Source of the DNA: a virus
IMG/VR virus record: IMGVR_UViG_3300035698_001839
Span: 1-45,370 of that record
Direction: 5' to 3' (one strand)
DNA: 45,370 nucleotides
Shown: piece after piece, positions 1 through 45,370 of the stretch
Layout of the letters: each line of letters starts with the position of its first letter
How positions within the stretch are numbered: position 1 is the first letter of the stretch
Made by a program: the position numbers and the translations under genes
Notes under the pieces: model-generated
Told to the model about the DNA's origin: nothing
The model's input: only the letters and a program-made list of their open reading frames with translations
The model's database searches: none

Positions 1-581
1 TGAAAGTCAACCGTTAATCCACCAGCACCTAAAGTCGTCATATTAGAGACAGCGACACCATCTGTTGCTACCACTGCGTATTGCTGTCTCACAGTATCGA
101 ATATCAAATCAAATAGGCCAGAATCAGATCCAGTAGCTGCGACTATTGGACCGGGGTCTGGCAGTATGGTGGGTTCAGTACCACGACCAGCGGGAGCAGG
201 GGGCCATACGAAATACTTACTCTCCGACAAGGCGTTAAGCATGTAATTCCAAACATACCCTCGCGTAGCATCTTGGCGCCACTGGGGATGTTGTCGATCC
301 ATTAGAGAGAGGTCTGTCTTGGTTACCGCACGCTTCATCGTACCATCTTCACACACGTTACCTATGATGTGTACGATACGATGAAGGTCAGCGTCGAGGT
401 CTTGCTCAGAACCCTCTACTAGAACGTGATCCCTGTGTAGGGTGTATGCCTGTGGAATAACGTCACACAGTGCTTGGAAGGCGGCTTCTGTAGCCTGTAC
501 CAAATACTCCTGTGTCCATTGATCCTTCCCTTGATCCTTAAGCCGATAGGCTATCCGGTCTATGAACTCAGTAATAAGCAT
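1..581 (-). CDS. Putative head-tail adaptor protein (3' end cut by window edge)
   Basis: The reading frame starts with ATG at 581 and stays open to base 1, giving 193 visible residues with no stop, so the C-terminus lies outside the window. The start overlaps the stop of the upstream gene as TAATG. The N-terminal half is helical and polar (motifs LITEFIDRIAYRLKD and TRGYVWNYMLNAL), followed by a Pro-rich stretch (WPPAPAGRG). Size, composition and position directly after the major capsid gene resemble phage adaptor or connector proteins (DUF6682-like), but this is inference from context. It would join portal and tail in the assembled virion. Confidence 0.5.
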   Translation of the reverse strand, partial: MLITEFIDRIAYRLKDQGKDQWTQEYLVQATEAAFQALCDVIPQAYTLHRDHVLVEGSEQDLDADLHRIVHIIGNVCEDGTMKRAVTKTDLSLMDRQHPQWRQDATRGYVWNYMLNALSESKYFVWPPAPAGRGTEPTILPDPGPIVAATGSDSGLFDLIFDTVRQQYAVVATDGVAVSNMTTLGAGGLTVDF

Positions 582-1099
582 TAGATATCCTCTTCAAATT
601 GTTCTACGTCATCAATGGGTAAGCCAACATGTTTGATCACACTGGGTTCTACTTTCTTCGCGGCCTTTGTAGCAGCTATCGTTCCGTTCTTCTCTTGTCG
701 TGCTTTACTAAGTTGAGCTGTGACAGCTTTGGTCTTTGCCTTCTGCTTGTCAAGGTTCTCTTGCTTACGTGTAGCAGGAGTGTTGTGAATTGTCTGTTTT
801 GGTACATCAATGCCAGCATTTAGCAACGCTGTATCACCACCATTACGTCGAGCAACTGCTGCAATCAGGGTAGAACGTTTGGCATCGATTGATAAGATCT
901 CTGCGATGATGGGCGCAATCTTCTGGCTACCTGTGATATCACTGGTGCTTCGATTCAACTCTACCATCCTGCCGTCAACGATTTGAACTTCTACTTCACA
1001 CATCTTACCATTGCGAAGGAGATGGCGATTCTGGTCTGTGACTCGGAAGTAGTTACCAAAGGTTCCTACGCGCTTCATTACTGCGATTACTTCTGACAT
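581..1099 (-). CDS. Conserved-looking virion-operon protein of unknown function
   Basis: This 172-residue protein is not recognised. Residues 1-80 look globular; residues 105-150 are rich in Lys, Ala and Gln and probably form a basic helix; the C-terminus is acidic (EQFEEDI). It lies between the major capsid gene and the adaptor gene and is joined to the latter by TAATG, so it is probably a minor head or connector component. No good ribosome binding site is visible before the ATG, but a hairpin lies upstream, between this gene and the capsid gene. Confidence 0.6.
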   Translation of the reverse strand: MSEVIAVMKRVGTFGNYFRVTDQNRHLLRNGKMCEVEVQIVDGRMVELNRSTSDITGSQKIAPIIAEILSIDAKRSTLIAAVARRNGGDTALLNAGIDVPKQTIHNTPATRKQENLDKQKAKTKAVTAQLSKARQEKNGTIAATKAAKKVEPSVIKHVGLPIDDVEQFEEDI

Positions 1100-1124
1100 A
1101 GTTGTGGAGTTTCCATATAGAGAA

Positions 1125-1148
1125 GGGTGATTCAGAATTGAATCACCC
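1125..1148 (-). terminator. Hairpin after the major capsid gene, likely partial terminator
   Basis: A perfect 10-bp stem (GGGTGATTCA / TGAATCACCC) with a 4-base loop lies 20 bases downstream of the capsid stop codon. Read on the minus strand it is followed by TTCTCTATAT, a poor U-tract. It may lower transcription past the capsid gene or protect the 3' end of capsid mRNA. Confidence 0.6.
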
Positions 1149-1168
1149 TCGTATTACTTACTTAGAAC

Positions 1169-2188
1169 TTATGCGAAGTCAATTATGGAATGACCAACTG
1201 ACTCAGTTTTGATAACTTCACGACCATATACAGTCAAGCCACGAACCAATTCACCATGAGACTCAGGGTTGAGCATGTGAACCAGCTTGTCGTCTTGGAT
1301 CTGACCAGCGAAGGTCATGCCAGAACGATGGCCGAACAGTACAGAAGTTTCACCAGCGGCGAGGCCACCAGCTACACCACTAGGCAACAAGTTGCTGTGG
1401 TACAGAGTGAAACGGTCGATCATACCAACAAGACCATTACGGCTGATTGAAGTTGAGTCACCGGCTAGGCTGGCATCTTTCAGATCAGAACGCTTGATAA
1501 GGCCAAGTGCTTTCGCAGGCAGTACCAAGAAACGATGGTCGTCAGGAACATTTGACTCGTCAAGGACGATAGACAGGTCAACGATCCAATCGATGATATC
1601 AGTGGATGCCAAAGTTCGAGGAGTAACAGTTACGCCAAGATCGATGTCGCCAGAGATAGCACCAGCAGTTGCACCAGAGTGACCAGCATTAGCCGTAGCA
1701 TATGCGAGTACATCTGTATCAACAGTGATAGCCATCTGTCGGCCTGCATCTTCAGTCCAATCGCTCAGGAGATCCAAGTCAGATTGGAACTTATCAATGT
1801 TGTCGATAGCAAAGCTGAAAGACAGGGCTTGATCGATAACCAACGAAGTGTTGGCACTCTCAGGCAATTGATAAGTCAGTTTCTCACCGACTGTGTAAGC
1901 GCTGATCACGATGTCAGGAGTAGTACGGATATAAACCGTGTCACCCATGCCAGAGATATCGCCTTCGTAGTCTGTGTTGCAAATGTCGCCAGCGACAGTT
2001 GCTTCGTAGAACTTCTCTACCATAGTACCAGACCAGACCGCAGGGGTCCACTTCGAGGCACCAGTAGAAGAGTTATCTACATAGTCGTTAGGAGCACCTG
2101 TGTACTCAAAGCCACCAGTGTTGGTATAATTACCAAGTGGTTGCAAGGTTGTGCTGTTCGTAGCACCGGAACGTAAAACACCAGCCAT
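1169..2188 (-). CDS. Major capsid protein
   Basis: This 339-residue protein is most likely the HK97-fold shell protein. It begins after a good ribosome binding site (GAGAGG). Seen features are an N-terminal arm (about 1-50), then MVEKFYEATVAGDICNTDYE and GDTVYIRTTPDIVI, a strand pattern common in phage coat proteins that lack a protease-cleaved delta domain, and a long helix-rich stretch (DNIDKFQSDLDLLSDWTED). The C-terminal part (HRSGMTFAGQIQ, VRGLTVYGREVIK) also fits coat proteins of this group. The scaffold gene lies just upstream, as expected for head assembly. The family is recognised by pattern, not by a search. Confidence 0.85.
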   Translation of the reverse strand: MAGVLRSGATNSTTLQPLGNYTNTGGFEYTGAPNDYVDNSSTGASKWTPAVWSGTMVEKFYEATVAGDICNTDYEGDISGMGDTVYIRTTPDIVISAYTVGEKLTYQLPESANTSLVIDQALSFSFAIDNIDKFQSDLDLLSDWTEDAGRQMAITVDTDVLAYATANAGHSGATAGAISGDIDLGVTVTPRTLASTDIIDWIVDLSIVLDESNVPDDHRFLVLPAKALGLIKRSDLKDASLAGDSTSISRNGLVGMIDRFTLYHSNLLPSGVAGGLAAGETSVLFGHRSGMTFAGQIQDDKLVHMLNPESHGELVRGLTVYGREVIKTESVGHSIIDFA

Positions 2189-2241
2189 GATTAAATCCTC
2201 TCAATAGTGTGAATAAAATAGCTAGGCTGCTCAGGGGAGGA

Positions 2242-3186
2242 TTAACGAACCCTACCTTCCTTCATAGCCTGCTTGATTTCTAACTCTTGGGCATCATACT
2301 GGGCCAGCAAGTCAGGTGTCATCTTCTTGCGTCTAATGACTTCGTTCTTCCCGGCATACCATGCTTTAATTTCAGCGTTGGTTATGATGAGAACTCCTTG
2401 TCCATTATTCGACGGAACATTGTGTCGTCCCGTATCTACCGTACCTGCTGGAGCATGTTGCTCCAACTCATTTCGTGCGCTGTCTTGATCGGCATTTCCT
2501 GATTTCAAATATGCAGAGAATAAAGCGATTACCTTTTCCGAATCCAAAGTGCTTCGAGCTTGTATCAAGGTGTCCTTCAAAGTCTTACCACTAAACCCAT
2601 CAGCTTGGCTAAGCCACTGCATGAAACGCGGGTCAGCATTTAGCTGTTCCCATTGTGGTACTGCTGAAGAAACATCATCAAAGAAGTCAGCTTCGTTACT
2701 GTGCTGAGCGTCTTTCTGTTCTACCTTAAACTTGTCTTCCAATCGAGACATAACCTTACCGTAAAGTTTAGCCTCCTCTTCGGACATGCCCTCTAACTCT
2801 TCTTTACTCAGTGAGAATTGCGACTCTGCTTGCGGGGCACTTGTTTGTGCGGCAAGGGCGACTAGTTGCGCTTCTAACTGTGATGATCGTTGGCGTTCAG
2901 CTTCCAACTTCTCGTTACGACCATTTCGGAGATTCTTGTACCGTAGCTCCCAATCATCAGCGGGTCCACTCTGGGGAGCGAAGGCTGTTTCTTGGTGTTG
3001 AGCTGGTGCTTGAACCGGTGATTCTTGTATCCGACTCTGGTCAGCTACTTGCTGCGACTGGTTAGGTGCAGGTTGATTGCTTTCCATCATCTGACGACCT
3101 TTAGGTGCTTGACTTTCGCCAGCCATCTGTCGGGCCAATTCTCGGGCTTTTTCAGCCTTTCTTTGTACTGCTCTTGGTAATGCCAT
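2242..3186 (-). CDS. Capsid scaffolding protein
   Basis: This 314-residue protein is highly charged and Gln-rich. Residues 1-75 are low complexity (Gln, Pro, Ala), residues 85-150 form a predicted coiled coil (KNLRNGRNEKLEAERQRSSQ), and the C-terminus is a basic-acidic helix (AQELEIKQAMKEGRVR) of the kind that binds coat protein. Position directly upstream of the major capsid gene, length and composition all fit an internal scaffold that guides procapsid assembly and then leaves. A ribosome binding site (AGGAAAT) precedes the ATG. Confidence 0.8.
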   Translation of the reverse strand: MALPRAVQRKAEKARELARQMAGESQAPKGRQMMESNQPAPNQSQQVADQSRIQESPVQAPAQHQETAFAPQSGPADDWELRYKNLRNGRNEKLEAERQRSSQLEAQLVALAAQTSAPQAESQFSLSKEELEGMSEEEAKLYGKVMSRLEDKFKVEQKDAQHSNEADFFDDVSSAVPQWEQLNADPRFMQWLSQADGFSGKTLKDTLIQARSTLDSEKVIALFSAYLKSGNADQDSARNELEQHAPAGTVDTGRHNVPSNNGQGVLIITNAEIKAWYAGKNEVIRRKKMTPDLLAQYDAQELEIKQAMKEGRVR

Positions 3187-3198
3187 ATTACTGATTTC

Positions 3199-3315
3199 CT
3201 ATTTCAAGCCATACGTGTTAAACGAGCCACTTCGAGGATACCATCCTGTCTGTGGGGTTCTCACTATGGGAGTTGCTGGAGGATTAGCCCAGTCTCCTAC
3301 ATACCAATCGGATTC
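3199..3315 (-). other. Open frame without a start codon, possible frameshift extension
   Basis: This 38-codon frame is open between a TGA and a TAG and has protein-like composition (VGDWANPPATP, TGWYPRSGSFNTYGLK). It has no ATG, GTG or TTG near its beginning. It lies in the -1 frame relative to the 3' end of the preceding gene (3297-3521) and overlaps it by 19 bases, so a -1 slip there would append it. No classical slippery heptamer is visible. A decayed or frame-disrupted small gene is the other explanation. Confidence 0.3.
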
Positions 3316-3521
3316 TCAAACAGCTCGATAACCGATTGATAAGCCTTCACAGAACCTTGTGCCCTATAAATTAGGTGAGGGTCAATGCTCTGTGTCAGCT
3401 TAGTTACTTGTTCCGTCTGTAGATTAATGATGTGTTGGATAATGATGGCTTTAGCACTGTGGTTCATACTTTTCAGTATGTCCCTTGCCTGCTTTTCTTC
3501 CTTCAGTTCTTCCTTAGTCAT
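3297..3521 (-). CDS. Small helical protein of unknown function
   Basis: This 74-residue charged protein begins EELKEEKQARDILKS and is probably all helical. It starts by TAATG overlap with the stop of the upstream gene. It lies between the small beta-rich proteins and the scaffold gene, so a minor head role is possible. The region following its stop codon is discussed at 3199-3315. Confidence 0.55.
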   Translation of the reverse strand: MTKEELKEEKQARDILKSMNHSAKAIIIQHIINLQTEQVTKLTQSIDPHLIYRAQGSVKAYQSVIELFENPIGM

Positions 3522-3910
3522 TACGCTACTTCAGCAACTAAGAGCAGGAGAAATTCCTGCTCCTCTAAGTTTAATTCAAGATCACTTTGATGAGCTAGCC
3601 CCAGAAGAACTGGTGTAGGTGCGCTAGTTTCTGCCTTGTCGGGTAGTCCATCAACTGCTGCACGGTCCCGCTGAGACTGCTCGTCAAAGTGATCTCCCAC
3701 TTCAATTGAGCCAATTATATCATCTTCTGTGATACTTGTCGCAAGAGGCTCAAATTTAATGAAAGGGTGATCCTTATCACGTAATACTGGCCCCTTTACA
3801 GGTCGGGGTTTAGGTAGTCCTCCATTTATGACAGAGGGGCAGCAGCACACGCAAAGGGGGTCTAATCCTATGTGTATGCTGATCTGCGACAATCGCAATG
3901 GACCCATCAT
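3521..3910 (-). CDS. Hypothetical protein with a Cys cluster
   Basis: This 129-residue protein starts with ATGATG overlapping the upstream stop by 4 bases and ends by TAATG overlap with the next gene, which supports its being translated. The N-terminal 30 residues contain a cluster of four cysteines (LCVCCCPSV). The rest is acidic with a Leu-Glu-rich C-terminus (LNLEEQEFLLLLVAEVA). No family is recognised. Confidence 0.5.
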   Translation of the reverse strand: MMGPLRLSQISIHIGLDPLCVCCCPSVINGGLPKPRPVKGPVLRDKDHPFIKFEPLATSITEDDIIGSIEVGDHFDEQSQRDRAAVDGLPDKAETSAPTPVLLGLAHQSDLELNLEEQEFLLLLVAEVA

Positions 3911-4338
3911 GAGGTTAAGCTGACATTACCAGCGCAAGCCGACGATCCTGCAATGTCTTGTTCAAATAACAGTACCGTTTGACCAGTACCCGCTTCGTAA
4001 TAAAAGATCTTACTACCGACTCGTACTTGATCGGCAGTTAGTAGTTTAGTGATATCTCCGACAGAGGTAACCACTCCTACAGATTTGGTGCAAGCAATAT
4101 TCACCCCACTGTAGTTTAGGATGAATCGTATCTCTGCTGTGTCGTTTTCAATCCAGCTATTCGGTACTATGAAGCTAACCGAGTAATGCCCAGTTGTATC
4201 TGATGATACAGTTGTTGCAACTGCTTCTATTGACCCATTTCTATATACTGTGGCAGAAGCTGTGCCGACTCCCGACACAGCTCCGTTGATAGCGACATCG
4301 AAGCTAACTGCTCCAATGCCACCCGGCTTAAGGAACAT
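3907..4338 (-). CDS. Small beta-rich (Ig-like) virion protein
   Basis: This 143-residue protein has alternating small and hydrophobic residues (GAVSFDVAINGAV, GHYSVSFIVPNSW, TAEIRFILNYSGVN), the pattern of an Ig-like beta sandwich. It is the first of three small beta-rich proteins between scaffold and portal genes. Such proteins in phages are head decoration, neck or fibre parts. The start overlaps nothing; it follows the next upstream gene by one base. Confidence 0.6.
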   Translation of the reverse strand: MFLKPGGIGAVSFDVAINGAVSGVGTASATVYRNGSIEAVATTVSSDTTGHYSVSFIVPNSWIENDTAEIRFILNYSGVNIACTKSVGVVTSVGDITKLLTADQVRVGSKIFYYEAGTGQTVLLFEQDIAGSSACAGNVSLTS

Positions 4339-4339
4339 C

Positions 4340-4711
4340 TTAACAGATGGTAGGTAAGGCCAATGGAACGATAGCTGTTACTTCGATGATCGCTGTCTTA
4401 GTAGCGCTCAAGGTCGTACCTGCAACAACACCTGAAACTCCAATGGCTATGATCTGACCGTCCGTAAATGAACTGGGATCGAAGCTGACTATGTATTCCC
4501 CAACAACCGGAGCTGCTAAGAAGTCTGAAACCTGTGTTATAGCAGGTGGTCCGTATAATACCAAACTCTCGTCCACTGCCACACCATCGACTGTCATCCA
4601 ATCGACTGATGTACTTGCTGGATCTACCGGGGCACCAAGGGCATCCCTAAAGCTGATAGGCATCTCTGCCGTACCCGCTGCGTTAAATTCGTACTGTGCT
4701 GCACAAGACAT
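4340..4711 (-). CDS. Small beta-rich (Ig-like) virion protein
   Basis: This 123-residue protein resembles its neighbour at 3907-4338 in style: beta strands (EMPISFRDALGAPVDP, GEYIVSFDPSSFTDGQ), Thr/Val/Ala rich, no charged clusters. It ends in ...LPTIC, and the following upstream gene also ends in ...KPTLC, a shared C-terminal motif that hints at common ancestry or a shared partner. Likely a surface or neck component of the virion. Confidence 0.6.
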   Translation of the reverse strand: MSCAAQYEFNAAGTAEMPISFRDALGAPVDPASTSVDWMTVDGVAVDESLVLYGPPAITQVSDFLAAPVVGEYIVSFDPSSFTDGQIIAIGVSGVVAGTTLSATKTAIIEVTAIVPLALPTIC

Positions 4712-4720
4712 GATTATCTC

Positions 4721-4990
4721 CTAACATAAAGTTGGCTTACTGTAAATGATATCCGTACCATCCCATAGGAAGAAGCCATTATCCCGTAGAGAGTTGTTGC
4801 GGTATCCGGCCCAGTAGTAATAACCTGCTGGAAGTGCTGGCACCGTAAATATGTATCTGTTCTGCTGAGTCCCACCACCGGGATTGTTAGCTGGTATGTT
4901 ACCCGTTACAGTATTGCCGGACTCATCGAATATCCGTGCTCGATGATTTCCGTTCTGACTGCTACTGAAGAATACTACTACGTTAGTCAT
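4721..4990 (-). CDS. Small aromatic beta-rich virion protein
   Basis: This 89-residue protein is rich in Tyr, Trp, Phe and Asn (LPAGYYYWAGYRNNS) and ends in SKPTLC, like the next protein in the operon (LPTIC). Its start overlaps the end of the portal gene by 8 bases. The strand pattern suggests a compact beta domain. It is probably a structural accessory protein; the exact role cannot be said. Confidence 0.55.
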   Translation of the reverse strand: MTNVVVFFSSSQNGNHRARIFDESGNTVTGNIPANNPGGGTQQNRYIFTVPALPAGYYYWAGYRNNSLRDNGFFLWDGTDIIYSKPTLC

Positions 4991-7571
4991 CTTCGCTTAC
5001 AGTTGCCTGTAGGTTACCTGCTCCGTCGCGGCTGGTAGAGATTGTCTTAGTACCCGCTGTCGGCATGTTCACATGAACGTTGATGTCCTGTCCTGTGCGC
5101 TCTCCGTCGCCCTGTACCAGCTTAGTTATGTTGGCAATGATTTCCATAGTGTCGGACTTGAACTCAGTGATCAGAGGCATGAGAGCTGTCTCTACAGCGG
5201 CCTTGATCTCTTCAGGTGACATGGTGGGGGATTCTTCAGGAGTGTCCGAAATAGTCGGAGTATTTGGGACAAGTTTAGCCTTCTCACGTTCTATGGTGAT
5301 CTGGTTCTTCAGCTTCTGCATTTCCATCTTGGCAGCAGCTTCGAGCTTCATCTGTTCCTTCTCGATGTCCAGCTTACCAACTTCAAAGGCACTCTGACGC
5401 GCAGCTTTCAGCTTGGTGATCTCACCTTGCAGCTTCACATCTAGGTCATCCTTACTGGTTTCAATCTTAGCTTGGTTGTCAAGGAACTGCTTTTGGATCT
5501 CAGCAGCCATCTTCTCACGGTTAAACTCATCAGTCTTAGCAGCAGTCTCACGGTCGAACTCAAGTCGGGCTTGGTTGTTCGCAGCATCGTTCTCAACCTT
5601 GATCAGTTGTGGATCAGGCGGAGGTGGAGCTTCAGCCATCTTCTTGAGCTTGAACTTAATCTCATCGTTGCTTGGGATAATTGCGTCCGTATCCACATCC
5701 TCAAATGTATCCATGAGGTTACGGATGAGTTCATAACGACGCTCGTCACCAATCAACTGTCGATCATAATCGTTACCAAGTAGGTCGAGTACAGCCATGT
5801 GTTCCTGACGTGAACCTTCTCTCTGGAGAGCTGCGTTCATGCCTTTAGGCACAACCTGTGTATCACCCTTGATTGATTGATCTTGGTCAAACAGCATGTT
5901 GTGGTCATACACCATTGCCAGCGTGGGAGTGATAACGTCTTCATCAAGGTTGGTTATAGCTGAACGAAGCAGCTTAGCTTCCTCACTCTTGACGGTTGCA
6001 ACAGCTTGTGCCGTTGCAGGGTCATTAGCGGAGCTGTTACCAACGAAGTCAGGTATACCGGTATCCTTGGTAGCCTGATCCTGAAACTTGTCTATGACTG
6101 CTATAAGCTCTGTAGCGTTGCTGTCAGGCTGGAAGAAGTTAACGACCGGGCGATTACCGGAGAACTCTGACTCACGTCCCTGCCAAACTTTGAAAGGGTA
6201 AATCTCAGTGGCATCTGTCTCACCGTGCAATCGAGTGTAATCGACTTCGACTTGGAAGCCTGAGGCATGTGCAAGGTTGTTCTGGAGAGCACGAGCTGAT
6301 CCATTGATCATAGCCTGTGTATCTTCCATCAATGTGGCAACTCCATTGCCAAACACACTTCCGGGAATATTCTCGTAGGATGTTGAGTTAACATTTCTTC
6401 TATAGAGTGGATCTGTATTAAGGGTTGCTTTAATCACCTCGTTACCTATAAGGATAGCATCCACTTGGTAGTTACGATTAGGATCGTCAATGCGATGAGC
6501 AGGTACACCATGTTCGATCAGCTCGTAGCCCATAGCTTCACCGTACCAGTGGAGGCCATCAATCTCTGAGGTAGACTCATACCAGAAATAGGTATGATCT
6601 GCAATGTTCTGCCGCTCGCTGTCGGTCCATAGCCAGTTCTCAAGACGATAGCCGCTTTCGTTCTTGAGAACCCGGTCTATGGCAGCAACATCGTACACGT
6701 CAGGAGTGTCTTTCATGGCGAACAGTTCGTCACGCGAGAGACGAAGGCGTTCAATGAAGTCACCCTTGTGTACGGAATCGGCACCCGGTGCTGGATAGGC
6801 ATCGAGTGGATTAATAGTTCTGAATTGCATCACTGGTTCAATGGTACGCACTGGATCATACACACCCATACGGCCAAGCTCCCAAGTAAGGCGAGGCTTG
6901 TTCACGAAGTATGGACCCTTTAGGAAACATGCAGTGTATGTGAAGAGGTCATCGATCAAGTCAGACATAGCTTTACGGAAGCCGCCCTCTTGGAGCTGAT
7001 CATAGATCTTGGCTTCCATACGACGAGCGGCTACCTTCGCACGCTCACCCACTTGAACTCGAAGCATCTGCTCCATCTGGTCAGCCTGTTCTTCTAGCTG
7101 AACCGGTTTACCCTGCTCGTCCAGAAACATAGGATTCTGTTGCAGGTACGCCGCAGCTTCATCGATCATCCACATGGGAAGCTCGGGATTGCGGGTAGGG
7201 CTAATGCCGTGGGACCAACTGCCGTTGGGTAGCAGGATAGCTTTGGAGTGAGCTATCCCAGTTCTTATCTTAGCAGTTGTGGCTTTAACGTATATTTTGG
7301 AGCCGCCAGATTGTTTAATCTCAGCTAGCTTTGACGGATGGTACTCGCCTTTACGGGCACGGAGACACTGAAGCAGAATCTTCTCAACTCGCGTCTTATC
7401 ACCCCGGTTTCGGAACCAAGCCTTACGGATACGAGTAGCAAGAGCCGTAGCGACAAAGTCCTCATTCGTAAGGTCATAGGCTCCATCTTCTCCGTGAATC
7501 TCCGCAGCTCGGGCGACCTGTGCAGCCTCTCGTTCAGCAAGTACAGTATTACCCGGCTTCATTGCGAGCAT
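4983..7571 (-). CDS. Portal protein
   Basis: The 862-residue product is the head vertex through which DNA is packaged. Its size fits large portals of podovirus type. The N-terminal 90 residues are basic; the centre has the usual portal signature region with a conserved loop (TAQAVATVKSEEAKLLRSAI) and an acidic/aromatic core (LDAYPAPGADSV). Residues about 660-760 form a long charged coiled coil (EFNREKMAAEIQKQFLDNQ), probably the barrel or an assembly helix. It lies between the large terminase and the capsid genes, the usual order. The family is recognised by layout and pattern. Confidence 0.85.
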   Translation of the reverse strand: MLAMKPGNTVLAEREAAQVARAAEIHGEDGAYDLTNEDFVATALATRIRKAWFRNRGDKTRVEKILLQCLRARKGEYHPSKLAEIKQSGGSKIYVKATTAKIRTGIAHSKAILLPNGSWSHGISPTRNPELPMWMIDEAAAYLQQNPMFLDEQGKPVQLEEQADQMEQMLRVQVGERAKVAARRMEAKIYDQLQEGGFRKAMSDLIDDLFTYTACFLKGPYFVNKPRLTWELGRMGVYDPVRTIEPVMQFRTINPLDAYPAPGADSVHKGDFIERLRLSRDELFAMKDTPDVYDVAAIDRVLKNESGYRLENWLWTDSERQNIADHTYFWYESTSEIDGLHWYGEAMGYELIEHGVPAHRIDDPNRNYQVDAILIGNEVIKATLNTDPLYRRNVNSTSYENIPGSVFGNGVATLMEDTQAMINGSARALQNNLAHASGFQVEVDYTRLHGETDATEIYPFKVWQGRESEFSGNRPVVNFFQPDSNATELIAVIDKFQDQATKDTGIPDFVGNSSANDPATAQAVATVKSEEAKLLRSAITNLDEDVITPTLAMVYDHNMLFDQDQSIKGDTQVVPKGMNAALQREGSRQEHMAVLDLLGNDYDRQLIGDERRYELIRNLMDTFEDVDTDAIIPSNDEIKFKLKKMAEAPPPPDPQLIKVENDAANNQARLEFDRETAAKTDEFNREKMAAEIQKQFLDNQAKIETSKDDLDVKLQGEITKLKAARQSAFEVGKLDIEKEQMKLEAAAKMEMQKLKNQITIEREKAKLVPNTPTISDTPEESPTMSPEEIKAAVETALMPLITEFKSDTMEIIANITKLVQGDGERTGQDINVHVNMPTAGTKTISTSRDGAGNLQATVSEDD

Positions 7572-7609
7572 TCATCTCTCCAAATTAGGTTAAGTCAGTA
7601 TTTAGCCGA

Positions 7610-8017
7610 TTATATCACAAAATCGAGCTTCTGTCGCCGGAGAGCGCGTTCTGTATCAACCATCTCCTGCTGCATGGCATTCATGCCCTGTGAGACGACA
7701 TCAATGATTCCCTTGGTGTACGAGACAGGGTTCATCTTAAAACTCGGCTTGTGTACCTTGATAGCTGTCACAAACGGCATTTTAGTGTCAGCATCCATCG
7801 CATCGAATATAACGAATCCGAAGCCTATGCTGTCCCGATCACCCTCAGGATAAAGCTCATACCACACGCCGGTATCACGGTACACGGTCTTCTCAATATC
7901 AGATCGAGCTAGGATGTGGGATTCCTTGTCGGTACAGGGTGCCAGCAGATTTGACACTGCGTGTATGATCTGGTCGTTCGTAAAGTCTGTATGGTAGTTG
8001 TTCTTCTTGAATTGCAT
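7610..8017 (-). CDS. Hypothetical protein between terminase and portal
   Basis: This 135-residue protein has a mixed alpha/beta look (YRDTGVWYELYPEGDRDSIG, GFVIFDAMDADTKMPF) and a helical C-terminus (TERALRRQKLDFVI). Its ATG overlaps the large terminase stop as in TAATG. Conserved placement between terL and portal suggests a packaging or head accessory role; no family is recognised. Confidence 0.6.
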   Translation of the reverse strand: MQFKKNNYHTDFTNDQIIHAVSNLLAPCTDKESHILARSDIEKTVYRDTGVWYELYPEGDRDSIGFGFVIFDAMDADTKMPFVTAIKVHKPSFKMNPVSYTKGIIDVVSQGMNAMQQEMVDTERALRRQKLDFVI

Positions 8018-9564
8018 TACATAAATCCCCTCATTCGATTGACACCCTTGTGTCTGCTTGCGTCCGGTCGTGCTCTGGCTAGCAGCGCTGCTTCCCGGTC
8101 CATTTTGTCAGAGTACATGGCCCACTGCTGTAGGGAGTCCACTCCATTTGATGCACGGTCATGCCGTGGCTTATCCTTCCACACACCATGTGCGCTGTCG
8201 AACTCGAATCGATAGTTATCACAGTGCCGTATTCCATCTATGCACTCCGTTTTATCCATTCGCAATCTACTGAAGTTGGTTCGTAGCTTCTGGATGCTCA
8301 CACCCTTGTCAGCCACCTTATCAACGATCTTGAACTTGACACCCATCTTGGCTATCTCATCCCACAGTTGCTCACCATTGAAAGAGCTACGCTTCTTGAT
8401 GTCGTGAGGTCCAACCCAATCCCGCAAATTCCAACTACGATCAGCAGCTACTTGTCGTACACGAGGTATCCATGTTTCCATTCCATCATCAGTAGCTTCC
8501 ATGTACTTAATGCAGTTTGCATAGTTGCCCATGTTCTGTATGAACCACACAGTCGTTTCATCGTTGATACCGATGTCCCAGAAAGTATCGACAGGTCTGC
8601 CGCTAACTGGTGCAACATCAGTGATACGCATATCCTCACGAGCTTGAGACATCTGAGCTTCAAGTATGAGTCCTTCACCGGATGCTTGGAAGGCTTCCTC
8701 AGGTGTTGATGGATTCTCCTTGAGCATCATCTGTTGAAGTACACCATACTGGGATGTGTACCATGCTCTCTGGTTGGGGTCAGTGAATATACCTTGCTTT
8801 ACCTCAAGCTCCTCGAAGTATTGATGCAACCGCTTAGGTATGTGTACCAGCTTGGTATCTGCATCACTAAGACGATTGGTTTCTTTCTGGTGCCATCCAT
8901 AGAAGTGAAACTTGAAGTCTGTTTCTGCAAGGTATCGCTTCTCCTTCTTCATGTTGCTTGCAGTCTGACATAGGTCAAAGAACAAACCCTCTGATCCCTC
9001 AGCAGTTGATTCGATGAATACCATACCACCAGCATGGACGCCCGGTAAAGAGCCTGACAGTATCTCACGTGCGGCTTCTGGTCTATTTGCAGCAGTATAA
9101 CCAAACTCAGAGATATGGAGCATCTGGGATGTTCCTGATCGACCTGACGTGGCTACTTCGATGGATGAGCCGTTACTGAACTTCATGTTCGTCTTGTTGG
9201 CTTCAGTCAGCTTCACACGATCCCGTATCTCAGGATGAAGGTTCAGATAGGGGTGCATGGCCTTTGTCTCAAGGATGTTGGCAGCATCATCTTTCTTATG
9301 TGCTACGACAACTCCCCTGAAGTTATTTATGAACAACGCGGCATCTAGCGCCATCAACTCGATCAGAGTCGTGCCACCTACCTGCCGTGATTTCAGGAGG
9401 ATGTTCCTGTACCACAGGTTGTCATAGAAGTGCTTCTGCAATGGGCGCATCTTAAACTTGACATTCTCACCCTGCTCATTTAGGACGTAGTACAAGTTGT
9501 TCAAGCGCCACTCTTGGCTTGTTATAGCTGAGTGCTGTAGTTCTGTTGCTTCAAAAGGTTTCAT
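8017..9564 (-). CDS. terL: Terminase large subunit (ATPase and nuclease)
   Basis: The 515-residue motor protein pumps DNA into the procapsid and cuts it. Seen in order: an adenine-binding patch (RPLQKHFYDN, about 40-49), a Walker A variant KSRQVGGTT (58-66), a Walker B-like MLHISEFGY with catalytic Glu (about 148-156), a coupling motif ESTA (185-188), and a nuclease domain with Asp in TFWDIGIND (330), WVGPHD (about 383-388) and HDRASNGVDSL (468-478). An ATG at 9564 overlaps the small subunit stop as ATGA and has GGAAGAGG upstream, so it is preferred to an in-frame ATG 15 bases further upstream. Confidence 0.92.
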   Translation of the reverse strand: MKPFEATELQHSAITSQEWRLNNLYYVLNEQGENVKFKMRPLQKHFYDNLWYRNILLKSRQVGGTTLIELMALDAALFINNFRGVVVAHKKDDAANILETKAMHPYLNLHPEIRDRVKLTEANKTNMKFSNGSSIEVATSGRSGTSQMLHISEFGYTAANRPEAAREILSGSLPGVHAGGMVFIESTAEGSEGLFFDLCQTASNMKKEKRYLAETDFKFHFYGWHQKETNRLSDADTKLVHIPKRLHQYFEELEVKQGIFTDPNQRAWYTSQYGVLQQMMLKENPSTPEEAFQASGEGLILEAQMSQAREDMRITDVAPVSGRPVDTFWDIGINDETTVWFIQNMGNYANCIKYMEATDDGMETWIPRVRQVAADRSWNLRDWVGPHDIKKRSSFNGEQLWDEIAKMGVKFKIVDKVADKGVSIQKLRTNFSRLRMDKTECIDGIRHCDNYRFEFDSAHGVWKDKPRHDRASNGVDSLQQWAMYSDKMDREAALLARARPDASRHKGVNRMRGFM

Positions 9565-10199
9565 ATGTCCTCTTCCCACTCATCGAACTCATCACTGAAC
9601 TCATCGATCTTGTTCTCCAGAGCTTTGGGCTTATCATCCTTGTAAGGATCATGTGTTAGTGTTGGTAATCCCACATCACTGATAGTTGTGAGCAGTGAGT
9701 CGAGGCTGCGCTGTAATGGATCTACTTTCTGCGCGTTGTCAAGCTCATAGCCACCGTAGTGTTTGAATAGCTTGTCGAGGGCGTTCATCTTATCCCACAA
9801 CTCTATCTCAACGATCTCACCTACTGTATCACCAGTGTCACCTTCTGCCTGACCATCTTCATCATACACGCGAGGTTTAGTGGATCGCTCTCTTCGTACT
9901 TTGATCTTCTTGATCGTTCGAGTAACTTGCGGGGGTAAGTCTTCCAAATTCCTTATGCACATGTTACCCTTCTTGTCAGTGTATAACAAGTCGGCTAAGT
10001 CACTGTACGCAACCCGGCGCAGCTCGGCGGCTACTTCGATCTGCCCCTTGGAGCGCACCTTGTGGATGCCTTCCTCTTGATGCTTGACAACCAGCTCCTC
10101 CATTTCTGCAAGAGTGATCGGGTTCTCCAATTGCTCAGGCATCGTAGGACCAGTGTTTATCACGTTTGCGATGTCTGCGCCAAGTTCTACCTCCACCAT
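9561..10199 (-). CDS. terS: Terminase small subunit, lacking the usual N-terminal HTH
   Basis: The 212-residue protein matches the C-terminal two thirds of the XtmA/Terminase_2 family: ELRRVAYSDLADLL (about 57-72), NLEDLPPQVTRTIKKIKV, and EIELWDKMNALDKLFKHYG. The N-terminal helix-turn-helix usually used to bind pac or cos DNA is not seen; about 50 Glu-rich residues stand in its place. The C-terminus is acidic (DEFDEWEEDI). The start at 10199 has a strong AAAGGAG site and makes a 65-base overlap with the upstream DUF1353 gene. Confidence 0.8.
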   Translation of the reverse strand: MVEVELGADIANVINTGPTMPEQLENPITLAEMEELVVKHQEEGIHKVRSKGQIEVAAELRRVAYSDLADLLYTDKKGNMCIRNLEDLPPQVTRTIKKIKVRRERSTKPRVYDEDGQAEGDTGDTVGEIVEIELWDKMNALDKLFKHYGGYELDNAQKVDPLQRSLDSLLTTISDVGLPTLTHDPYKDDKPKALENKIDEFSDEFDEWEEDI

Positions 10200-10602
10200 A
10201 CTTAACTCCTTTGTAGGCTATTGAAGCCCTTGTTTCTGATACACCCTTTGCGAGCATACCCTGATAAAATGCGCAGTCCCAATCGGACTTAGTAAGCTCA
10301 GCCATATCCTCCTCGTAGAGATATGTACCATCAGGTAGTACCTCCTTAACGACAAGGATCTGGTTGAACCTATAACCGAAATCATGAAGTGCTGACGCCT
10401 GTGGTGCAACCGTATGCGGAACTATCGGTTGTACTATCCACGGTACTGACGCCAGATCGTAAATGAACCCGCCCGGTATTATTGCATGTAGCATTGACCC
10501 TTCATAGCCAAAATGCCACCCAAAATCATCTCTAGTCTGCCACTTCTTACCGTTGGCATCAACTGGTGTTATCCATAGATCATTGGTGAAGTGACCTGCC
10601 AT
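10135..10602 (-). CDS. DUF1353 family protein
   Basis: This 155-residue protein carries the DUF1353 signature: PGGFIYDLASVPWIV (about 43-57), then ASALHDFGYRFN with the conserved His-Asp, and a C-terminal amphipathic helix ending in a very basic tail (GGRTWRRHRKRDKHW). The family is common near phage lysis or tail genes and its biochemical role is not settled. Its last 65 bases are shared, in another frame, with the start of terS, so the basic tail is an overprinted segment. Its start overlaps the preceding gene by one base. Confidence 0.7.
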   Translation of the reverse strand: MAGHFTNDLWITPVDANGKKWQTRDDFGWHFGYEGSMLHAIIPGGFIYDLASVPWIVQPIVPHTVAPQASALHDFGYRFNQILVVKEVLPDGTYLYEEDMAELTKSDWDCAFYQGMLAKGVSETRASIAYKGVKYGGGRTWRRHRKRDKHWSYDA

Positions 10603-11138
10603 TATATAACTCTCCTACTGGTATTAACTAGAATCGTCATACCCAAACCTTCCATAAGGGTGAATACCTTATCCATCTGGGAAGTCCCTTTACCTAGCTC
10701 AACTTCCCGTATGAATCTGGTACCAACCCCAACCATGCCTCCCAACTCTAGCTGACTTAATCCGCTCTCCTTACGCTTACGTTTGATTAGCTTTCCTAAT
10801 TCACCTGCGTCAGATATCAAGTGTAACAGGTCAACCTCCTTAGTCTCCACCACGAACTCATAATCTTCAATGACTTTAGTAATCATATCACGAGCCACTT
10901 CTGGGGGCAGGTTAAAGAACTCCTTACCGTATCTGAACTCCTTGAGATTCCCATGCACTTGAGTCTCTATTGACAGACTGTTAGCACATGGGAACGAATC
11001 AAAGACTTCAAAAGTCGATGGTACTCCGGTATCTGAGCTTATGTCTTGAACCCTCTCAGCTACCGAAGTAGTAGTATGTCCAATCTTCACAAGCCCCGGC
11101 ATACGGGGATGTGTTAATATGTAGACAAATCCTGCCAT
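10602..11138 (-). CDS. GIY-YIG (T5orf172-type) domain fused to HipB-like HTH
   Basis: This 178-residue protein has two domains. Residues 3-80 are T5orf172/GIY-YIG-like: FVYIL (4-8), VKIGHT (17-22), a candidate catalytic Glu in SIETQVH (58) and FFNLP (74-78). Residues 113-170 are an XRE helix-turn-helix closest in pattern to HipB antitoxins (LIKRKRKESGLSQLEL, then RFIREVELGKG). The gene sits in the late operon between DUF1353 and a lipoprotein, with one-base overlaps on both sides. It may be a homing-type nuclease guided by a HipB-like domain, or a DNA-binding regulator. Domain calls are firm in pattern; function is inferred. Confidence 0.7.
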   Translation of the reverse strand: MAGFVYILTHPRMPGLVKIGHTTTSVAERVQDISSDTGVPSTFEVFDSFPCANSLSIETQVHGNLKEFRYGKEFFNLPPEVARDMITKVIEDYEFVVETKEVDLLHLISDAGELGKLIKRKRKESGLSQLELGGMVGVGTRFIREVELGKGTSQMDKVFTLMEGLGMTILVNTSRRVI

Positions 11139-11692
11139 TAGATGCTTGGACCGAAAGGCACTGCGCCAAACTTAATAGCAGCAAAGGCAGCAGTGAAAAC
11201 CTGCATCTGACCAATGAACTGCTCCAGCTTCACATTCTCCCCACTAGCAAGGACGGCTCGCATCTTCTGCCATATGGTACGGCCTACTCGATCAAACATG
11301 ATGAACTGCTGACCGGGATGATTACCTGTTCGGATTGAGTAAGGCTTCAGACCTTGCAGAACGATCACACCGTATGCGTCACCAATATCCTTATGGATCT
11401 GGGTAGCCGTTGGGAAGTCCATCACCATCTTGGCATCGATATCACCTTTGGCTAGCTTGGCTACTTGATTCTTGATCTTATCGAACATGGCAAGACCGCG
11501 CTCAACTTCTGCACGTTCTACCGGGTTAAGATCTACTGCTCGTAGGGTAGCCGTCATCTCGTCAACGTTCTTCGCGAGGAATGCAACTTCTGCTACGGTC
11601 TGTAGTTGTTCGAGTTTAGTCGAACCAAGTGCAGAACATCCACCGATTACCAGCGAGGCTGATAGTAATACTGCTGTTATAAACTTCTTCAT
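11138..11692 (-). CDS. Secreted lipoprotein
   Basis: The 184-residue protein starts with a lipoprotein signal peptide: MKKF, a hydrophobic core, and lipobox VIGG followed by Cys19. The mature part is helical, has no TM segment, and is not recognised. It lies within the late operon next to a P5-like protein and DUF1353, a place where outer-membrane spanins, superinfection-exclusion or virion lipoproteins are found. A role in lysis is possible but unproven; it lacks the Pro-rich coat of many o-spanins. Confidence 0.65.
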   Translation of the reverse strand: MKKFITAVLLSASLVIGGCSALGSTKLEQLQTVAEVAFLAKNVDEMTATLRAVDLNPVERAEVERGLAMFDKIKNQVAKLAKGDIDAKMVMDFPTATQIHKDIGDAYGVIVLQGLKPYSIRTGNHPGQQFIMFDRVGRTIWQKMRAVLASGENVKLEQFIGQMQVFTAAFAAIKFGAVPFGPSI

Positions 11693-12096
11693 AATGTATG
11701 ATTCTCTAAGTAGTTCGCCATTCGACGAAGTAATGTCGGGGAGTCCTTAACCTTACCCAACGTTGTATTGCACTCGAAGCATAGCAAACTTCTTATCTTT
11801 CCGCTTGAGTGACAGTGATCCACAGCCAAACGTTTATTTGCTGTAGAGAAGTTGTGGCATAGATCACATCGATAATCCTGCCTGTGTAACATGGAGAAGT
11901 ATTTCCCCAAAGACATACCAAACTTAAGTTTTAGATTACCCTTGAAGGAATTTAATGTTCTTCGAGGACTACCCCTACGTCTCTCATGAGCTGCAAGTTT
12001 GGTAGCCGCTGAAATTGGAGCTTGGCAAGGAGCGCAACGAACCTGAGAGGTTGTAGCATTTATGCTCTTGCCACAATCTAAACACCCTTTAATCAT
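11689..12096 (-). CDS. Endonuclease VII-like HNH nuclease
   Basis: This 135-residue protein has an N-terminal zinc-ribbon-like pair (C5xxC8, C21xxC24), then an endonuclease VII-type His-Me finger: C77xxC80, the DHCH motif at 93-96 with catalytic Asp-His, and C106xxC109 closing the zinc site, followed by TTLGKVKDSPTLLRRMANYL, typical for the family. T4 endonuclease VII resolves DNA branches before packaging; freestanding relatives are often homing enzymes. Placement in the late operon, with ATGA overlaps on both sides, allows either role. Confidence 0.8.
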   Translation of the reverse strand: MIKGCLDCGKSINATTSQVRCAPCQAPISAATKLAAHERRRGSPRRTLNSFKGNLKLKFGMSLGKYFSMLHRQDYRCDLCHNFSTANKRLAVDHCHSSGKIRSLLCFECNTTLGKVKDSPTLLRRMANYLENHTL

Positions 12097-13103
12097 CCAA
12101 GTAACTCCAATGCCTTGGTGTAGACAGACTTGGCATAAGGCAGGGGTCTTCCTCCCTCAAATTCAGCCATAGCTTTCATCATAGAGACAAGCTGATTGGC
12201 ATCCGTACTGAGTTTTAACTGTGCCGTAGGTGCTACACCTATGTCAGTTGATACTGATTTGATGTAGTTGGCTACCGACTCAGGAGAGTTATCTCCTAGT
12301 GGTGCCCAACGATGAATGATGTCATGCACTGTCTTAAGACCGTGACGCTCGAAGTACACCTTGCGTAAGAGGTACATCATGGCGCGAAGCCCGTATGCTG
12401 CTGTTGAGAACATGGCATATCGATTGGTGCTGTCTTCTTCACCATTCCAACGGTTACCACCGGGGAGCGTTGCTTCGATGTTACCCGCGTTGTTCTGTCG
12501 TAGGTTCAGGGGTAGTTGCTCTCCGAGGTCGATCTCTGGGGGAGTTACCATATTCTCCATGATTCCTTCTACTAGGTGGTTAGTATGACCTAGATCTATC
12601 TCAAGATTATCCACGGTGTCTTCTAAATCTTGCATAGACTTTAGAAACTGTGAAACACCATCCTCGTTTTCACTCATCAGAGTCTCTAAATCCTTTATCC
12701 GAAGGAGCATGGCTTGCTCCATTATCTTGAAGCGTGCTTCAATATCGAACTCAGGCTTAGTACGAATCTTAACAGTATCACCAAGTCCACCCTTGAAAGG
12801 AGTATCGTTATTGAAAGGACCAAGATCGGCGGCATGAATAGGATACGGAGTTAACGGTACGTTGGCAATAGTGGGAGCTTGACTTTTGCGTAAGAAGAAC
12901 GCGGCAAGTCCTGCTATTGGTGCTGGTAGAAATGAGATCAAGTCAGTCTGTGCTGCGTTGATCAGGATGTCGGTGATTCCTAGATCACCATCAGATACTC
13001 CAAGTGCGCTGGATACCTGACCTAATGCTGTGGTAGCTGCGACTGCAACTGCTGATAGTTTTGGTCCTAGATACTTCTCGACCATTGTGAGGATTGACTT
13101 CAT
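12093..13103 (-). CDS. Membrane-anchored 'structural protein P5'-type protein, likely lysis-related
   Basis: This 336-residue protein has a moderately hydrophobic segment (16-34), a stronger membrane segment (ISFLPAPIAGLAAFFL, 56-71), a charged helix or coiled coil (122-182) and a C-terminal domain (197-336). The last domain shows LRQNNAGNIE, GGNRWNG, YGLRAMMYLL, a RWAP motif (265-268) and later ...ADQLV-type helices, the pattern of phage proteins annotated as structural protein P5, suspected to act on peptidoglycan. It is the first gene of the late operon. A virion-bound or holin-like lysis factor is plausible; no catalytic residue can be named. Confidence 0.55.
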   Translation of the reverse strand: MKSILTMVEKYLGPKLSAVAVAATTALGQVSSALGVSDGDLGITDILINAAQTDLISFLPAPIAGLAAFFLRKSQAPTIANVPLTPYPIHAADLGPFNNDTPFKGGLGDTVKIRTKPEFDIEARFKIMEQAMLLRIKDLETLMSENEDGVSQFLKSMQDLEDTVDNLEIDLGHTNHLVEGIMENMVTPPEIDLGEQLPLNLRQNNAGNIEATLPGGNRWNGEEDSTNRYAMFSTAAYGLRAMMYLLRKVYFERHGLKTVHDIIHRWAPLGDNSPESVANYIKSVSTDIGVAPTAQLKLSTDANQLVSMMKAMAEFEGGRPLPYAKSVYTKALELLG

Positions 13104-13164
13104 GTGCTATGCTGTTCTCTAAGTTGAACTGCATGATAGCATACTTTCTAGGAGACTGCAAAAC
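13104..13164. promoter_or_regulatory. Divergent intergenic region with possible minus-strand promoter
   Basis: These 61 bases separate two divergent genes. On the minus strand, TTGCAG, a 17-base spacer and TATCAT form a weak sigma70-like promoter for the late operon. On the plus strand, AGGAGA at 13150-13155 lies 9 bases before a TTG codon and sets the start of the metallophosphatase gene. No strong plus-strand promoter is visible. Confidence 0.35.
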
Positions 13165-14382
13165 TTGATTAGGGTAAATTATACGGAAGCACTACTCCCC
13201 TTCGCCTATAGTGAGAAACAGAAGCTCTATCTGGAACTCAAGATTGCTGGAGCCACCAATAACGACATCGCCAAGCAAATGGGGATTGACAAGCGTAATG
13301 CAGAGAGACTGGGAGCCAGAGTCGTTGCCAACGCCGCCCGGTACGGCTTAGACGCTCATGCTCCTGATAACGGCAATATGCAGGTTCCAGCTCAGAATCT
13401 CCCGGTGTCGGGCACATCAACGCTCTATAAGGCCGATGAGGAGTCAAGACAGGTCACTCCCGCCCTCCAATGGGTGAAGACGAATAAGACTGCCGAACAG
13501 ATGATAAACGACGCTAAGGAGCTTATATCGGCTCTCAGCGAAGATCTACCGAAACTCCCTGTTGCCATACCCCCTCCTGTCGTATTATCGCCAGATCTCA
13601 TGAATCTCCACATCCTGACCGATTTCCACCTTGGAATGTTCGCATGGGGTGAAGAGATCCACGGTGAGGACTGGAATACCGCAATAGCCGAGCAATTCCT
13701 GCAAATGTGGTTTCAGAAGGCAATCTTCGAGGCTCCTGAAGCACATACCGGGTTTCTCATGCAATTGGGTGACTTTCTGCACTTTGACAGCCTATTACCG
13801 GTAACTCCGAAGTCTGGACACACGTTAGATGCTGATGTTCGATTTAGAATGGTCCAGAGGGTCGCTATTCGATCCCTGAGGCGTATCATTGACATGATGC
13901 TGGAAAAGTACGAAAAAGTCGTCATACTTATGGTCGAAGGTAACCACGATGAGTCAGCAGCAGGTTGGATGACTGAGATCTTCTCATCGTTCCTTGAAGA
14001 CAACCCTCGCGTAGAAGTTATAACCGATCCTTCACCATTCGGCGCGTACCAGTTCGGTAAGGTCATGCTTGGTTGGACTCACGGTCACAAGGTATCAATA
14101 GATCGTATAGATCGATCGATTGTAGGTAGATTCCCAGAGATGTTCGGTGCTACCAAGTATCGCTATGCCCACCTCGGCCATTTCCATCATCGTGAACTCA
14201 AACGCGACTTGAAGCAAGATAACTTGATGACAGTCGAGATGCACACTACAATTGCAGCAATGGATTCATATGCGGCGGGTGGTGGTTGGGGTAACGCACG
14301 AGGAGCAGATGTAATCACGTACCATAAGGACTATGGTCAAGTCTCACGACGCACACTTACACCTGAGCTAGTAATGGCATGA
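13165..14382 (+). CDS. HTH domain fused to calcineurin-like metallophosphatase
   Basis: This 405-residue protein starts at a TTG supported by AGGAGA. Residues 15-62 form a helix-turn-helix (TNNDIAKQMGIDKRNAERLG) like those in small terminases or sigma region 4. Residues 147-390 are a metallophosphatase with all metal motifs: DFH (153-155), GD (202-203), GNHD (259-262), THGH (305-308) and GHFHH (338-342). It may cut phosphodiester bonds in DNA, RNA or nucleotides. It sits as a plus-strand island inside minus-strand late genes, so it has separate expression. The match to the enzyme family is strong; substrate unknown. Confidence 0.85.
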   Translation: MIRVNYTEALLPFAYSEKQKLYLELKIAGATNNDIAKQMGIDKRNAERLGARVVANAARYGLDAHAPDNGNMQVPAQNLPVSGTSTLYKADEESRQVTPALQWVKTNKTAEQMINDAKELISALSEDLPKLPVAIPPPVVLSPDLMNLHILTDFHLGMFAWGEEIHGEDWNTAIAEQFLQMWFQKAIFEAPEAHTGFLMQLGDFLHFDSLLPVTPKSGHTLDADVRFRMVQRVAIRSLRRIIDMMLEKYEKVVILMVEGNHDESAAGWMTEIFSSFLEDNPRVEVITDPSPFGAYQFGKVMLGWTHGHKVSIDRIDRSIVGRFPEMFGATKYRYAHLGHFHHRELKRDLKQDNLMTVEMHTTIAAMDSYAAGGGWGNARGADVITYHKDYGQVSRRTLTPELVMA

Positions 14383-14642
14383 GCAGAGAATACGAAATCG
14401 AGTACATGACGCAACTTCTGATAGCATTGATTGCTATTGGGCAGGAGAGCGACCTACATTTCACTGGATTTCAGATGCCAGCGGCGATATGGTTAAATTG
14501 GGCAGATGCGGAGAGTGGTTTGAACGGTACTGCTCAAATCACGAAGGATGTTACAGATGGATCTGCGGGATCACCGCAAGAGGCTGCAACATCCTTCTGT
14601 GATTACATAGTACAGTGCTGTGACATGTCACAACCGTACTAA
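14379..14642 (+). CDS. Hypothetical protein
   Basis: This 87-residue acidic protein starts by ATGA overlap with the metallophosphatase gene, so the two are co-translated. It is not recognised. Its last 15 bases overlap, tail to tail, with the minus-strand Ntn-hydrolase gene, leaving no room for an intrinsic terminator. Confidence 0.6.
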   Translation: MSREYEIEYMTQLLIALIAIGQESDLHFTGFQMPAAIWLNWADAESGLNGTAQITKDVTDGSAGSPQEAATSFCDYIVQCCDMSQPY

Positions 14643-15137
14643 ATCAACTGCACCACCTGAATTGATGTCCATCTGTATTGCATACTCTACAGATTTCTGG
14701 ATTATTACTTTCGGTGGGTAGTTTGTTTCTTGTTCGAGGACTTTACAAGCCATTCTCGCGAAACATTCCCCGCTGCCGATACCAATCATCTCTTTATTGA
14801 TCGGCATAGGGTCGCACCAGCGTGTAGCACTGCTCACATAGGCATATCGATCACCCTTCCTGTGCAGCAACATGTGAATCTTCTTCAGCATCGTTTCATC
14901 CGACGCCCATTCGAGTGGAAACTCCGGCCCCATTTCATCTGGACCCCAGTTACACTCGTTTCCCAGTAGCGGTGAGTTCATAACAGCCCATCCTTGAGCA
15001 CCTTCACCCGCTGCTGCTACGGTTATACCGTCCTCACGCCGCAAGATCTTCTCGCAGTGATCGGTTATGATGGAGGTGCCGTCAGCATACCGCTTATCAG
15101 CAGCCATCCATCCCTTGTAAATGACGATAGTTGTCAT
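14628..15137 (-). CDS. HslV/proteasome-like Ntn-hydrolase
   Basis: This 169-residue protein looks like a proteasome beta-type threonine hydrolase. After Met1 comes TTIVIYKG, matching the TTIV start of HslV with Thr2 as the likely nucleophile. AADKR (Asp14) and EKILR (Lys30) match HslV Asp17 and Lys33, and their spacing of 16 is the same as in HslV. IGIGSGECFARMACKVLE (about 118-135) matches the conserved GSG region. A proteolytic role, perhaps in host takeover or head maturation, is inferred. No HslU-like ATPase is seen in the window. Confidence 0.75.
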   Translation of the reverse strand: MTTIVIYKGWMAADKRYADGTSIITDHCEKILRREDGITVAAAGEGAQGWAVMNSPLLGNECNWGPDEMGPEFPLEWASDETMLKKIHMLLHRKGDRYAYVSSATRWCDPMPINKEMIGIGSGECFARMACKVLEQETNYPPKVIIQKSVEYAIQMDINSGGAVDLVRL

Positions 15138-15443
15138 TTAGCCTCCAGCTTTCTTTACTTCACGATCAATCGTCTTGTTACGGTTACGCATTTGGCTCAC
15201 AAGAGACTCTTTAACCTTCTTCTTGGCCTGTGTACCGGTTGGCTTCTTGCGCGTCTCCTTCGCCTTCTTATCGGCTGCTGCTTTCTTCTTAGCTGCTGCG
15301 TCTTTCTTCTTCTGAGCTGAGAGTGCTACCTTGGCTCGTTTGGCGTCTCCTTCCTTATTGGCCGCTTCTTCTTCCCTGAACGCTGCAATAGCTCGTGCTT
15401 CGCGTTTCCGTTTAGCGTCACGCTGTGCTTGGGATAATGCCAT
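15138..15443 (-). CDS. Lys/Ala-rich basic protein, probably nucleic-acid binding
   Basis: This 101-residue protein is about one third Lys plus Arg, with long Ala-Lys runs (KKKDAAAKKKAAADKKAKET) like the tails of histone H1-like proteins. It is probably a helical or disordered DNA- or RNA-binding protein. Its stop is next to the start of the Ntn-hydrolase gene, and AGAGGACAG precedes its ATG, so it heads a two-gene unit. Confidence 0.6.
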   Translation of the reverse strand: MALSQAQRDAKRKREARAIAAFREEEAANKEGDAKRAKVALSAQKKKDAAAKKKAAADKKAKETRKKPTGTQAKKKVKESLVSQMRNRNKTIDREVKKAGG

Positions 15444-15546
15444 CTATCTGTCCTCTTGTGGGTGTAATTGGGTGTAATCGGACATTTATGGATATACTAA
15501 TTAAAGCTCATAGGTTATAAATAGATATCCTACGATAAGCCGTAGA
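15444..15546. promoter_or_regulatory. Short AT-rich gap with a tandem 10-mer
   Basis: This 103-base gap between minus-strand genes carries a tandem repeat, GGGTGTAATT then GGGTGTAATC (15460-15479), just upstream of the basic-protein start. A weak stem (CTACG/CGTAG) follows the zinc-ribbon gene on the minus strand. It may hold a promoter or operator for the downstream pair. Confidence 0.3.
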
Positions 15547-15744
15547 TTATATTTCATGTATCTCATGGATGTCGTATAAGGCTGCAACTGCATCCTCTTT
15601 AGTCTCACCGAACTCACCCATGCCATAGCACCCGTTCCAACCTTCGGTGCCGGGGCAATAGGCAAAGTGTTCTCTATCGGTCTTCCTACCAACCTTCAAA
15701 GGTTCGTGGCATACTGGACAAAGCTGGTTCTGTTGGCTCGACAC
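15547..15744 (-). CDS. Small zinc-ribbon protein
   Basis: This 65-residue protein begins with GTG supported by AGAGG nine bases upstream. It has CPVCHEPL (9-16) and later CPG and C at 39, a treble or ribbon-type zinc site. The start lies 59 bases inside the end of the dNMP kinase gene, read in another frame. The function is unknown; small zinc ribbons often bind nucleic acid or RNA polymerase. Confidence 0.55.
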   Translation of the reverse strand: MSSQQNQLCPVCHEPLKVGRKTDREHFAYCPGTEGWNGCYGMGEFGETKEDAVAALYDIHEIHEI

Positions 15745-16378
15745 GTAAACTATCCTCTATCTGATCGTACAGGTCTTGGAACGACCCGCTGTTGTGTATC
15801 ACTGCGCTCATGTCAGCCCGAGCACTGGGTAAGGCCAGAAGTGTTTCGCTGATATGAGCTGTCTGTGTTTCCAGCCCGGTCAGGAATTTCTCAGTCTTGG
15901 GGTCTGTATAGTCCCAAGTGGACGATGTGAGACGATCATACCACACTGGGAAGTCTTTTGCAGCAGGCTCCACGCGCCACACCTCCCCGGCCCCGGTGCA
16001 GTACGCCATCTCATTAGCGAAGCGCACGTCCGTTATCACCACCCGGCCCTCGTGGTTGTGCTGTATGATGTGGTTAGCGATATCCTTGACATAGTTAACC
16101 CAAACGTCAGGGTCCACACCTCGCATAGCCACTCCCACGTCCTGCAAGAGCTGCCGGGGAGTCTTACCGCTGGAGTGTATAAACGTATCACGCCACTTCC
16201 GGCTGACCGGGGTATCACCCTCCAGCATATTACGCGCCAGTCCAAACGCTTGTGAGGTCATGTCCTTCAAGTGATCCGCGAAACTCATCACCGTGTAACC
16301 GTGATGCTCGTGGAGGTAATTCGCCACGGTATCTTTGCCGGAACCCTTCAGACCCGATAACCCTATTAGTGATTTCAT
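15686..16378 (-). CDS. Deoxynucleoside monophosphate kinase
   Basis: The 230-residue protein resembles T4 gp1-type dNMP kinases that phosphorylate dNMPs for phage DNA synthesis. The P-loop GLKGSGKDT begins at about residue 9, followed by MSFADHLKDM, the RKWRDTFIHSSGKTPRQLLQ region (substrate and dimer contacts) and GRVVITDVRFANEM, a typical Walker B-like DVR motif of this family. The C-terminal 25 residues (SLRVEPTEPALSSM onward) appear extra and overlap the zinc-ribbon gene. Confidence 0.85.
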   Translation of the reverse strand: MKSLIGLSGLKGSGKDTVANYLHEHHGYTVMSFADHLKDMTSQAFGLARNMLEGDTPVSRKWRDTFIHSSGKTPRQLLQDVGVAMRGVDPDVWVNYVKDIANHIIQHNHEGRVVITDVRFANEMAYCTGAGEVWRVEPAAKDFPVWYDRLTSSTWDYTDPKTEKFLTGLETQTAHISETLLALPSARADMSAVIHNSGSFQDLYDQIEDSLRVEPTEPALSSMPRTFEGW

Positions 16379-16379
16379 G

Positions 16380-16448
16380 TTATCTCACCGCGTAACAGTA
16401 CGCTGTCAACTCGCCATGTGTAGTTTCCATTATATTCTTGATCATCAT
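16380..16448 (-). CDS. Tiny ORF of 22 codons
   Basis: This frame starts at ATGATG overlapping the stop of the preceding gene (ATGA) and ends one base before the dNMP kinase ATG. AGGAG lies 4 bases upstream. Its product (MMIKNIMETTHGELTAYCYA...) is not recognised. Perfect fit between neighbours supports translation, perhaps only as a coupling leader. Confidence 0.4.
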   Translation of the reverse strand: MMIKNIMETTHGELTAYCYAVR

Positions 16449-16744
16449 ACGCTCCTCATTAGTTGTGAAACCACTTCTCGCGTGTGGTACCTGACCATCA
16501 TAGCCAAAACGTCACTCGGCTGATCTAAGTCATGCTTAGTGAATATGCGTATGAAATTATACTCCTCAGGCAACGTCATCATAGGGTCGTACTGCATGAG
16601 TATCTTACCACGTATCCCAGTGCTTCCCGGTATACGGTCATCAGTGATAAACACTCTACCCATCTGGGCATCTACGATATTCTCCTCAAGGTGCGTTCGC
16701 AAGCAGAACTTAAACTCATCCAGTAAATCGAAGTAGTATCTCAT
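16445..16744 (-). CDS. Hypothetical protein
   Basis: This 99-residue protein begins MRYYFDLLDEFKFCL and has an alpha/beta pattern (GRVFITDDRIPGSTG, EYNFIRIFTKHDLDQ). It is not recognised. It overlaps both neighbours by 4 bases (ATGA) in the minus-strand unit that starts at 17247. Confidence 0.6.
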   Translation of the reverse strand: MRYYFDLLDEFKFCLRTHLEENIVDAQMGRVFITDDRIPGSTGIRGKILMQYDPMMTLPEEYNFIRIFTKHDLDQPSDVLAMMVRYHTREVVSQLMRSV

Positions 16745-17247
16745 ATTGACCCCTCTCCCTCGTAGTCGTACTCTATCTGACCCTTCATAGTTTTCTGTGT
16801 GAGATAAGCCAACTCCTGCACCACTTCATTTGATACACCGTTACCCTGAGCGGCATTCCGATAGTAATCCTCATCCTTCACCTGTGTGAGTCGCCACCCG
16901 GCCACCTGATTACTTACTCCTGTCAGCAGCCTGTGCAGCGATGAAGTCGAGATACCTGCTTCTTTCGCTATTCGATTCCGGTACCGGGATATTGTCGTGC
17001 ATGTACCGTCGTCGTTCTTCAACTGGATCTCGTCCATCGCTATGTGACGTGTCGGCGACTTCGCTTGTGGGTTCTTCTTGTAACCCCCGCAGCTCGCTTC
17101 CCCGTAAACACTGTTCTGCCCGTTCAGCATGTTCCATACTCGATTATAAGGTAGATCCATCCGTTTGCACCAGTCGGCTAAGTTGGTCACTTCGATGGGT
17201 GTGCCTACCGGGTCTATGAGATGCCATGTTTTTGCCTTGTTAGCCAT
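16741..17247 (-). CDS. Protein with two NUMOD-like DNA-binding repeats, no nuclease
   Basis: This 168-residue protein has two related modules of about 50 residues. The first (about 7-58) reads WHLIDPVGTPIEVTNLADWC and ends GGYKK; the second (about 74-118) reads IQLKNDDGTCTTI, then IAKEAGISTSSLHRLLTG and AGWRL. This is the pattern of NUMOD1-like recognition modules found behind HNH or GIY-YIG homing nucleases, but no nuclease motif is present. It is the first gene of the leftward unit, adjacent to the repeat-rich control region, so a DNA-binding regulator is plausible. Confidence 0.55.
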   Translation of the reverse strand: MANKAKTWHLIDPVGTPIEVTNLADWCKRMDLPYNRVWNMLNGQNSVYGEASCGGYKKNPQAKSPTRHIAMDEIQLKNDDGTCTTISRYRNRIAKEAGISTSSLHRLLTGVSNQVAGWRLTQVKDEDYYRNAAQGNGVSNEVVQELAYLTQKTMKGQIEYDYEGEGSI

Positions 17248-17348
17248 GCTTGTATTATGCTTCCTTATTGCTGGTGTTGTTGATTTGAAAGTATCTTACC
17301 ACACTGTCGTTGAGATGTCTTGGGAGGAGATACTTATGGGGTTGGGTT

Positions 17349-17434
17349 ACTTATGGTACATGGGATACTTATAATAGTTAAAAGTTAATGTTATAAAATG
17401 TAGGTTTCACTTATGGTACATGGGATACTTATAA
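17349..17434 (+). repeat. Direct repeat of 26 bases at 60-base spacing
   Basis: The 26-base sequence beginning ACTTATGGTACATGGG and ending ATACTTATAA occurs at 17349-17374 and again at 17409-17434. Its core ATGGGATACTTATAA recurs inverted at 19429-19443, and AAAGTATCCCATG at 20092-20104 is a shorter inverted relative. The first copy includes TATAAT. It may be a promoter or protein-binding element. Confidence 0.75.
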
Positions 17435-17507
17435 AGAGCTAAACCTAAATTCTTATAATTCATGTGATACTTATAAAGAGCTAAACCTAAATTCTTATAA
17501 TTCATGT
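17424..17507 (+). repeat. Perfect tandem duplication, 42 bp x 2
   Basis: Unit 1 (17424-17465) and unit 2 (17466-17507) are identical. Each begins GATACTTATAAAGAGC and contains CTTATAATTCATGT at its end; a third GATAC starts at 17508. Each unit holds a TATAAT hexamer, so duplicated promoters or iteron-like binding sites are possible. Confidence 0.85.
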
Positions 17508-17603
17508 GATACGGTCCTATTATTACAATGAACCAAAGGTCAAATGAGGCACACCCCCCACTTTGCTAATGTGAGACAGGTATCACATTTGAAAGTTCAT
17601 GGC

Positions 17604-17619
17604 TGGCATCATAGATGCT
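17604..17619. repeat. Dyad TGGCATCATWGATGCT, copy 1
   Basis: This 16-base element contains inverted arms GCATC/GATGC. A second copy lies at 17791-17806 and differs at one base (A to T in the centre). The paired occurrence within a control region suggests a protein-binding site. Confidence 0.6.
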
Positions 17620-17621
17620 TG

Positions 17622-17637
17622 TGTGATACGTGTCACA
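17622..17637. promoter_or_regulatory. CRP-like palindrome, 10/10 match
   Basis: TGTGA-TACGTG-TCACA is a perfect match to the core TGTGA-N6-TCACA recognised by CRP/Vfr-type regulators. It is one of three perfect copies in 1.6 kb. An imperfect copy (TGCGA-CACGTG-TCTCA, 17649-17664) lies 27 bases on, and TGGTA-TACGTG-TCACA follows at 17699-17714. Confidence 0.55.
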
Positions 17638-17790
17638 TGCCAATCCTGTGCGACACGTGTCTCATTGTTGGTCAATCTATAACTGTTTGGGATACTAGTG
17701 GTATACGTGTCACAATTTGGAGCATGTGTGTCGTTGTTTCATCCCATATCAATGCTTCTGTGAATAACTTATCATTATCACTTCGATTGT

Positions 17791-17806
17791 TGGCATCATT
17801 GATGCT
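17791..17806. repeat. Dyad TGGCATCATWGATGCT, copy 2
   Basis: The second copy is a near-perfect palindrome (GCATCA-T-TGATGC), 187 bases after the first copy. It immediately precedes the first alternating purine-pyrimidine tract. Confidence 0.6.
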
Positions 17807-17854
17807 ACACGTGTGCGCGTGTGTTTATAACCGCGTGTGTGCATGTGTGCGCGT
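17806..17854. other. Two alternating purine-pyrimidine tracts
   Basis: Bases 17806-17824 (19 bases) and 17832-17854 (23 bases) alternate strictly between pyrimidine and purine and consist mostly of GT, AC and GC steps. Such runs can adopt Z-DNA under negative supercoiling. They are separated by TTATAAC. Confidence 0.6.
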
Positions 17855-17886
17855 TCTTCTTCTTCAATTATCATCAAATGCCTGTT

Positions 17887-17902
17887 TGTGACAGACTTCG
17901 CA
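17887..17902. promoter_or_regulatory. CRP-like box, 9/10 match
   Basis: TGTGA-CAGACT-TCGCA differs from the TGTGA-N6-TCACA core at one position. It lies about 100 bases upstream of the first plus-strand early gene at 18005. Confidence 0.4.
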
Positions 17903-18004
17903 AAGTTGTTCGGTAGCATCAAATTATATTTAAGTTTACTGTACACTCGGTCGTTAACGTTATTAATCGCAACTTAGCTTGTTTCTTCGGAGTCTTAAAG
18001 TCTT

Positions 18005-18217
18005 ATGCTTACATTTAATGTTATTGTTAATGGTAAACCTGTTCACCGTGTTACTGCTAAAAGCAAGGCACTAGCAACGGCTAAGATAGATCGTTGGATT
18101 GACAAGGTAGCGAGCGGTACTAGTTACAAGCTACAGGCCGATAGATTAAAGGTGTCTAGCGTGTCAATAATTCGTAAGCGTAACATGCGAAATGGCGACT
18201 GTATCACAGTTTCGTAG
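18005..18217 (+). CDS. Small basic early protein
   Basis: This 70-residue protein is the first gene on the rightward side. It begins MLTFNVIVNGKPVHRVTAKS and has the look of a small alpha/beta protein with many Lys and Arg. GGAG lies 12 bases before the ATG, a rather long spacing. Its position downstream of the control region suggests early expression. No family is recognised. Confidence 0.6.
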   Translation: MLTFNVIVNGKPVHRVTAKSKALATAKIDRWIDKVASGTSYKLQADRLKVSSVSIIRKRNMRNGDCITVS

Positions 18218-18357
18218 ACTTAGCTCAAATCTGTGAACTGATCGAGGTTTACAGACTTAAGTTAAGACTATAATGGTCGATAACTTAGCAAGTCAAGTTT
18301 AAAGGTTCGAGGCGCGGTCTAGTGTAGTGTGACCATAGTCTGAATTGAGTACCCTAG

Positions 18358-18373
18358 TGTGACGGTTTTCACA
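18358..18373. promoter_or_regulatory. CRP-like palindrome, 10/10 match
   Basis: TGTGA-CGGTTT-TCACA is a perfect core match. A second box, 19 bases further on, makes this a tandem pair on nearly the same face two helical turns apart. Confidence 0.55.
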
Positions 18374-18376
18374 GTT

Positions 18377-18392
18377 TGTGATCGCGTTTACA
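18377..18392. promoter_or_regulatory. CRP-like box, 9/10 match
   Basis: TGTGA-TCGCGT-TTACA has one mismatch to the core and pairs with the perfect box at 18358-18373. Confidence 0.4.
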
Positions 18393-18496
18393 GCTCAGCT
18401 CGAATGTGTGGACTAGTCGATAGCAAGACTTGGTTCACACTATGTGAGAAGGCACTAGGGCAGAACGCACAATGTGATCCATTCGTGGTTTATGTC

Positions 18497-18524
18497 TTGT
18501 GTGAATTGGTAACAGTTCACACAA
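18497..18524. promoter_or_regulatory. Dyad with 9-bp arms before the 18552 gene
   Basis: Arms TTGTGTGAA and TTCACACAA are perfect complements with a 10-base spacer. It ends 27 bases before the ATG at 18552, so a bound protein or RNA hairpin here could block translation or transcription of that gene. Confidence 0.55.
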
Positions 18525-18551
18525 TCCCATAAACTACTAAAGGTAATCATC

Positions 18552-19169
18552 ATGTCTAATGCAATCGAACTTAGCCGCCTTACGTCTGCTGACTTTGCAA
18601 CTGAGACAAAGCGTTTCGTCGATCAACTCGACACACTCCGAAAGGATACCCAAGCGTACTACGTCTGGTTGTTCTCTGGAGCGTGTGAGTATGTCGATAG
18701 CGCCAAGCCTGACCACGAATCCTTAAACACATTGATAAAAGTATCACAGGCGGTCAGCCGTGTCGGTGTATCACGTGACATCATAAACCTTGTGGCTTGC
18801 CATAAAGCTAGCAGCAAGACTGGTGTGTTTCTTAAAGCGTTCCCTAAGAAAGCTAAACTTGACAAGCTACGTGAAGTCAATGGTGATACGTTTGAAGTAT
18901 TGCAAGATCAAGTCGAGGCGTTGATCGCTAAGCATGAATCTGTCAAAGCTGAAAAAGCATCTAAGCCGTGGGATAAAGCTGAAGCGCTTGAAAAGTTTGC
19001 CAAAGCCTACCTGTCACTACTGAACCACGAAAGTGTTAGCGAAGCTGATATCACCGCTGCGATCACTTGTGCTAAGGATGCCAAAGCTGAGGTAGAACGA
19101 ATGAAAGCACCAGTGGCAACCAAAGTATCCAAAGATGCTAAGGCTCCACGTCTTGCCATTGCAGCATGA
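18552..19169 (+). CDS. Early protein of unknown function
   Basis: This 205-residue protein is a stand-alone gene with its own upstream and downstream control sequences. It is mostly helical: TSADFATETKRFVDQL near the start, then KVSQAVSRVGVSRDIIN, and an Ala/Lys-rich C-terminus (ITCAKDAKAEVERMK). It may be an abundant early DNA-binding or host-takeover protein, since it is flanked on both sides by CRP-like boxes. A good AAAGG site lies upstream of the ATG. No family is recognised. Confidence 0.7.
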   Translation: MSNAIELSRLTSADFATETKRFVDQLDTLRKDTQAYYVWLFSGACEYVDSAKPDHESLNTLIKVSQAVSRVGVSRDIINLVACHKASSKTGVFLKAFPKKAKLDKLREVNGDTFEVLQDQVEALIAKHESVKAEKASKPWDKAEALEKFAKAYLSLLNHESVSEADITAAITCAKDAKAEVERMKAPVATKVSKDAKAPRLAIAA

Positions 19170-19181
19170 TACACTGAGTTT

Positions 19182-19197
19182 AGTGATAACTATCACA
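19182..19197. promoter_or_regulatory. CRP-like box, 9/10 match
   Basis: AGTGA-TAACTA-TCACA lies two bases before the perfect box at 19199, just after the 18552 gene. The inner GTGATA/TATCAC arms make it a good palindrome in its own right. Confidence 0.45.
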
Positions 19198-19198
19198 G

Positions 19199-19214
19199 TG
19201 TGACCACTATCACA
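19199..19214. promoter_or_regulatory. CRP-like palindrome, 10/10 match
   Basis: TGTGA-CCACTA-TCACA is the third perfect copy. Its centre is 17 bases from that of the neighbouring box at 19182-19197. Confidence 0.55.
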
Positions 19215-19280
19215 TCTCGATTCACAAGTGAGCACGAATCAAGGATGATTTGTGCCTCCATATAACATGTTGGCACAATA

Positions 19281-19333
19281 CCTACAACAATTGTATGTTG
19301 TGCTAAAAGATGTACAACAAAATAAGTCCTTGA
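19281..19333 (+). repeat. Left arm of 53-bp inverted repeat
   Basis: This arm pairs with 19527-19579. The outer 19 bases match at 18 positions, a 12-base middle is divergent but equal in length, and the next 17 bases (GTACAACAAAATAAGTC) match perfectly. It carries two TACAACAA octamers 30 bases apart (19283 and 19313). Confidence 0.85.
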
Positions 19334-19358
19334 TAACTAAGAGATTAAGTACCCTAAT

Positions 19359-19374
19359 ACTAGTAGGTGTTGTA
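19359..19374 (+). repeat. Inner inverted repeat, left (ACTAGTAGGTGTTGTA)
   Basis: This element pairs with TACAACAACTACTAGT at 19486-19501, with one mismatch. It lies 25 bases inside the 53-bp arm on both sides, so both repeats share one axis of symmetry near 19430. Confidence 0.75.
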
Positions 19375-19485
19375 ACAAATTGAGTTTTTCATTCTGAGAG
19401 CTGGCCTTAAGTATTAACACGAGGGGCTTTATAAGTATCCCATAAACACACTCATAGTATAACTACCTTACAAACCTTAATAAAG

Positions 19486-19501
19486 TACAACAACTACTAG
19501 T
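19486..19501 (-). repeat. Inner inverted repeat, right
   Basis: This is the complement of 19359-19374 in exact register. It contains a further TACAACAA octamer (19486-19493). Confidence 0.75.
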
Positions 19502-19526
19502 AAAGACTATACTCTTTCTATAGAAA

Positions 19527-19579
19527 TCAATGACTTATTTTGTTGTACCTTTTCAACGATAACATACAATTGTTGTATG
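19527..19579 (-). repeat. Right arm of 53-bp inverted repeat
   Basis: This arm is the inverse of 19281-19333. It carries two TTGTTGTA octamers 30 bases apart (19540 and 19570) and the dyad CATACAA-TTG-TTGTATG (19563-19579), which ends 25 bases before the ATG at 19605. Confidence 0.85.
19543..19570 (+). promoter_or_regulatory. Candidate sigma70 promoter of the rightward operon
   Basis: TTGTAC (19543-19548), a 16-base spacer and TACAAT (19565-19570) form a moderate -35/-10 pair ending 34 bases before the ATG at 19605. TTGTTGTA boxes overlap both hexamers, so a protein bound there would repress it. Confidence 0.35.
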
Positions 19580-19604
19580 AATTTCCTAACAATCGGAGAG
19601 AACC

Positions 19605-20027
19605 ATGATCACTTCACAAAACGGTATCCTTGAATCCATTAACGAGACATTGGACATCATTGAGTTTAGCATCGATAACGAGGGCGGCACGTTCGACCCG
19701 TTGACCTCAGAACCGGTACTTCATGACTCAGGCTACATGATAAGTATCTCACATGAAGCACGATTCAGACTCGGCGAGTTTGACACACTGGACGTAATGC
19801 AGCACTTAAACATAATGAACCACGAGATCCAACGGCTTACACATGATAATTACCCTAACCGGTATTTCATTGGAACATGGTTACACGATGACTGTTTATA
19901 CGTCGAGATCAGCATCAATGTTAGCAGCTTGAAGCGAGCATTTGAGCTTGGTGCCCAACACAATCAGCAAGCGATCTATGACTGTAAAGCAGGCAAGAGC
20001 ATAATTTTAGACGGCTCCGCTGCATAG
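19605..20027 (+). CDS. Early protein of unknown function
   Basis: This 140-residue acidic protein is the first gene of the long rightward operon, preceded by GGAGAG seven bases before the ATG. It has an alpha/beta pattern (DIIEFSIDNEGGTF, DCLYVEISINVSSLKRAFEL). No family is recognised. The stop codon lies inside the first copy of a 16-bp tandem repeat. Confidence 0.65.
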   Translation: MITSQNGILESINETLDIIEFSIDNEGGTFDPLTSEPVLHDSGYMISISHEARFRLGEFDTLDVMQHLNIMNHEIQRLTHDNYPNRYFIGTWLHDDCLYVEISINVSSLKRAFELGAQHNQQAIYDCKAGKSIILDGSAA

Positions 20028-20068
20028 CCAATTACCTGCATAGCCAATTACCTGCATAGCCAATTACC
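20021..20068 (+). repeat. Tandem repeat, 16 bp x 3
   Basis: TGCATAGCCAATTACC is repeated three times without change. The first copy contains the TAG stop of the upstream gene; the period is not a multiple of three, so each copy gives a different frame. The element follows the gene like a slippage-prone spacer. Confidence 0.85.
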
Positions 20069-20101
20069 TGCCCATCGATCCGAAACTGGATAAAGTATCC
20101 C

Positions 20102-20185
20102 ATGTTGAAATTAATACTGTTCGGCGTTATAATAGCATCAGGCACACTGTACCTCATCAACTACATACTTGGAGTAGCACTGTAA
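20102..20185 (+). CDS. 27-residue single-pass membrane peptide
   Basis: The peptide is nearly all hydrophobic (LKLILFGVIIASGTLYLINY). Its stop overlaps the next start as TAATG, which supports translation. No strong ribosome binding site is visible, although AAAGTATCCCATG, a motif recurring in the control region, spans the start. It is one of several tiny membrane proteins here. Confidence 0.5.
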   Translation: MLKLILFGVIIASGTLYLINYILGVAL

Positions 20186-20328
20186 TGACCGATTTAAACA
20201 AGGACCGGAGAAGCACTGACACTGAAGCAGAGTTTACAATCTGTCAGATATGGCTGATTGCCCTATTCGCTAACATGGCCGCTAGTGCTGTCGGTGGGTT
20301 AGTGGTTTACCTGAGCATGACACTATGA
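20185..20328 (+). CDS. 47-residue membrane protein
   Basis: A charged N-terminus (TDLNKDRRSTDTEAE) precedes one membrane segment (IWLIALFANMAASAVGGLVV). It overlaps both neighbours (TAATG and ATGA). Topology by the positive-inside rule puts the N-terminus in the cytoplasm. Function unknown. Confidence 0.55.
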   Translation: MTDLNKDRRSTDTEAEFTICQIWLIALFANMAASAVGGLVVYLSMTL

Positions 20329-20552
20329 GAGATATAACTAACCACACGCCTCCTGCTAAGCCGGGACCAATCACCGTAGTGCTATTCTGGATATTCGGAT
20401 TCGCTGTGCTGATCAGTTGCCTGTCAGTTATCATGTACACTCTGTTCGCTGTGTGGATGGTGATAACAGCAGCATGGCTGGAGATACTGATACTGATCGT
20501 CGCAGCGTACACAGTACACCTGTACATCCAGAACCAGAAGAGCAAGCCATGA
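20325..20552 (+). CDS. 75-residue two-pass membrane protein
   Basis: Two hydrophobic segments (VVLFWIFGFAVLISCLSVI, then FAVWMVITAAWLEILILIVA) are joined by a very short turn; the C-terminus is basic (QNQKSKP). Start by ATGA overlap. The hairpin layout is like small holins or antiholins, but this early location makes superinfection exclusion or host-envelope modification equally possible. Confidence 0.6.
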   Translation: MRDITNHTPPAKPGPITVVLFWIFGFAVLISCLSVIMYTLFAVWMVITAAWLEILILIVAAYTVHLYIQNQKSKP

Positions 20553-20836
20553 GTCACAAGCAGCGAGTCAAGAACATCAACCGGACAATCAGCATGAACA
20601 GCCTAAGCGGTAAGATGAAACCGAAGTTTGTACGCTTCAGGATAGAGCACAATATATTCCTTGGCGAGCCTGTTATATGGGAGCACTGGGAGGATGAGGA
20701 TGACGAGAGTAGACACATGGTGGGCACTCTCCAGAATGGTAACCTGTTTCAACAAGCAGTCGGTACCCTGTATTCAACAGATGATCTGAAGCTGATCATC
20801 ACAGCAATCGAACGTTACCTGAGGAAGCAATCATGA
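20549..20836 (+). CDS. Hypothetical protein
   Basis: The 95-residue protein starts by ATGA overlap at 20549; the longer upstream frame lies inside the membrane protein gene and is not used. A basic N-terminus (SHKQRVKNINRTISM) is followed by an acidic middle (EHWEDEDDESRH) and a final helix (LIITAIERYLRKQS). Not recognised. Confidence 0.6.
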   Translation: MSHKQRVKNINRTISMNSLSGKMKPKFVRFRIEHNIFLGEPVIWEHWEDEDDESRHMVGTLQNGNLFQQAVGTLYSTDDLKLIITAIERYLRKQS

Positions 20837-21033
20837 ACGGATATAAAGTAGACAAGGGATTACTGACTGAGGTCATTGACCCTACTAACAGTCAGGCACT
20901 TGGATCAACGTACCAAGATGGCCGTAAGATCGCCTTTACCGAGTACATTCAGTTCAGCGCTGAGGATCTGATCGATATCGCTTATGCTATGAAAGCATAT
21001 CAACGCAAACGAGACATGGGGTTAGAATCATGA
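20833..21033 (+). CDS. Hypothetical protein
   Basis: This 66-residue protein is joined by ATGA overlaps to both neighbours. Its last part (FSAEDLIDIAYAMKAYQRKR) resembles the end of the preceding protein (YSTDDLKLIITAIERYLRKQ), so the two may be related and share a C-terminal helix. Confidence 0.6.
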   Translation: MNGYKVDKGLLTEVIDPTNSQALGSTYQDGRKIAFTEYIQFSAEDLIDIAYAMKAYQRKRDMGLES

Positions 21034-21257
21034 GTCCGGTAGAACGCTACACCATGAGGCAAGTGACACTGAATCACTACCAGATACTTGACAACGGCAA
21101 CGCTATCATCAAGGGTCTTGCCACCATCAAGATAGCCATGTTCATCAAGGATGCACTCAATGACAAGATCGCCTTGCAAATCGAGGTGGATCGACTGAAG
21201 GGTATTATCGAGGATCTGAATAAAGATAACGAAGATCTTTACGATCAAGCGACATGA
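21030..21257 (+). CDS. Small coiled-coil protein
   Basis: This 75-residue protein has a predicted C-terminal coiled coil (EVDRLKGIIEDLNKDNEDLY). The N-terminal 45 residues (NHYQILDNGNAIIKGLATIK) resemble the small N-terminal domain of later coiled-coil proteins in the operon. ATGA overlaps on both sides. Confidence 0.6.
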   Translation: MSPVERYTMRQVTLNHYQILDNGNAIIKGLATIKIAMFIKDALNDKIALQIEVDRLKGIIEDLNKDNEDLYDQAT

Positions 21258-21520
21258 GCAAGGTATTCAAGGCGCAGTATCAACGTGGCAGTGGCGTTAT
21301 ATCCGATGGTACTCAAAGCAAGTCAGAGATTGAGTACATGAGGATGCAGTCAAGACACCGCGTGCTGCAAGCCGAGTACCGCAACCGTGTGTATCAGAAG
21401 GATATGAGCATGACTGCTCCATCGTGGCTGCTAGAGCTGATAGTAACAGTCGGTGGTACGGTTGTGTTGTTTCACGTGTTCATGACGATGTACGCCATAC
21501 TGGAGCTTACCAGCTTATGA
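21254..21520 (+). CDS. 88-residue protein with C-terminal membrane anchor
   Basis: A charged N-terminal part (SKSEIEYMRMQSRHRVLQAE) precedes one membrane segment (LLELIVTVGGTVVLFHVF). It would face the cytoplasm as a tail-anchored protein. ATGA overlaps on both sides. Function unknown. Confidence 0.6.
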   Translation: MSKVFKAQYQRGSGVISDGTQSKSEIEYMRMQSRHRVLQAEYRNRVYQKDMSMTAPSWLLELIVTVGGTVVLFHVFMTMYAILELTSL

Positions 21521-21828
21521 GACTCTACGGTCCTGTGTTGTTCGCATTATTCCTCGGGTTGATGTGGCTGAACATGCCAACCAATCAACAAGACTTCCAA
21601 GCACAACGTGAATTCGATCACGCTTTGGAGACCGCTGCTCTGTTAGACTTGCCCGACCGTGACCTCACTGAGCAGGAGATCGACCAGATCGCTCATGTCT
21701 ACGTAGCACTGACCGCAGCACGTTCGACATATGATCTTGATGAGGCATATCGAGAGATGGCGGTTTTGCTTAGGCTCAACAACTTAGGAGGCTATCATGA
21801 TCGTATCAGTAACACGAGCAGATTTTGA
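21517..21828 (+). CDS. 103-residue protein with N-terminal signal anchor
   Basis: A hydrophobic N-terminus (RLYGPVLFALFLGLMWLNM) is followed by an acidic helical domain (EFDHALETAALLDLPDRDLT). It may be exported or anchored with the soluble part in the periplasm. The start is taken at the ATGA overlap. No lipobox is present. Confidence 0.6.
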   Translation: MRLYGPVLFALFLGLMWLNMPTNQQDFQAQREFDHALETAALLDLPDRDLTEQEIDQIAHVYVALTAARSTYDLDEAYREMAVLLRLNNLGGYHDRISNTSRF

Positions 21829-22081
21829 GGCAGAGAGTGCAGCGTTCTGGGTAGTAGTCAATGCAAGACGCGATGAGAGACGTAGAGATAGCATAACCAT
21901 CGACTCTAGTGCATGGCGTGACGTTGAGGGATTCCCCGGTTACCAAGTATCATTAAATGGTGATGTGAAGGGTAAGCATCGCGTTATACTCAAGCCTAAC
22001 GGTTATCAGGTCTGTCTGTATCGAGACGGAGAGAAGCACTTCCGTACTGGCAACGTATTAGCAAGTGAGGTATGGATATGA
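21797..22081 (+). CDS. NUMOD4 domain protein without HNH nuclease
   Basis: This 94-residue protein starts 32 bases before the end of the previous gene, with a strong AGGAGG site. Residues 40-94 match NUMOD4: WRDVEGFPGYQVSLNGDVKG, then a strand region ending in SEVWI. In homing endonucleases NUMOD4 precedes the HNH catalytic part; here the frame stops where it would begin. It is either a truncated homing nuclease or a DNA-binding protein in its own right. Confidence 0.65.
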   Translation: MIVSVTRADFEAESAAFWVVVNARRDERRRDSITIDSSAWRDVEGFPGYQVSLNGDVKGKHRVILKPNGYQVCLYRDGEKHFRTGNVLASEVWI

Positions 22082-22164
22082 GCGACAAGAACATTGAGCG
22101 TATACTCAAGGCAGTTATCATACTGGCTATCATCAACTTGATAGCAACATTCATCTGGAGGTAA
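22078..22164 (+). CDS. 28-residue membrane peptide
   Basis: A charged start (SDKNIERILK) precedes a single membrane segment (AVIILAIINLIATFIW). It overlaps the previous stop as ATGA. The next gene starts one base after its stop. Function unknown. Confidence 0.5.
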   Translation: MSDKNIERILKAVIILAIINLIATFIWR

Positions 22165-22165
22165 C

Positions 22166-22390
22166 ATGAGATACGAAGTAAGAGCACATCCGTGGGCAGG
22201 GCAAGGTCAAGGTGGTCATTCAACTATCCATGACACAAAGATGCACATGGAGATGGCACATGGTGAAGCCGGGCAAATGAACAGACTTGCAAACCGGTTG
22301 AATCACACCGACAGTTCATTGTATGAGCTACGAGCCAAGTATGTTAAGCTGCTCATGCAAATGGATACCATAAGGAGCGTGTTCTCATGA
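22166..22390 (+). CDS. Hypothetical protein, His/Met-rich
   Basis: This 74-residue protein has a His- and Met-rich middle (HSTIHDTKMHMEMAHGEAGQ) and a helical end (YELRAKYVKLLMQMDTIRS). GGAGG lies 5 bases upstream of ATG. Not recognised; the His/Met cluster could bind metal. Confidence 0.55.
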   Translation: MRYEVRAHPWAGQGQGGHSTIHDTKMHMEMAHGEAGQMNRLANRLNHTDSSLYELRAKYVKLLMQMDTIRSVFS

Positions 22391-22608
22391 AACTATGCCC
22401 CACAAGCATTATGGAACGATTCAACGACGGATACCGCATCGAGGTAGTGAGGATATCCGATCAGAGTCTTGAGACGTACTACGAGACTGTCAACCTGACA
22501 CTTGCTACGGAAGCATACAGCAGGCTATCGAGAGAGTTCGGTAACAGGTTCATAATTACTGTGTACTTAACCAGTATCACAGACCTAACGGCGGTGTTCT
22601 CATCATGA
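22387..22608 (+). CDS. Hypothetical protein
   Basis: This 73-residue alpha/beta protein (IMERFNDGYRIEVVRISDQS, then AYSRLSREFGNRFIITVYLT) is joined by ATGA overlaps to both neighbours. Not recognised. Confidence 0.6.
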   Translation: MKLCPTSIMERFNDGYRIEVVRISDQSLETYYETVNLTLATEAYSRLSREFGNRFIITVYLTSITDLTAVFSS

Positions 22609-22706
22609 ATCGACGTGGCTTTCTAGCAGGAACACATGAGTGGGATCTGAGTGAGTGGGATCTAAGTAAGCTAACTAGTATTGAACTTATAAAGGGTTAT
22701 ACATGA
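22605..22706 (+). CDS. 33-residue peptide with internal repeat
   Basis: The peptide contains a duplicated pentamer (EWDLSEWDLS). It overlaps both neighbours by 4 bases, which supports translation. Nothing else can be said of its function. Confidence 0.45.
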   Translation: MNRRGFLAGTHEWDLSEWDLSKLTSIELIKGYT

Positions 22707-22960
22707 CATTCAAGAAGCAGTATCTATGGGATGGTCATCACTACAACGTGCGATCAGTGCCCAATCATCACAGTGAGACTCAACGGTACGAGATACGTGG
22801 CGCCGTTGATCAAGCAGTCGTTGGTTACGTGGCATGGGATCTTGAGTACATCATCAGCTATGATGCCATCAATCAATATCAAGGTGTCTCGATCCATGAG
22901 AATTGGGTGGACAGCTTCGATGAGGCAATATTATGGGGGATAGGAGAATTAGTATACTGA
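22703..22960 (+). CDS. Hypothetical protein
   Basis: This 85-residue protein is rich in Tyr, Trp and His (KKQYLWDGHHYNVRSV) and acidic at its C-terminus. ATGA overlap with the upstream peptide. It is not recognised. Confidence 0.6.
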   Translation: MTFKKQYLWDGHHYNVRSVPNHHSETQRYEIRGAVDQAVVGYVAWDLEYIISYDAINQYQGVSIHENWVDSFDEAILWGIGELVY

Positions 22961-23061
22961 AACTACTCAAGACAGTGTGGTATTACACTGTCGAATCATT
23001 CCTTACAGTGCTGTGCATGTTCTGTATGGCTGCTGCCTACATCGTACTAACCGGAGGATAG
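22957..23061 (+). CDS. 34-residue membrane peptide, possible CTG start
   Basis: The frame overlaps the preceding stop as CTGA, like the ATGA junctions around it but with CTG in place of ATG. AGGAG lies 10 bases upstream. The product has a basic start (LKLLKTVWYYTVES) and a membrane segment (FLTVLCMFCMAAAYIVL). A GTG five codons later is an alternative start. It ends one base before the next gene. Confidence 0.4.
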   Translation: MKLLKTVWYYTVESFLTVLCMFCMAAAYIVLTGG

Positions 23062-23062
23062 C

Positions 23063-23272
23063 ATGGAATACACTGAGCAGTATTATCAGGTCAAGATACG
23101 ACGACTGGAGACTACCATTAATGAGCAGGCGGCTATCATCAACAAGATACCTCCTACACTGTTCCAGAAGGTGTCTGACCGTATGCTTGAATCATTGATG
23201 GTAGGTGGTGGTTTACTAGGATTAGCCATCATTGGTAAGCTCACATACTACGTTGTACTGACAGGATTCTGA
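23063..23272 (+). CDS. 69-residue protein with C-terminal membrane segment
   Basis: An N-terminal helix (YYQVKIRRLETTINEQAAII) precedes a membrane segment (MVGGGLLGLAIIGKLTYYVV). GGAGG lies 7 bases before the ATG. Likely a tail-anchored inner-membrane protein; function unknown. Confidence 0.6.
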   Translation: MEYTEQYYQVKIRRLETTINEQAAIINKIPPTLFQKVSDRMLESLMVGGGLLGLAIIGKLTYYVVLTGF

Positions 23273-23273
23273 T

Positions 23274-23468
23274 ATGACTGAAGGTGAGCTGGAGTTCAAA
23301 CCCTTTCAAATGCAAGAGAAGCATCGACTAGCAACGCTGCTGGTAAAGGCTACCACACATCAGCAGTTCAATGAGGTGTTACGCAAGATCAACCACTTCG
23401 ATTCCGTACTTGCTACCGAGCGTTACAATCGATTCGGTAGCTCACACATAATGAGGATGAAACCATGA
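23274..23468 (+). CDS. Hypothetical protein
   Basis: This 64-residue basic helical protein (EKHRLATLLVKATTHQQFNE) starts one base after the upstream stop and overlaps the next start as ATGA. Not recognised. Confidence 0.55.
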   Translation: MTEGELEFKPFQMQEKHRLATLLVKATTHQQFNEVLRKINHFDSVLATERYNRFGSSHIMRMKP

Positions 23469-23575
23469 AATATATACTACTGGGAATACTTACAATCGCT
23501 ATTAACTTTGCTTGGATGGCAGTGTTAATATGGTTCATAGTCTGGGTGCTGCGGTCACTAGGGGTTCTGTCATGA
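23465..23575 (+). CDS. 36-residue membrane peptide
   Basis: Nearly the whole peptide is hydrophobic (YILLGILTIAINFAWMAVLI, then WFIVWVLRSL). It is joined by ATGA overlaps at both ends. Function unknown. Confidence 0.5.
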   Translation: MKYILLGILTIAINFAWMAVLIWFIVWVLRSLGVLS

Positions 23576-23880
23576 GTCTTAAGACAGCACTGTATAGTGC
23601 ATTAGCCAACGACTGCGTAACTATGGCAGTTGCAAATCCAGAATACTACGAGGAGGGTGATGATGAGTGGGACGTTGAGCCTACCGGTAAGGTCAGTGAG
23701 ATCATGGCATGGTGGGGTCAATCGGATGACTTCACGATAGTATTCAAGGATGCTAAAGGTGTCACCCTTGGCATATGGATCATATATCAGGGTGAGGAAG
23801 GCGTCGATTGGATGCAAGACTGTGATACTGGTGACTGGACTGAGCGTGTTACACAAGGACATGAGGTAGAGCCATCATGA
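23572..23880 (+). CDS. Acidic protein of unknown function
   Basis: This 102-residue protein starts at the ATGA overlap (MSLKTALYSALANDC). It has an acidic run (EYYEEGDDEWDVEP) and a Trp-rich end (GEEGVDWMQDCDTGDWTE). Acidic early phage proteins may act as DNA mimics, but charge alone is weak evidence. Confidence 0.55.
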   Translation: MSLKTALYSALANDCVTMAVANPEYYEEGDDEWDVEPTGKVSEIMAWWGQSDDFTIVFKDAKGVTLGIWIIYQGEEGVDWMQDCDTGDWTERVTQGHEVEPS

Positions 23881-24098
23881 AAGCAAGATATAAAATCAAG
23901 CATCATTTCTTCAAATTCCACGTGTGGGACAATGACCTACAGGAGTCACTAGTCAGCAGTAGAAATGCTGGTAATATTCAGAACATGGTCCGTATGTTGA
24001 ACGACAGGGCGATGGTGTACGATAGGTTAGAAAGTCTACAGCTCAGTCACATCGAGCTTCAGAACACTCTGCAAGACATTAAGGAGATGATAGGATGA
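23877..24098 (+). CDS. Small member of the N-domain/coiled-coil family
   Basis: This 73-residue protein starts ARYKIKHHFFKFHVWDNDLQ and has RNAGNIQNMVRMLND, which resembles the first 50 residues of the three larger proteins downstream; a short coiled coil follows. ATGA overlaps on both sides. Confidence 0.55.
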   Translation: MKARYKIKHHFFKFHVWDNDLQESLVSSRNAGNIQNMVRMLNDRAMVYDRLESLQLSHIELQNTLQDIKEMIG

Positions 24099-24280
24099 AA
24101 GAATCACATGAAGACAAGATATTCAGGCTTCAGCATAACCTCATCGCTGAGAGACAGTGGACCACGGAGCAACGTGATACAATTACGAACTTGTTAGCAG
24201 ACAATCAGAGGCTAGCACGTAGAAATAAAGAGGCTGAGGATAACCTTGAGCAGTGTCAACGAGCGAGGAGTGGACAATGA
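24095..24280 (+). CDS. Small coiled-coil protein
   Basis: This 61-residue protein is entirely helical and charged (LADNQRLARRNKEAEDNLEQ). It overlaps both neighbours by 4 bases. It looks like the coiled-coil half of the neighbouring family without the N-terminal domain. Confidence 0.5.
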   Translation: MKESHEDKIFRLQHNLIAERQWTTEQRDTITNLLADNQRLARRNKEAEDNLEQCQRARSGQ

Positions 24281-24933
24281 AACGATATGAAGTAATCAAT
24301 GATCCTGACCAACCGGATACAGTTCCGCGATTCATAATACGAGATCGTGAGGGCGTCATGAGCCACGCTGAGAGGTTCTGCGGTAGCTTTCATGATGTCA
24401 AGCAGGCTAGAAAGATCTGTGTTGTGCTGAACCAAGCAGAACACAAGGATGCCAAAGACCGTATCAGAGCTTCTGTGGTGGATCGTAACGAGACTTACGA
24501 TAAGCAGGAGCGTAAGCATCGTAAGAAGATCAAGAAGCTCAAGCGCAGGCTCACAGAGTCTAGGGAGCTTTGTCTTAAGCAATCTGGGCGAGTTGGTAGT
24601 GTAACTGCTGAACGGGACTCGCTGAATCAGGGTATGAATCAGTTCAGGAAGCAGATCGATGCCACTGAGCAGCAGAACATCGAGCTTACTCGCAAGATCA
24701 ACAACGACCGGGAGCACATAGCACAGCTTGAGGCGCTGATCGAGGAACGTGGTATAGTGGACCACGATAAGCAATCCACTGTTATCGAGTCATTGCGATT
24801 AGAGAATAAGGTATTCACTACTCGTGATTTCAACCACAACCGTAACGCTCAACGTTTACAGGATACTATTGATGGTATCTACGACCTTGTACTTGAGCAA
24901 TGTTCATTACTGGAGATACAAACCGATGAGTAG
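24277..24933 (+). CDS. Coiled-coil protein, family member 1
   Basis: This 218-residue protein starts at the ATGA overlap. Residues 1-55 form a small domain (KRYEVINDPDQPDTVPRFII, then AERFCGSFHDVKQARKICVV ending in LNQ). Residues 65-200 are a long charged coiled coil. The same layout is seen in the next two genes and in the shorter 23877 gene. It may be a scaffold or oligomeric early protein. Function unknown. Confidence 0.65.
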   Translation: MKRYEVINDPDQPDTVPRFIIRDREGVMSHAERFCGSFHDVKQARKICVVLNQAEHKDAKDRIRASVVDRNETYDKQERKHRKKIKKLKRRLTESRELCLKQSGRVGSVTAERDSLNQGMNQFRKQIDATEQQNIELTRKINNDREHIAQLEALIEERGIVDHDKQSTVIESLRLENKVFTTRDFNHNRNAQRLQDTIDGIYDLVLEQCSLLEIQTDE

Positions 24934-25516
24934 ATTTTACGTACAGAAGGGATATGCGGACAAGTGGAATGTGTTCGACAATCACCCTGATTCCAAGTAT
25001 GGTGTAGTTGGAGTGCATGGCTCAAGGACACGAGCAGAGTATGCTTGTAACATTCTGAATCAAGGTGTCAGTGATTCACTCAAGGTACATATTCTGAAAG
25101 GTGATCTTTTCAATGCGGTGGAGGCGTGTTACGAGTGGGAGGAGGGTTACCATGAGATCAACAAGGAGCTTGAGACACTGCGAGCTGATAACTCACGACA
25201 GTTCAAGTTAATAGGTGATCGTGAGGATGATATCGCTAGGTGTGGTGTTATGCTTAAAGCTAACGGTGTGACTATAGTTGAGCTGCAAGATACTGTCGAT
25301 AAGTTGAAGAATATGTTGAAGCAGCGTACACTTCGTATCAATGATAAGGATAAGGAGATCGATAATCTTAATTCTGCCCTGAAGCAATTAGAGGGTGACA
25401 ATAAGTGGCTGAGTGGTGTAGTTCTGTTGCTTAGTAGGATCGAAGCCCAGAAGTATCTTGACGGTAACAAAGAGTTAGACGCCGACATCGAAGTTGAAGT
25501 AAGGAGAACGTTCTAA
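24926..25516 (+). CDS. Coiled-coil protein, family member 2
   Basis: This 196-residue protein starts at ATG 24926, overlapping the previous gene by 8 bases. Its N-terminal domain has RFYVQKGYADKWNVFDNHPD and AEYACNILNQ, parallel to member 1. Residues 75-165 form a coiled coil (DTVDKLKNMLKQRTLRINDK). Confidence 0.65.
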   Translation: MSRFYVQKGYADKWNVFDNHPDSKYGVVGVHGSRTRAEYACNILNQGVSDSLKVHILKGDLFNAVEACYEWEEGYHEINKELETLRADNSRQFKLIGDREDDIARCGVMLKANGVTIVELQDTVDKLKNMLKQRTLRINDKDKEIDNLNSALKQLEGDNKWLSGVVLLLSRIEAQKYLDGNKELDADIEVEVRRTF

Positions 25517-26286
25517 TGTACAAGGTAGAAAGAAGTATATTCAATAATCCAGTTAAGTGGCTGGTGATGTTATCATCACATAAGCCATGTAGTGATAGCA
25601 ATATCATTGCATGGTTTGTTGATACTGATCGAGGGATTCGTAAAGCTCATGAGCTTTGTGCAACTCTTAACACGACATGCCGTGTTAAGGAGGCATTGGT
25701 AGAGAACCTTCGTAATGACATCACAGCAGCACATGAAGCGCTGAGTCGTGAAGATGCCAAGTGGAGACAATACTGCACTGTTATTGAGAGTCAACGTTGT
25801 GAAGCTGAGCGTCAACGTGACGAGGTGAGTAAGAACCATAAGTCTATCACCTTCCAGAACACTGGTCTACGAACTACAATAGCGGGTCTTGATAATCGTA
25901 TCAAAGATCTGTATACTCGTAACGACAACCTGATAGGTGTGTCAGATCAGCACAAGCGTCAACGTGACGAGGCAATGCGAGAGCGTGATGTGTATCGTAA
26001 ATCTCGTGATAAGTTCTTGGATCAGCTAAATGAGTCTGATGTTAAGGTGAATAGGCTTAAAGAGTGCCAGCGAAACCAAGCTAGTACAATCAATGATCTT
26101 AAAGCTGAACTTGCTGACCGTAACGACGCATGGAAGGCTGGTGATATTGCACAGCTAGCCCGAAACTATGAGGCAAGTCAGTCGCAAGTCAAGAGTCTCA
26201 GTGATTTAGCAACTCATCGACTGAACGTTATCGATGCTGACAATAAGAAGTTTAACTCAATACAGGATATATTAACCAATGATTAA
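25516..26286 (+). CDS. Coiled-coil protein, family member 3
   Basis: This 256-residue protein starts one base inside the previous stop (TAATG). Its N-terminus (YKVERSIFNNPVKWLVML, then RKAHELCATLNT) matches the pattern of members 1 and 2. A coiled coil fills residues 60-235. The three genes look like tandem duplications that diverged. Confidence 0.65.
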   Translation: MYKVERSIFNNPVKWLVMLSSHKPCSDSNIIAWFVDTDRGIRKAHELCATLNTTCRVKEALVENLRNDITAAHEALSREDAKWRQYCTVIESQRCEAERQRDEVSKNHKSITFQNTGLRTTIAGLDNRIKDLYTRNDNLIGVSDQHKRQRDEAMRERDVYRKSRDKFLDQLNESDVKVNRLKECQRNQASTINDLKAELADRNDAWKAGDIAQLARNYEASQSQVKSLSDLATHRLNVIDADNKKFNSIQDILTND

Positions 26287-26689
26287 ACTTAACGTATCAA
26301 CGAATCAAGAAGCGTTCAACGCCGCATACAACGGTGTTATCAAGCAAGGTGGTGCATCCATTATGAGTACGTCCAGTGAATCATGTTCTTACCGTGGTCT
26401 TAATGGCCGCAAGTGTGGTATTGGGCATCTAATCAACGATGAGGACATTCACGATGACCTCGAAGGTATAGGTATTCATCAACATGCCTTTGTCTCACCT
26501 CATGTTGAGCAGCAGATCAATGTTGGTGATCTTGATCTAGACCTGTTGCAGTCAATACAGTCGGCTCATGACAGCTCTAACATTGATCTTTCAGGTAATG
26601 TTGTCGATGATGCGGAGTTCCTACACACCTTCAAATCCAAGATGCACCACATAGCTAAGAGTAACCATCTAGGAGTGCCAGTAGCATGA
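26279..26689 (+). CDS. Paralogue pair protein A
   Basis: This 136-residue protein shares TNQEAFNAAYNGVIKQGG, a Cys in ESCSY, and RKCGIGHLI with the next protein. The CG(I/V)GH motif and conserved cysteines suggest a metal or thiol site. Likely a tandem duplicate; not otherwise recognised. It overlaps the previous gene by 8 bases. Confidence 0.6.
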   Translation: MIKLNVSTNQEAFNAAYNGVIKQGGASIMSTSSESCSYRGLNGRKCGIGHLINDEDIHDDLEGIGIHQHAFVSPHVEQQINVGDLDLDLLQSIQSAHDSSNIDLSGNVVDDAEFLHTFKSKMHHIAKSNHLGVPVA

Positions 26690-27102
26690 ATAATCCTGTA
26701 TTCTCAGTAACCACGAATCAAGAAGCGTTCAGTGCAGCCTATAAAGGTATCATTGCTCAAGGTGGTCCCGGTTGTGAGACTCGACATACTGTGGATGGGA
26801 TTATGTATGAAGATTCCTGCACTTACTACGATAGTGAGTCTGGTAACCGCTGCGGTGTAGGACACATGCTTAAGAACTATAAGGATGTGAGTAATCAGAA
26901 CGTAGGTGATATGGTTGACCTAAATGAAACGGACATTGGTGACCTCAGCGTTGAACTCATGATGGATATCCAAACTGCTCATGATGAGGCTTGGTGCAGA
27001 GCTAACTACGGAGGTGAAGACTCCTTTGGTGACTTCATTGAGAAGTTCAAGGATGGTATGAGAATCCTTGCAAATACATATCATCTGGAGGTGCCATCAT
27101 GA
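26686..27102 (+). CDS. Paralogue pair protein B
   Basis: This 138-residue protein parallels its neighbour: TNQEAFSAAYKGIIAQGG, DSCTYYD, NRCGVGHML, and similar ends (ILANTYHLEVPS versus HIAKSNHLGVPVA). Start by ATGA overlap. Function unknown. Confidence 0.6.
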   Translation: MNNPVFSVTTNQEAFSAAYKGIIAQGGPGCETRHTVDGIMYEDSCTYYDSESGNRCGVGHMLKNYKDVSNQNVGDMVDLNETDIGDLSVELMMDIQTAHDEAWCRANYGGEDSFGDFIEKFKDGMRILANTYHLEVPS

Positions 27103-27395
27103 GTATCTTAAATCTTGGCGATAAGAAGCCTGATGCTGAAATGCGGGAGAGGATGGCACGAGTCGGTGCTGATGTGTTCGAGCACTTCGTAAAGAACCAC
27201 ACAGGTGGAGTATTCGATGACGGCAAGGGTTCAGTTCACCATGCTCCTGCAATGTCAGCTATGATATGTTCCATTGGAGCTTACCTTCGATACACTGGTC
27301 AGGATGACGATGAAGTAATCCGAGGGTGGTTCAACCAATCTATGATGATAGAACAAGAGGCCAACGGTACATGTACAGAAACCACGCACCACTAA
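27099..27395 (+). CDS. Hypothetical protein
   Basis: This 98-residue protein is helical (MRERMARVGADVFEHFVKNH) with His-rich ends. ATGA overlap upstream; the downstream gene starts 25 bases before its stop. Not recognised. Confidence 0.55.
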   Translation: MSILNLGDKKPDAEMRERMARVGADVFEHFVKNHTGGVFDDGKGSVHHAPAMSAMICSIGAYLRYTGQDDDEVIRGWFNQSMMIEQEANGTCTETTHH

Positions 27396-27955
27396 TAGCG
27401 GAGCATGGTAATAGTTCAGCACAAGGGTTACAGGACATCGTGACCTTTGTGCTATCTACTATCCAAACGCCAATATCTCGTTCTGCTGAAGTTGCAGAGG
27501 ACATACGTGAGTTAGGCGTAGAGTCTAGGTACTTAAACGAGAGCAAGCGCAACGCGGTGAGTTACATCGCCAAGCGTAAGAAGGGTCTATACACTAAGCT
27601 ACAGGCCGCGAGATCAGCACAGCAAGCTATTGAGCACATCATCGAAACGCCGGGACTCGGTGTGGTGAAAGCTGCCTTTACTGCACAGCTACTCGGCTTC
27701 GATGTAGGATGTATTGACAGACACAATGTAATACTGTACGATGTGAAGCCTGCGGTATTACGAGTTCCACCAACGATGACCAGAGAGTTCAAGAGGCACA
27801 AGATCGATGCTTATGTAGCTCTATGCTTAGAGATCGGAGGCACTGAGTTCCTGTGGGATCAGTGGTGCGATCATGTAGCAGGTACGAAATGGAATAAGCG
27901 CTTACCGACCGCTGAGTTGGTATCACTGGAGCATGTGAGAGGTTGCAACGTATGA
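27371..27955 (+). CDS. HhH DNA-glycosylase-like protein
   Basis: This 194-residue protein has a helix-hairpin-helix motif TPGLGVVKAAFTAQLLG (93-109) followed by VGCIDRHNV, in which Asp116 sits where HhH-GPD glycosylases have their catalytic Asp (LPGVGxKxA ... VDTHV). A base-excision or base-flipping role is inferred. The iron-sulphur Cys cluster of endonuclease III is absent. The ATG at 27371 has AGAGG ten bases upstream and is preferred to an earlier in-frame ATG. Confidence 0.5.
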   Translation: MYRNHAPLIAEHGNSSAQGLQDIVTFVLSTIQTPISRSAEVAEDIRELGVESRYLNESKRNAVSYIAKRKKGLYTKLQAARSAQQAIEHIIETPGLGVVKAAFTAQLLGFDVGCIDRHNVILYDVKPAVLRVPPTMTREFKRHKIDAYVALCLEIGGTEFLWDQWCDHVAGTKWNKRLPTAELVSLEHVRGCNV

Positions 27956-28188
27956 GTAACAAGAGACTTAAGAAGAAGCCTAAGTCTATGAGAAAGCCTA
28001 AGTTCAAGTCAGAAACTATAACCAACATAGTGTATGGTTCGTATGCTAGCAAGACCTACACTAAGTTCACATCCAGTCAACAGTCTCACAAGAGACCTTC
28101 AACTAATAAAGGTCATAGGCGTGTGAACTGTGTGTCAGTTTCTCTTGACGATGAGAATGATGACTGGGCACGAGGTAATATCAAATGA
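27952..28188 (+). CDS. Small basic protein
   Basis: This 78-residue protein begins with a strongly basic run (NKRLKKKPKSMRKPKFKS) and ends acidic. It starts by ATGA overlap with the HhH protein. Probably binds nucleic acid; not recognised. Confidence 0.55.
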   Translation: MSNKRLKKKPKSMRKPKFKSETITNIVYGSYASKTYTKFTSSQQSHKRPSTNKGHRRVNCVSVSLDDENDDWARGNIK

Positions 28189-28370
28189 TGTACCTTAGGC
28201 ACAACTCAGGTGCAGTCATGTATCGATGGTATCAGGTGAACTGGAACGACGGTACTCAAGGTAGGATGTTGCAATATTACAGCGGTGACTTCGAGACGTG
28301 GCGATTCACTAACGAGCGTAACCCTGAGCAGTTTGCAAAGGATCGATTAATCAACTGGGACTTATCATGA
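28185..28370 (+). CDS. Hypothetical protein
   Basis: This 61-residue protein is rich in Trp and Tyr (MYRWYQVNWNDGTQGRMLQY) and ends in a helix. ATGA overlaps on both sides. Not recognised. Confidence 0.5.
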   Translation: MMYLRHNSGAVMYRWYQVNWNDGTQGRMLQYYSGDFETWRFTNERNPEQFAKDRLINWDLS

Positions 28371-28600
28371 AAGACGACATATCGGATGAGTGTGCAGAAC
28401 GAATGATCCTTGAAGGTACGAAGTATACCGGTAGAGGTTATGAAATACTTGTTATGAGGAGTGCTCAGAGCGGCCAGACTTTGATTAGTATCGTCACCCA
28501 AGACGGTATGTTAGAATCCAAAGATGTCATCATCGGACTGAATGGCGTCGAAGTATATGGAGTACGTCCACCAACTCATGGGAGTTATTATGAAGGCTGA
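28367..28600 (+). CDS. Hypothetical protein
   Basis: This 77-residue alpha/beta protein begins KDDISDECAERMILEGTKYT. Its last 11 bases overlap the NUMOD mini-gene. Not recognised. Confidence 0.5.
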   Translation: MKDDISDECAERMILEGTKYTGRGYEILVMRSAQSGQTLISIVTQDGMLESKDVIIGLNGVEVYGVRPPTHGSYYEG

Positions 28601-28706
28601 GTTCAGAGATATAGAGGGGTACCCCGGTTACAAAGTATCCAGATGTGGTAAGGTGGCTGGTAAACGAGGTAGGGTTGGTAGCCATTTAGGATGGAGAAAA
28701 GCATGA
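28590..28706 (+). CDS. 38-residue NUMOD4 mini-protein
   Basis: The peptide reads FRDIEGYPGYKVSRCGKVAG, a clear NUMOD4 start, and ends GSHLGWRKA, the typical end of a NUMOD1-like module. It looks like a deletion hybrid of a longer homing-endonuclease DNA-binding region. GGGAG lies 4-5 bases upstream of the ATG, and the stop overlaps the next start as ATGA, so it is probably translated. Confidence 0.6.
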   Translation: MKAEFRDIEGYPGYKVSRCGKVAGKRGRVGSHLGWRKA

Positions 28707-28903
28707 AGATTATTAACAACGATGATGTACCGGTAGTAGGTACCATACGTCGAGAGGCTGATGGCACCATTGCAGTACGAATCTTACCGTTCAATGACAT
28801 GCCTGAGAAGTACCGTGTGTTCATTGATAATAAGCTGGTGTTCGGTGATCCACAGCCTGTAGTGATTGATGACGAGGAGGGACTTGAAGATGAAGACTTC
28901 TAA
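28703..28903 (+). CDS. Hypothetical acidic protein
   Basis: This 66-residue protein starts at the ATGA overlap (KIINNDDVPVVGTIRREADG) and ends in an acidic tail (DDEEGLEDEDF). Not recognised. Confidence 0.5.
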   Translation: MKIINNDDVPVVGTIRREADGTIAVRILPFNDMPEKYRVFIDNKLVFGDPQPVVIDDEEGLEDEDF

Positions 28904-29135
28904 TACACCCCGTACTGAGATAGCAATGACTATCCATAATGGTGAGTACGTTATTAGTGTTAGTGTGGGTAACGAGCGTGTCCCAGTCGGAGTGATGCGT
29001 CAAACAGAGCGTGATGGCGCACAGTTCACAACAGACGGCTTCAGCGTTTGGATAACACCTGAGATACTGGAAGGTATGGCAAAGCTGCTACGAGAAGTTG
29101 ATCAAGGTCTTAACACATCAGGAGTTATACATTAA
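28890..29135 (+). CDS. Hypothetical protein
   Basis: This 81-residue protein starts at ATG 28890 with GAGGAGGG eight bases upstream, inside the previous gene. It has a beta-rich start (EIAMTIHNGEYVISVSVGNE). Its stop overlaps the next start as TAATG. Confidence 0.55.
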   Translation: MKTSNTPRTEIAMTIHNGEYVISVSVGNERVPVGVMRQTERDGAQFTTDGFSVWITPEILEGMAKLLREVDQGLNTSGVIH

Positions 29136-29437
29136 TGGATAATCAAGAAGCATGTAAAGCAGTGACACTCGAAGAGGGAGTATGGCTCCAGACCAAGGCT
29201 ATTAAGGAATCCATAGCCACGATTATGGGTGATGATCTTAAGTTCAAACTCGGACAGGAAGTCAAGGTACTCGAATCTAGTCTAGCAATGATCATGGACT
29301 ATGATACTCTACCTCCTAAGTTCAAACTGGCATATCAGATCAACTACATCGAGAATGAGTTTGGCAACTCTACCGGTAGTAGCGAGGAACCAGTGCTTCG
29401 AGATATACTTGCCACACTACGAGGGTTACAGCCATGA
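29135..29437 (+). CDS. Hypothetical protein
   Basis: This 100-residue helical protein (CKAVTLEEGVWLQTKAIKES) overlaps its neighbours by TAATG and ATGA. Not recognised. Confidence 0.55.
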   Translation: MDNQEACKAVTLEEGVWLQTKAIKESIATIMGDDLKFKLGQEVKVLESSLAMIMDYDTLPPKFKLAYQINYIENEFGNSTGSSEEPVLRDILATLRGLQP

Positions 29438-29664
29438 AGATTTCACGCAAGTCAATGATATCCGGTAAGTTCAACGACATGGAAATCGATGTCACACAAG
29501 CTCAGATTGACGCATGGTATGGTGGTAAATGTATTCAGGATGCTATGCCCAATCTGACACCTGATGAGCGTGAGTTCATCAAGACCGGTATAACACCTGA
29601 AGAGTGGGAGTCACTGACTCCTGAAGAAGACGAAGAAGCTACATCACAGGAGGATTACCGATGA
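29434..29664 (+). CDS. Hypothetical acidic protein
   Basis: This 76-residue protein has a short basic start (KISRKSMISGKF) and a strongly acidic end (LTPEEDEEATSQEDYR). ATGA overlaps on both sides. Not recognised. Confidence 0.5.
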   Translation: MKISRKSMISGKFNDMEIDVTQAQIDAWYGGKCIQDAMPNLTPDEREFIKTGITPEEWESLTPEEDEEATSQEDYR

Positions 29665-30104
29665 ACCTTTCACGATTCGCATTACTAATTGACCGTCTCG
29701 AAATATTGAGGAACACAGGTCACAATGAATCACTGGCTATGTCACAGTGGTTCACCCTGTTAGACTCAGATGGTGATGAGATTGAGAATGCTCATAATCT
29801 TGAAGAGTTTGAGGAGATATGTGCTGAGCTTAAGGGTAATGATTGTAAGACATCTGCATGTGTTGCCGGATGGTGTCAGACATGGTTCGCTAAGGACTAT
29901 GATGAGAAGAACTTAGGTGCTGAGGAGTTTGCATGTTGGTGGTTAGGTATTAGCTCCAAGGAATCCGGCCGCATGTTCGTTGACTCATACTTCTATGGTA
30001 GAAGGCATTTGGAAGAAGTCACTCTTGACGATGTGCTGCCTAAACTTCGTCAGTGGTACGACGATGCTGTTATAGAGGAGGTGGGAGGTGCCAACGTCAC
30101 CTAA
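29661..30104 (+). CDS. Hypothetical protein with Cys/Trp motif
   Basis: This 147-residue acidic protein has a central motif CKTSACVAGWCQTWF (about 66-80) followed by EEFACWWLGIS. This resembles a small domain seen in other phage proteins with a conserved CxxxxCxxGW pattern, but no function is known to me. It overlaps the next GTG-started gene by 17 bases. Confidence 0.55.
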   Translation: MNLSRFALLIDRLEILRNTGHNESLAMSQWFTLLDSDGDEIENAHNLEEFEEICAELKGNDCKTSACVAGWCQTWFAKDYDEKNLGAEEFACWWLGISSKESGRMFVDSYFYGRRHLEEVTLDDVLPKLRQWYDDAVIEEVGGANVT

Positions 30105-30255
30105 GAGTAAGTTAGCAACAGCTATGGAGCTGGATGTTCTTCAGAAGATTGCTGAATCTATAGCATACGAGCTACCGGATGATACAGCCGCAGAGGTTGC
30201 CGACCTTGTAGTGAACTTGATACAAGTAACTAAAGACATTAACGAGAGGACTTAG
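30088..30255 (+). CDS. 55-residue helical protein, GTG start
   Basis: The frame starts at GTG 30088 behind a rich Shine-Dalgarno stretch (AGAGGAGGTGGGAG). The product is helical and acidic (ELDVLQKIAESIAYELPDDT). It ends 4 bases before the DUF2786 gene. Unknown function. Confidence 0.55.
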   Translation: MPTSPKSKLATAMELDVLQKIAESIAYELPDDTAAEVADLVVNLIQVTKDINERT

Positions 30256-30259
30256 GATT

Positions 30260-30982
30260 ATGAGCAACAAAGATAAGTTGATAGAAAGAGCTAGGAAATT
30301 ATATGCGATGTCTAACGACACATCGTCACCGGCTGAGGCAGAGATAGCACTGCGACGTGTTACTGCTATGATGGAGGAGCATGGTATAACATCAGCCGAC
30401 CTCGAACAGAATCGCACCCAGTTCGGTACGGCTGAGGGTTCACAGCGTTACAAGGCTATGCCTACATGGTACAGTGTGCTGGCAATGGGTGTTGCTGTCT
30501 ACCATGACTGTCACGCCGTTACCACTGGTCTTGGACGCATCAAGTTCAAGGGGTTCGATAAGGATGCTATGGTTGCACCCTTGACGTTGGACTACCTTAT
30601 TCAGACAATGGAGCGTGGTGTCAAGCAGTACCAGAAAGATAATCCATGTGACCGTGATGACCAGTGGTACCACTCTGTCACTCCACGTCAGCAAGGTTCC
30701 AGTTACCGTAGTGGCTATGCCTCTCAGATGCAGAAGATCATGTTCAGGATAGCTGGTGATCGTAAGAGAGCACAGGATCAGGAATTGCTAGCTTCAGGTG
30801 GAGGTACCGCACTTGTAGTTCAGAAGCAAGCTCTGGTGGAGGTTGAGTTTGGCAAGCAGCTCACTAAGAAGACCAAGATGGCAGGTAACGACGGTGGAGC
30901 TAAAGATGCTGGCCGGGACGGGGCACGTAGCACTGGACTAAACACACAAGTAACAGGCCGAGGGCAAGGGAGGTTGTCGTGA
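30260..30982 (+). CDS. DUF2786 family protein
   Basis: This 240-residue protein begins with the DUF2786 pattern: KLIERARKLYAMSNDTSSPA, EAEIALRRVTAMMEEHGIT (about 6-43). A middle domain (about 65-175, TWYSVLAMGVAVYHDCHAV onward) and a Gly/Lys-rich, probably disordered tail follow. DUF2786 proteins are frequent in phages; no activity is established. It lies directly before the sigma-factor gene, with GTGA overlap to the intervening small gene. Confidence 0.7.
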   Translation: MSNKDKLIERARKLYAMSNDTSSPAEAEIALRRVTAMMEEHGITSADLEQNRTQFGTAEGSQRYKAMPTWYSVLAMGVAVYHDCHAVTTGLGRIKFKGFDKDAMVAPLTLDYLIQTMERGVKQYQKDNPCDRDDQWYHSVTPRQQGSSYRSGYASQMQKIMFRIAGDRKRAQDQELLASGGGTALVVQKQALVEVEFGKQLTKKTKMAGNDGGAKDAGRDGARSTGLNTQVTGRGQGRLS

Positions 30983-31191
30983 GTAAAGTTAAGGTTAACG
31001 TACACTTGAGCGAGGGTTTCGATTATCATTGGAACATCGAGATCGATCAAGCTGACTATGATAGATTCAAGGGTAACCACGGATACGATAGGTACGATTT
31101 CTATGAATGGGCTGATGAGCAGGGTCTATTACCCAAGGAAGATCGAGGAGACAATTGCCTATTCGAGATTGCCGTGGACAAAGTACCATGA
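30979..31191 (+). CDS. Small protein, GTG start
   Basis: This 70-residue protein starts with GTG in a GTGA overlap. It has a beta strand pair (KVKVNVHLSEGFDYHWNIEI) and an acidic aromatic region (YDRYDFYEWADEQG). It is coupled by ATGA to the sigma-factor gene. Confidence 0.6.
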   Translation: MSKVKVNVHLSEGFDYHWNIEIDQADYDRFKGNHGYDRYDFYEWADEQGLLPKEDRGDNCLFEIAVDKVP

Positions 31192-31916
31192 ATACTATAA
31201 TTGAGCAGAAGAGTGACGCTGATGTGTATCGATACTGCGCTTATGTATTTGATCAGAAGTTTCACACTCGTGGTATCGAAGTGAGAGAGGACTACATACA
31301 ACATGCAGTAACCGACATATGGAAGCAGCGTGATAAATATGATCCTGATAAAGCTGGTGTAAATACATGGCTGTGGAACATTATATACTACGCCATGCTG
31401 ACTCAATCTGGTAACAAGGTTCACAAGGTATCGACAGAGTGTAGGCCCGATGGTCACTACGAGATGGGTAGGTTCTTAGAAGACAGTTTCACTGTAGAAG
31501 ATCCTGAACGGCTTGATCCAGATCCTTACGCTGAGTTCATGGCTAAGCTGAAGTCAGGAGGCTTCAACCTACCTGCTAAGCAGAACGAGACTATCATGGA
31601 TATGCTGTCTGGTGATGAGACACAGATGCAGATTGCTAAGCGACTTGGCGTATCTTATCAGGTTATAGGTGCTCGGTACCGGGATGTTAAGCTCAATCTC
31701 AAGAAGCGGATAGACCCTGATTACATAGAACAGACCCGGCCTAAGTATTACTGCTTCAGGAGTCCCGAAGGTAAGCTCATGAGGACTCATTGTCTCAAGC
31801 AGTTTGCTATGAAGCATGGCTTAGATGTGAGACGATTGCAGGAAGTTCAGAAGGGTAAGCGGGAGCACCATAAGAAGTGGGCACGTTACTATACCGTGAG
31901 GAACAACTATGTTTAA
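31188..31916 (+). CDS. ECF-like sigma factor with C-terminal NUMOD1-like tail
   Basis: This 242-residue protein starts at ATG 31188 (ATGA overlap). Residues 36-70 resemble sigma region 2 (YIQHAVTDIWKQRDKYDPDK, then NTWLWNIIYYAML). Residues 128-175 resemble region 4 with an HTH (ETQMQIAKRLGVSYQVIGAR). Residues 187-233 add a NUMOD1-like module (YYCFRSPEGKLMRTHCLKQF ... GKREHHKKWARYY) not normal for sigma factors. It would redirect host RNA polymerase to phage promoters; phage phiEco32 gp36 is a known precedent for an ECF-type phage sigma factor. Region calls are by pattern. Confidence 0.65.
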   Translation: MNTIIEQKSDADVYRYCAYVFDQKFHTRGIEVREDYIQHAVTDIWKQRDKYDPDKAGVNTWLWNIIYYAMLTQSGNKVHKVSTECRPDGHYEMGRFLEDSFTVEDPERLDPDPYAEFMAKLKSGGFNLPAKQNETIMDMLSGDETQMQIAKRLGVSYQVIGARYRDVKLNLKKRIDPDYIEQTRPKYYCFRSPEGKLMRTHCLKQFAMKHGLDVRRLQEVQKGKREHHKKWARYYTVRNNYV

Positions 31917-32169
31917 GACATTCAACTTTACCTATGTGTTTGTGATGGAAGGTAAAGGGTACGATCCGTACATCACTACTCATGTGGCGCTGAGAGAGAC
32001 CAATGGCAGGCATTTAGCGTGGCAAGAGGTAGCTGAGCAATGGGATCTCGTTGACGGCTCTCTGGAGCACTGGAGCGAGCGAGATGAGTTCTTTAACAAG
32101 GATGGAGTGGCCCGACTTGTCGCTGTATTCCAGACTGAGCCGGGGGGATACTTTAAGTCACTATTGTGA
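31909..32169 (+). CDS. Hypothetical protein
   Basis: This 86-residue protein begins FKTFNFTYVFVMEGKGYDPY and overlaps the sigma-factor gene by 8 bases. Not recognised. A 48-base gap follows before the primase-helicase gene, one of the few real gaps in the operon. Confidence 0.55.
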   Translation: MFKTFNFTYVFVMEGKGYDPYITTHVALRETNGRHLAWQEVAEQWDLVDGSLEHWSERDEFFNKDGVARLVAVFQTEPGGYFKSLL

Positions 32170-32217
32170 AGCCCGCCCCGTTGTGATAAACTGGGAGGTT
32201 CCGAATAGGGGAAGAGA

Positions 32218-34821
32218 ATGAAGATATTTGAGATAGAGGTAGCACACGGTGATCGTGTTAAAGATACATCTGTAAAGAACGGCACCCTTGACAGAGCTAA
32301 GTTCAAAAGTGAAAACTTCAGGGTGATACCTGATAAGACTGGTGATGACAAGGTAGATCGAGCGGCTAAAGATGGTGAGTATTACTGTGCCGCAGTCATA
32401 GATGGTAAGCGTTCAAACGATAACGTTACTGAGGTTCCTTTGTTGGTGTTTGACATTGATGAATCACCTTACACTGACGTTCAAGCCACCATTGCCTTGT
32501 TGAAGCGGAAGGGTCTGGAGTATCTTGTATACACCACGGCTAGCTACAATCCGAATGACATCGACAAGATGACAAACCAGTACAAGTACAAGTGTCGCTT
32601 GATCATACCTTTGGAAGTGCCTATCAAGGGTGATCAGTACGAACAAGTGATGTTGTATGTAGCAAGTGAGTTCAGGATTAAGTTCGACAAGGCAGCTAAC
32701 AAAGTGTCGCAACCGTTCTTCTATCCTACTGTCACTGAGTCCAACAAGGAGCACGCTAAGTGTGTTGGTAAGTCAGGACATCCACTGAAGTTAGATCCTT
32801 CATTACTGGATAGTTTGAAGGAGGACTATGGCAAGCCCAAGCAACGTGGTCCTGTTGCACATCGTATGCCTCAACCACCATCTGTATTTGTGGAGGCTAA
32901 TGTTCTGGCTGCTGTGTACGATAGCATCAACGTGTCGTCACAGTCATACGCTGAGTGGCGTGATGTATGTTTCGCCATGCACCATCAGACACAGGGTAAA
33001 GGTCTGGGTGCGTTCGATAGCTGGTCAGCACTGGATACTAGAGCTGGCAAGTATAGTAAGGAAGAGACTGAAGCCAAGTGGGATGAGGCCAACGATACTA
33101 GAGCTGGCAAGGGTGTGTTTACATTAAGCACATTGCTCAAGCGTAAACTCGGCGGCAACATCCGGTTAGGATCTTTAGTCTATGCAAACCTTGTAAGTCA
33201 GTGTGATCAGAATGATAAGTTAGCTAAGTTCTGCACCTATGTGATGGAGGATTTCGATCCCACTCATGAGGAAGTCTGCGGCCCTCTCGCCAAGGCATTT
33301 GTCAAGGCTAAGAAGGTGATCGATAAAGTTGACATCAGTATAACTCAAGCAATACATGAGCTACGTGATGGTGTGATTCATTCCGACAGTGATCACACAT
33401 GGTTCTCTGATCGTTTCGTTATCATCAGGGACTCCGGCAACTTCTACGAGCTTGCAACTGGTAAGCAGTCCAGTGAGCGAGTGTTCAACATGGAGTTTTC
33501 AACTGAGGCTAAGAAAGCTCAAGATGCGAAGAGTGGTAAGTTCTTGGAAGCGAGTAGGATGCTGACTACTACCACACTGTACGAGAAGCCTAAGTTCGTT
33601 GAAGGTTACAAGTACCGACCGTTGCAAGGTAGGCTAGTGAAGGAGCCTGATGGTTTCTTATACCTTAACGAGTTCAATGAGTCTAGTTGGCCTAAAGCTA
33701 TCGAGCCGTTCGATCCTATTGATAATGAGATCGATGCTGAGATAGACAACATGGTTATGCGAGCTATCAATGTACTTGCTAACGGTGAGAAGGGGATGAG
33801 TCAGCACTTGCTGCAATTCTTGGGTCACTTGAGACAACATCCCGGCGACAGGCTGGAGCACGCTTTCTGTATCACCAGTCGAGCTGGAGGTATCGGTAAG
33901 AGTATATTTATCAAGGTGTACGAGAAGGTACTGGGCGAGGATAACATTGGAGGTCTTACCAAGGACGCTATTGAAGCTACGTTTGATGCGTATCGTGGTT
34001 GGGCTAAGCTGATGGTGTTCTGCGATGAGTTTGATGAAGTTAAAAGTCGCAACGCTGTGAAGGCAGAGAGTGCAGTGAAGAAGCTGAAGCAGGCTATCAC
34101 TGCCAAGAAGGGAGCACAAACCAAGAAGGGTAAGGATACAGAAAGCTCGGTGGAGTATTACGCATCGTATGCTATCTTTAGTAATGACCCTGAGATACTT
34201 GGTGATCAAGCACAGGATAGACGGTGGGCACATAGTAACGTCAACAAGATACGAAGAGACTTGACCAACAACACAAGTAAGGCCGATAGGAGCCTTGATA
34301 CTATGTTGGGTGAGGATCAGGAGAAGTTCTTCGAGCGTTATGACTGGTTACTGGATAATCATGGTGATAGATTCGCTGCTATGTTTGACTCAGTGTCACT
34401 GGATGGCTTCAGTCGTACCAAGGCGTTCAAGAGTGAGAATCTGGTAGTCAATGAGTCAACGTATGAGTATCATATAATCACAACGTTGCAGGATAAGATT
34501 ATTGACGAGGACGAGCTTATAACTGATGAGCTGGTGCAGATCACACACTTCATCGAAGTTGCAATGAGTGCATACAGTGAAGTGAATGGGGATGCTCAGA
34601 AGGTATACTCCGGTAAGTTTCGTAAGGAAGCCAAGCAAATACTATTCGACATGGGTTACAAGCCGATGGCTGCTGGTAGGATGGCTAATCTTGGACACGA
34701 GAAGGTATTAAATGCAGGGTACTACTACTTCAAGCCAAAGGAGGGTACAACATTAAGCAACAAGAAGTATGAGAGTGAATTTCGTAAGAAGTATAACCGT
34801 GTCACAGAAGATGACATATAA
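32218..34821 (+). CDS. AEP primase-helicase (D5/VirE-type)
   Basis: This 867-residue replication protein has an archaeo-eukaryotic-type primase domain with LLVFDIDESP (Asp79, Asp81), VYTTASYNP (about 104-112) and KYKCRLIIPL (about 123-132). A PriCT-2-like middle (about 215-320, YAEWRDVCFAMHHQTQGKG) follows. The C-terminal helicase has Walker A SRAGGIGKS (about 555-563) and Walker B LMVFCDEFDE (about 600). It should prime and unwind DNA for the family B polymerase downstream. A GGGGAAGAG site precedes the ATG. Confidence 0.85.
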   Translation: MKIFEIEVAHGDRVKDTSVKNGTLDRAKFKSENFRVIPDKTGDDKVDRAAKDGEYYCAAVIDGKRSNDNVTEVPLLVFDIDESPYTDVQATIALLKRKGLEYLVYTTASYNPNDIDKMTNQYKYKCRLIIPLEVPIKGDQYEQVMLYVASEFRIKFDKAANKVSQPFFYPTVTESNKEHAKCVGKSGHPLKLDPSLLDSLKEDYGKPKQRGPVAHRMPQPPSVFVEANVLAAVYDSINVSSQSYAEWRDVCFAMHHQTQGKGLGAFDSWSALDTRAGKYSKEETEAKWDEANDTRAGKGVFTLSTLLKRKLGGNIRLGSLVYANLVSQCDQNDKLAKFCTYVMEDFDPTHEEVCGPLAKAFVKAKKVIDKVDISITQAIHELRDGVIHSDSDHTWFSDRFVIIRDSGNFYELATGKQSSERVFNMEFSTEAKKAQDAKSGKFLEASRMLTTTTLYEKPKFVEGYKYRPLQGRLVKEPDGFLYLNEFNESSWPKAIEPFDPIDNEIDAEIDNMVMRAINVLANGEKGMSQHLLQFLGHLRQHPGDRLEHAFCITSRAGGIGKSIFIKVYEKVLGEDNIGGLTKDAIEATFDAYRGWAKLMVFCDEFDEVKSRNAVKAESAVKKLKQAITAKKGAQTKKGKDTESSVEYYASYAIFSNDPEILGDQAQDRRWAHSNVNKIRRDLTNNTSKADRSLDTMLGEDQEKFFERYDWLLDNHGDRFAAMFDSVSLDGFSRTKAFKSENLVVNESTYEYHIITTLQDKIIDEDELITDELVQITHFIEVAMSAYSEVNGDAQKVYSGKFRKEAKQILFDMGYKPMAAGRMANLGHEKVLNAGYYYFKPKEGTTLSNKKYESEFRKKYNRVTEDDI

Positions 34822-34861
34822 ACGTGGTAACATAACCACTCAACTCGCAGAGAAATAAAGC

Positions 34862-35407
34862 ATGTCAATTGAAGAAACATTACTAACCATTGCAAGTGCC
34901 TCAGTCCGTCAGAACGAGCTACTGGAGCAACTACTGACCAAGTTCGGACACATTGATGCTGCGGTATCTGATGAGCCTATCGGTAAGAACACCTGTAACC
35001 CTGTCCTACAGCCTGCTGAGGGTGCTGGACTTGAAGAGGCTGCTGCTAGTACCAACAAGCGCAAGAAGCGTCGTACCAAGGCTGAGATGGCTGCTGATGC
35101 TGAGGCTGCTCTTGAAAAGCAAGCGGAAGCTAAGGCATCTGTCAAACCTACTGAGCCTGAAGGTGAAGCTCCACCAGATCCAAAGGAAGTCAAGACAGCA
35201 CAAGAGTTCAAGAAAGAGCTTGTTGCTATCGGTCGTGCTTCAGAGCAGAAGGGATACGTTGCAGTTGTCAAGGGCGTGATTGCTGAAGCTGGTTACAAGA
35301 AGGCTGAGGACATTCCTGAAGAGAAGTATGATGCTGTGATCGCTGCTATGAACGCTGCGTTTGAAGAAGAGGAAGAAGAGGGTGAAGAGGGTGAAGGCGA
35401 AATCTAA
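34862..35407 (+). CDS. Acidic-tailed protein, possible ssDNA-binding partner
   Basis: This 181-residue protein has a helical N-terminus, a basic middle (NKRKKRRTKAEM), a helical domain with a C-terminal domain-like segment (QEFKKELVAIGRASEQKGYV), and an acidic tail (AAFEEEEEEGEEGEGEI) resembling the tails of T7 gp2.5-type and SSB proteins. It heads the recombination/replication block before DUF2800. The role is inferred from tail and context only. Confidence 0.55.
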   Translation: MSIEETLLTIASASVRQNELLEQLLTKFGHIDAAVSDEPIGKNTCNPVLQPAEGAGLEEAAASTNKRKKRRTKAEMAADAEAALEKQAEAKASVKPTEPEGEAPPDPKEVKTAQEFKKELVAIGRASEQKGYVAVVKGVIAEAGYKKAEDIPEEKYDAVIAAMNAAFEEEEEEGEEGEGEI

Positions 35408-36609
35408 TGGCCCCTTCAGATCACGCTAAGCTATCCCCCAGTGGTGCCGCTATGTGGTCTGCTTGTCCTGCGTCCATAGCGGCTCAGGAGGCGTTCAAAG
35501 CTGAACACCCTAACCGAGTACGTGGTGACACGATGCACTCGCTAAGGGGAACACAGGCTCACGCTGTGGCAGAATCATTTGTACTGGGAGAGGAAGCTGT
35601 ACGACCACTCGGTAAGAATCCGATGACTGACGCCGAGTGGGAAGAGATGTGTTATCACGGTCAAGGCTACGACACCTACGTAAAATCGCTATGCGAAGAG
35701 GGTGACCTACTGTTAGTCGAGAAGCGTGTGAACATGAAGCAAGTCGATGAGGATATGTTTGGTACTTCTGATATAGTTTTGTACAAGAAGAAATCCCGGC
35801 AGCTCCACATCATCGACTTGAAATATGGCCGGGGAGAGGTGAAAGCTAATGAGAATCCTCAGTTGATGCTGTATGCTCTTGGTGCTAGCAACACCATAGA
35901 GGACATGGGATTCAAACCGAAGAGTTATGTGGTACATGTGTACCAGCCCAGAACACCGGGTGATGCCGTTGATAGCTATGAGTTCACCAACATTAGGCTT
36001 ATGACGTTTGCCTATGATATGAAGGTAGCTGCTGTAGAAACTCGGCAACCTAATGCTCGGTTTAATCCCGGCGACAAGCAGTGTCAATGGTGCGATGCTG
36101 CACCTACTTGTAAGGCATTTGCTGATTTCAGTGTAAATAAGTCCTTTGATCTTCTTGATCTGTTGGACGACATAAATCCAGTGAGAGTAGGTATGGCATG
36201 TGATGAGTTGAGTGAAAGAGATCCATCTTTAATGGACAGCGATCAGCTTGTGGCATTACGAGAGTTGTTCCCTGCTGCTAAGAAGTGGATGGATGCTGTT
36301 GACAAGTTCCTGCTGTTAGAAACGCAGTCGGGTAATGTTGATGGCTTAAAGATTGTGGAAGGTCGAGGTAGTAATGTTTGTATCGATCCTGAAGCAGTAG
36401 AGTTCATGATAGGTGAGGCTGCATTCAAACCATTGCAGTTGAAGTCTGTTACTGAGCTGAAAAAGGTGACCGGTGCCAAGAATTTCAATAATGTCTTGGG
36501 CGATTACTTTGAGAAACGTCCCGGTAAGCCTACACTTGTGGGTCTGGACGACAAACGGGAAGCATTGAAGACTGATGCTGACCTCCTTAAAATGTTAGAC
36601 GAAGAGTAA
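35407..36609 (+). CDS. DUF2800 nuclease (RecB-like PD-(D/E)XK)
   Basis: This 400-residue protein matches DUF2800: an N-terminal LSPSGAAMWSACPASIAAQE, the catalytic core LHIIDLKYGRGEVKA (about 133-147) with Asp and Lys of PD-(D/E)XK, then NPQLMLYALGA, and a Cys cluster CQWCDAAPTC (about 225-234) like the iron-sulphur cysteines of RecB/Cas4 nucleases. It lies in the usual block DUF2800-DUF2815-polymerase. A role as exonuclease in recombination or end processing is inferred. It begins by TAATG overlap. Confidence 0.85.
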   Translation: MAPSDHAKLSPSGAAMWSACPASIAAQEAFKAEHPNRVRGDTMHSLRGTQAHAVAESFVLGEEAVRPLGKNPMTDAEWEEMCYHGQGYDTYVKSLCEEGDLLLVEKRVNMKQVDEDMFGTSDIVLYKKKSRQLHIIDLKYGRGEVKANENPQLMLYALGASNTIEDMGFKPKSYVVHVYQPRTPGDAVDSYEFTNIRLMTFAYDMKVAAVETRQPNARFNPGDKQCQWCDAAPTCKAFADFSVNKSFDLLDLLDDINPVRVGMACDELSERDPSLMDSDQLVALRELFPAAKKWMDAVDKFLLLETQSGNVDGLKIVEGRGSNVCIDPEAVEFMIGEAAFKPLQLKSVTELKKVTGAKNFNNVLGDYFEKRPGKPTLVGLDDKREALKTDADLLKMLDEE

Positions 36610-36617
36610 TAAATATC

Positions 36618-37190
36618 ATGGCTGTATCAAAAGAGATTGCATTAAAGAACGTTCGCTTGTCTTACCCTAACTTGTATGACAAAGAGAAGTACAAGGGTGA
36701 TCCTACCAACAACTGGTCTGCTACATTCCTGCTACCTAAGGTACGTGAGGAAACGGTAAAGGTATTCAGGGATACTGCTGAAGCTCTTGTAGCTGAAGTT
36801 CTTGGTGGAAAGGCTAAGGTGCCTAAGAAGTTATGGTTCACTGACAAGTGCTGCATGAGAGATGGTGACCTTGAGGACAAGGAAGACTATGAAGGCATGT
36901 GGACTATCAAAGCATCCACCAACAAGCGCATCCTTACCGTTGACCGTTTCGGTGATCAGGTAGCTCAGGATGATGGAGAGGACCAGTACAACGGTATCTT
37001 CTACCCCGGTTGCATGGTTGATGGTGTCTTGAGCATCTGGTATACAGAAGGCTATGGACATGTTCGAGCTAACCTCCACGTGATTCGATTTCGTGGTGAC
37101 GGTGAGAAGCTAGGCGCAAGTGATTCAGCATCCAAATCTGAAGATCTGCTTGGTATGCTTGACTTTGACGATGACGAAGCTGACATCTAA
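36618..37190 (+). CDS. DUF2815 protein, probable ssDNA-binding protein
   Basis: This 190-residue protein fits DUF2815: ALKNVRLSYPNLYDKEKYKG at the start, an OB-like beta core (WTIKASTNKRILTVDRFGDQ, DGVLSIWYTEGYGHVRANLH) and an acidic C-terminal tail (LLGMLDFDDDEADI), as in single-strand binding proteins. It lies between DUF2800 and the polymerase, as in other phages with this module. SSB function is inferred. Confidence 0.8.
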   Translation: MAVSKEIALKNVRLSYPNLYDKEKYKGDPTNNWSATFLLPKVREETVKVFRDTAEALVAEVLGGKAKVPKKLWFTDKCCMRDGDLEDKEDYEGMWTIKASTNKRILTVDRFGDQVAQDDGEDQYNGIFYPGCMVDGVLSIWYTEGYGHVRANLHVIRFRGDGEKLGASDSASKSEDLLGMLDFDDDEADI

Positions 37191-37560
37191 ACGTAAGAGA
37201 AAGAGCAAGTGGGCATCCTACGGGGTGTCCCTTCCTGCGTCTACCACTTTTAACCTACCCGAGATCGAGATAATATACGACGCCTTACTATTCAGGCCGA
37301 GTGTGATCGGAAGGCTAGGTACCAAGTATGATCTACACCCTAGATTAAGGTACCGGTTACGAGAATTAGCCGACGCTCTTGAGCAGTATACCACGTATGA
37401 CATGCTGTTACCCTTCGATGATGAGGTATCTGGCGTCATACCATATGCACTTGAGCACTGTGAGTTCTTCACTCACAAGTTAGATGATGTGTTTCAAGCA
37501 CGATACTTGTGTGCCAAGCTGACGCTGGAGCACATTTATGGAGTTAGCATACCCGAATGA
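37171..37560 (+). CDS. Hypothetical basic protein
   Basis: The 129-residue product starts at ATG 37171, 20 bases inside the previous gene; no clear ribosome binding site is visible and the start is uncertain. A basic start (TKLTSKRKRKSKWASYG) is followed by a helical domain (RLRYRLRELADALEQYTTYD-like) and conserved-looking aromatic residues. Not recognised. Confidence 0.55.
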   Translation: MTKLTSKRKRKSKWASYGVSLPASTTFNLPEIEIIYDALLFRPSVIGRLGTKYDLHPRLRYRLRELADALEQYTTYDMLLPFDDEVSGVIPYALEHCEFFTHKLDDVFQARYLCAKLTLEHIYGVSIPE

Positions 37561-37751
37561 TCAAGGAACTAGAAGAACTGGCGCAACCTAAATCAAAGGC
37601 CATACCTTGTATCTTAGCTGAGGGTGATGTTGTAACGTCTAATGGACCTGTAGCTATGAAGATAGTAAAGTATGGCTCCACTGGTCGGGTTGCCGTTAAA
37701 GTAGTTGGAGACTTCAAAGTAGTGAGGAACCTTAAAGTAAGGAGAATATAA
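37557..37751 (+). CDS. Small beta-rich protein
   Basis: This 64-residue protein looks like a small beta barrel (EGDVVTSNGPVAMKIVKYGS, then GRVAVKVVGDFKVV). ATGA overlap upstream and TAATG downstream. Could be a KOW/SH3-like nucleic-acid binder; not certain. Confidence 0.55.
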   Translation: MIKELEELAQPKSKAIPCILAEGDVVTSNGPVAMKIVKYGSTGRVAVKVVGDFKVVRNLKVRRI

Positions 37752-37819
37752 TGTTGTATGTTGTAGAGTTATTAATACTAGCATGTGCCTTCTGGATATT
37801 CATGAAGGCGTTTGACTAG
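37751..37819 (+). CDS. 22-residue membrane peptide
   Basis: The peptide LYVVELLILACAFWIFMKAF spans one membrane. TAATG overlap with the upstream stop and TAGTG overlap with the polymerase GTG start support it as a real coupled gene. AAGGAG lies 8-9 bases upstream of its ATG. Function unknown. Confidence 0.5.
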   Translation: MLYVVELLILACAFWIFMKAFD

Positions 37820-39597
37820 TGGCACGTGTAGGGTACGACGTTGAGTGCTATAAGAACTACTTCCTCATCATGTCTCAAGATCATGAGACTGGTGAGTTCA
37901 GGGAGTGGCGCACACACAACGGTAAGAGACGAGGACTAAATCCCACAGAGTTCCTTGACATGGCTAAGGCCAGTACGATGATTGGCTTTAACAGTTTTGG
38001 GTATGACTATGCTATGTGTTGTGGGTACCTGTCCGGCTTGAGTAACATGGATCTGTACAGGCTAAGTCAGTACATGGTCAATGGTGATCAGTTAGTAGGC
38101 TGGAACATATGGAGAGAGCACCCACACATACGAAAGCATGAGTGGACTGACATCGATGTGATGCAAATTGCACCGGGAGTTGCGAGTCTCAAGATGTATG
38201 CTGGACGCATGGGGTTCAAGAAGTTGCAGGACTTACCGATTCACTGGGAGAATGAGATCAGTGAGGAGGAGCACGAGACACTGTTACCATATTGTAAGAA
38301 CGATGTTGAGGCAACCCTTGCTATCTATGACAAGGTGCGACCTCAAGTGAGCCTCAGGATGACCCTTAGTAAGCAATATAAAGTGAACCTACTAAGCAAA
38401 TCTGACCCCCAGATAGCGGAGGCTGTGTTGCAGCACGAGCTGAAGGGGGCTGGCTGTGAGATTGTGAAGGGTATACCTGTCGATGATAGCTACAGCTACA
38501 ATGCTCCAGACTATCTTAGCTTCGTAGCTCCAGAGATGCAGGAAGCTCTTGATTGTGCTGAGTCGTTACCATTCAAGCTCAGTTCTAAGCAGAAGTTCAA
38601 GATGCCTGCTGAGTTCAAGAAGCCTATCCTGTACAGAGGTGCCAAGTATAAGATGGGGATCGGTGGGCTACACTCACAAGAAGCCCATCGTTGTGTTATA
38701 GCTGGTGATGGTTTCAGACTGTGTGAGGTTGATGTTGCATCCTACTACCCTTGGATGATCATCAATGAGAAGTATGCACCTGTTCAATATGGTTCAGACT
38801 TCACTGATGTGTACACTGACATCGTTAAGGCACGTATGAGAGCTAAGGAGGCGGGTGACACTGTTACTGCTGACGCTCTGAAGATCGTTATCAACTCATC
38901 GTTCGGTAAGTTCGGTAACAAGTACAGCTCAATATTCTCACCATCGTTGTTGATACATACAACGTTGACAGGTCAGTTCCTTCTACTGAAGCTGATCGAG
39001 ATGATGGAGATGAACGGTATCAAGGTGGTATCAGCTAATACTGATGGCATAGTTTGTAAATATGCAGACGAGAGCCGCGCCAGTTTTGATCTTGTGATTA
39101 ACAACTGGCAAGTGCTTACAGACCTCATACTTGAAGAGACTGAGTATTCTGGACTCTATAACGAGAGTGTCAACAGCTACCTCGCAGTGAAGCCTGATGG
39201 TACTTACAAAGGCAAGGCAACATTTGCAGCATCAGGACTACAGAAGAACCCGCAAGCACCTATCATAGCTCATGCTGTGGCAGAGCACATAGCAGGACGT
39301 GCTCATTACATTTACAGTATAACTCAGTGTAAAGATATATCCCAGTTCTGTTACCTGAGACGTGTGACTGGTGGTTGCGAGTATGATCTGGAGGACGTTG
39401 GTAAAACTATACGATGGTACATAGGTGACGAGTTCCGTTTACCTTTCATGTATATCAAGTCAGGCAACAACGTTCCCGGTAGTATGAACGGGGTGTTAGC
39501 TAACCTGTTACCGGATGAGTTTCCCGGCAACGTTAACTACACACATTACATCAAGGAAGCTAAGGATCTCTTCGCTTCAATAGGAGTTACGTTATGA
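37819..39597 (+). CDS. DNA polymerase, family B (compact, with 3'-5' exonuclease)
   Basis: This 592-residue enzyme starts at GTG 37819 (TAGTG overlap). Exonuclease motifs: YDVEC (Asp7, Glu9), IGFNSFGYD (55-63), YCKND (158-162). Polymerase motifs: CEVDVASYYPWMI (about 302-314, motif A), KIVINSSFGKFGNK (about 355-368, motif B) and SANTDGIVC (about 405-413, motif C, with NTD in place of DTD). It is short for family B and near the size of phi29-type enzymes, but no terminal-protein gene is evident and an AEP primase is present, so protein priming is unlikely. Confidence 0.9.
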   Translation: MARVGYDVECYKNYFLIMSQDHETGEFREWRTHNGKRRGLNPTEFLDMAKASTMIGFNSFGYDYAMCCGYLSGLSNMDLYRLSQYMVNGDQLVGWNIWREHPHIRKHEWTDIDVMQIAPGVASLKMYAGRMGFKKLQDLPIHWENEISEEEHETLLPYCKNDVEATLAIYDKVRPQVSLRMTLSKQYKVNLLSKSDPQIAEAVLQHELKGAGCEIVKGIPVDDSYSYNAPDYLSFVAPEMQEALDCAESLPFKLSSKQKFKMPAEFKKPILYRGAKYKMGIGGLHSQEAHRCVIAGDGFRLCEVDVASYYPWMIINEKYAPVQYGSDFTDVYTDIVKARMRAKEAGDTVTADALKIVINSSFGKFGNKYSSIFSPSLLIHTTLTGQFLLLKLIEMMEMNGIKVVSANTDGIVCKYADESRASFDLVINNWQVLTDLILEETEYSGLYNESVNSYLAVKPDGTYKGKATFAASGLQKNPQAPIIAHAVAEHIAGRAHYIYSITQCKDISQFCYLRRVTGGCEYDLEDVGKTIRWYIGDEFRLPFMYIKSGNNVPGSMNGVLANLLPDEFPGNVNYTHYIKEAKDLFASIGVTL

Positions 39598-39833
39598 GTG
39601 GTTATGTTGTAAGACAGGGTGAGAACATTGACCCTACGTTGTTAGAATCAATCGGATTCGAGTCTCCTGCTTCAATAGAGGAGGTCAGTAAACTTTACTT
39701 CATTTGTGTACCGTTGATCGTGGCTGATAATAAGTTGGGGTTTGTACCGGTTGTTGCTAAGGAGTATTATTCTGAGAGTGATGCGGTTGAAGATCTTCGC
39801 TGGTTCATTCGCTGGTTCAATGGTGCAGAATGA
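39594..39833 (+). CDS. Hypothetical protein
   Basis: This 79-residue acidic protein (YVVRQGENIDPTLLESIGFE) follows the polymerase with ATGA overlap. It is an alpha/beta protein ending in FIRWFNGAE. Not recognised. Confidence 0.55.
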   Translation: MSGYVVRQGENIDPTLLESIGFESPASIEEVSKLYFICVPLIVADNKLGFVPVVAKEYYSESDAVEDLRWFIRWFNGAE

Positions 39834-40066
39834 ACACCTTTCTATTCTTAGTATCGTTCATTACCAGTGCGACTAATCCTCAAATTAGTAACGAAGATAT
39901 GTTGAAGCTGGCATGTGGTTTAGATGGTCAGATTCGTATAGCAAACTTAGAGCCTAATCCTAACCGCAAGATTACAGTAGGTTATCATGGTGATCAATAC
40001 ACGTTCTACACTGACTCACTGCAACGATTGTGTACTGTTTCAAGGGACATCGTGATTGTTCGATGA
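39830..40066 (+). CDS. Hypothetical protein
   Basis: This 78-residue protein begins with a short hydrophobic stretch (TFLFLVSFITSATNPQ), too short for a certain membrane span. ATGA overlaps on both sides. Not recognised. Confidence 0.5.
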   Translation: MNTFLFLVSFITSATNPQISNEDMLKLACGLDGQIRIANLEPNPNRKITVGYHGDQYTFYTDSLQRLCTVSRDIVIVR

Positions 40067-40320
40067 TGGCGTTCATGGAGGATATGATAGAGCACTACAG
40101 GGGTAATAACCAAGAAATAGATTGCTTTCTTCTTGGTAAATATGACTGGAAAGTGTTTGAGCATGAGGTTCACCAGTCTTTAGGGTCAGCGTTCTCTAAG
40201 GAGCAGGTCGAGTCCAACTGTTGTTTCATGGGTATCCCAGTTAGGGAGTCAACACAGGATGAGTTCGGATTTGCAGTGAGGCTTGTGAAGTCATGTCCGT
40301 GTTGTAAGAGGAATTACTAG
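40063..40320 (+). CDS. Hypothetical Cys-containing protein
   Basis: The 85-residue product starts at the ATGA overlap (MAFMEDMIEHYRGNNQEIDC after the first Met). It has a Cys pair in ESNCCFMG and a CPCC motif near the C-terminus, perhaps a zinc site. Not recognised. Confidence 0.5.
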   Translation: MMAFMEDMIEHYRGNNQEIDCFLLGKYDWKVFEHEVHQSLGSAFSKEQVESNCCFMGIPVRESTQDEFGFAVRLVKSCPCCKRNY

Positions 40321-40610
40321 TGGCTACCCCTGAAGGTAAAGTCCAAAAGTCTATCGTAGACTATGGAAAGAGTCAGGGGTTCTGGGTTCTGCGCTTTGAG
40401 GTAATGCAGATGTCAGGATTCCCTGACTTAATGTTTCTAGGATACGGTAAGGTGTTCTTTATAGAAGTTAAACGTAAATCATATCAGAAGGGTCCAACTG
40501 GATTACAGGCTAAACGTATAATGCAAATCAATAAGTACGGAGTGCCTGCTAAGTGGTTCGGAGACCTCTATGATGCAAAGGAGTTTATAGATGAGTTTAA
40601 GCCAGAATAA
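40320..40610 (+). CDS. VRR-NUC nuclease
   Basis: This 96-residue protein starts at GTG (TAGTG overlap). It is a minimal VRR-NUC domain of the PD-(D/E)XK fold: KVQKSIVDYGKSQG, SGFPDLMFL with Asp36, and FFIEVKRK with Glu49 and Lys51, then GLQAKRIMQINKYG. Such proteins occur beside SNF2 helicases in phages and are thought to act together on branched or replicating DNA. It overlaps the helicase start by 20 bases. Confidence 0.85.
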   Translation: MATPEGKVQKSIVDYGKSQGFWVLRFEVMQMSGFPDLMFLGYGKVFFIEVKRKSYQKGPTGLQAKRIMQINKYGVPAKWFGDLYDAKEFIDEFKPE

Positions 40611-42027
40611 TCTGCATGATTATCAGTGGACTGGCACAGATTTCCTTATAGATAACCCTCGATCAGCATTGTTCGCTGGTCTGGGGTTGGGTAAGACTGT
40701 TATGACACTGACCGCTCTGGCTGAGTTAATAGCTCTTGGAGAGGTGTGCAGGGTGCTGATAGTTGCACCGAAGCGTGTAGCACAATCTGTTTGGAAGCAG
40801 GAGGCTGCTGAGTGGGAGCATTGCCGTCAGTTGAGGGTTTATACTGGCGTGGGATCTCCGCAGCTTAGACAGCAGCAGGTTCTCAAGTCACTGACCAAAG
40901 ATCATGGTATCTGTACCATCAATCCCGAGAACTTAGAATGGTTGTGCTTGATGCTGACCGAGAGGAAGATCGCTTGGCCGTTTGATTGCATAGTCTTTGA
41001 CGAGTTCTCCCTGTTCAAACACAGTGGTTCCAAGCGATTCAAGATAATGGAACGCATCTGCTGTGATCGAATAGCACATGAAGCAACGGGCACTCGACTT
41101 ATCAAGTCACGAGTTAATCGTATCATAGGTCTCACTGCTACACCGGCAGCTAGTGGACTGGAGAACCTGTTCTCTCAGATCAAACTACTTGACTCTGGTG
41201 AGCGACTGGGACGTAAGGTAACACACTTCCGTAACAAGTACATGAAGAACGTGGCTCCACCCGGTGTCAAGTTTCAGAAGTGGACTGCTATGGAGGATGC
41301 TGATGAGTGGGTGTATAATTCCATCGCAGATATAGTCAGGGTGTTTCGTCCCGAGGATCACTTGACTATGCCGGATCTTATCCAGAACGATATCCTCGTT
41401 GACATACCGGATAAGACTCGTAAGATAATGAGGCAATTAGAACATGAGTTCTTGGTCGAGCTTAACGACGAACCTGTTATTGCAACAAACGCCGGAGCGC
41501 TGGCAAATAAGCTGCTACAATTCAGCAACGGGGCAGTGTATGTCGGTGATCCATCGGAGCCTGACTATGAGAAGAAGTGGGAGCCTGCACATTCCGCTAA
41601 GCTGGAGGCATTGGCCGAGCTTGATGAAACCTGTGACTATCCGTTACTTATTACTTATTGGTTCCAATCAGATCTCGCTCGTATAAAGAAGAAGTTCCCA
41701 CACTTTGAAGTGCTTGACAAAGCCGGTAAGATGATCCCCAAGTGGAACAACGGTGAAGTCAGACGCATGTTGGTGCATCCAGCATCAGCAGGACACGGCT
41801 TGAATCTCCAGTACGGAGGTAATACGCTTATCATGTACTCTATGTTCTGGAGTCTTGAGTTATACCAACAGTTGATAGGACGTATCTTTCGTCAAGGTCA
41901 GACACGTGGCGTTACTATCAATCGTATAGTTGTTAGGAATAGTGTAGAGCAGCGTGTTGCTGCAAGCCTGAAGGAGCGTGCTCGTGTTCAGGATAACCTA
42001 TTAGATTACTTGGCAGAATTGAAATGA
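40591..42027 (+). CDS. SNF2-type DNA helicase/translocase
   Basis: This 478-residue superfamily 2 protein shows Walker A GLGLGKT (30-36), VLIVAPKRVAQSVW (motif Ia), CIVFDEFSLFKH (motif II with DEF in place of DEAH), IGLTATPAASGLENLF (motif III), AGHGLNLQYG (motif V) and IGRIFRQGQTRG (motif VI). The family remodels or translocates on DNA with ATP. It pairs with the VRR-NUC gene just upstream. AGGAG lies upstream of the ATG. Confidence 0.9.
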   Translation: MSLSQNNLHDYQWTGTDFLIDNPRSALFAGLGLGKTVMTLTALAELIALGEVCRVLIVAPKRVAQSVWKQEAAEWEHCRQLRVYTGVGSPQLRQQQVLKSLTKDHGICTINPENLEWLCLMLTERKIAWPFDCIVFDEFSLFKHSGSKRFKIMERICCDRIAHEATGTRLIKSRVNRIIGLTATPAASGLENLFSQIKLLDSGERLGRKVTHFRNKYMKNVAPPGVKFQKWTAMEDADEWVYNSIADIVRVFRPEDHLTMPDLIQNDILVDIPDKTRKIMRQLEHEFLVELNDEPVIATNAGALANKLLQFSNGAVYVGDPSEPDYEKKWEPAHSAKLEALAELDETCDYPLLITYWFQSDLARIKKKFPHFEVLDKAGKMIPKWNNGEVRRMLVHPASAGHGLNLQYGGNTLIMYSMFWSLELYQQLIGRIFRQGQTRGVTINRIVVRNSVEQRVAASLKERARVQDNLLDYLAELK

Positions 42028-42161
42028 ATGAGTGGAGGGATGTATATGAAGTATTTAACTTGAATAAGTTCTGTAGTAAACACGGATTGACACAGGGTTG
42101 CATGTCGCAAGTTCACCTTAGTCATCGTAAACATCACAAACAATGGAGAAAAGCACAATGA
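42024..42161 (+). CDS. 45-residue NUMOD hybrid mini-protein
   Basis: The peptide starts EWRDVYEV, like the first residues of NUMOD4, and moves directly to FNLNKFCSKHGLTQGCMSQV and HHKQWRKAQ, a NUMOD1-like module. It has no nuclease. ATGA overlaps at both ends. The end WRKA and the DNA TGGAGAAAAGCA are shared with the 28590 mini-gene, so both come from the same type of precursor. Confidence 0.6.
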   Translation: MNEWRDVYEVFNLNKFCSKHGLTQGCMSQVHLSHRKHHKQWRKAQ

Positions 42162-42730
42162 ATAATGAATACACAGCACCAGATGAGTTTCTCGGTTGGC
42201 CTAAGACACCACGTGCAAAGGGCAATGCTATAATCATCACTGAGAAGTTGGATGGTACTAATGCTTGCGTCAGTATCTTTGACGGTAAGATTGCTGCGGT
42301 TCAGTCACGCAATCGATTGATCACACCTGATGATGACAACTTCGGCTTTGCCACATGGTGTCACCGTAACGCAGAGGAGGTTGTGAAACTTGGGGATGGG
42401 CGTCACTTCGGTGAGTGGTGCGGCCCCGGAATCCAGAAGAACCCACATCAGCTCGAAGAGAAACAGTTCTTTATATTCAATACGTTACGACCTGCTGATA
42501 CTCTGCCCGAGTGCATTAGCCAAGTGCAGGAGTTGTACAAGGGTCCGTACAGTGACGAGGAAGTAGCTCGTGCGTTTGATGATCTATGGATCGCTGCTGG
42601 TGCAAAGCACTACATACCAGAAGGAATCATCATCTACTATCACCTGTCAAAGACTCGCATGAAGATGACCTATGCGAACAACGATGGCAAGTGGAAGAAT
42701 GCTGACGGTAGTGGTATTCCTCTTGGGTGA
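42158..42730 (+). CDS. Minimal RNA/DNA ligase (RNA_ligase family)
   Basis: This 190-residue nucleotidyltransferase starts at the ATGA overlap. Motif I is TEKLDGTNA with Lys30 as the AMP-accepting residue, motif III FGEWCGPG (84-91), motif IV PEGIIIYY (154-161) and motif V RMKMTY (167-172). It has only the adenylation core and no clear C-terminal domain, unlike T4 Rnl2. It may repair tRNA or RNA breaks made by host defence, or seal nicks. Confidence 0.8.
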   Translation: MNNEYTAPDEFLGWPKTPRAKGNAIIITEKLDGTNACVSIFDGKIAAVQSRNRLITPDDDNFGFATWCHRNAEEVVKLGDGRHFGEWCGPGIQKNPHQLEEKQFFIFNTLRPADTLPECISQVQELYKGPYSDEEVARAFDDLWIAAGAKHYIPEGIIIYYHLSKTRMKMTYANNDGKWKNADGSGIPLG

Positions 42731-42731
42731 G

Positions 42732-43136
42732 ATGGCTGACATGTATGACCTTGGCTATGAGGCTGAGGACTATCATGGTTACATGGAAGACCCCTTTGAT
42801 TTAGACGAGTGGATCAGAGCCAAGCAACGTAAATCACTCGGTAACCTTTTAACTACGGATTCTAAAATGAAGACTAAACACTGGGCAAATCGATTACCAG
42901 ATGGAACCTATCAACGTATAGGAGGTGGTAGCACTGGAGTACCACTCAATGAAGCACGCCTGTTCAATGGATCGGGTCCGGCCAAGAACAGTGCTAATCG
43001 ATACTGGAACAATAGTGTAGGTAGTTGGAGCGCTACCAAGATCAAGCTGGCAGACGTGAAGCAGGTCGAGGTAGTGGTGATGACTCGTGAGGATTATGAG
43101 GATCTATGCGATGATGCAGGCAGGCCATGTAAATGA
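42732..43136 (+). CDS. Hypothetical protein
   Basis: The 134-residue product starts at ATG 42732, one base after the ligase stop. The N-terminal third is acidic and aromatic (DMYDLGYEAEDYHGYMEDPF); residues 48-105 are basic and Asn/Gly-rich (KTKHWANRLPDGTYQRIGGG). The final part is a beta-alpha segment (KQVEVVVMTREDYEDLC). Not recognised. Confidence 0.55.
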   Translation: MADMYDLGYEAEDYHGYMEDPFDLDEWIRAKQRKSLGNLLTTDSKMKTKHWANRLPDGTYQRIGGGSTGVPLNEARLFNGSGPAKNSANRYWNNSVGSWSATKIKLADVKQVEVVVMTREDYEDLCDDAGRPCK

Positions 43137-43387
43137 GTAAGTTCAAGATCGGTGATACAGTATGGATCTGGAGTAAGAAGCGGGGCATTATAACGGACAT
43201 TGACGCTAGTGGTAATTTATGGGTAGCGTTTACATCGGATGGTGGTAATGAAGTTCAGTATTGCTATGGTGCTGGTGAGCTGACACATGATCGTGACATG
43301 ATGAAAGGATTAGATGTGTACTCACCACCTTATAATCCTGATGGTGGAACTGGTTGGAACAATCACTACGTGGATGGTTGTCGCTAA
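43133..43387 (+). CDS. Small beta-barrel-like protein, last of rightward operon
   Basis: This 84-residue protein has an SH3/KOW-like start (FKIGDTVWIWSKKRGIITDI) and a Gly/Tyr-rich end. ATGA overlap with the upstream gene. A hairpin follows its stop. Function unknown. Confidence 0.55.
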   Translation: MSKFKIGDTVWIWSKKRGIITDIDASGNLWVAFTSDGGNEVQYCYGAGELTHDRDMMKGLDVYSPPYNPDGGTGWNNHYVDGCR

Positions 43388-43416
43388 CCTTTCTTTTATA
43401 GTTCCGTTAAGAAAGG
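43388..43416 (+). terminator. Weak hairpin after the rightward operon
   Basis: Arms CCTTTCTT and AAGAAAGG (8 bp) enclose a 13-base loop right after the last plus-strand stop. No T-run follows on the plus strand, so termination would need help. Confidence 0.35.
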
Positions 43417-43424
43417 ATAGGCGT

Positions 43425-43455
43425 AAAAAAGGGGTACATGTTACACATGTACCCC
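43425..43455 (-). terminator. Rho-independent terminator of the right-edge minus-strand genes
   Basis: GGGGTACATGT and ACATGTACCCC form a perfect 11-bp stem with a 3-base loop (43431-43455). On the minus strand it is followed by six T residues (43430-43425). It therefore terminates transcripts from 45370-43524; on the plus strand it could also slow read-through from the rightward operon. Confidence 0.85.
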
Positions 43456-43523
43456 TAACGTGTGCAAATAATCCATTTTATTACACATGATCTCTTCGGA
43501 TCGTGCGAGAATGGATCACCTCT

Positions 43524-43667
43524 CTAGCTATGGTTGTGTTGCTTCTTACGATTCGTAATCATCTTAACCGCATGTTGATGGCCTGCAAAGGGGTTCTCCC
43601 TAGCAAACTTCTCGTGAGCTTCCCGCTTTTGGCGGTGTCTCCTCTGATTCGGTGTTTCTCCAGCCAT
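43524..43667 (-). CDS. 47-residue basic protein
   Basis: The frame has AGGAG nine bases before its ATG and lies between the tail-type gene and the terminator. The product is strongly basic and His-rich (PNQRRHRQKREAHEKFAREN ... NRKKQHNHS). It is likely a nucleic-acid or virion-associated small protein; not recognised. Confidence 0.6.
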   Translation of the reverse strand: MAGETPNQRRHRQKREAHEKFARENPFAGHQHAVKMITNRKKQHNHS

Positions 43668-43679
43668 CGTTAACTACTC

Positions 43680-45370
43680 CTAGAAATACTTGCTTGCGAA
43701 TTGTGCGGGAGTCGCAGCTTCACCCTTTGAAATTCCCAGTATGTGCATCAGCTCTACTGAATCGCTGAAGTCTACCTTGTTACTGATACGGTTGAACGCC
43801 AGTGTCCACTGTGAACCATAGCGACTTGCCTTAGCCTTAGCTCGGAATGAACTATCTCCGGCACCGCTATTCAAGTCAGGCGTGGAGTTCTCACGGTTAC
43901 CATCATCAATACGAACATACGTGGCATAGTCTTCGACAGTCTTAAGACCTGCTGTAGTTGTGTTGTTCTCATTCCAACCGTGACTGTGTTGTATGACTAT
44001 GATGTTCTTCAGCTTAGCATTTGACACACCCTGTGAACGCAATCGATTGATCACGGTAGCAGTGAAGTCAGACGGACCACCTTCAGCCACAAACACGTGA
44101 TGCCCTGCGTCGAGTGTTATCTTCCACATGGCAGCTAACGTGTTACGTGTTCCAGTAGGACTGGCAAAAGCATCAAGTCCATCAGGAAACATAGTCTTCA
44201 TGTGAGCTGTGGAACCTGAGAGTATGCTGTTGTGAGCAACCCGCTTAGTCCCATTGACCGCAACGAAATCTATAACAGGATGGTCATCGAGTATTTCTCT
44301 GTTGGCAATCATAGCTTGCAGATCATCTGGATCATTTGAGCTATCGAAGTGCATTGATACCAGATCACCGGTTTGATACAGACCGAAGGATTGATTTACT
44401 GGAGTGGTGGAACCCACCTTCTTCAGCCCTATCCAATCAATCTCAAATCCCTTAGAACGTCCCGATATAGTCAGAGCTACAGCCCCGGCTGGTACATTTC
44501 CTTGCAGCAAGGTGGTGTTCCTATTACCACCTTCCTCACCGATAAGGTTCTCACTGAAGCCTTGAGTGTTCTGTCCTATGTAAACTTTGACCCAATTACG
44601 ATCTCCAAACTTCACCCACACGTCATTTGGCGGCTCCGACTGGACAGCGTGATTGATCTTACCGCGCATGATGAACTGGTATTTGCCAGCAGTCGGCACG
44701 TTCAGGATGTAATCTGCGTTGCCATCGTCTCGTCTTTCGCTCATACGATATCGATTTGGCCCGTTCCACACGATTCCTGCTCCCGTGCGGCCCCAGTTAC
44801 TCGTAAATGACCCTGACTCTGCCTGAGCTATCAGTCCAGATACAGGCGTCACAGGAGGCTCTGAGGAGCTTACAGCGGCACTTGGTGGGAAGGTCCATTT
44901 AGGCCCAATCTTGTAGCAGCCTGATTTACCCTGATCTACTCGACCGGGGCACTGATTCCGATCCTCATCTCCGGCATTGTTTGCTGGACCGTTGCCACAC
45001 TGGACATCGTTATAGATGGGGTCACCTGACTTGCGCGAAGGCTTGCCGTTGCGTTCCTGATAGGCTGCGATCTCACGTACTGTCTTGTTTCCGATAGGAG
45101 TCTGCACTCGAACAGATCCAATACCGTGATCGTAGTTGGACGAGTTGATCCAGCAGATTCCCTTGTTCTGGAAACTATCATGCCAGCCTACACCATCAGG
45201 GCCATTGCCAGTGTAGTTACCGGAGATAGTTGTGTGTACATTCTGGCCTGTTACCACTGGTGGCACAACTATAGGTGGCACAACTACAGGTGGCACAACT
45301 ACAGGTGGCACAACTACAGGTGGCACAACTACAGGTGGCACAACTACAGGTGGCACAACTACAGGTGGCA
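43680..45370 (-). CDS. Large tail/receptor-type protein with nucleoside-hydrolase-like domain (5' end beyond window)
   Basis: The frame is open to the right edge, so the true start lies outside; 563 codons are visible. In order: VVVPP repeats (linker or stalk), a Cys-containing domain (about 40-150 of the visible part), a beta-rich domain like a carbohydrate-binding module (about 175-325, QAESGSFTSNWGRTGAGI ... KGFEIDWIGLKK), and a C-terminal domain (about 340-558) starting LVSMHFDSSNDPDDLQAMIA, where NDPDD resembles the metal site of nucleoside hydrolases and DUF1593 proteins. It may bind and trim surface glycans. The enzyme call is by motif only. Confidence 0.6.
   Translation of the reverse strand, partial: PPVVVPPVVVPPVVVPPVVVPPVVVPPVVVPPIVVPPVVTGQNVHTTISGNYTGNGPDGVGWHDSFQNKGICWINSSNYDHGIGSVRVQTPIGNKTVREIAAYQERNGKPSRKSGDPIYNDVQCGNGPANNAGDEDRNQCPGRVDQGKSGCYKIGPKWTFPPSAAVSSSEPPVTPVSGLIAQAESGSFTSNWGRTGAGIVWNGPNRYRMSERRDDGNADYILNVPTAGKYQFIMRGKINHAVQSEPPNDVWVKFGDRNWVKVYIGQNTQGFSENLIGEEGGNRNTTLLQGNVPAGAVALTISGRSKGFEIDWIGLKKVGSTTPVNQSFGLYQTGDLVSMHFDSSNDPDDLQAMIANREILDDHPVIDFVAVNGTKRVAHNSILSGSTAHMKTMFPDGLDAFASPTGTRNTLAAMWKITLDAGHHVFVAEGGPSDFTATVINRLRSQGVSNAKLKNIIVIQHSHGWNENNTTTAGLKTVEDYATYVRIDDGNRENSTPDLNSGAGDSSFRAKAKASRYGSQWTLAFNRISNKVDFSDSVELMHILGISKGEAATPAQFASKYF
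45259..45370 (-). repeat. 15-bp tandem repeat encoding VVVPP units
   Basis: GGTGGCACAACTACA is repeated seven times (one copy has TATA for TACA) and continues to the window edge. On the minus strand each unit encodes Val-Val-Val-Pro-Pro. It is a coding repeat that can vary in copy number by slippage. Confidence 0.9.

Follow-up and report, generated by a model that had tools for sequence, protein, structure and literature searches.

The window, by which we mean the whole stretch of DNA that was analysed (45,370 nucleotides), comes from an unclassified tailed phage, as judged from its proteins. The major capsid, portal-type and terminase proteins matched phage families, and the replication set consisted of a DNA polymerase, an exonuclease, an SSB-like protein, a helicase and a primase/helicase. 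Between the genes at 18552-19169 and 19605-20027 lies a stretch of 435 bp without a gene, which contains a large dyad with repeated boxes. The positions of the features are collected in Table 1.

Table 1. Features of the dyad and its surroundings, with the primase/helicase gene; positions are those of the window.
Feature	Position	Strand	Remark
TTATAAGTATCCCAT element, three leftward copies before the late operon	17360..17476	-	one copy with one mismatch
Two tandem TGTGA-N6-TCACA palindromes, CRP-like	19182..19214		one base off and exact, respectively
Left outer arm	19277..19339		81% complementary to 19521-19583
Block A, TACAACAATTGTATGTT	19283..19299	+ (box on + strand)	identical to its mirror partner A'
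Block B, GTACAACAAAATAAGTC-N-TTGAT	19312..19334	+ (box on + strand, overlapping the IHF match)	one base differs from mirror block B'
IHF consensus match TATCAAGGACTTA	19323..19335	-	the 45 kb contain three WATCAANNNNTTR matches, this one included
Block C, TACTAGTAG-N-TGTTGTA	19358..19374	- (box on - strand)	from the comparison of the arms
Asymmetric centre, 66% AT	19375..19485		from the comparison of the arms
TTATAAGTATCCCAT, directional promoter-like element	19429..19443	+	points at the rightward operon, about 160 bp before gene 19605
Block C'	19486..19502	+ (box on + strand)	mirror of block C
Right outer arm	19521..19583		partner of the left arm
IHF consensus match AATCAATGACTTA	19525..19537	+	mirrors 19323-19335; the starts are 202 bp apart
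Block B'	19526..19548	- (box on - strand)	mirror of block B
Block A'	19561..19577	- (box on - strand)	mirror of block A; 28 bases before the ATG of 19605
First gene right of the dyad	19605..20027	+	no function assigned
Primase/helicase, 867 residues	32218..34821	+	FDID primase-type motif, PriCT_2, SF3-type helicase; candidate initiator

The two 63-nt outer arms of the dyad matched at 51 of 63 positions, and the inner arms (blocks C and C'), which lie 25 bases inside the outer pair on both sides, share their axis at 19430.0. The preliminary description had proposed this nested arrangement around one axis near 19430, and all of its coordinates were confirmed. In an ungapped inverted-repeat search the dyad scored 28, while 200 dinucleotide shuffles of the stretch gave a maximum of 13. 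It was also the strongest inverted repeat of the 45-kb contig when partners within 500 bp were considered, the runner-up scoring 14. The octamer TACAACAA occurred five times in 45 kb and each time within the dyad, where a near-copy, TGTTGTA, lies at 19368-19374; the dyad contains six TACAACA boxes. The commonest 7-mer (six copies) and 8-mer (five copies) of the intergenic stretch were reached in none of 300 shuffles. Nucleotide searches of phage and plasmid collections yielded no relative of the region, and a scan of viral contigs for two octamers about 30 bases apart returned mostly same-strand copies and no mirrored relative.

Comparison of each arm with its mirror arm showed that blocks A, B and C are identical or nearly so, that the spacers between them have diverged, and that every block contains a TACAACA box. 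As box-sized stretches were kept while the remainder drifted, the arms look like a set of protein sites and not like a base-paired stem. Two features had been missed in the preliminary description. The first concerns stability: by nearest-neighbour energy no other 300-bp window of the contig is as unstable as 19289-19588, and 19427-19526 is its second least stable 100-bp window. The second is the IHF consensus WATCAANNNNTTR, matched perfectly within block B and mirrored in both arms. The two matches face each other (minus strand, then plus strand) with 189 bp between them and account for two thirds of the WATCAANNNNTTR matches of the contig. A reading of the boxes as sigma-70 promoters was tried, and the match was unconvincing on inspection. 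DnaA boxes (TTATNCACA) were absent from the control region, the single copy in 45 kb being located at about 9.5 kb, and a DnaA-dependent origin was therefore dropped.

Mirrored boxes with IHF sites are found in general at recombination, partition and packaging sites, and the dyad could be one of these and neither an origin nor a switch. Among the proteins scanned no integrase or partition gene was recognised, and the terminase lies 10 kb from the dyad. We regard such a site as highly improbable.

An inverted motif, ATGGGATACTTATAA, had been described on the axis of the dyad. It does start at the axis, and it is not symmetric: it is better read as TTATAAGTATCCCAT, an asymmetric and directional element. 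Since TTATAAGTATCCCAT is present three times in leftward orientation before the late operon and once in rightward orientation at the axis, it behaves like a promoter element and not like a part of the dyad. The leftward copies lie in three 42-bp direct repeats at 17350-17493, each of which carries TTATAAGTATCCCAT on the minus strand; a phage sigma factor may use these repeats as late promoters in tandem. The gene at 31155-31916 encodes a sigma-70/ECF-like protein (TIGR02937, E 5e-8, under the family cut-off) with an HNH-family-like C-terminal stretch, and it is a candidate partner of the TTATAAGTATCCCAT element.

Several other features were recorded in the control region and elsewhere on the contig. 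TGTGA-N6-TCACA palindromes, which are CRP-like or may serve a phage regulator, are clustered at 17572-17714, 18358-18392 and 19182-19214, and seven of the nine near-matches of the contig fall in the control region. The first late gene (16741-17247) has weak HNH/HTH matches, is kept beside the control region in the relative G2 described below, and is a candidate regulator. A GT-rich hairpin, CGCGTGTGTGCATGTGTGCGCG, followed by TTCTTCTTCT, at 17832-17853 resembles a terminator. A 25-bp direct repeat (96% identical) was found at two distant places, 9527-9551 and 25408-25432. At the end of the contig a 15-bp tandem repeat (45238-45370) lies within a leftward ORF, and the contig probably breaks there.

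The first useful relatives, G2 and G3, were obtained via the terminase. Both are uncultured virus contigs (62 kb and 42 kb) with the same gene order as the window and 53-60% identity in terminase and portal proteins. When terminase, major capsid and exonuclease were used as alignment queries, the results were mostly distant phages, with one additional relative, G28 (L341), likewise uncultured. In the gap between the leftward late and the rightward early operons G2 contains eight copies of TATAACA, which is one transition apart from TACAACA, and G3 contains six copies of TAACACAA in two dyads. The partners of the G3 dyads are about 110 bp apart, and these dyads rank first and third by strength among the inverted repeats of 40 kb. 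The best 7-mer count of the window, G2 and G3 was reached in none of 300 shuffles in each case. With box clusters at the same inter-operon place in three phages, the arrangement has been kept while the box has changed. The preliminary description had let its reading depend on whether relatives with the same gene order have the dyad. The outcome was in its favour, as both G2 and G3 have a separate box cluster or dyads at this place. The control regions of G2 and G3 are not the least stable DNA of these contigs. In G28 the early region is rearranged, the primase gene is inverted and the corresponding gap contains unrelated repeats; a repeat similar to GGCAYGAWTCTT occurs about five times in its control region (L341, 17255-17664) and does not resemble the boxes of the relatives. 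The cumulative GC skew had its minimum at the control region in three phages. It follows gene orientation, third-position skew gave no separate replication signal, and the skew was set aside as origin evidence because of this confounding.

The relatives also bear on whether the dyad acts after transcription as a long RNA hairpin, for example in the attenuation or processing of transcripts of the rightward operon. The folded RNA was far more stable than shuffled sequences (z -9.2), as is expected of any such inverted repeat. Transcripts from the axis element would miss the left arm, the conserved blocks are of box size and include IHF matches, and no Rfam family matched. G2 has kept boxes but has little inverted-repeat structure. 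A structured RNA is for these reasons a very unlikely explanation.

The products of 18005, 18552 and 19605 had been suggested as binders of the boxes. No support was obtained for this: the syntenic phages have no relative of 18005 or 18552, and the relative of 19605 was confined to G3, where it lies away from the boxes; searches of viral contigs with proteins 18552 and 19605 yielded no relative. The conserved primase/helicase is a better candidate. It contains FDID and GGIGKS motifs and a P-loop helicase domain and gave a weak hit to P4-family primases. PriCT_2 and DUF5906 were above the Pfam cut-off in the proteins of the window, G2 and G28. Primase and SF3-type helicase are thus fused in one phage protein, which is of the self-loading initiator kind. 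A sequence search found no solved relative. The model of the full-length protein had a pLDDT of 34. A model of the C-terminal 130 residues (pLDDT 62) was weakly winged-helix-like, and its structural neighbours were mostly winged helices, none of them significant (best Foldseek E 0.68; VIA Z 5.4).

The Vibrio phages 1.017.O and LP.1 were picked because they have the closest DNA polymerase in the phage collection (38-39% identity); the replication genes of 1.017.O are related to those of the window. In both phages the strongest inverted repeats and octamer clusters are located in the gap directly behind a gene annotated as bifunctional primase/polymerase, and the 300 bp of lowest stability in the stretch examined fall in this gap. 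In LP.1 (L004, 14926-15336) CGGATA is present 11 times behind the primase gene, first in six minus-strand and then in five plus-strand copies. In 1.017.O the gap contains five copies of CGGATA and two IHF consensus matches, at 849 (minus) and 1051 (plus). These matches are 202 bp apart start to start with 189 bp between them, so that orientation and gap are equal to those of the pair in the window. The pair in 1.017.O was the only one of that orientation at 150-260 bp in 5.6 Mb of compared loci, the window itself being left out. The chance expectation for such pairs was 0.65 over all 5.6 Mb and about 6e-5 per 500 bp, figures that are a guide and not a strict probability, because there is redundancy among the compared loci and, within each dyad, one arm is a copy of the other. 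The mirrored IHF pair was common to only two of the phages examined, the window and 1.017.O, and was absent from G2 and G3.

Four further phages with related primases gave a mixed picture. In Aeromonas phage BUCT552, which gave the best phage hit to the window primase, the gap before the primase operon contains a perfect inverted repeat of 16 bp (loop of 180), and the least stable 300 bp of this phage are likewise in this gap. In Kokobel1 all three IHF matches lie in the gap behind the primase gene. P106B and BUCT791, two of the six sampled phages with related primases, lacked a clear dyad near the primase gene.

The dyad could instead be a transcription switch, in which a phage regulator on the mirrored boxes and bending by IHF would loop the promoter-like element at the axis and so set early against late expression, as do phi29 p4/p6 and the looping repressors of temperate phages. 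The single TTATAAGTATCCCAT copy facing the early operon and the three facing the late operon are consistent with this, as are the sigma-factor-like protein and the position of the last box, about 17-30 bases before the first early ATG in the window, G2 and G3. In phi29 the DNA between the early and the late promoters is shaped into a hairpin by p4 and p6 (PMC3100819). The window resembles phi29 in having a control region between early and late promoters, and in phi29 the DNA of this region is bent by phage proteins. It differs in that no p4 or p6 relative was recognised and in its IHF matches and box numbers. No repressor, integrase or conserved box regulator was recognised in the window, where many small early proteins had no family match, and the TACAACAA octamer is present at no other promoter of the contig. 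The matching dyads of the Vibrio phages stand behind the primase gene, a location that is hard to explain for a switch. We consider a switch rather unlikely.

Several known systems combine a primase or helicase protein with repeats. The pRN1 protein has an AEP primase, an SF3 helicase and a winged helix, and a stem-loop is its putative origin; for phage BIP-1 a pRN1-type stem-loop origin has only been proposed (PMC4234260). As in pRN1 and BIP-1, the window links a large inverted repeat with poor sequence conservation to a primase and SF3-type helicase protein, and PriCT_2 is common to the BIP-1 and window proteins. The pRN1 element is a single 100-bp stem-loop without iterons directly behind the gene, whereas the dyad has three boxes per arm and an IHF match and lies 12.6 kb upstream of the primase gene. 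P4 alpha also combines primase and helicase in one protein and binds short repeats at its origin (PMC4234260); its primase is of the Toprim type, in contrast to the archaeo-eukaryotic-type motif of the window protein and the mirrored arms with IHF matches. SaPI Rep and SCCmec Cch2 bind clusters of short repeats that serve a self-loading helicase, but their origins are directly behind the helicase gene, and the available portion of the source does not describe a mirrored IHF pair (PMC7581432). The NrS-1 polymerase, with Prim/Pol, helix-bundle and helicase domains, recognises an octamer that has been suggested as its origin and is present in one copy per strand (PMC8718748, PMC7102993). The phage of the window differs in having a separate DNA polymerase. 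The NrS-1 octamer TTTGGTTA was found once in the window, at 9098, outside the dyad and at chance level, and an NrS-1-type priming site at the dyad was dropped. The elements of 1.017.O and LP.1 share with the dyad repeated boxes in mirror order, IHF matches and least stable DNA, and for 1.017.O also identical IHF spacing and orientation; they differ in the box, CGGATA, and in their location directly behind the primase gene.

The preliminary description had seen in the dyad a site where a multimeric protein loops or wraps DNA, at an origin or a switch. The box clusters of two relatives and the IHF-bearing dyad of the Vibrio phage tip this choice towards an origin, with the switch as a rival, and the dyad is probably the replication origin of the phage or its core. 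An origin is the most economical reading since proteins of like build in pRN1, P4, SaPI and SCCmec elements have been reported or proposed to start replication at a stem-loop or at short repeats. The conservation of the arms as discrete box-sized blocks, and not over their whole length, supports it. Further support comes from the box clusters at the same inter-operon place in the two relatives with the same gene order, from the dyads or box clusters with least stable DNA behind the primase genes of 1.017.O and LP.1, and from the geometry of the IHF matches of 1.017.O. The inverted repeat and least stable DNA before the primase operon of BUCT552 point the same way, as do the self-loading-initiator domains of the replication protein. 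Several observations count against an origin. The distance of 12.6 kb to the primase gene is unlike that of origins of the pRN1 or SaPI type, the GC-skew minimum is explained by gene orientation, and a C-terminal winged helix is only weakly suggested by the model. In addition, G2 and G3 do not have the mirrored IHF pair and are less stable elsewhere than in their control regions, the repeats of G28 are unrelated, and P106B and BUCT791 have no clear dyad near the primase gene.

As initiator, the primase/helicase of the phage itself is the most likely candidate. Copies of this protein would occupy the TACAACA boxes of both mirror arms, and IHF of the host would bend each arm at the site in block B. 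The arms would then fold together over the AT-rich centre, which would melt, and helicase and primase would be loaded for replication. The rightward promoter-like element at the axis may couple early transcription to the same complex. Origin and transcription control often share one region in phages, and the functions of origin and switch may coexist here.

To our knowledge, hardly any origin has been mapped in lytic tailed phages with primase/SF3-helicase proteins. It is possible, though we put this forward tentatively, that the dyad represents an undescribed and recurring kind of phage origin, with mirrored arms and with initiator boxes beside IHF sites that are exactly 189 bp apart. The frame of such an origin would be fixed across distant phages, while the box and the specificity of the initiator would change freely and the element would move between the primase gene and the operon junction. 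Mirrored boxes and facing IHF sites placed over the least stable DNA make up an anatomical rule that allows searches across many phages. Phages in which the frame is the same and the box differs would permit direct tests of initiator specificity with purified proteins.
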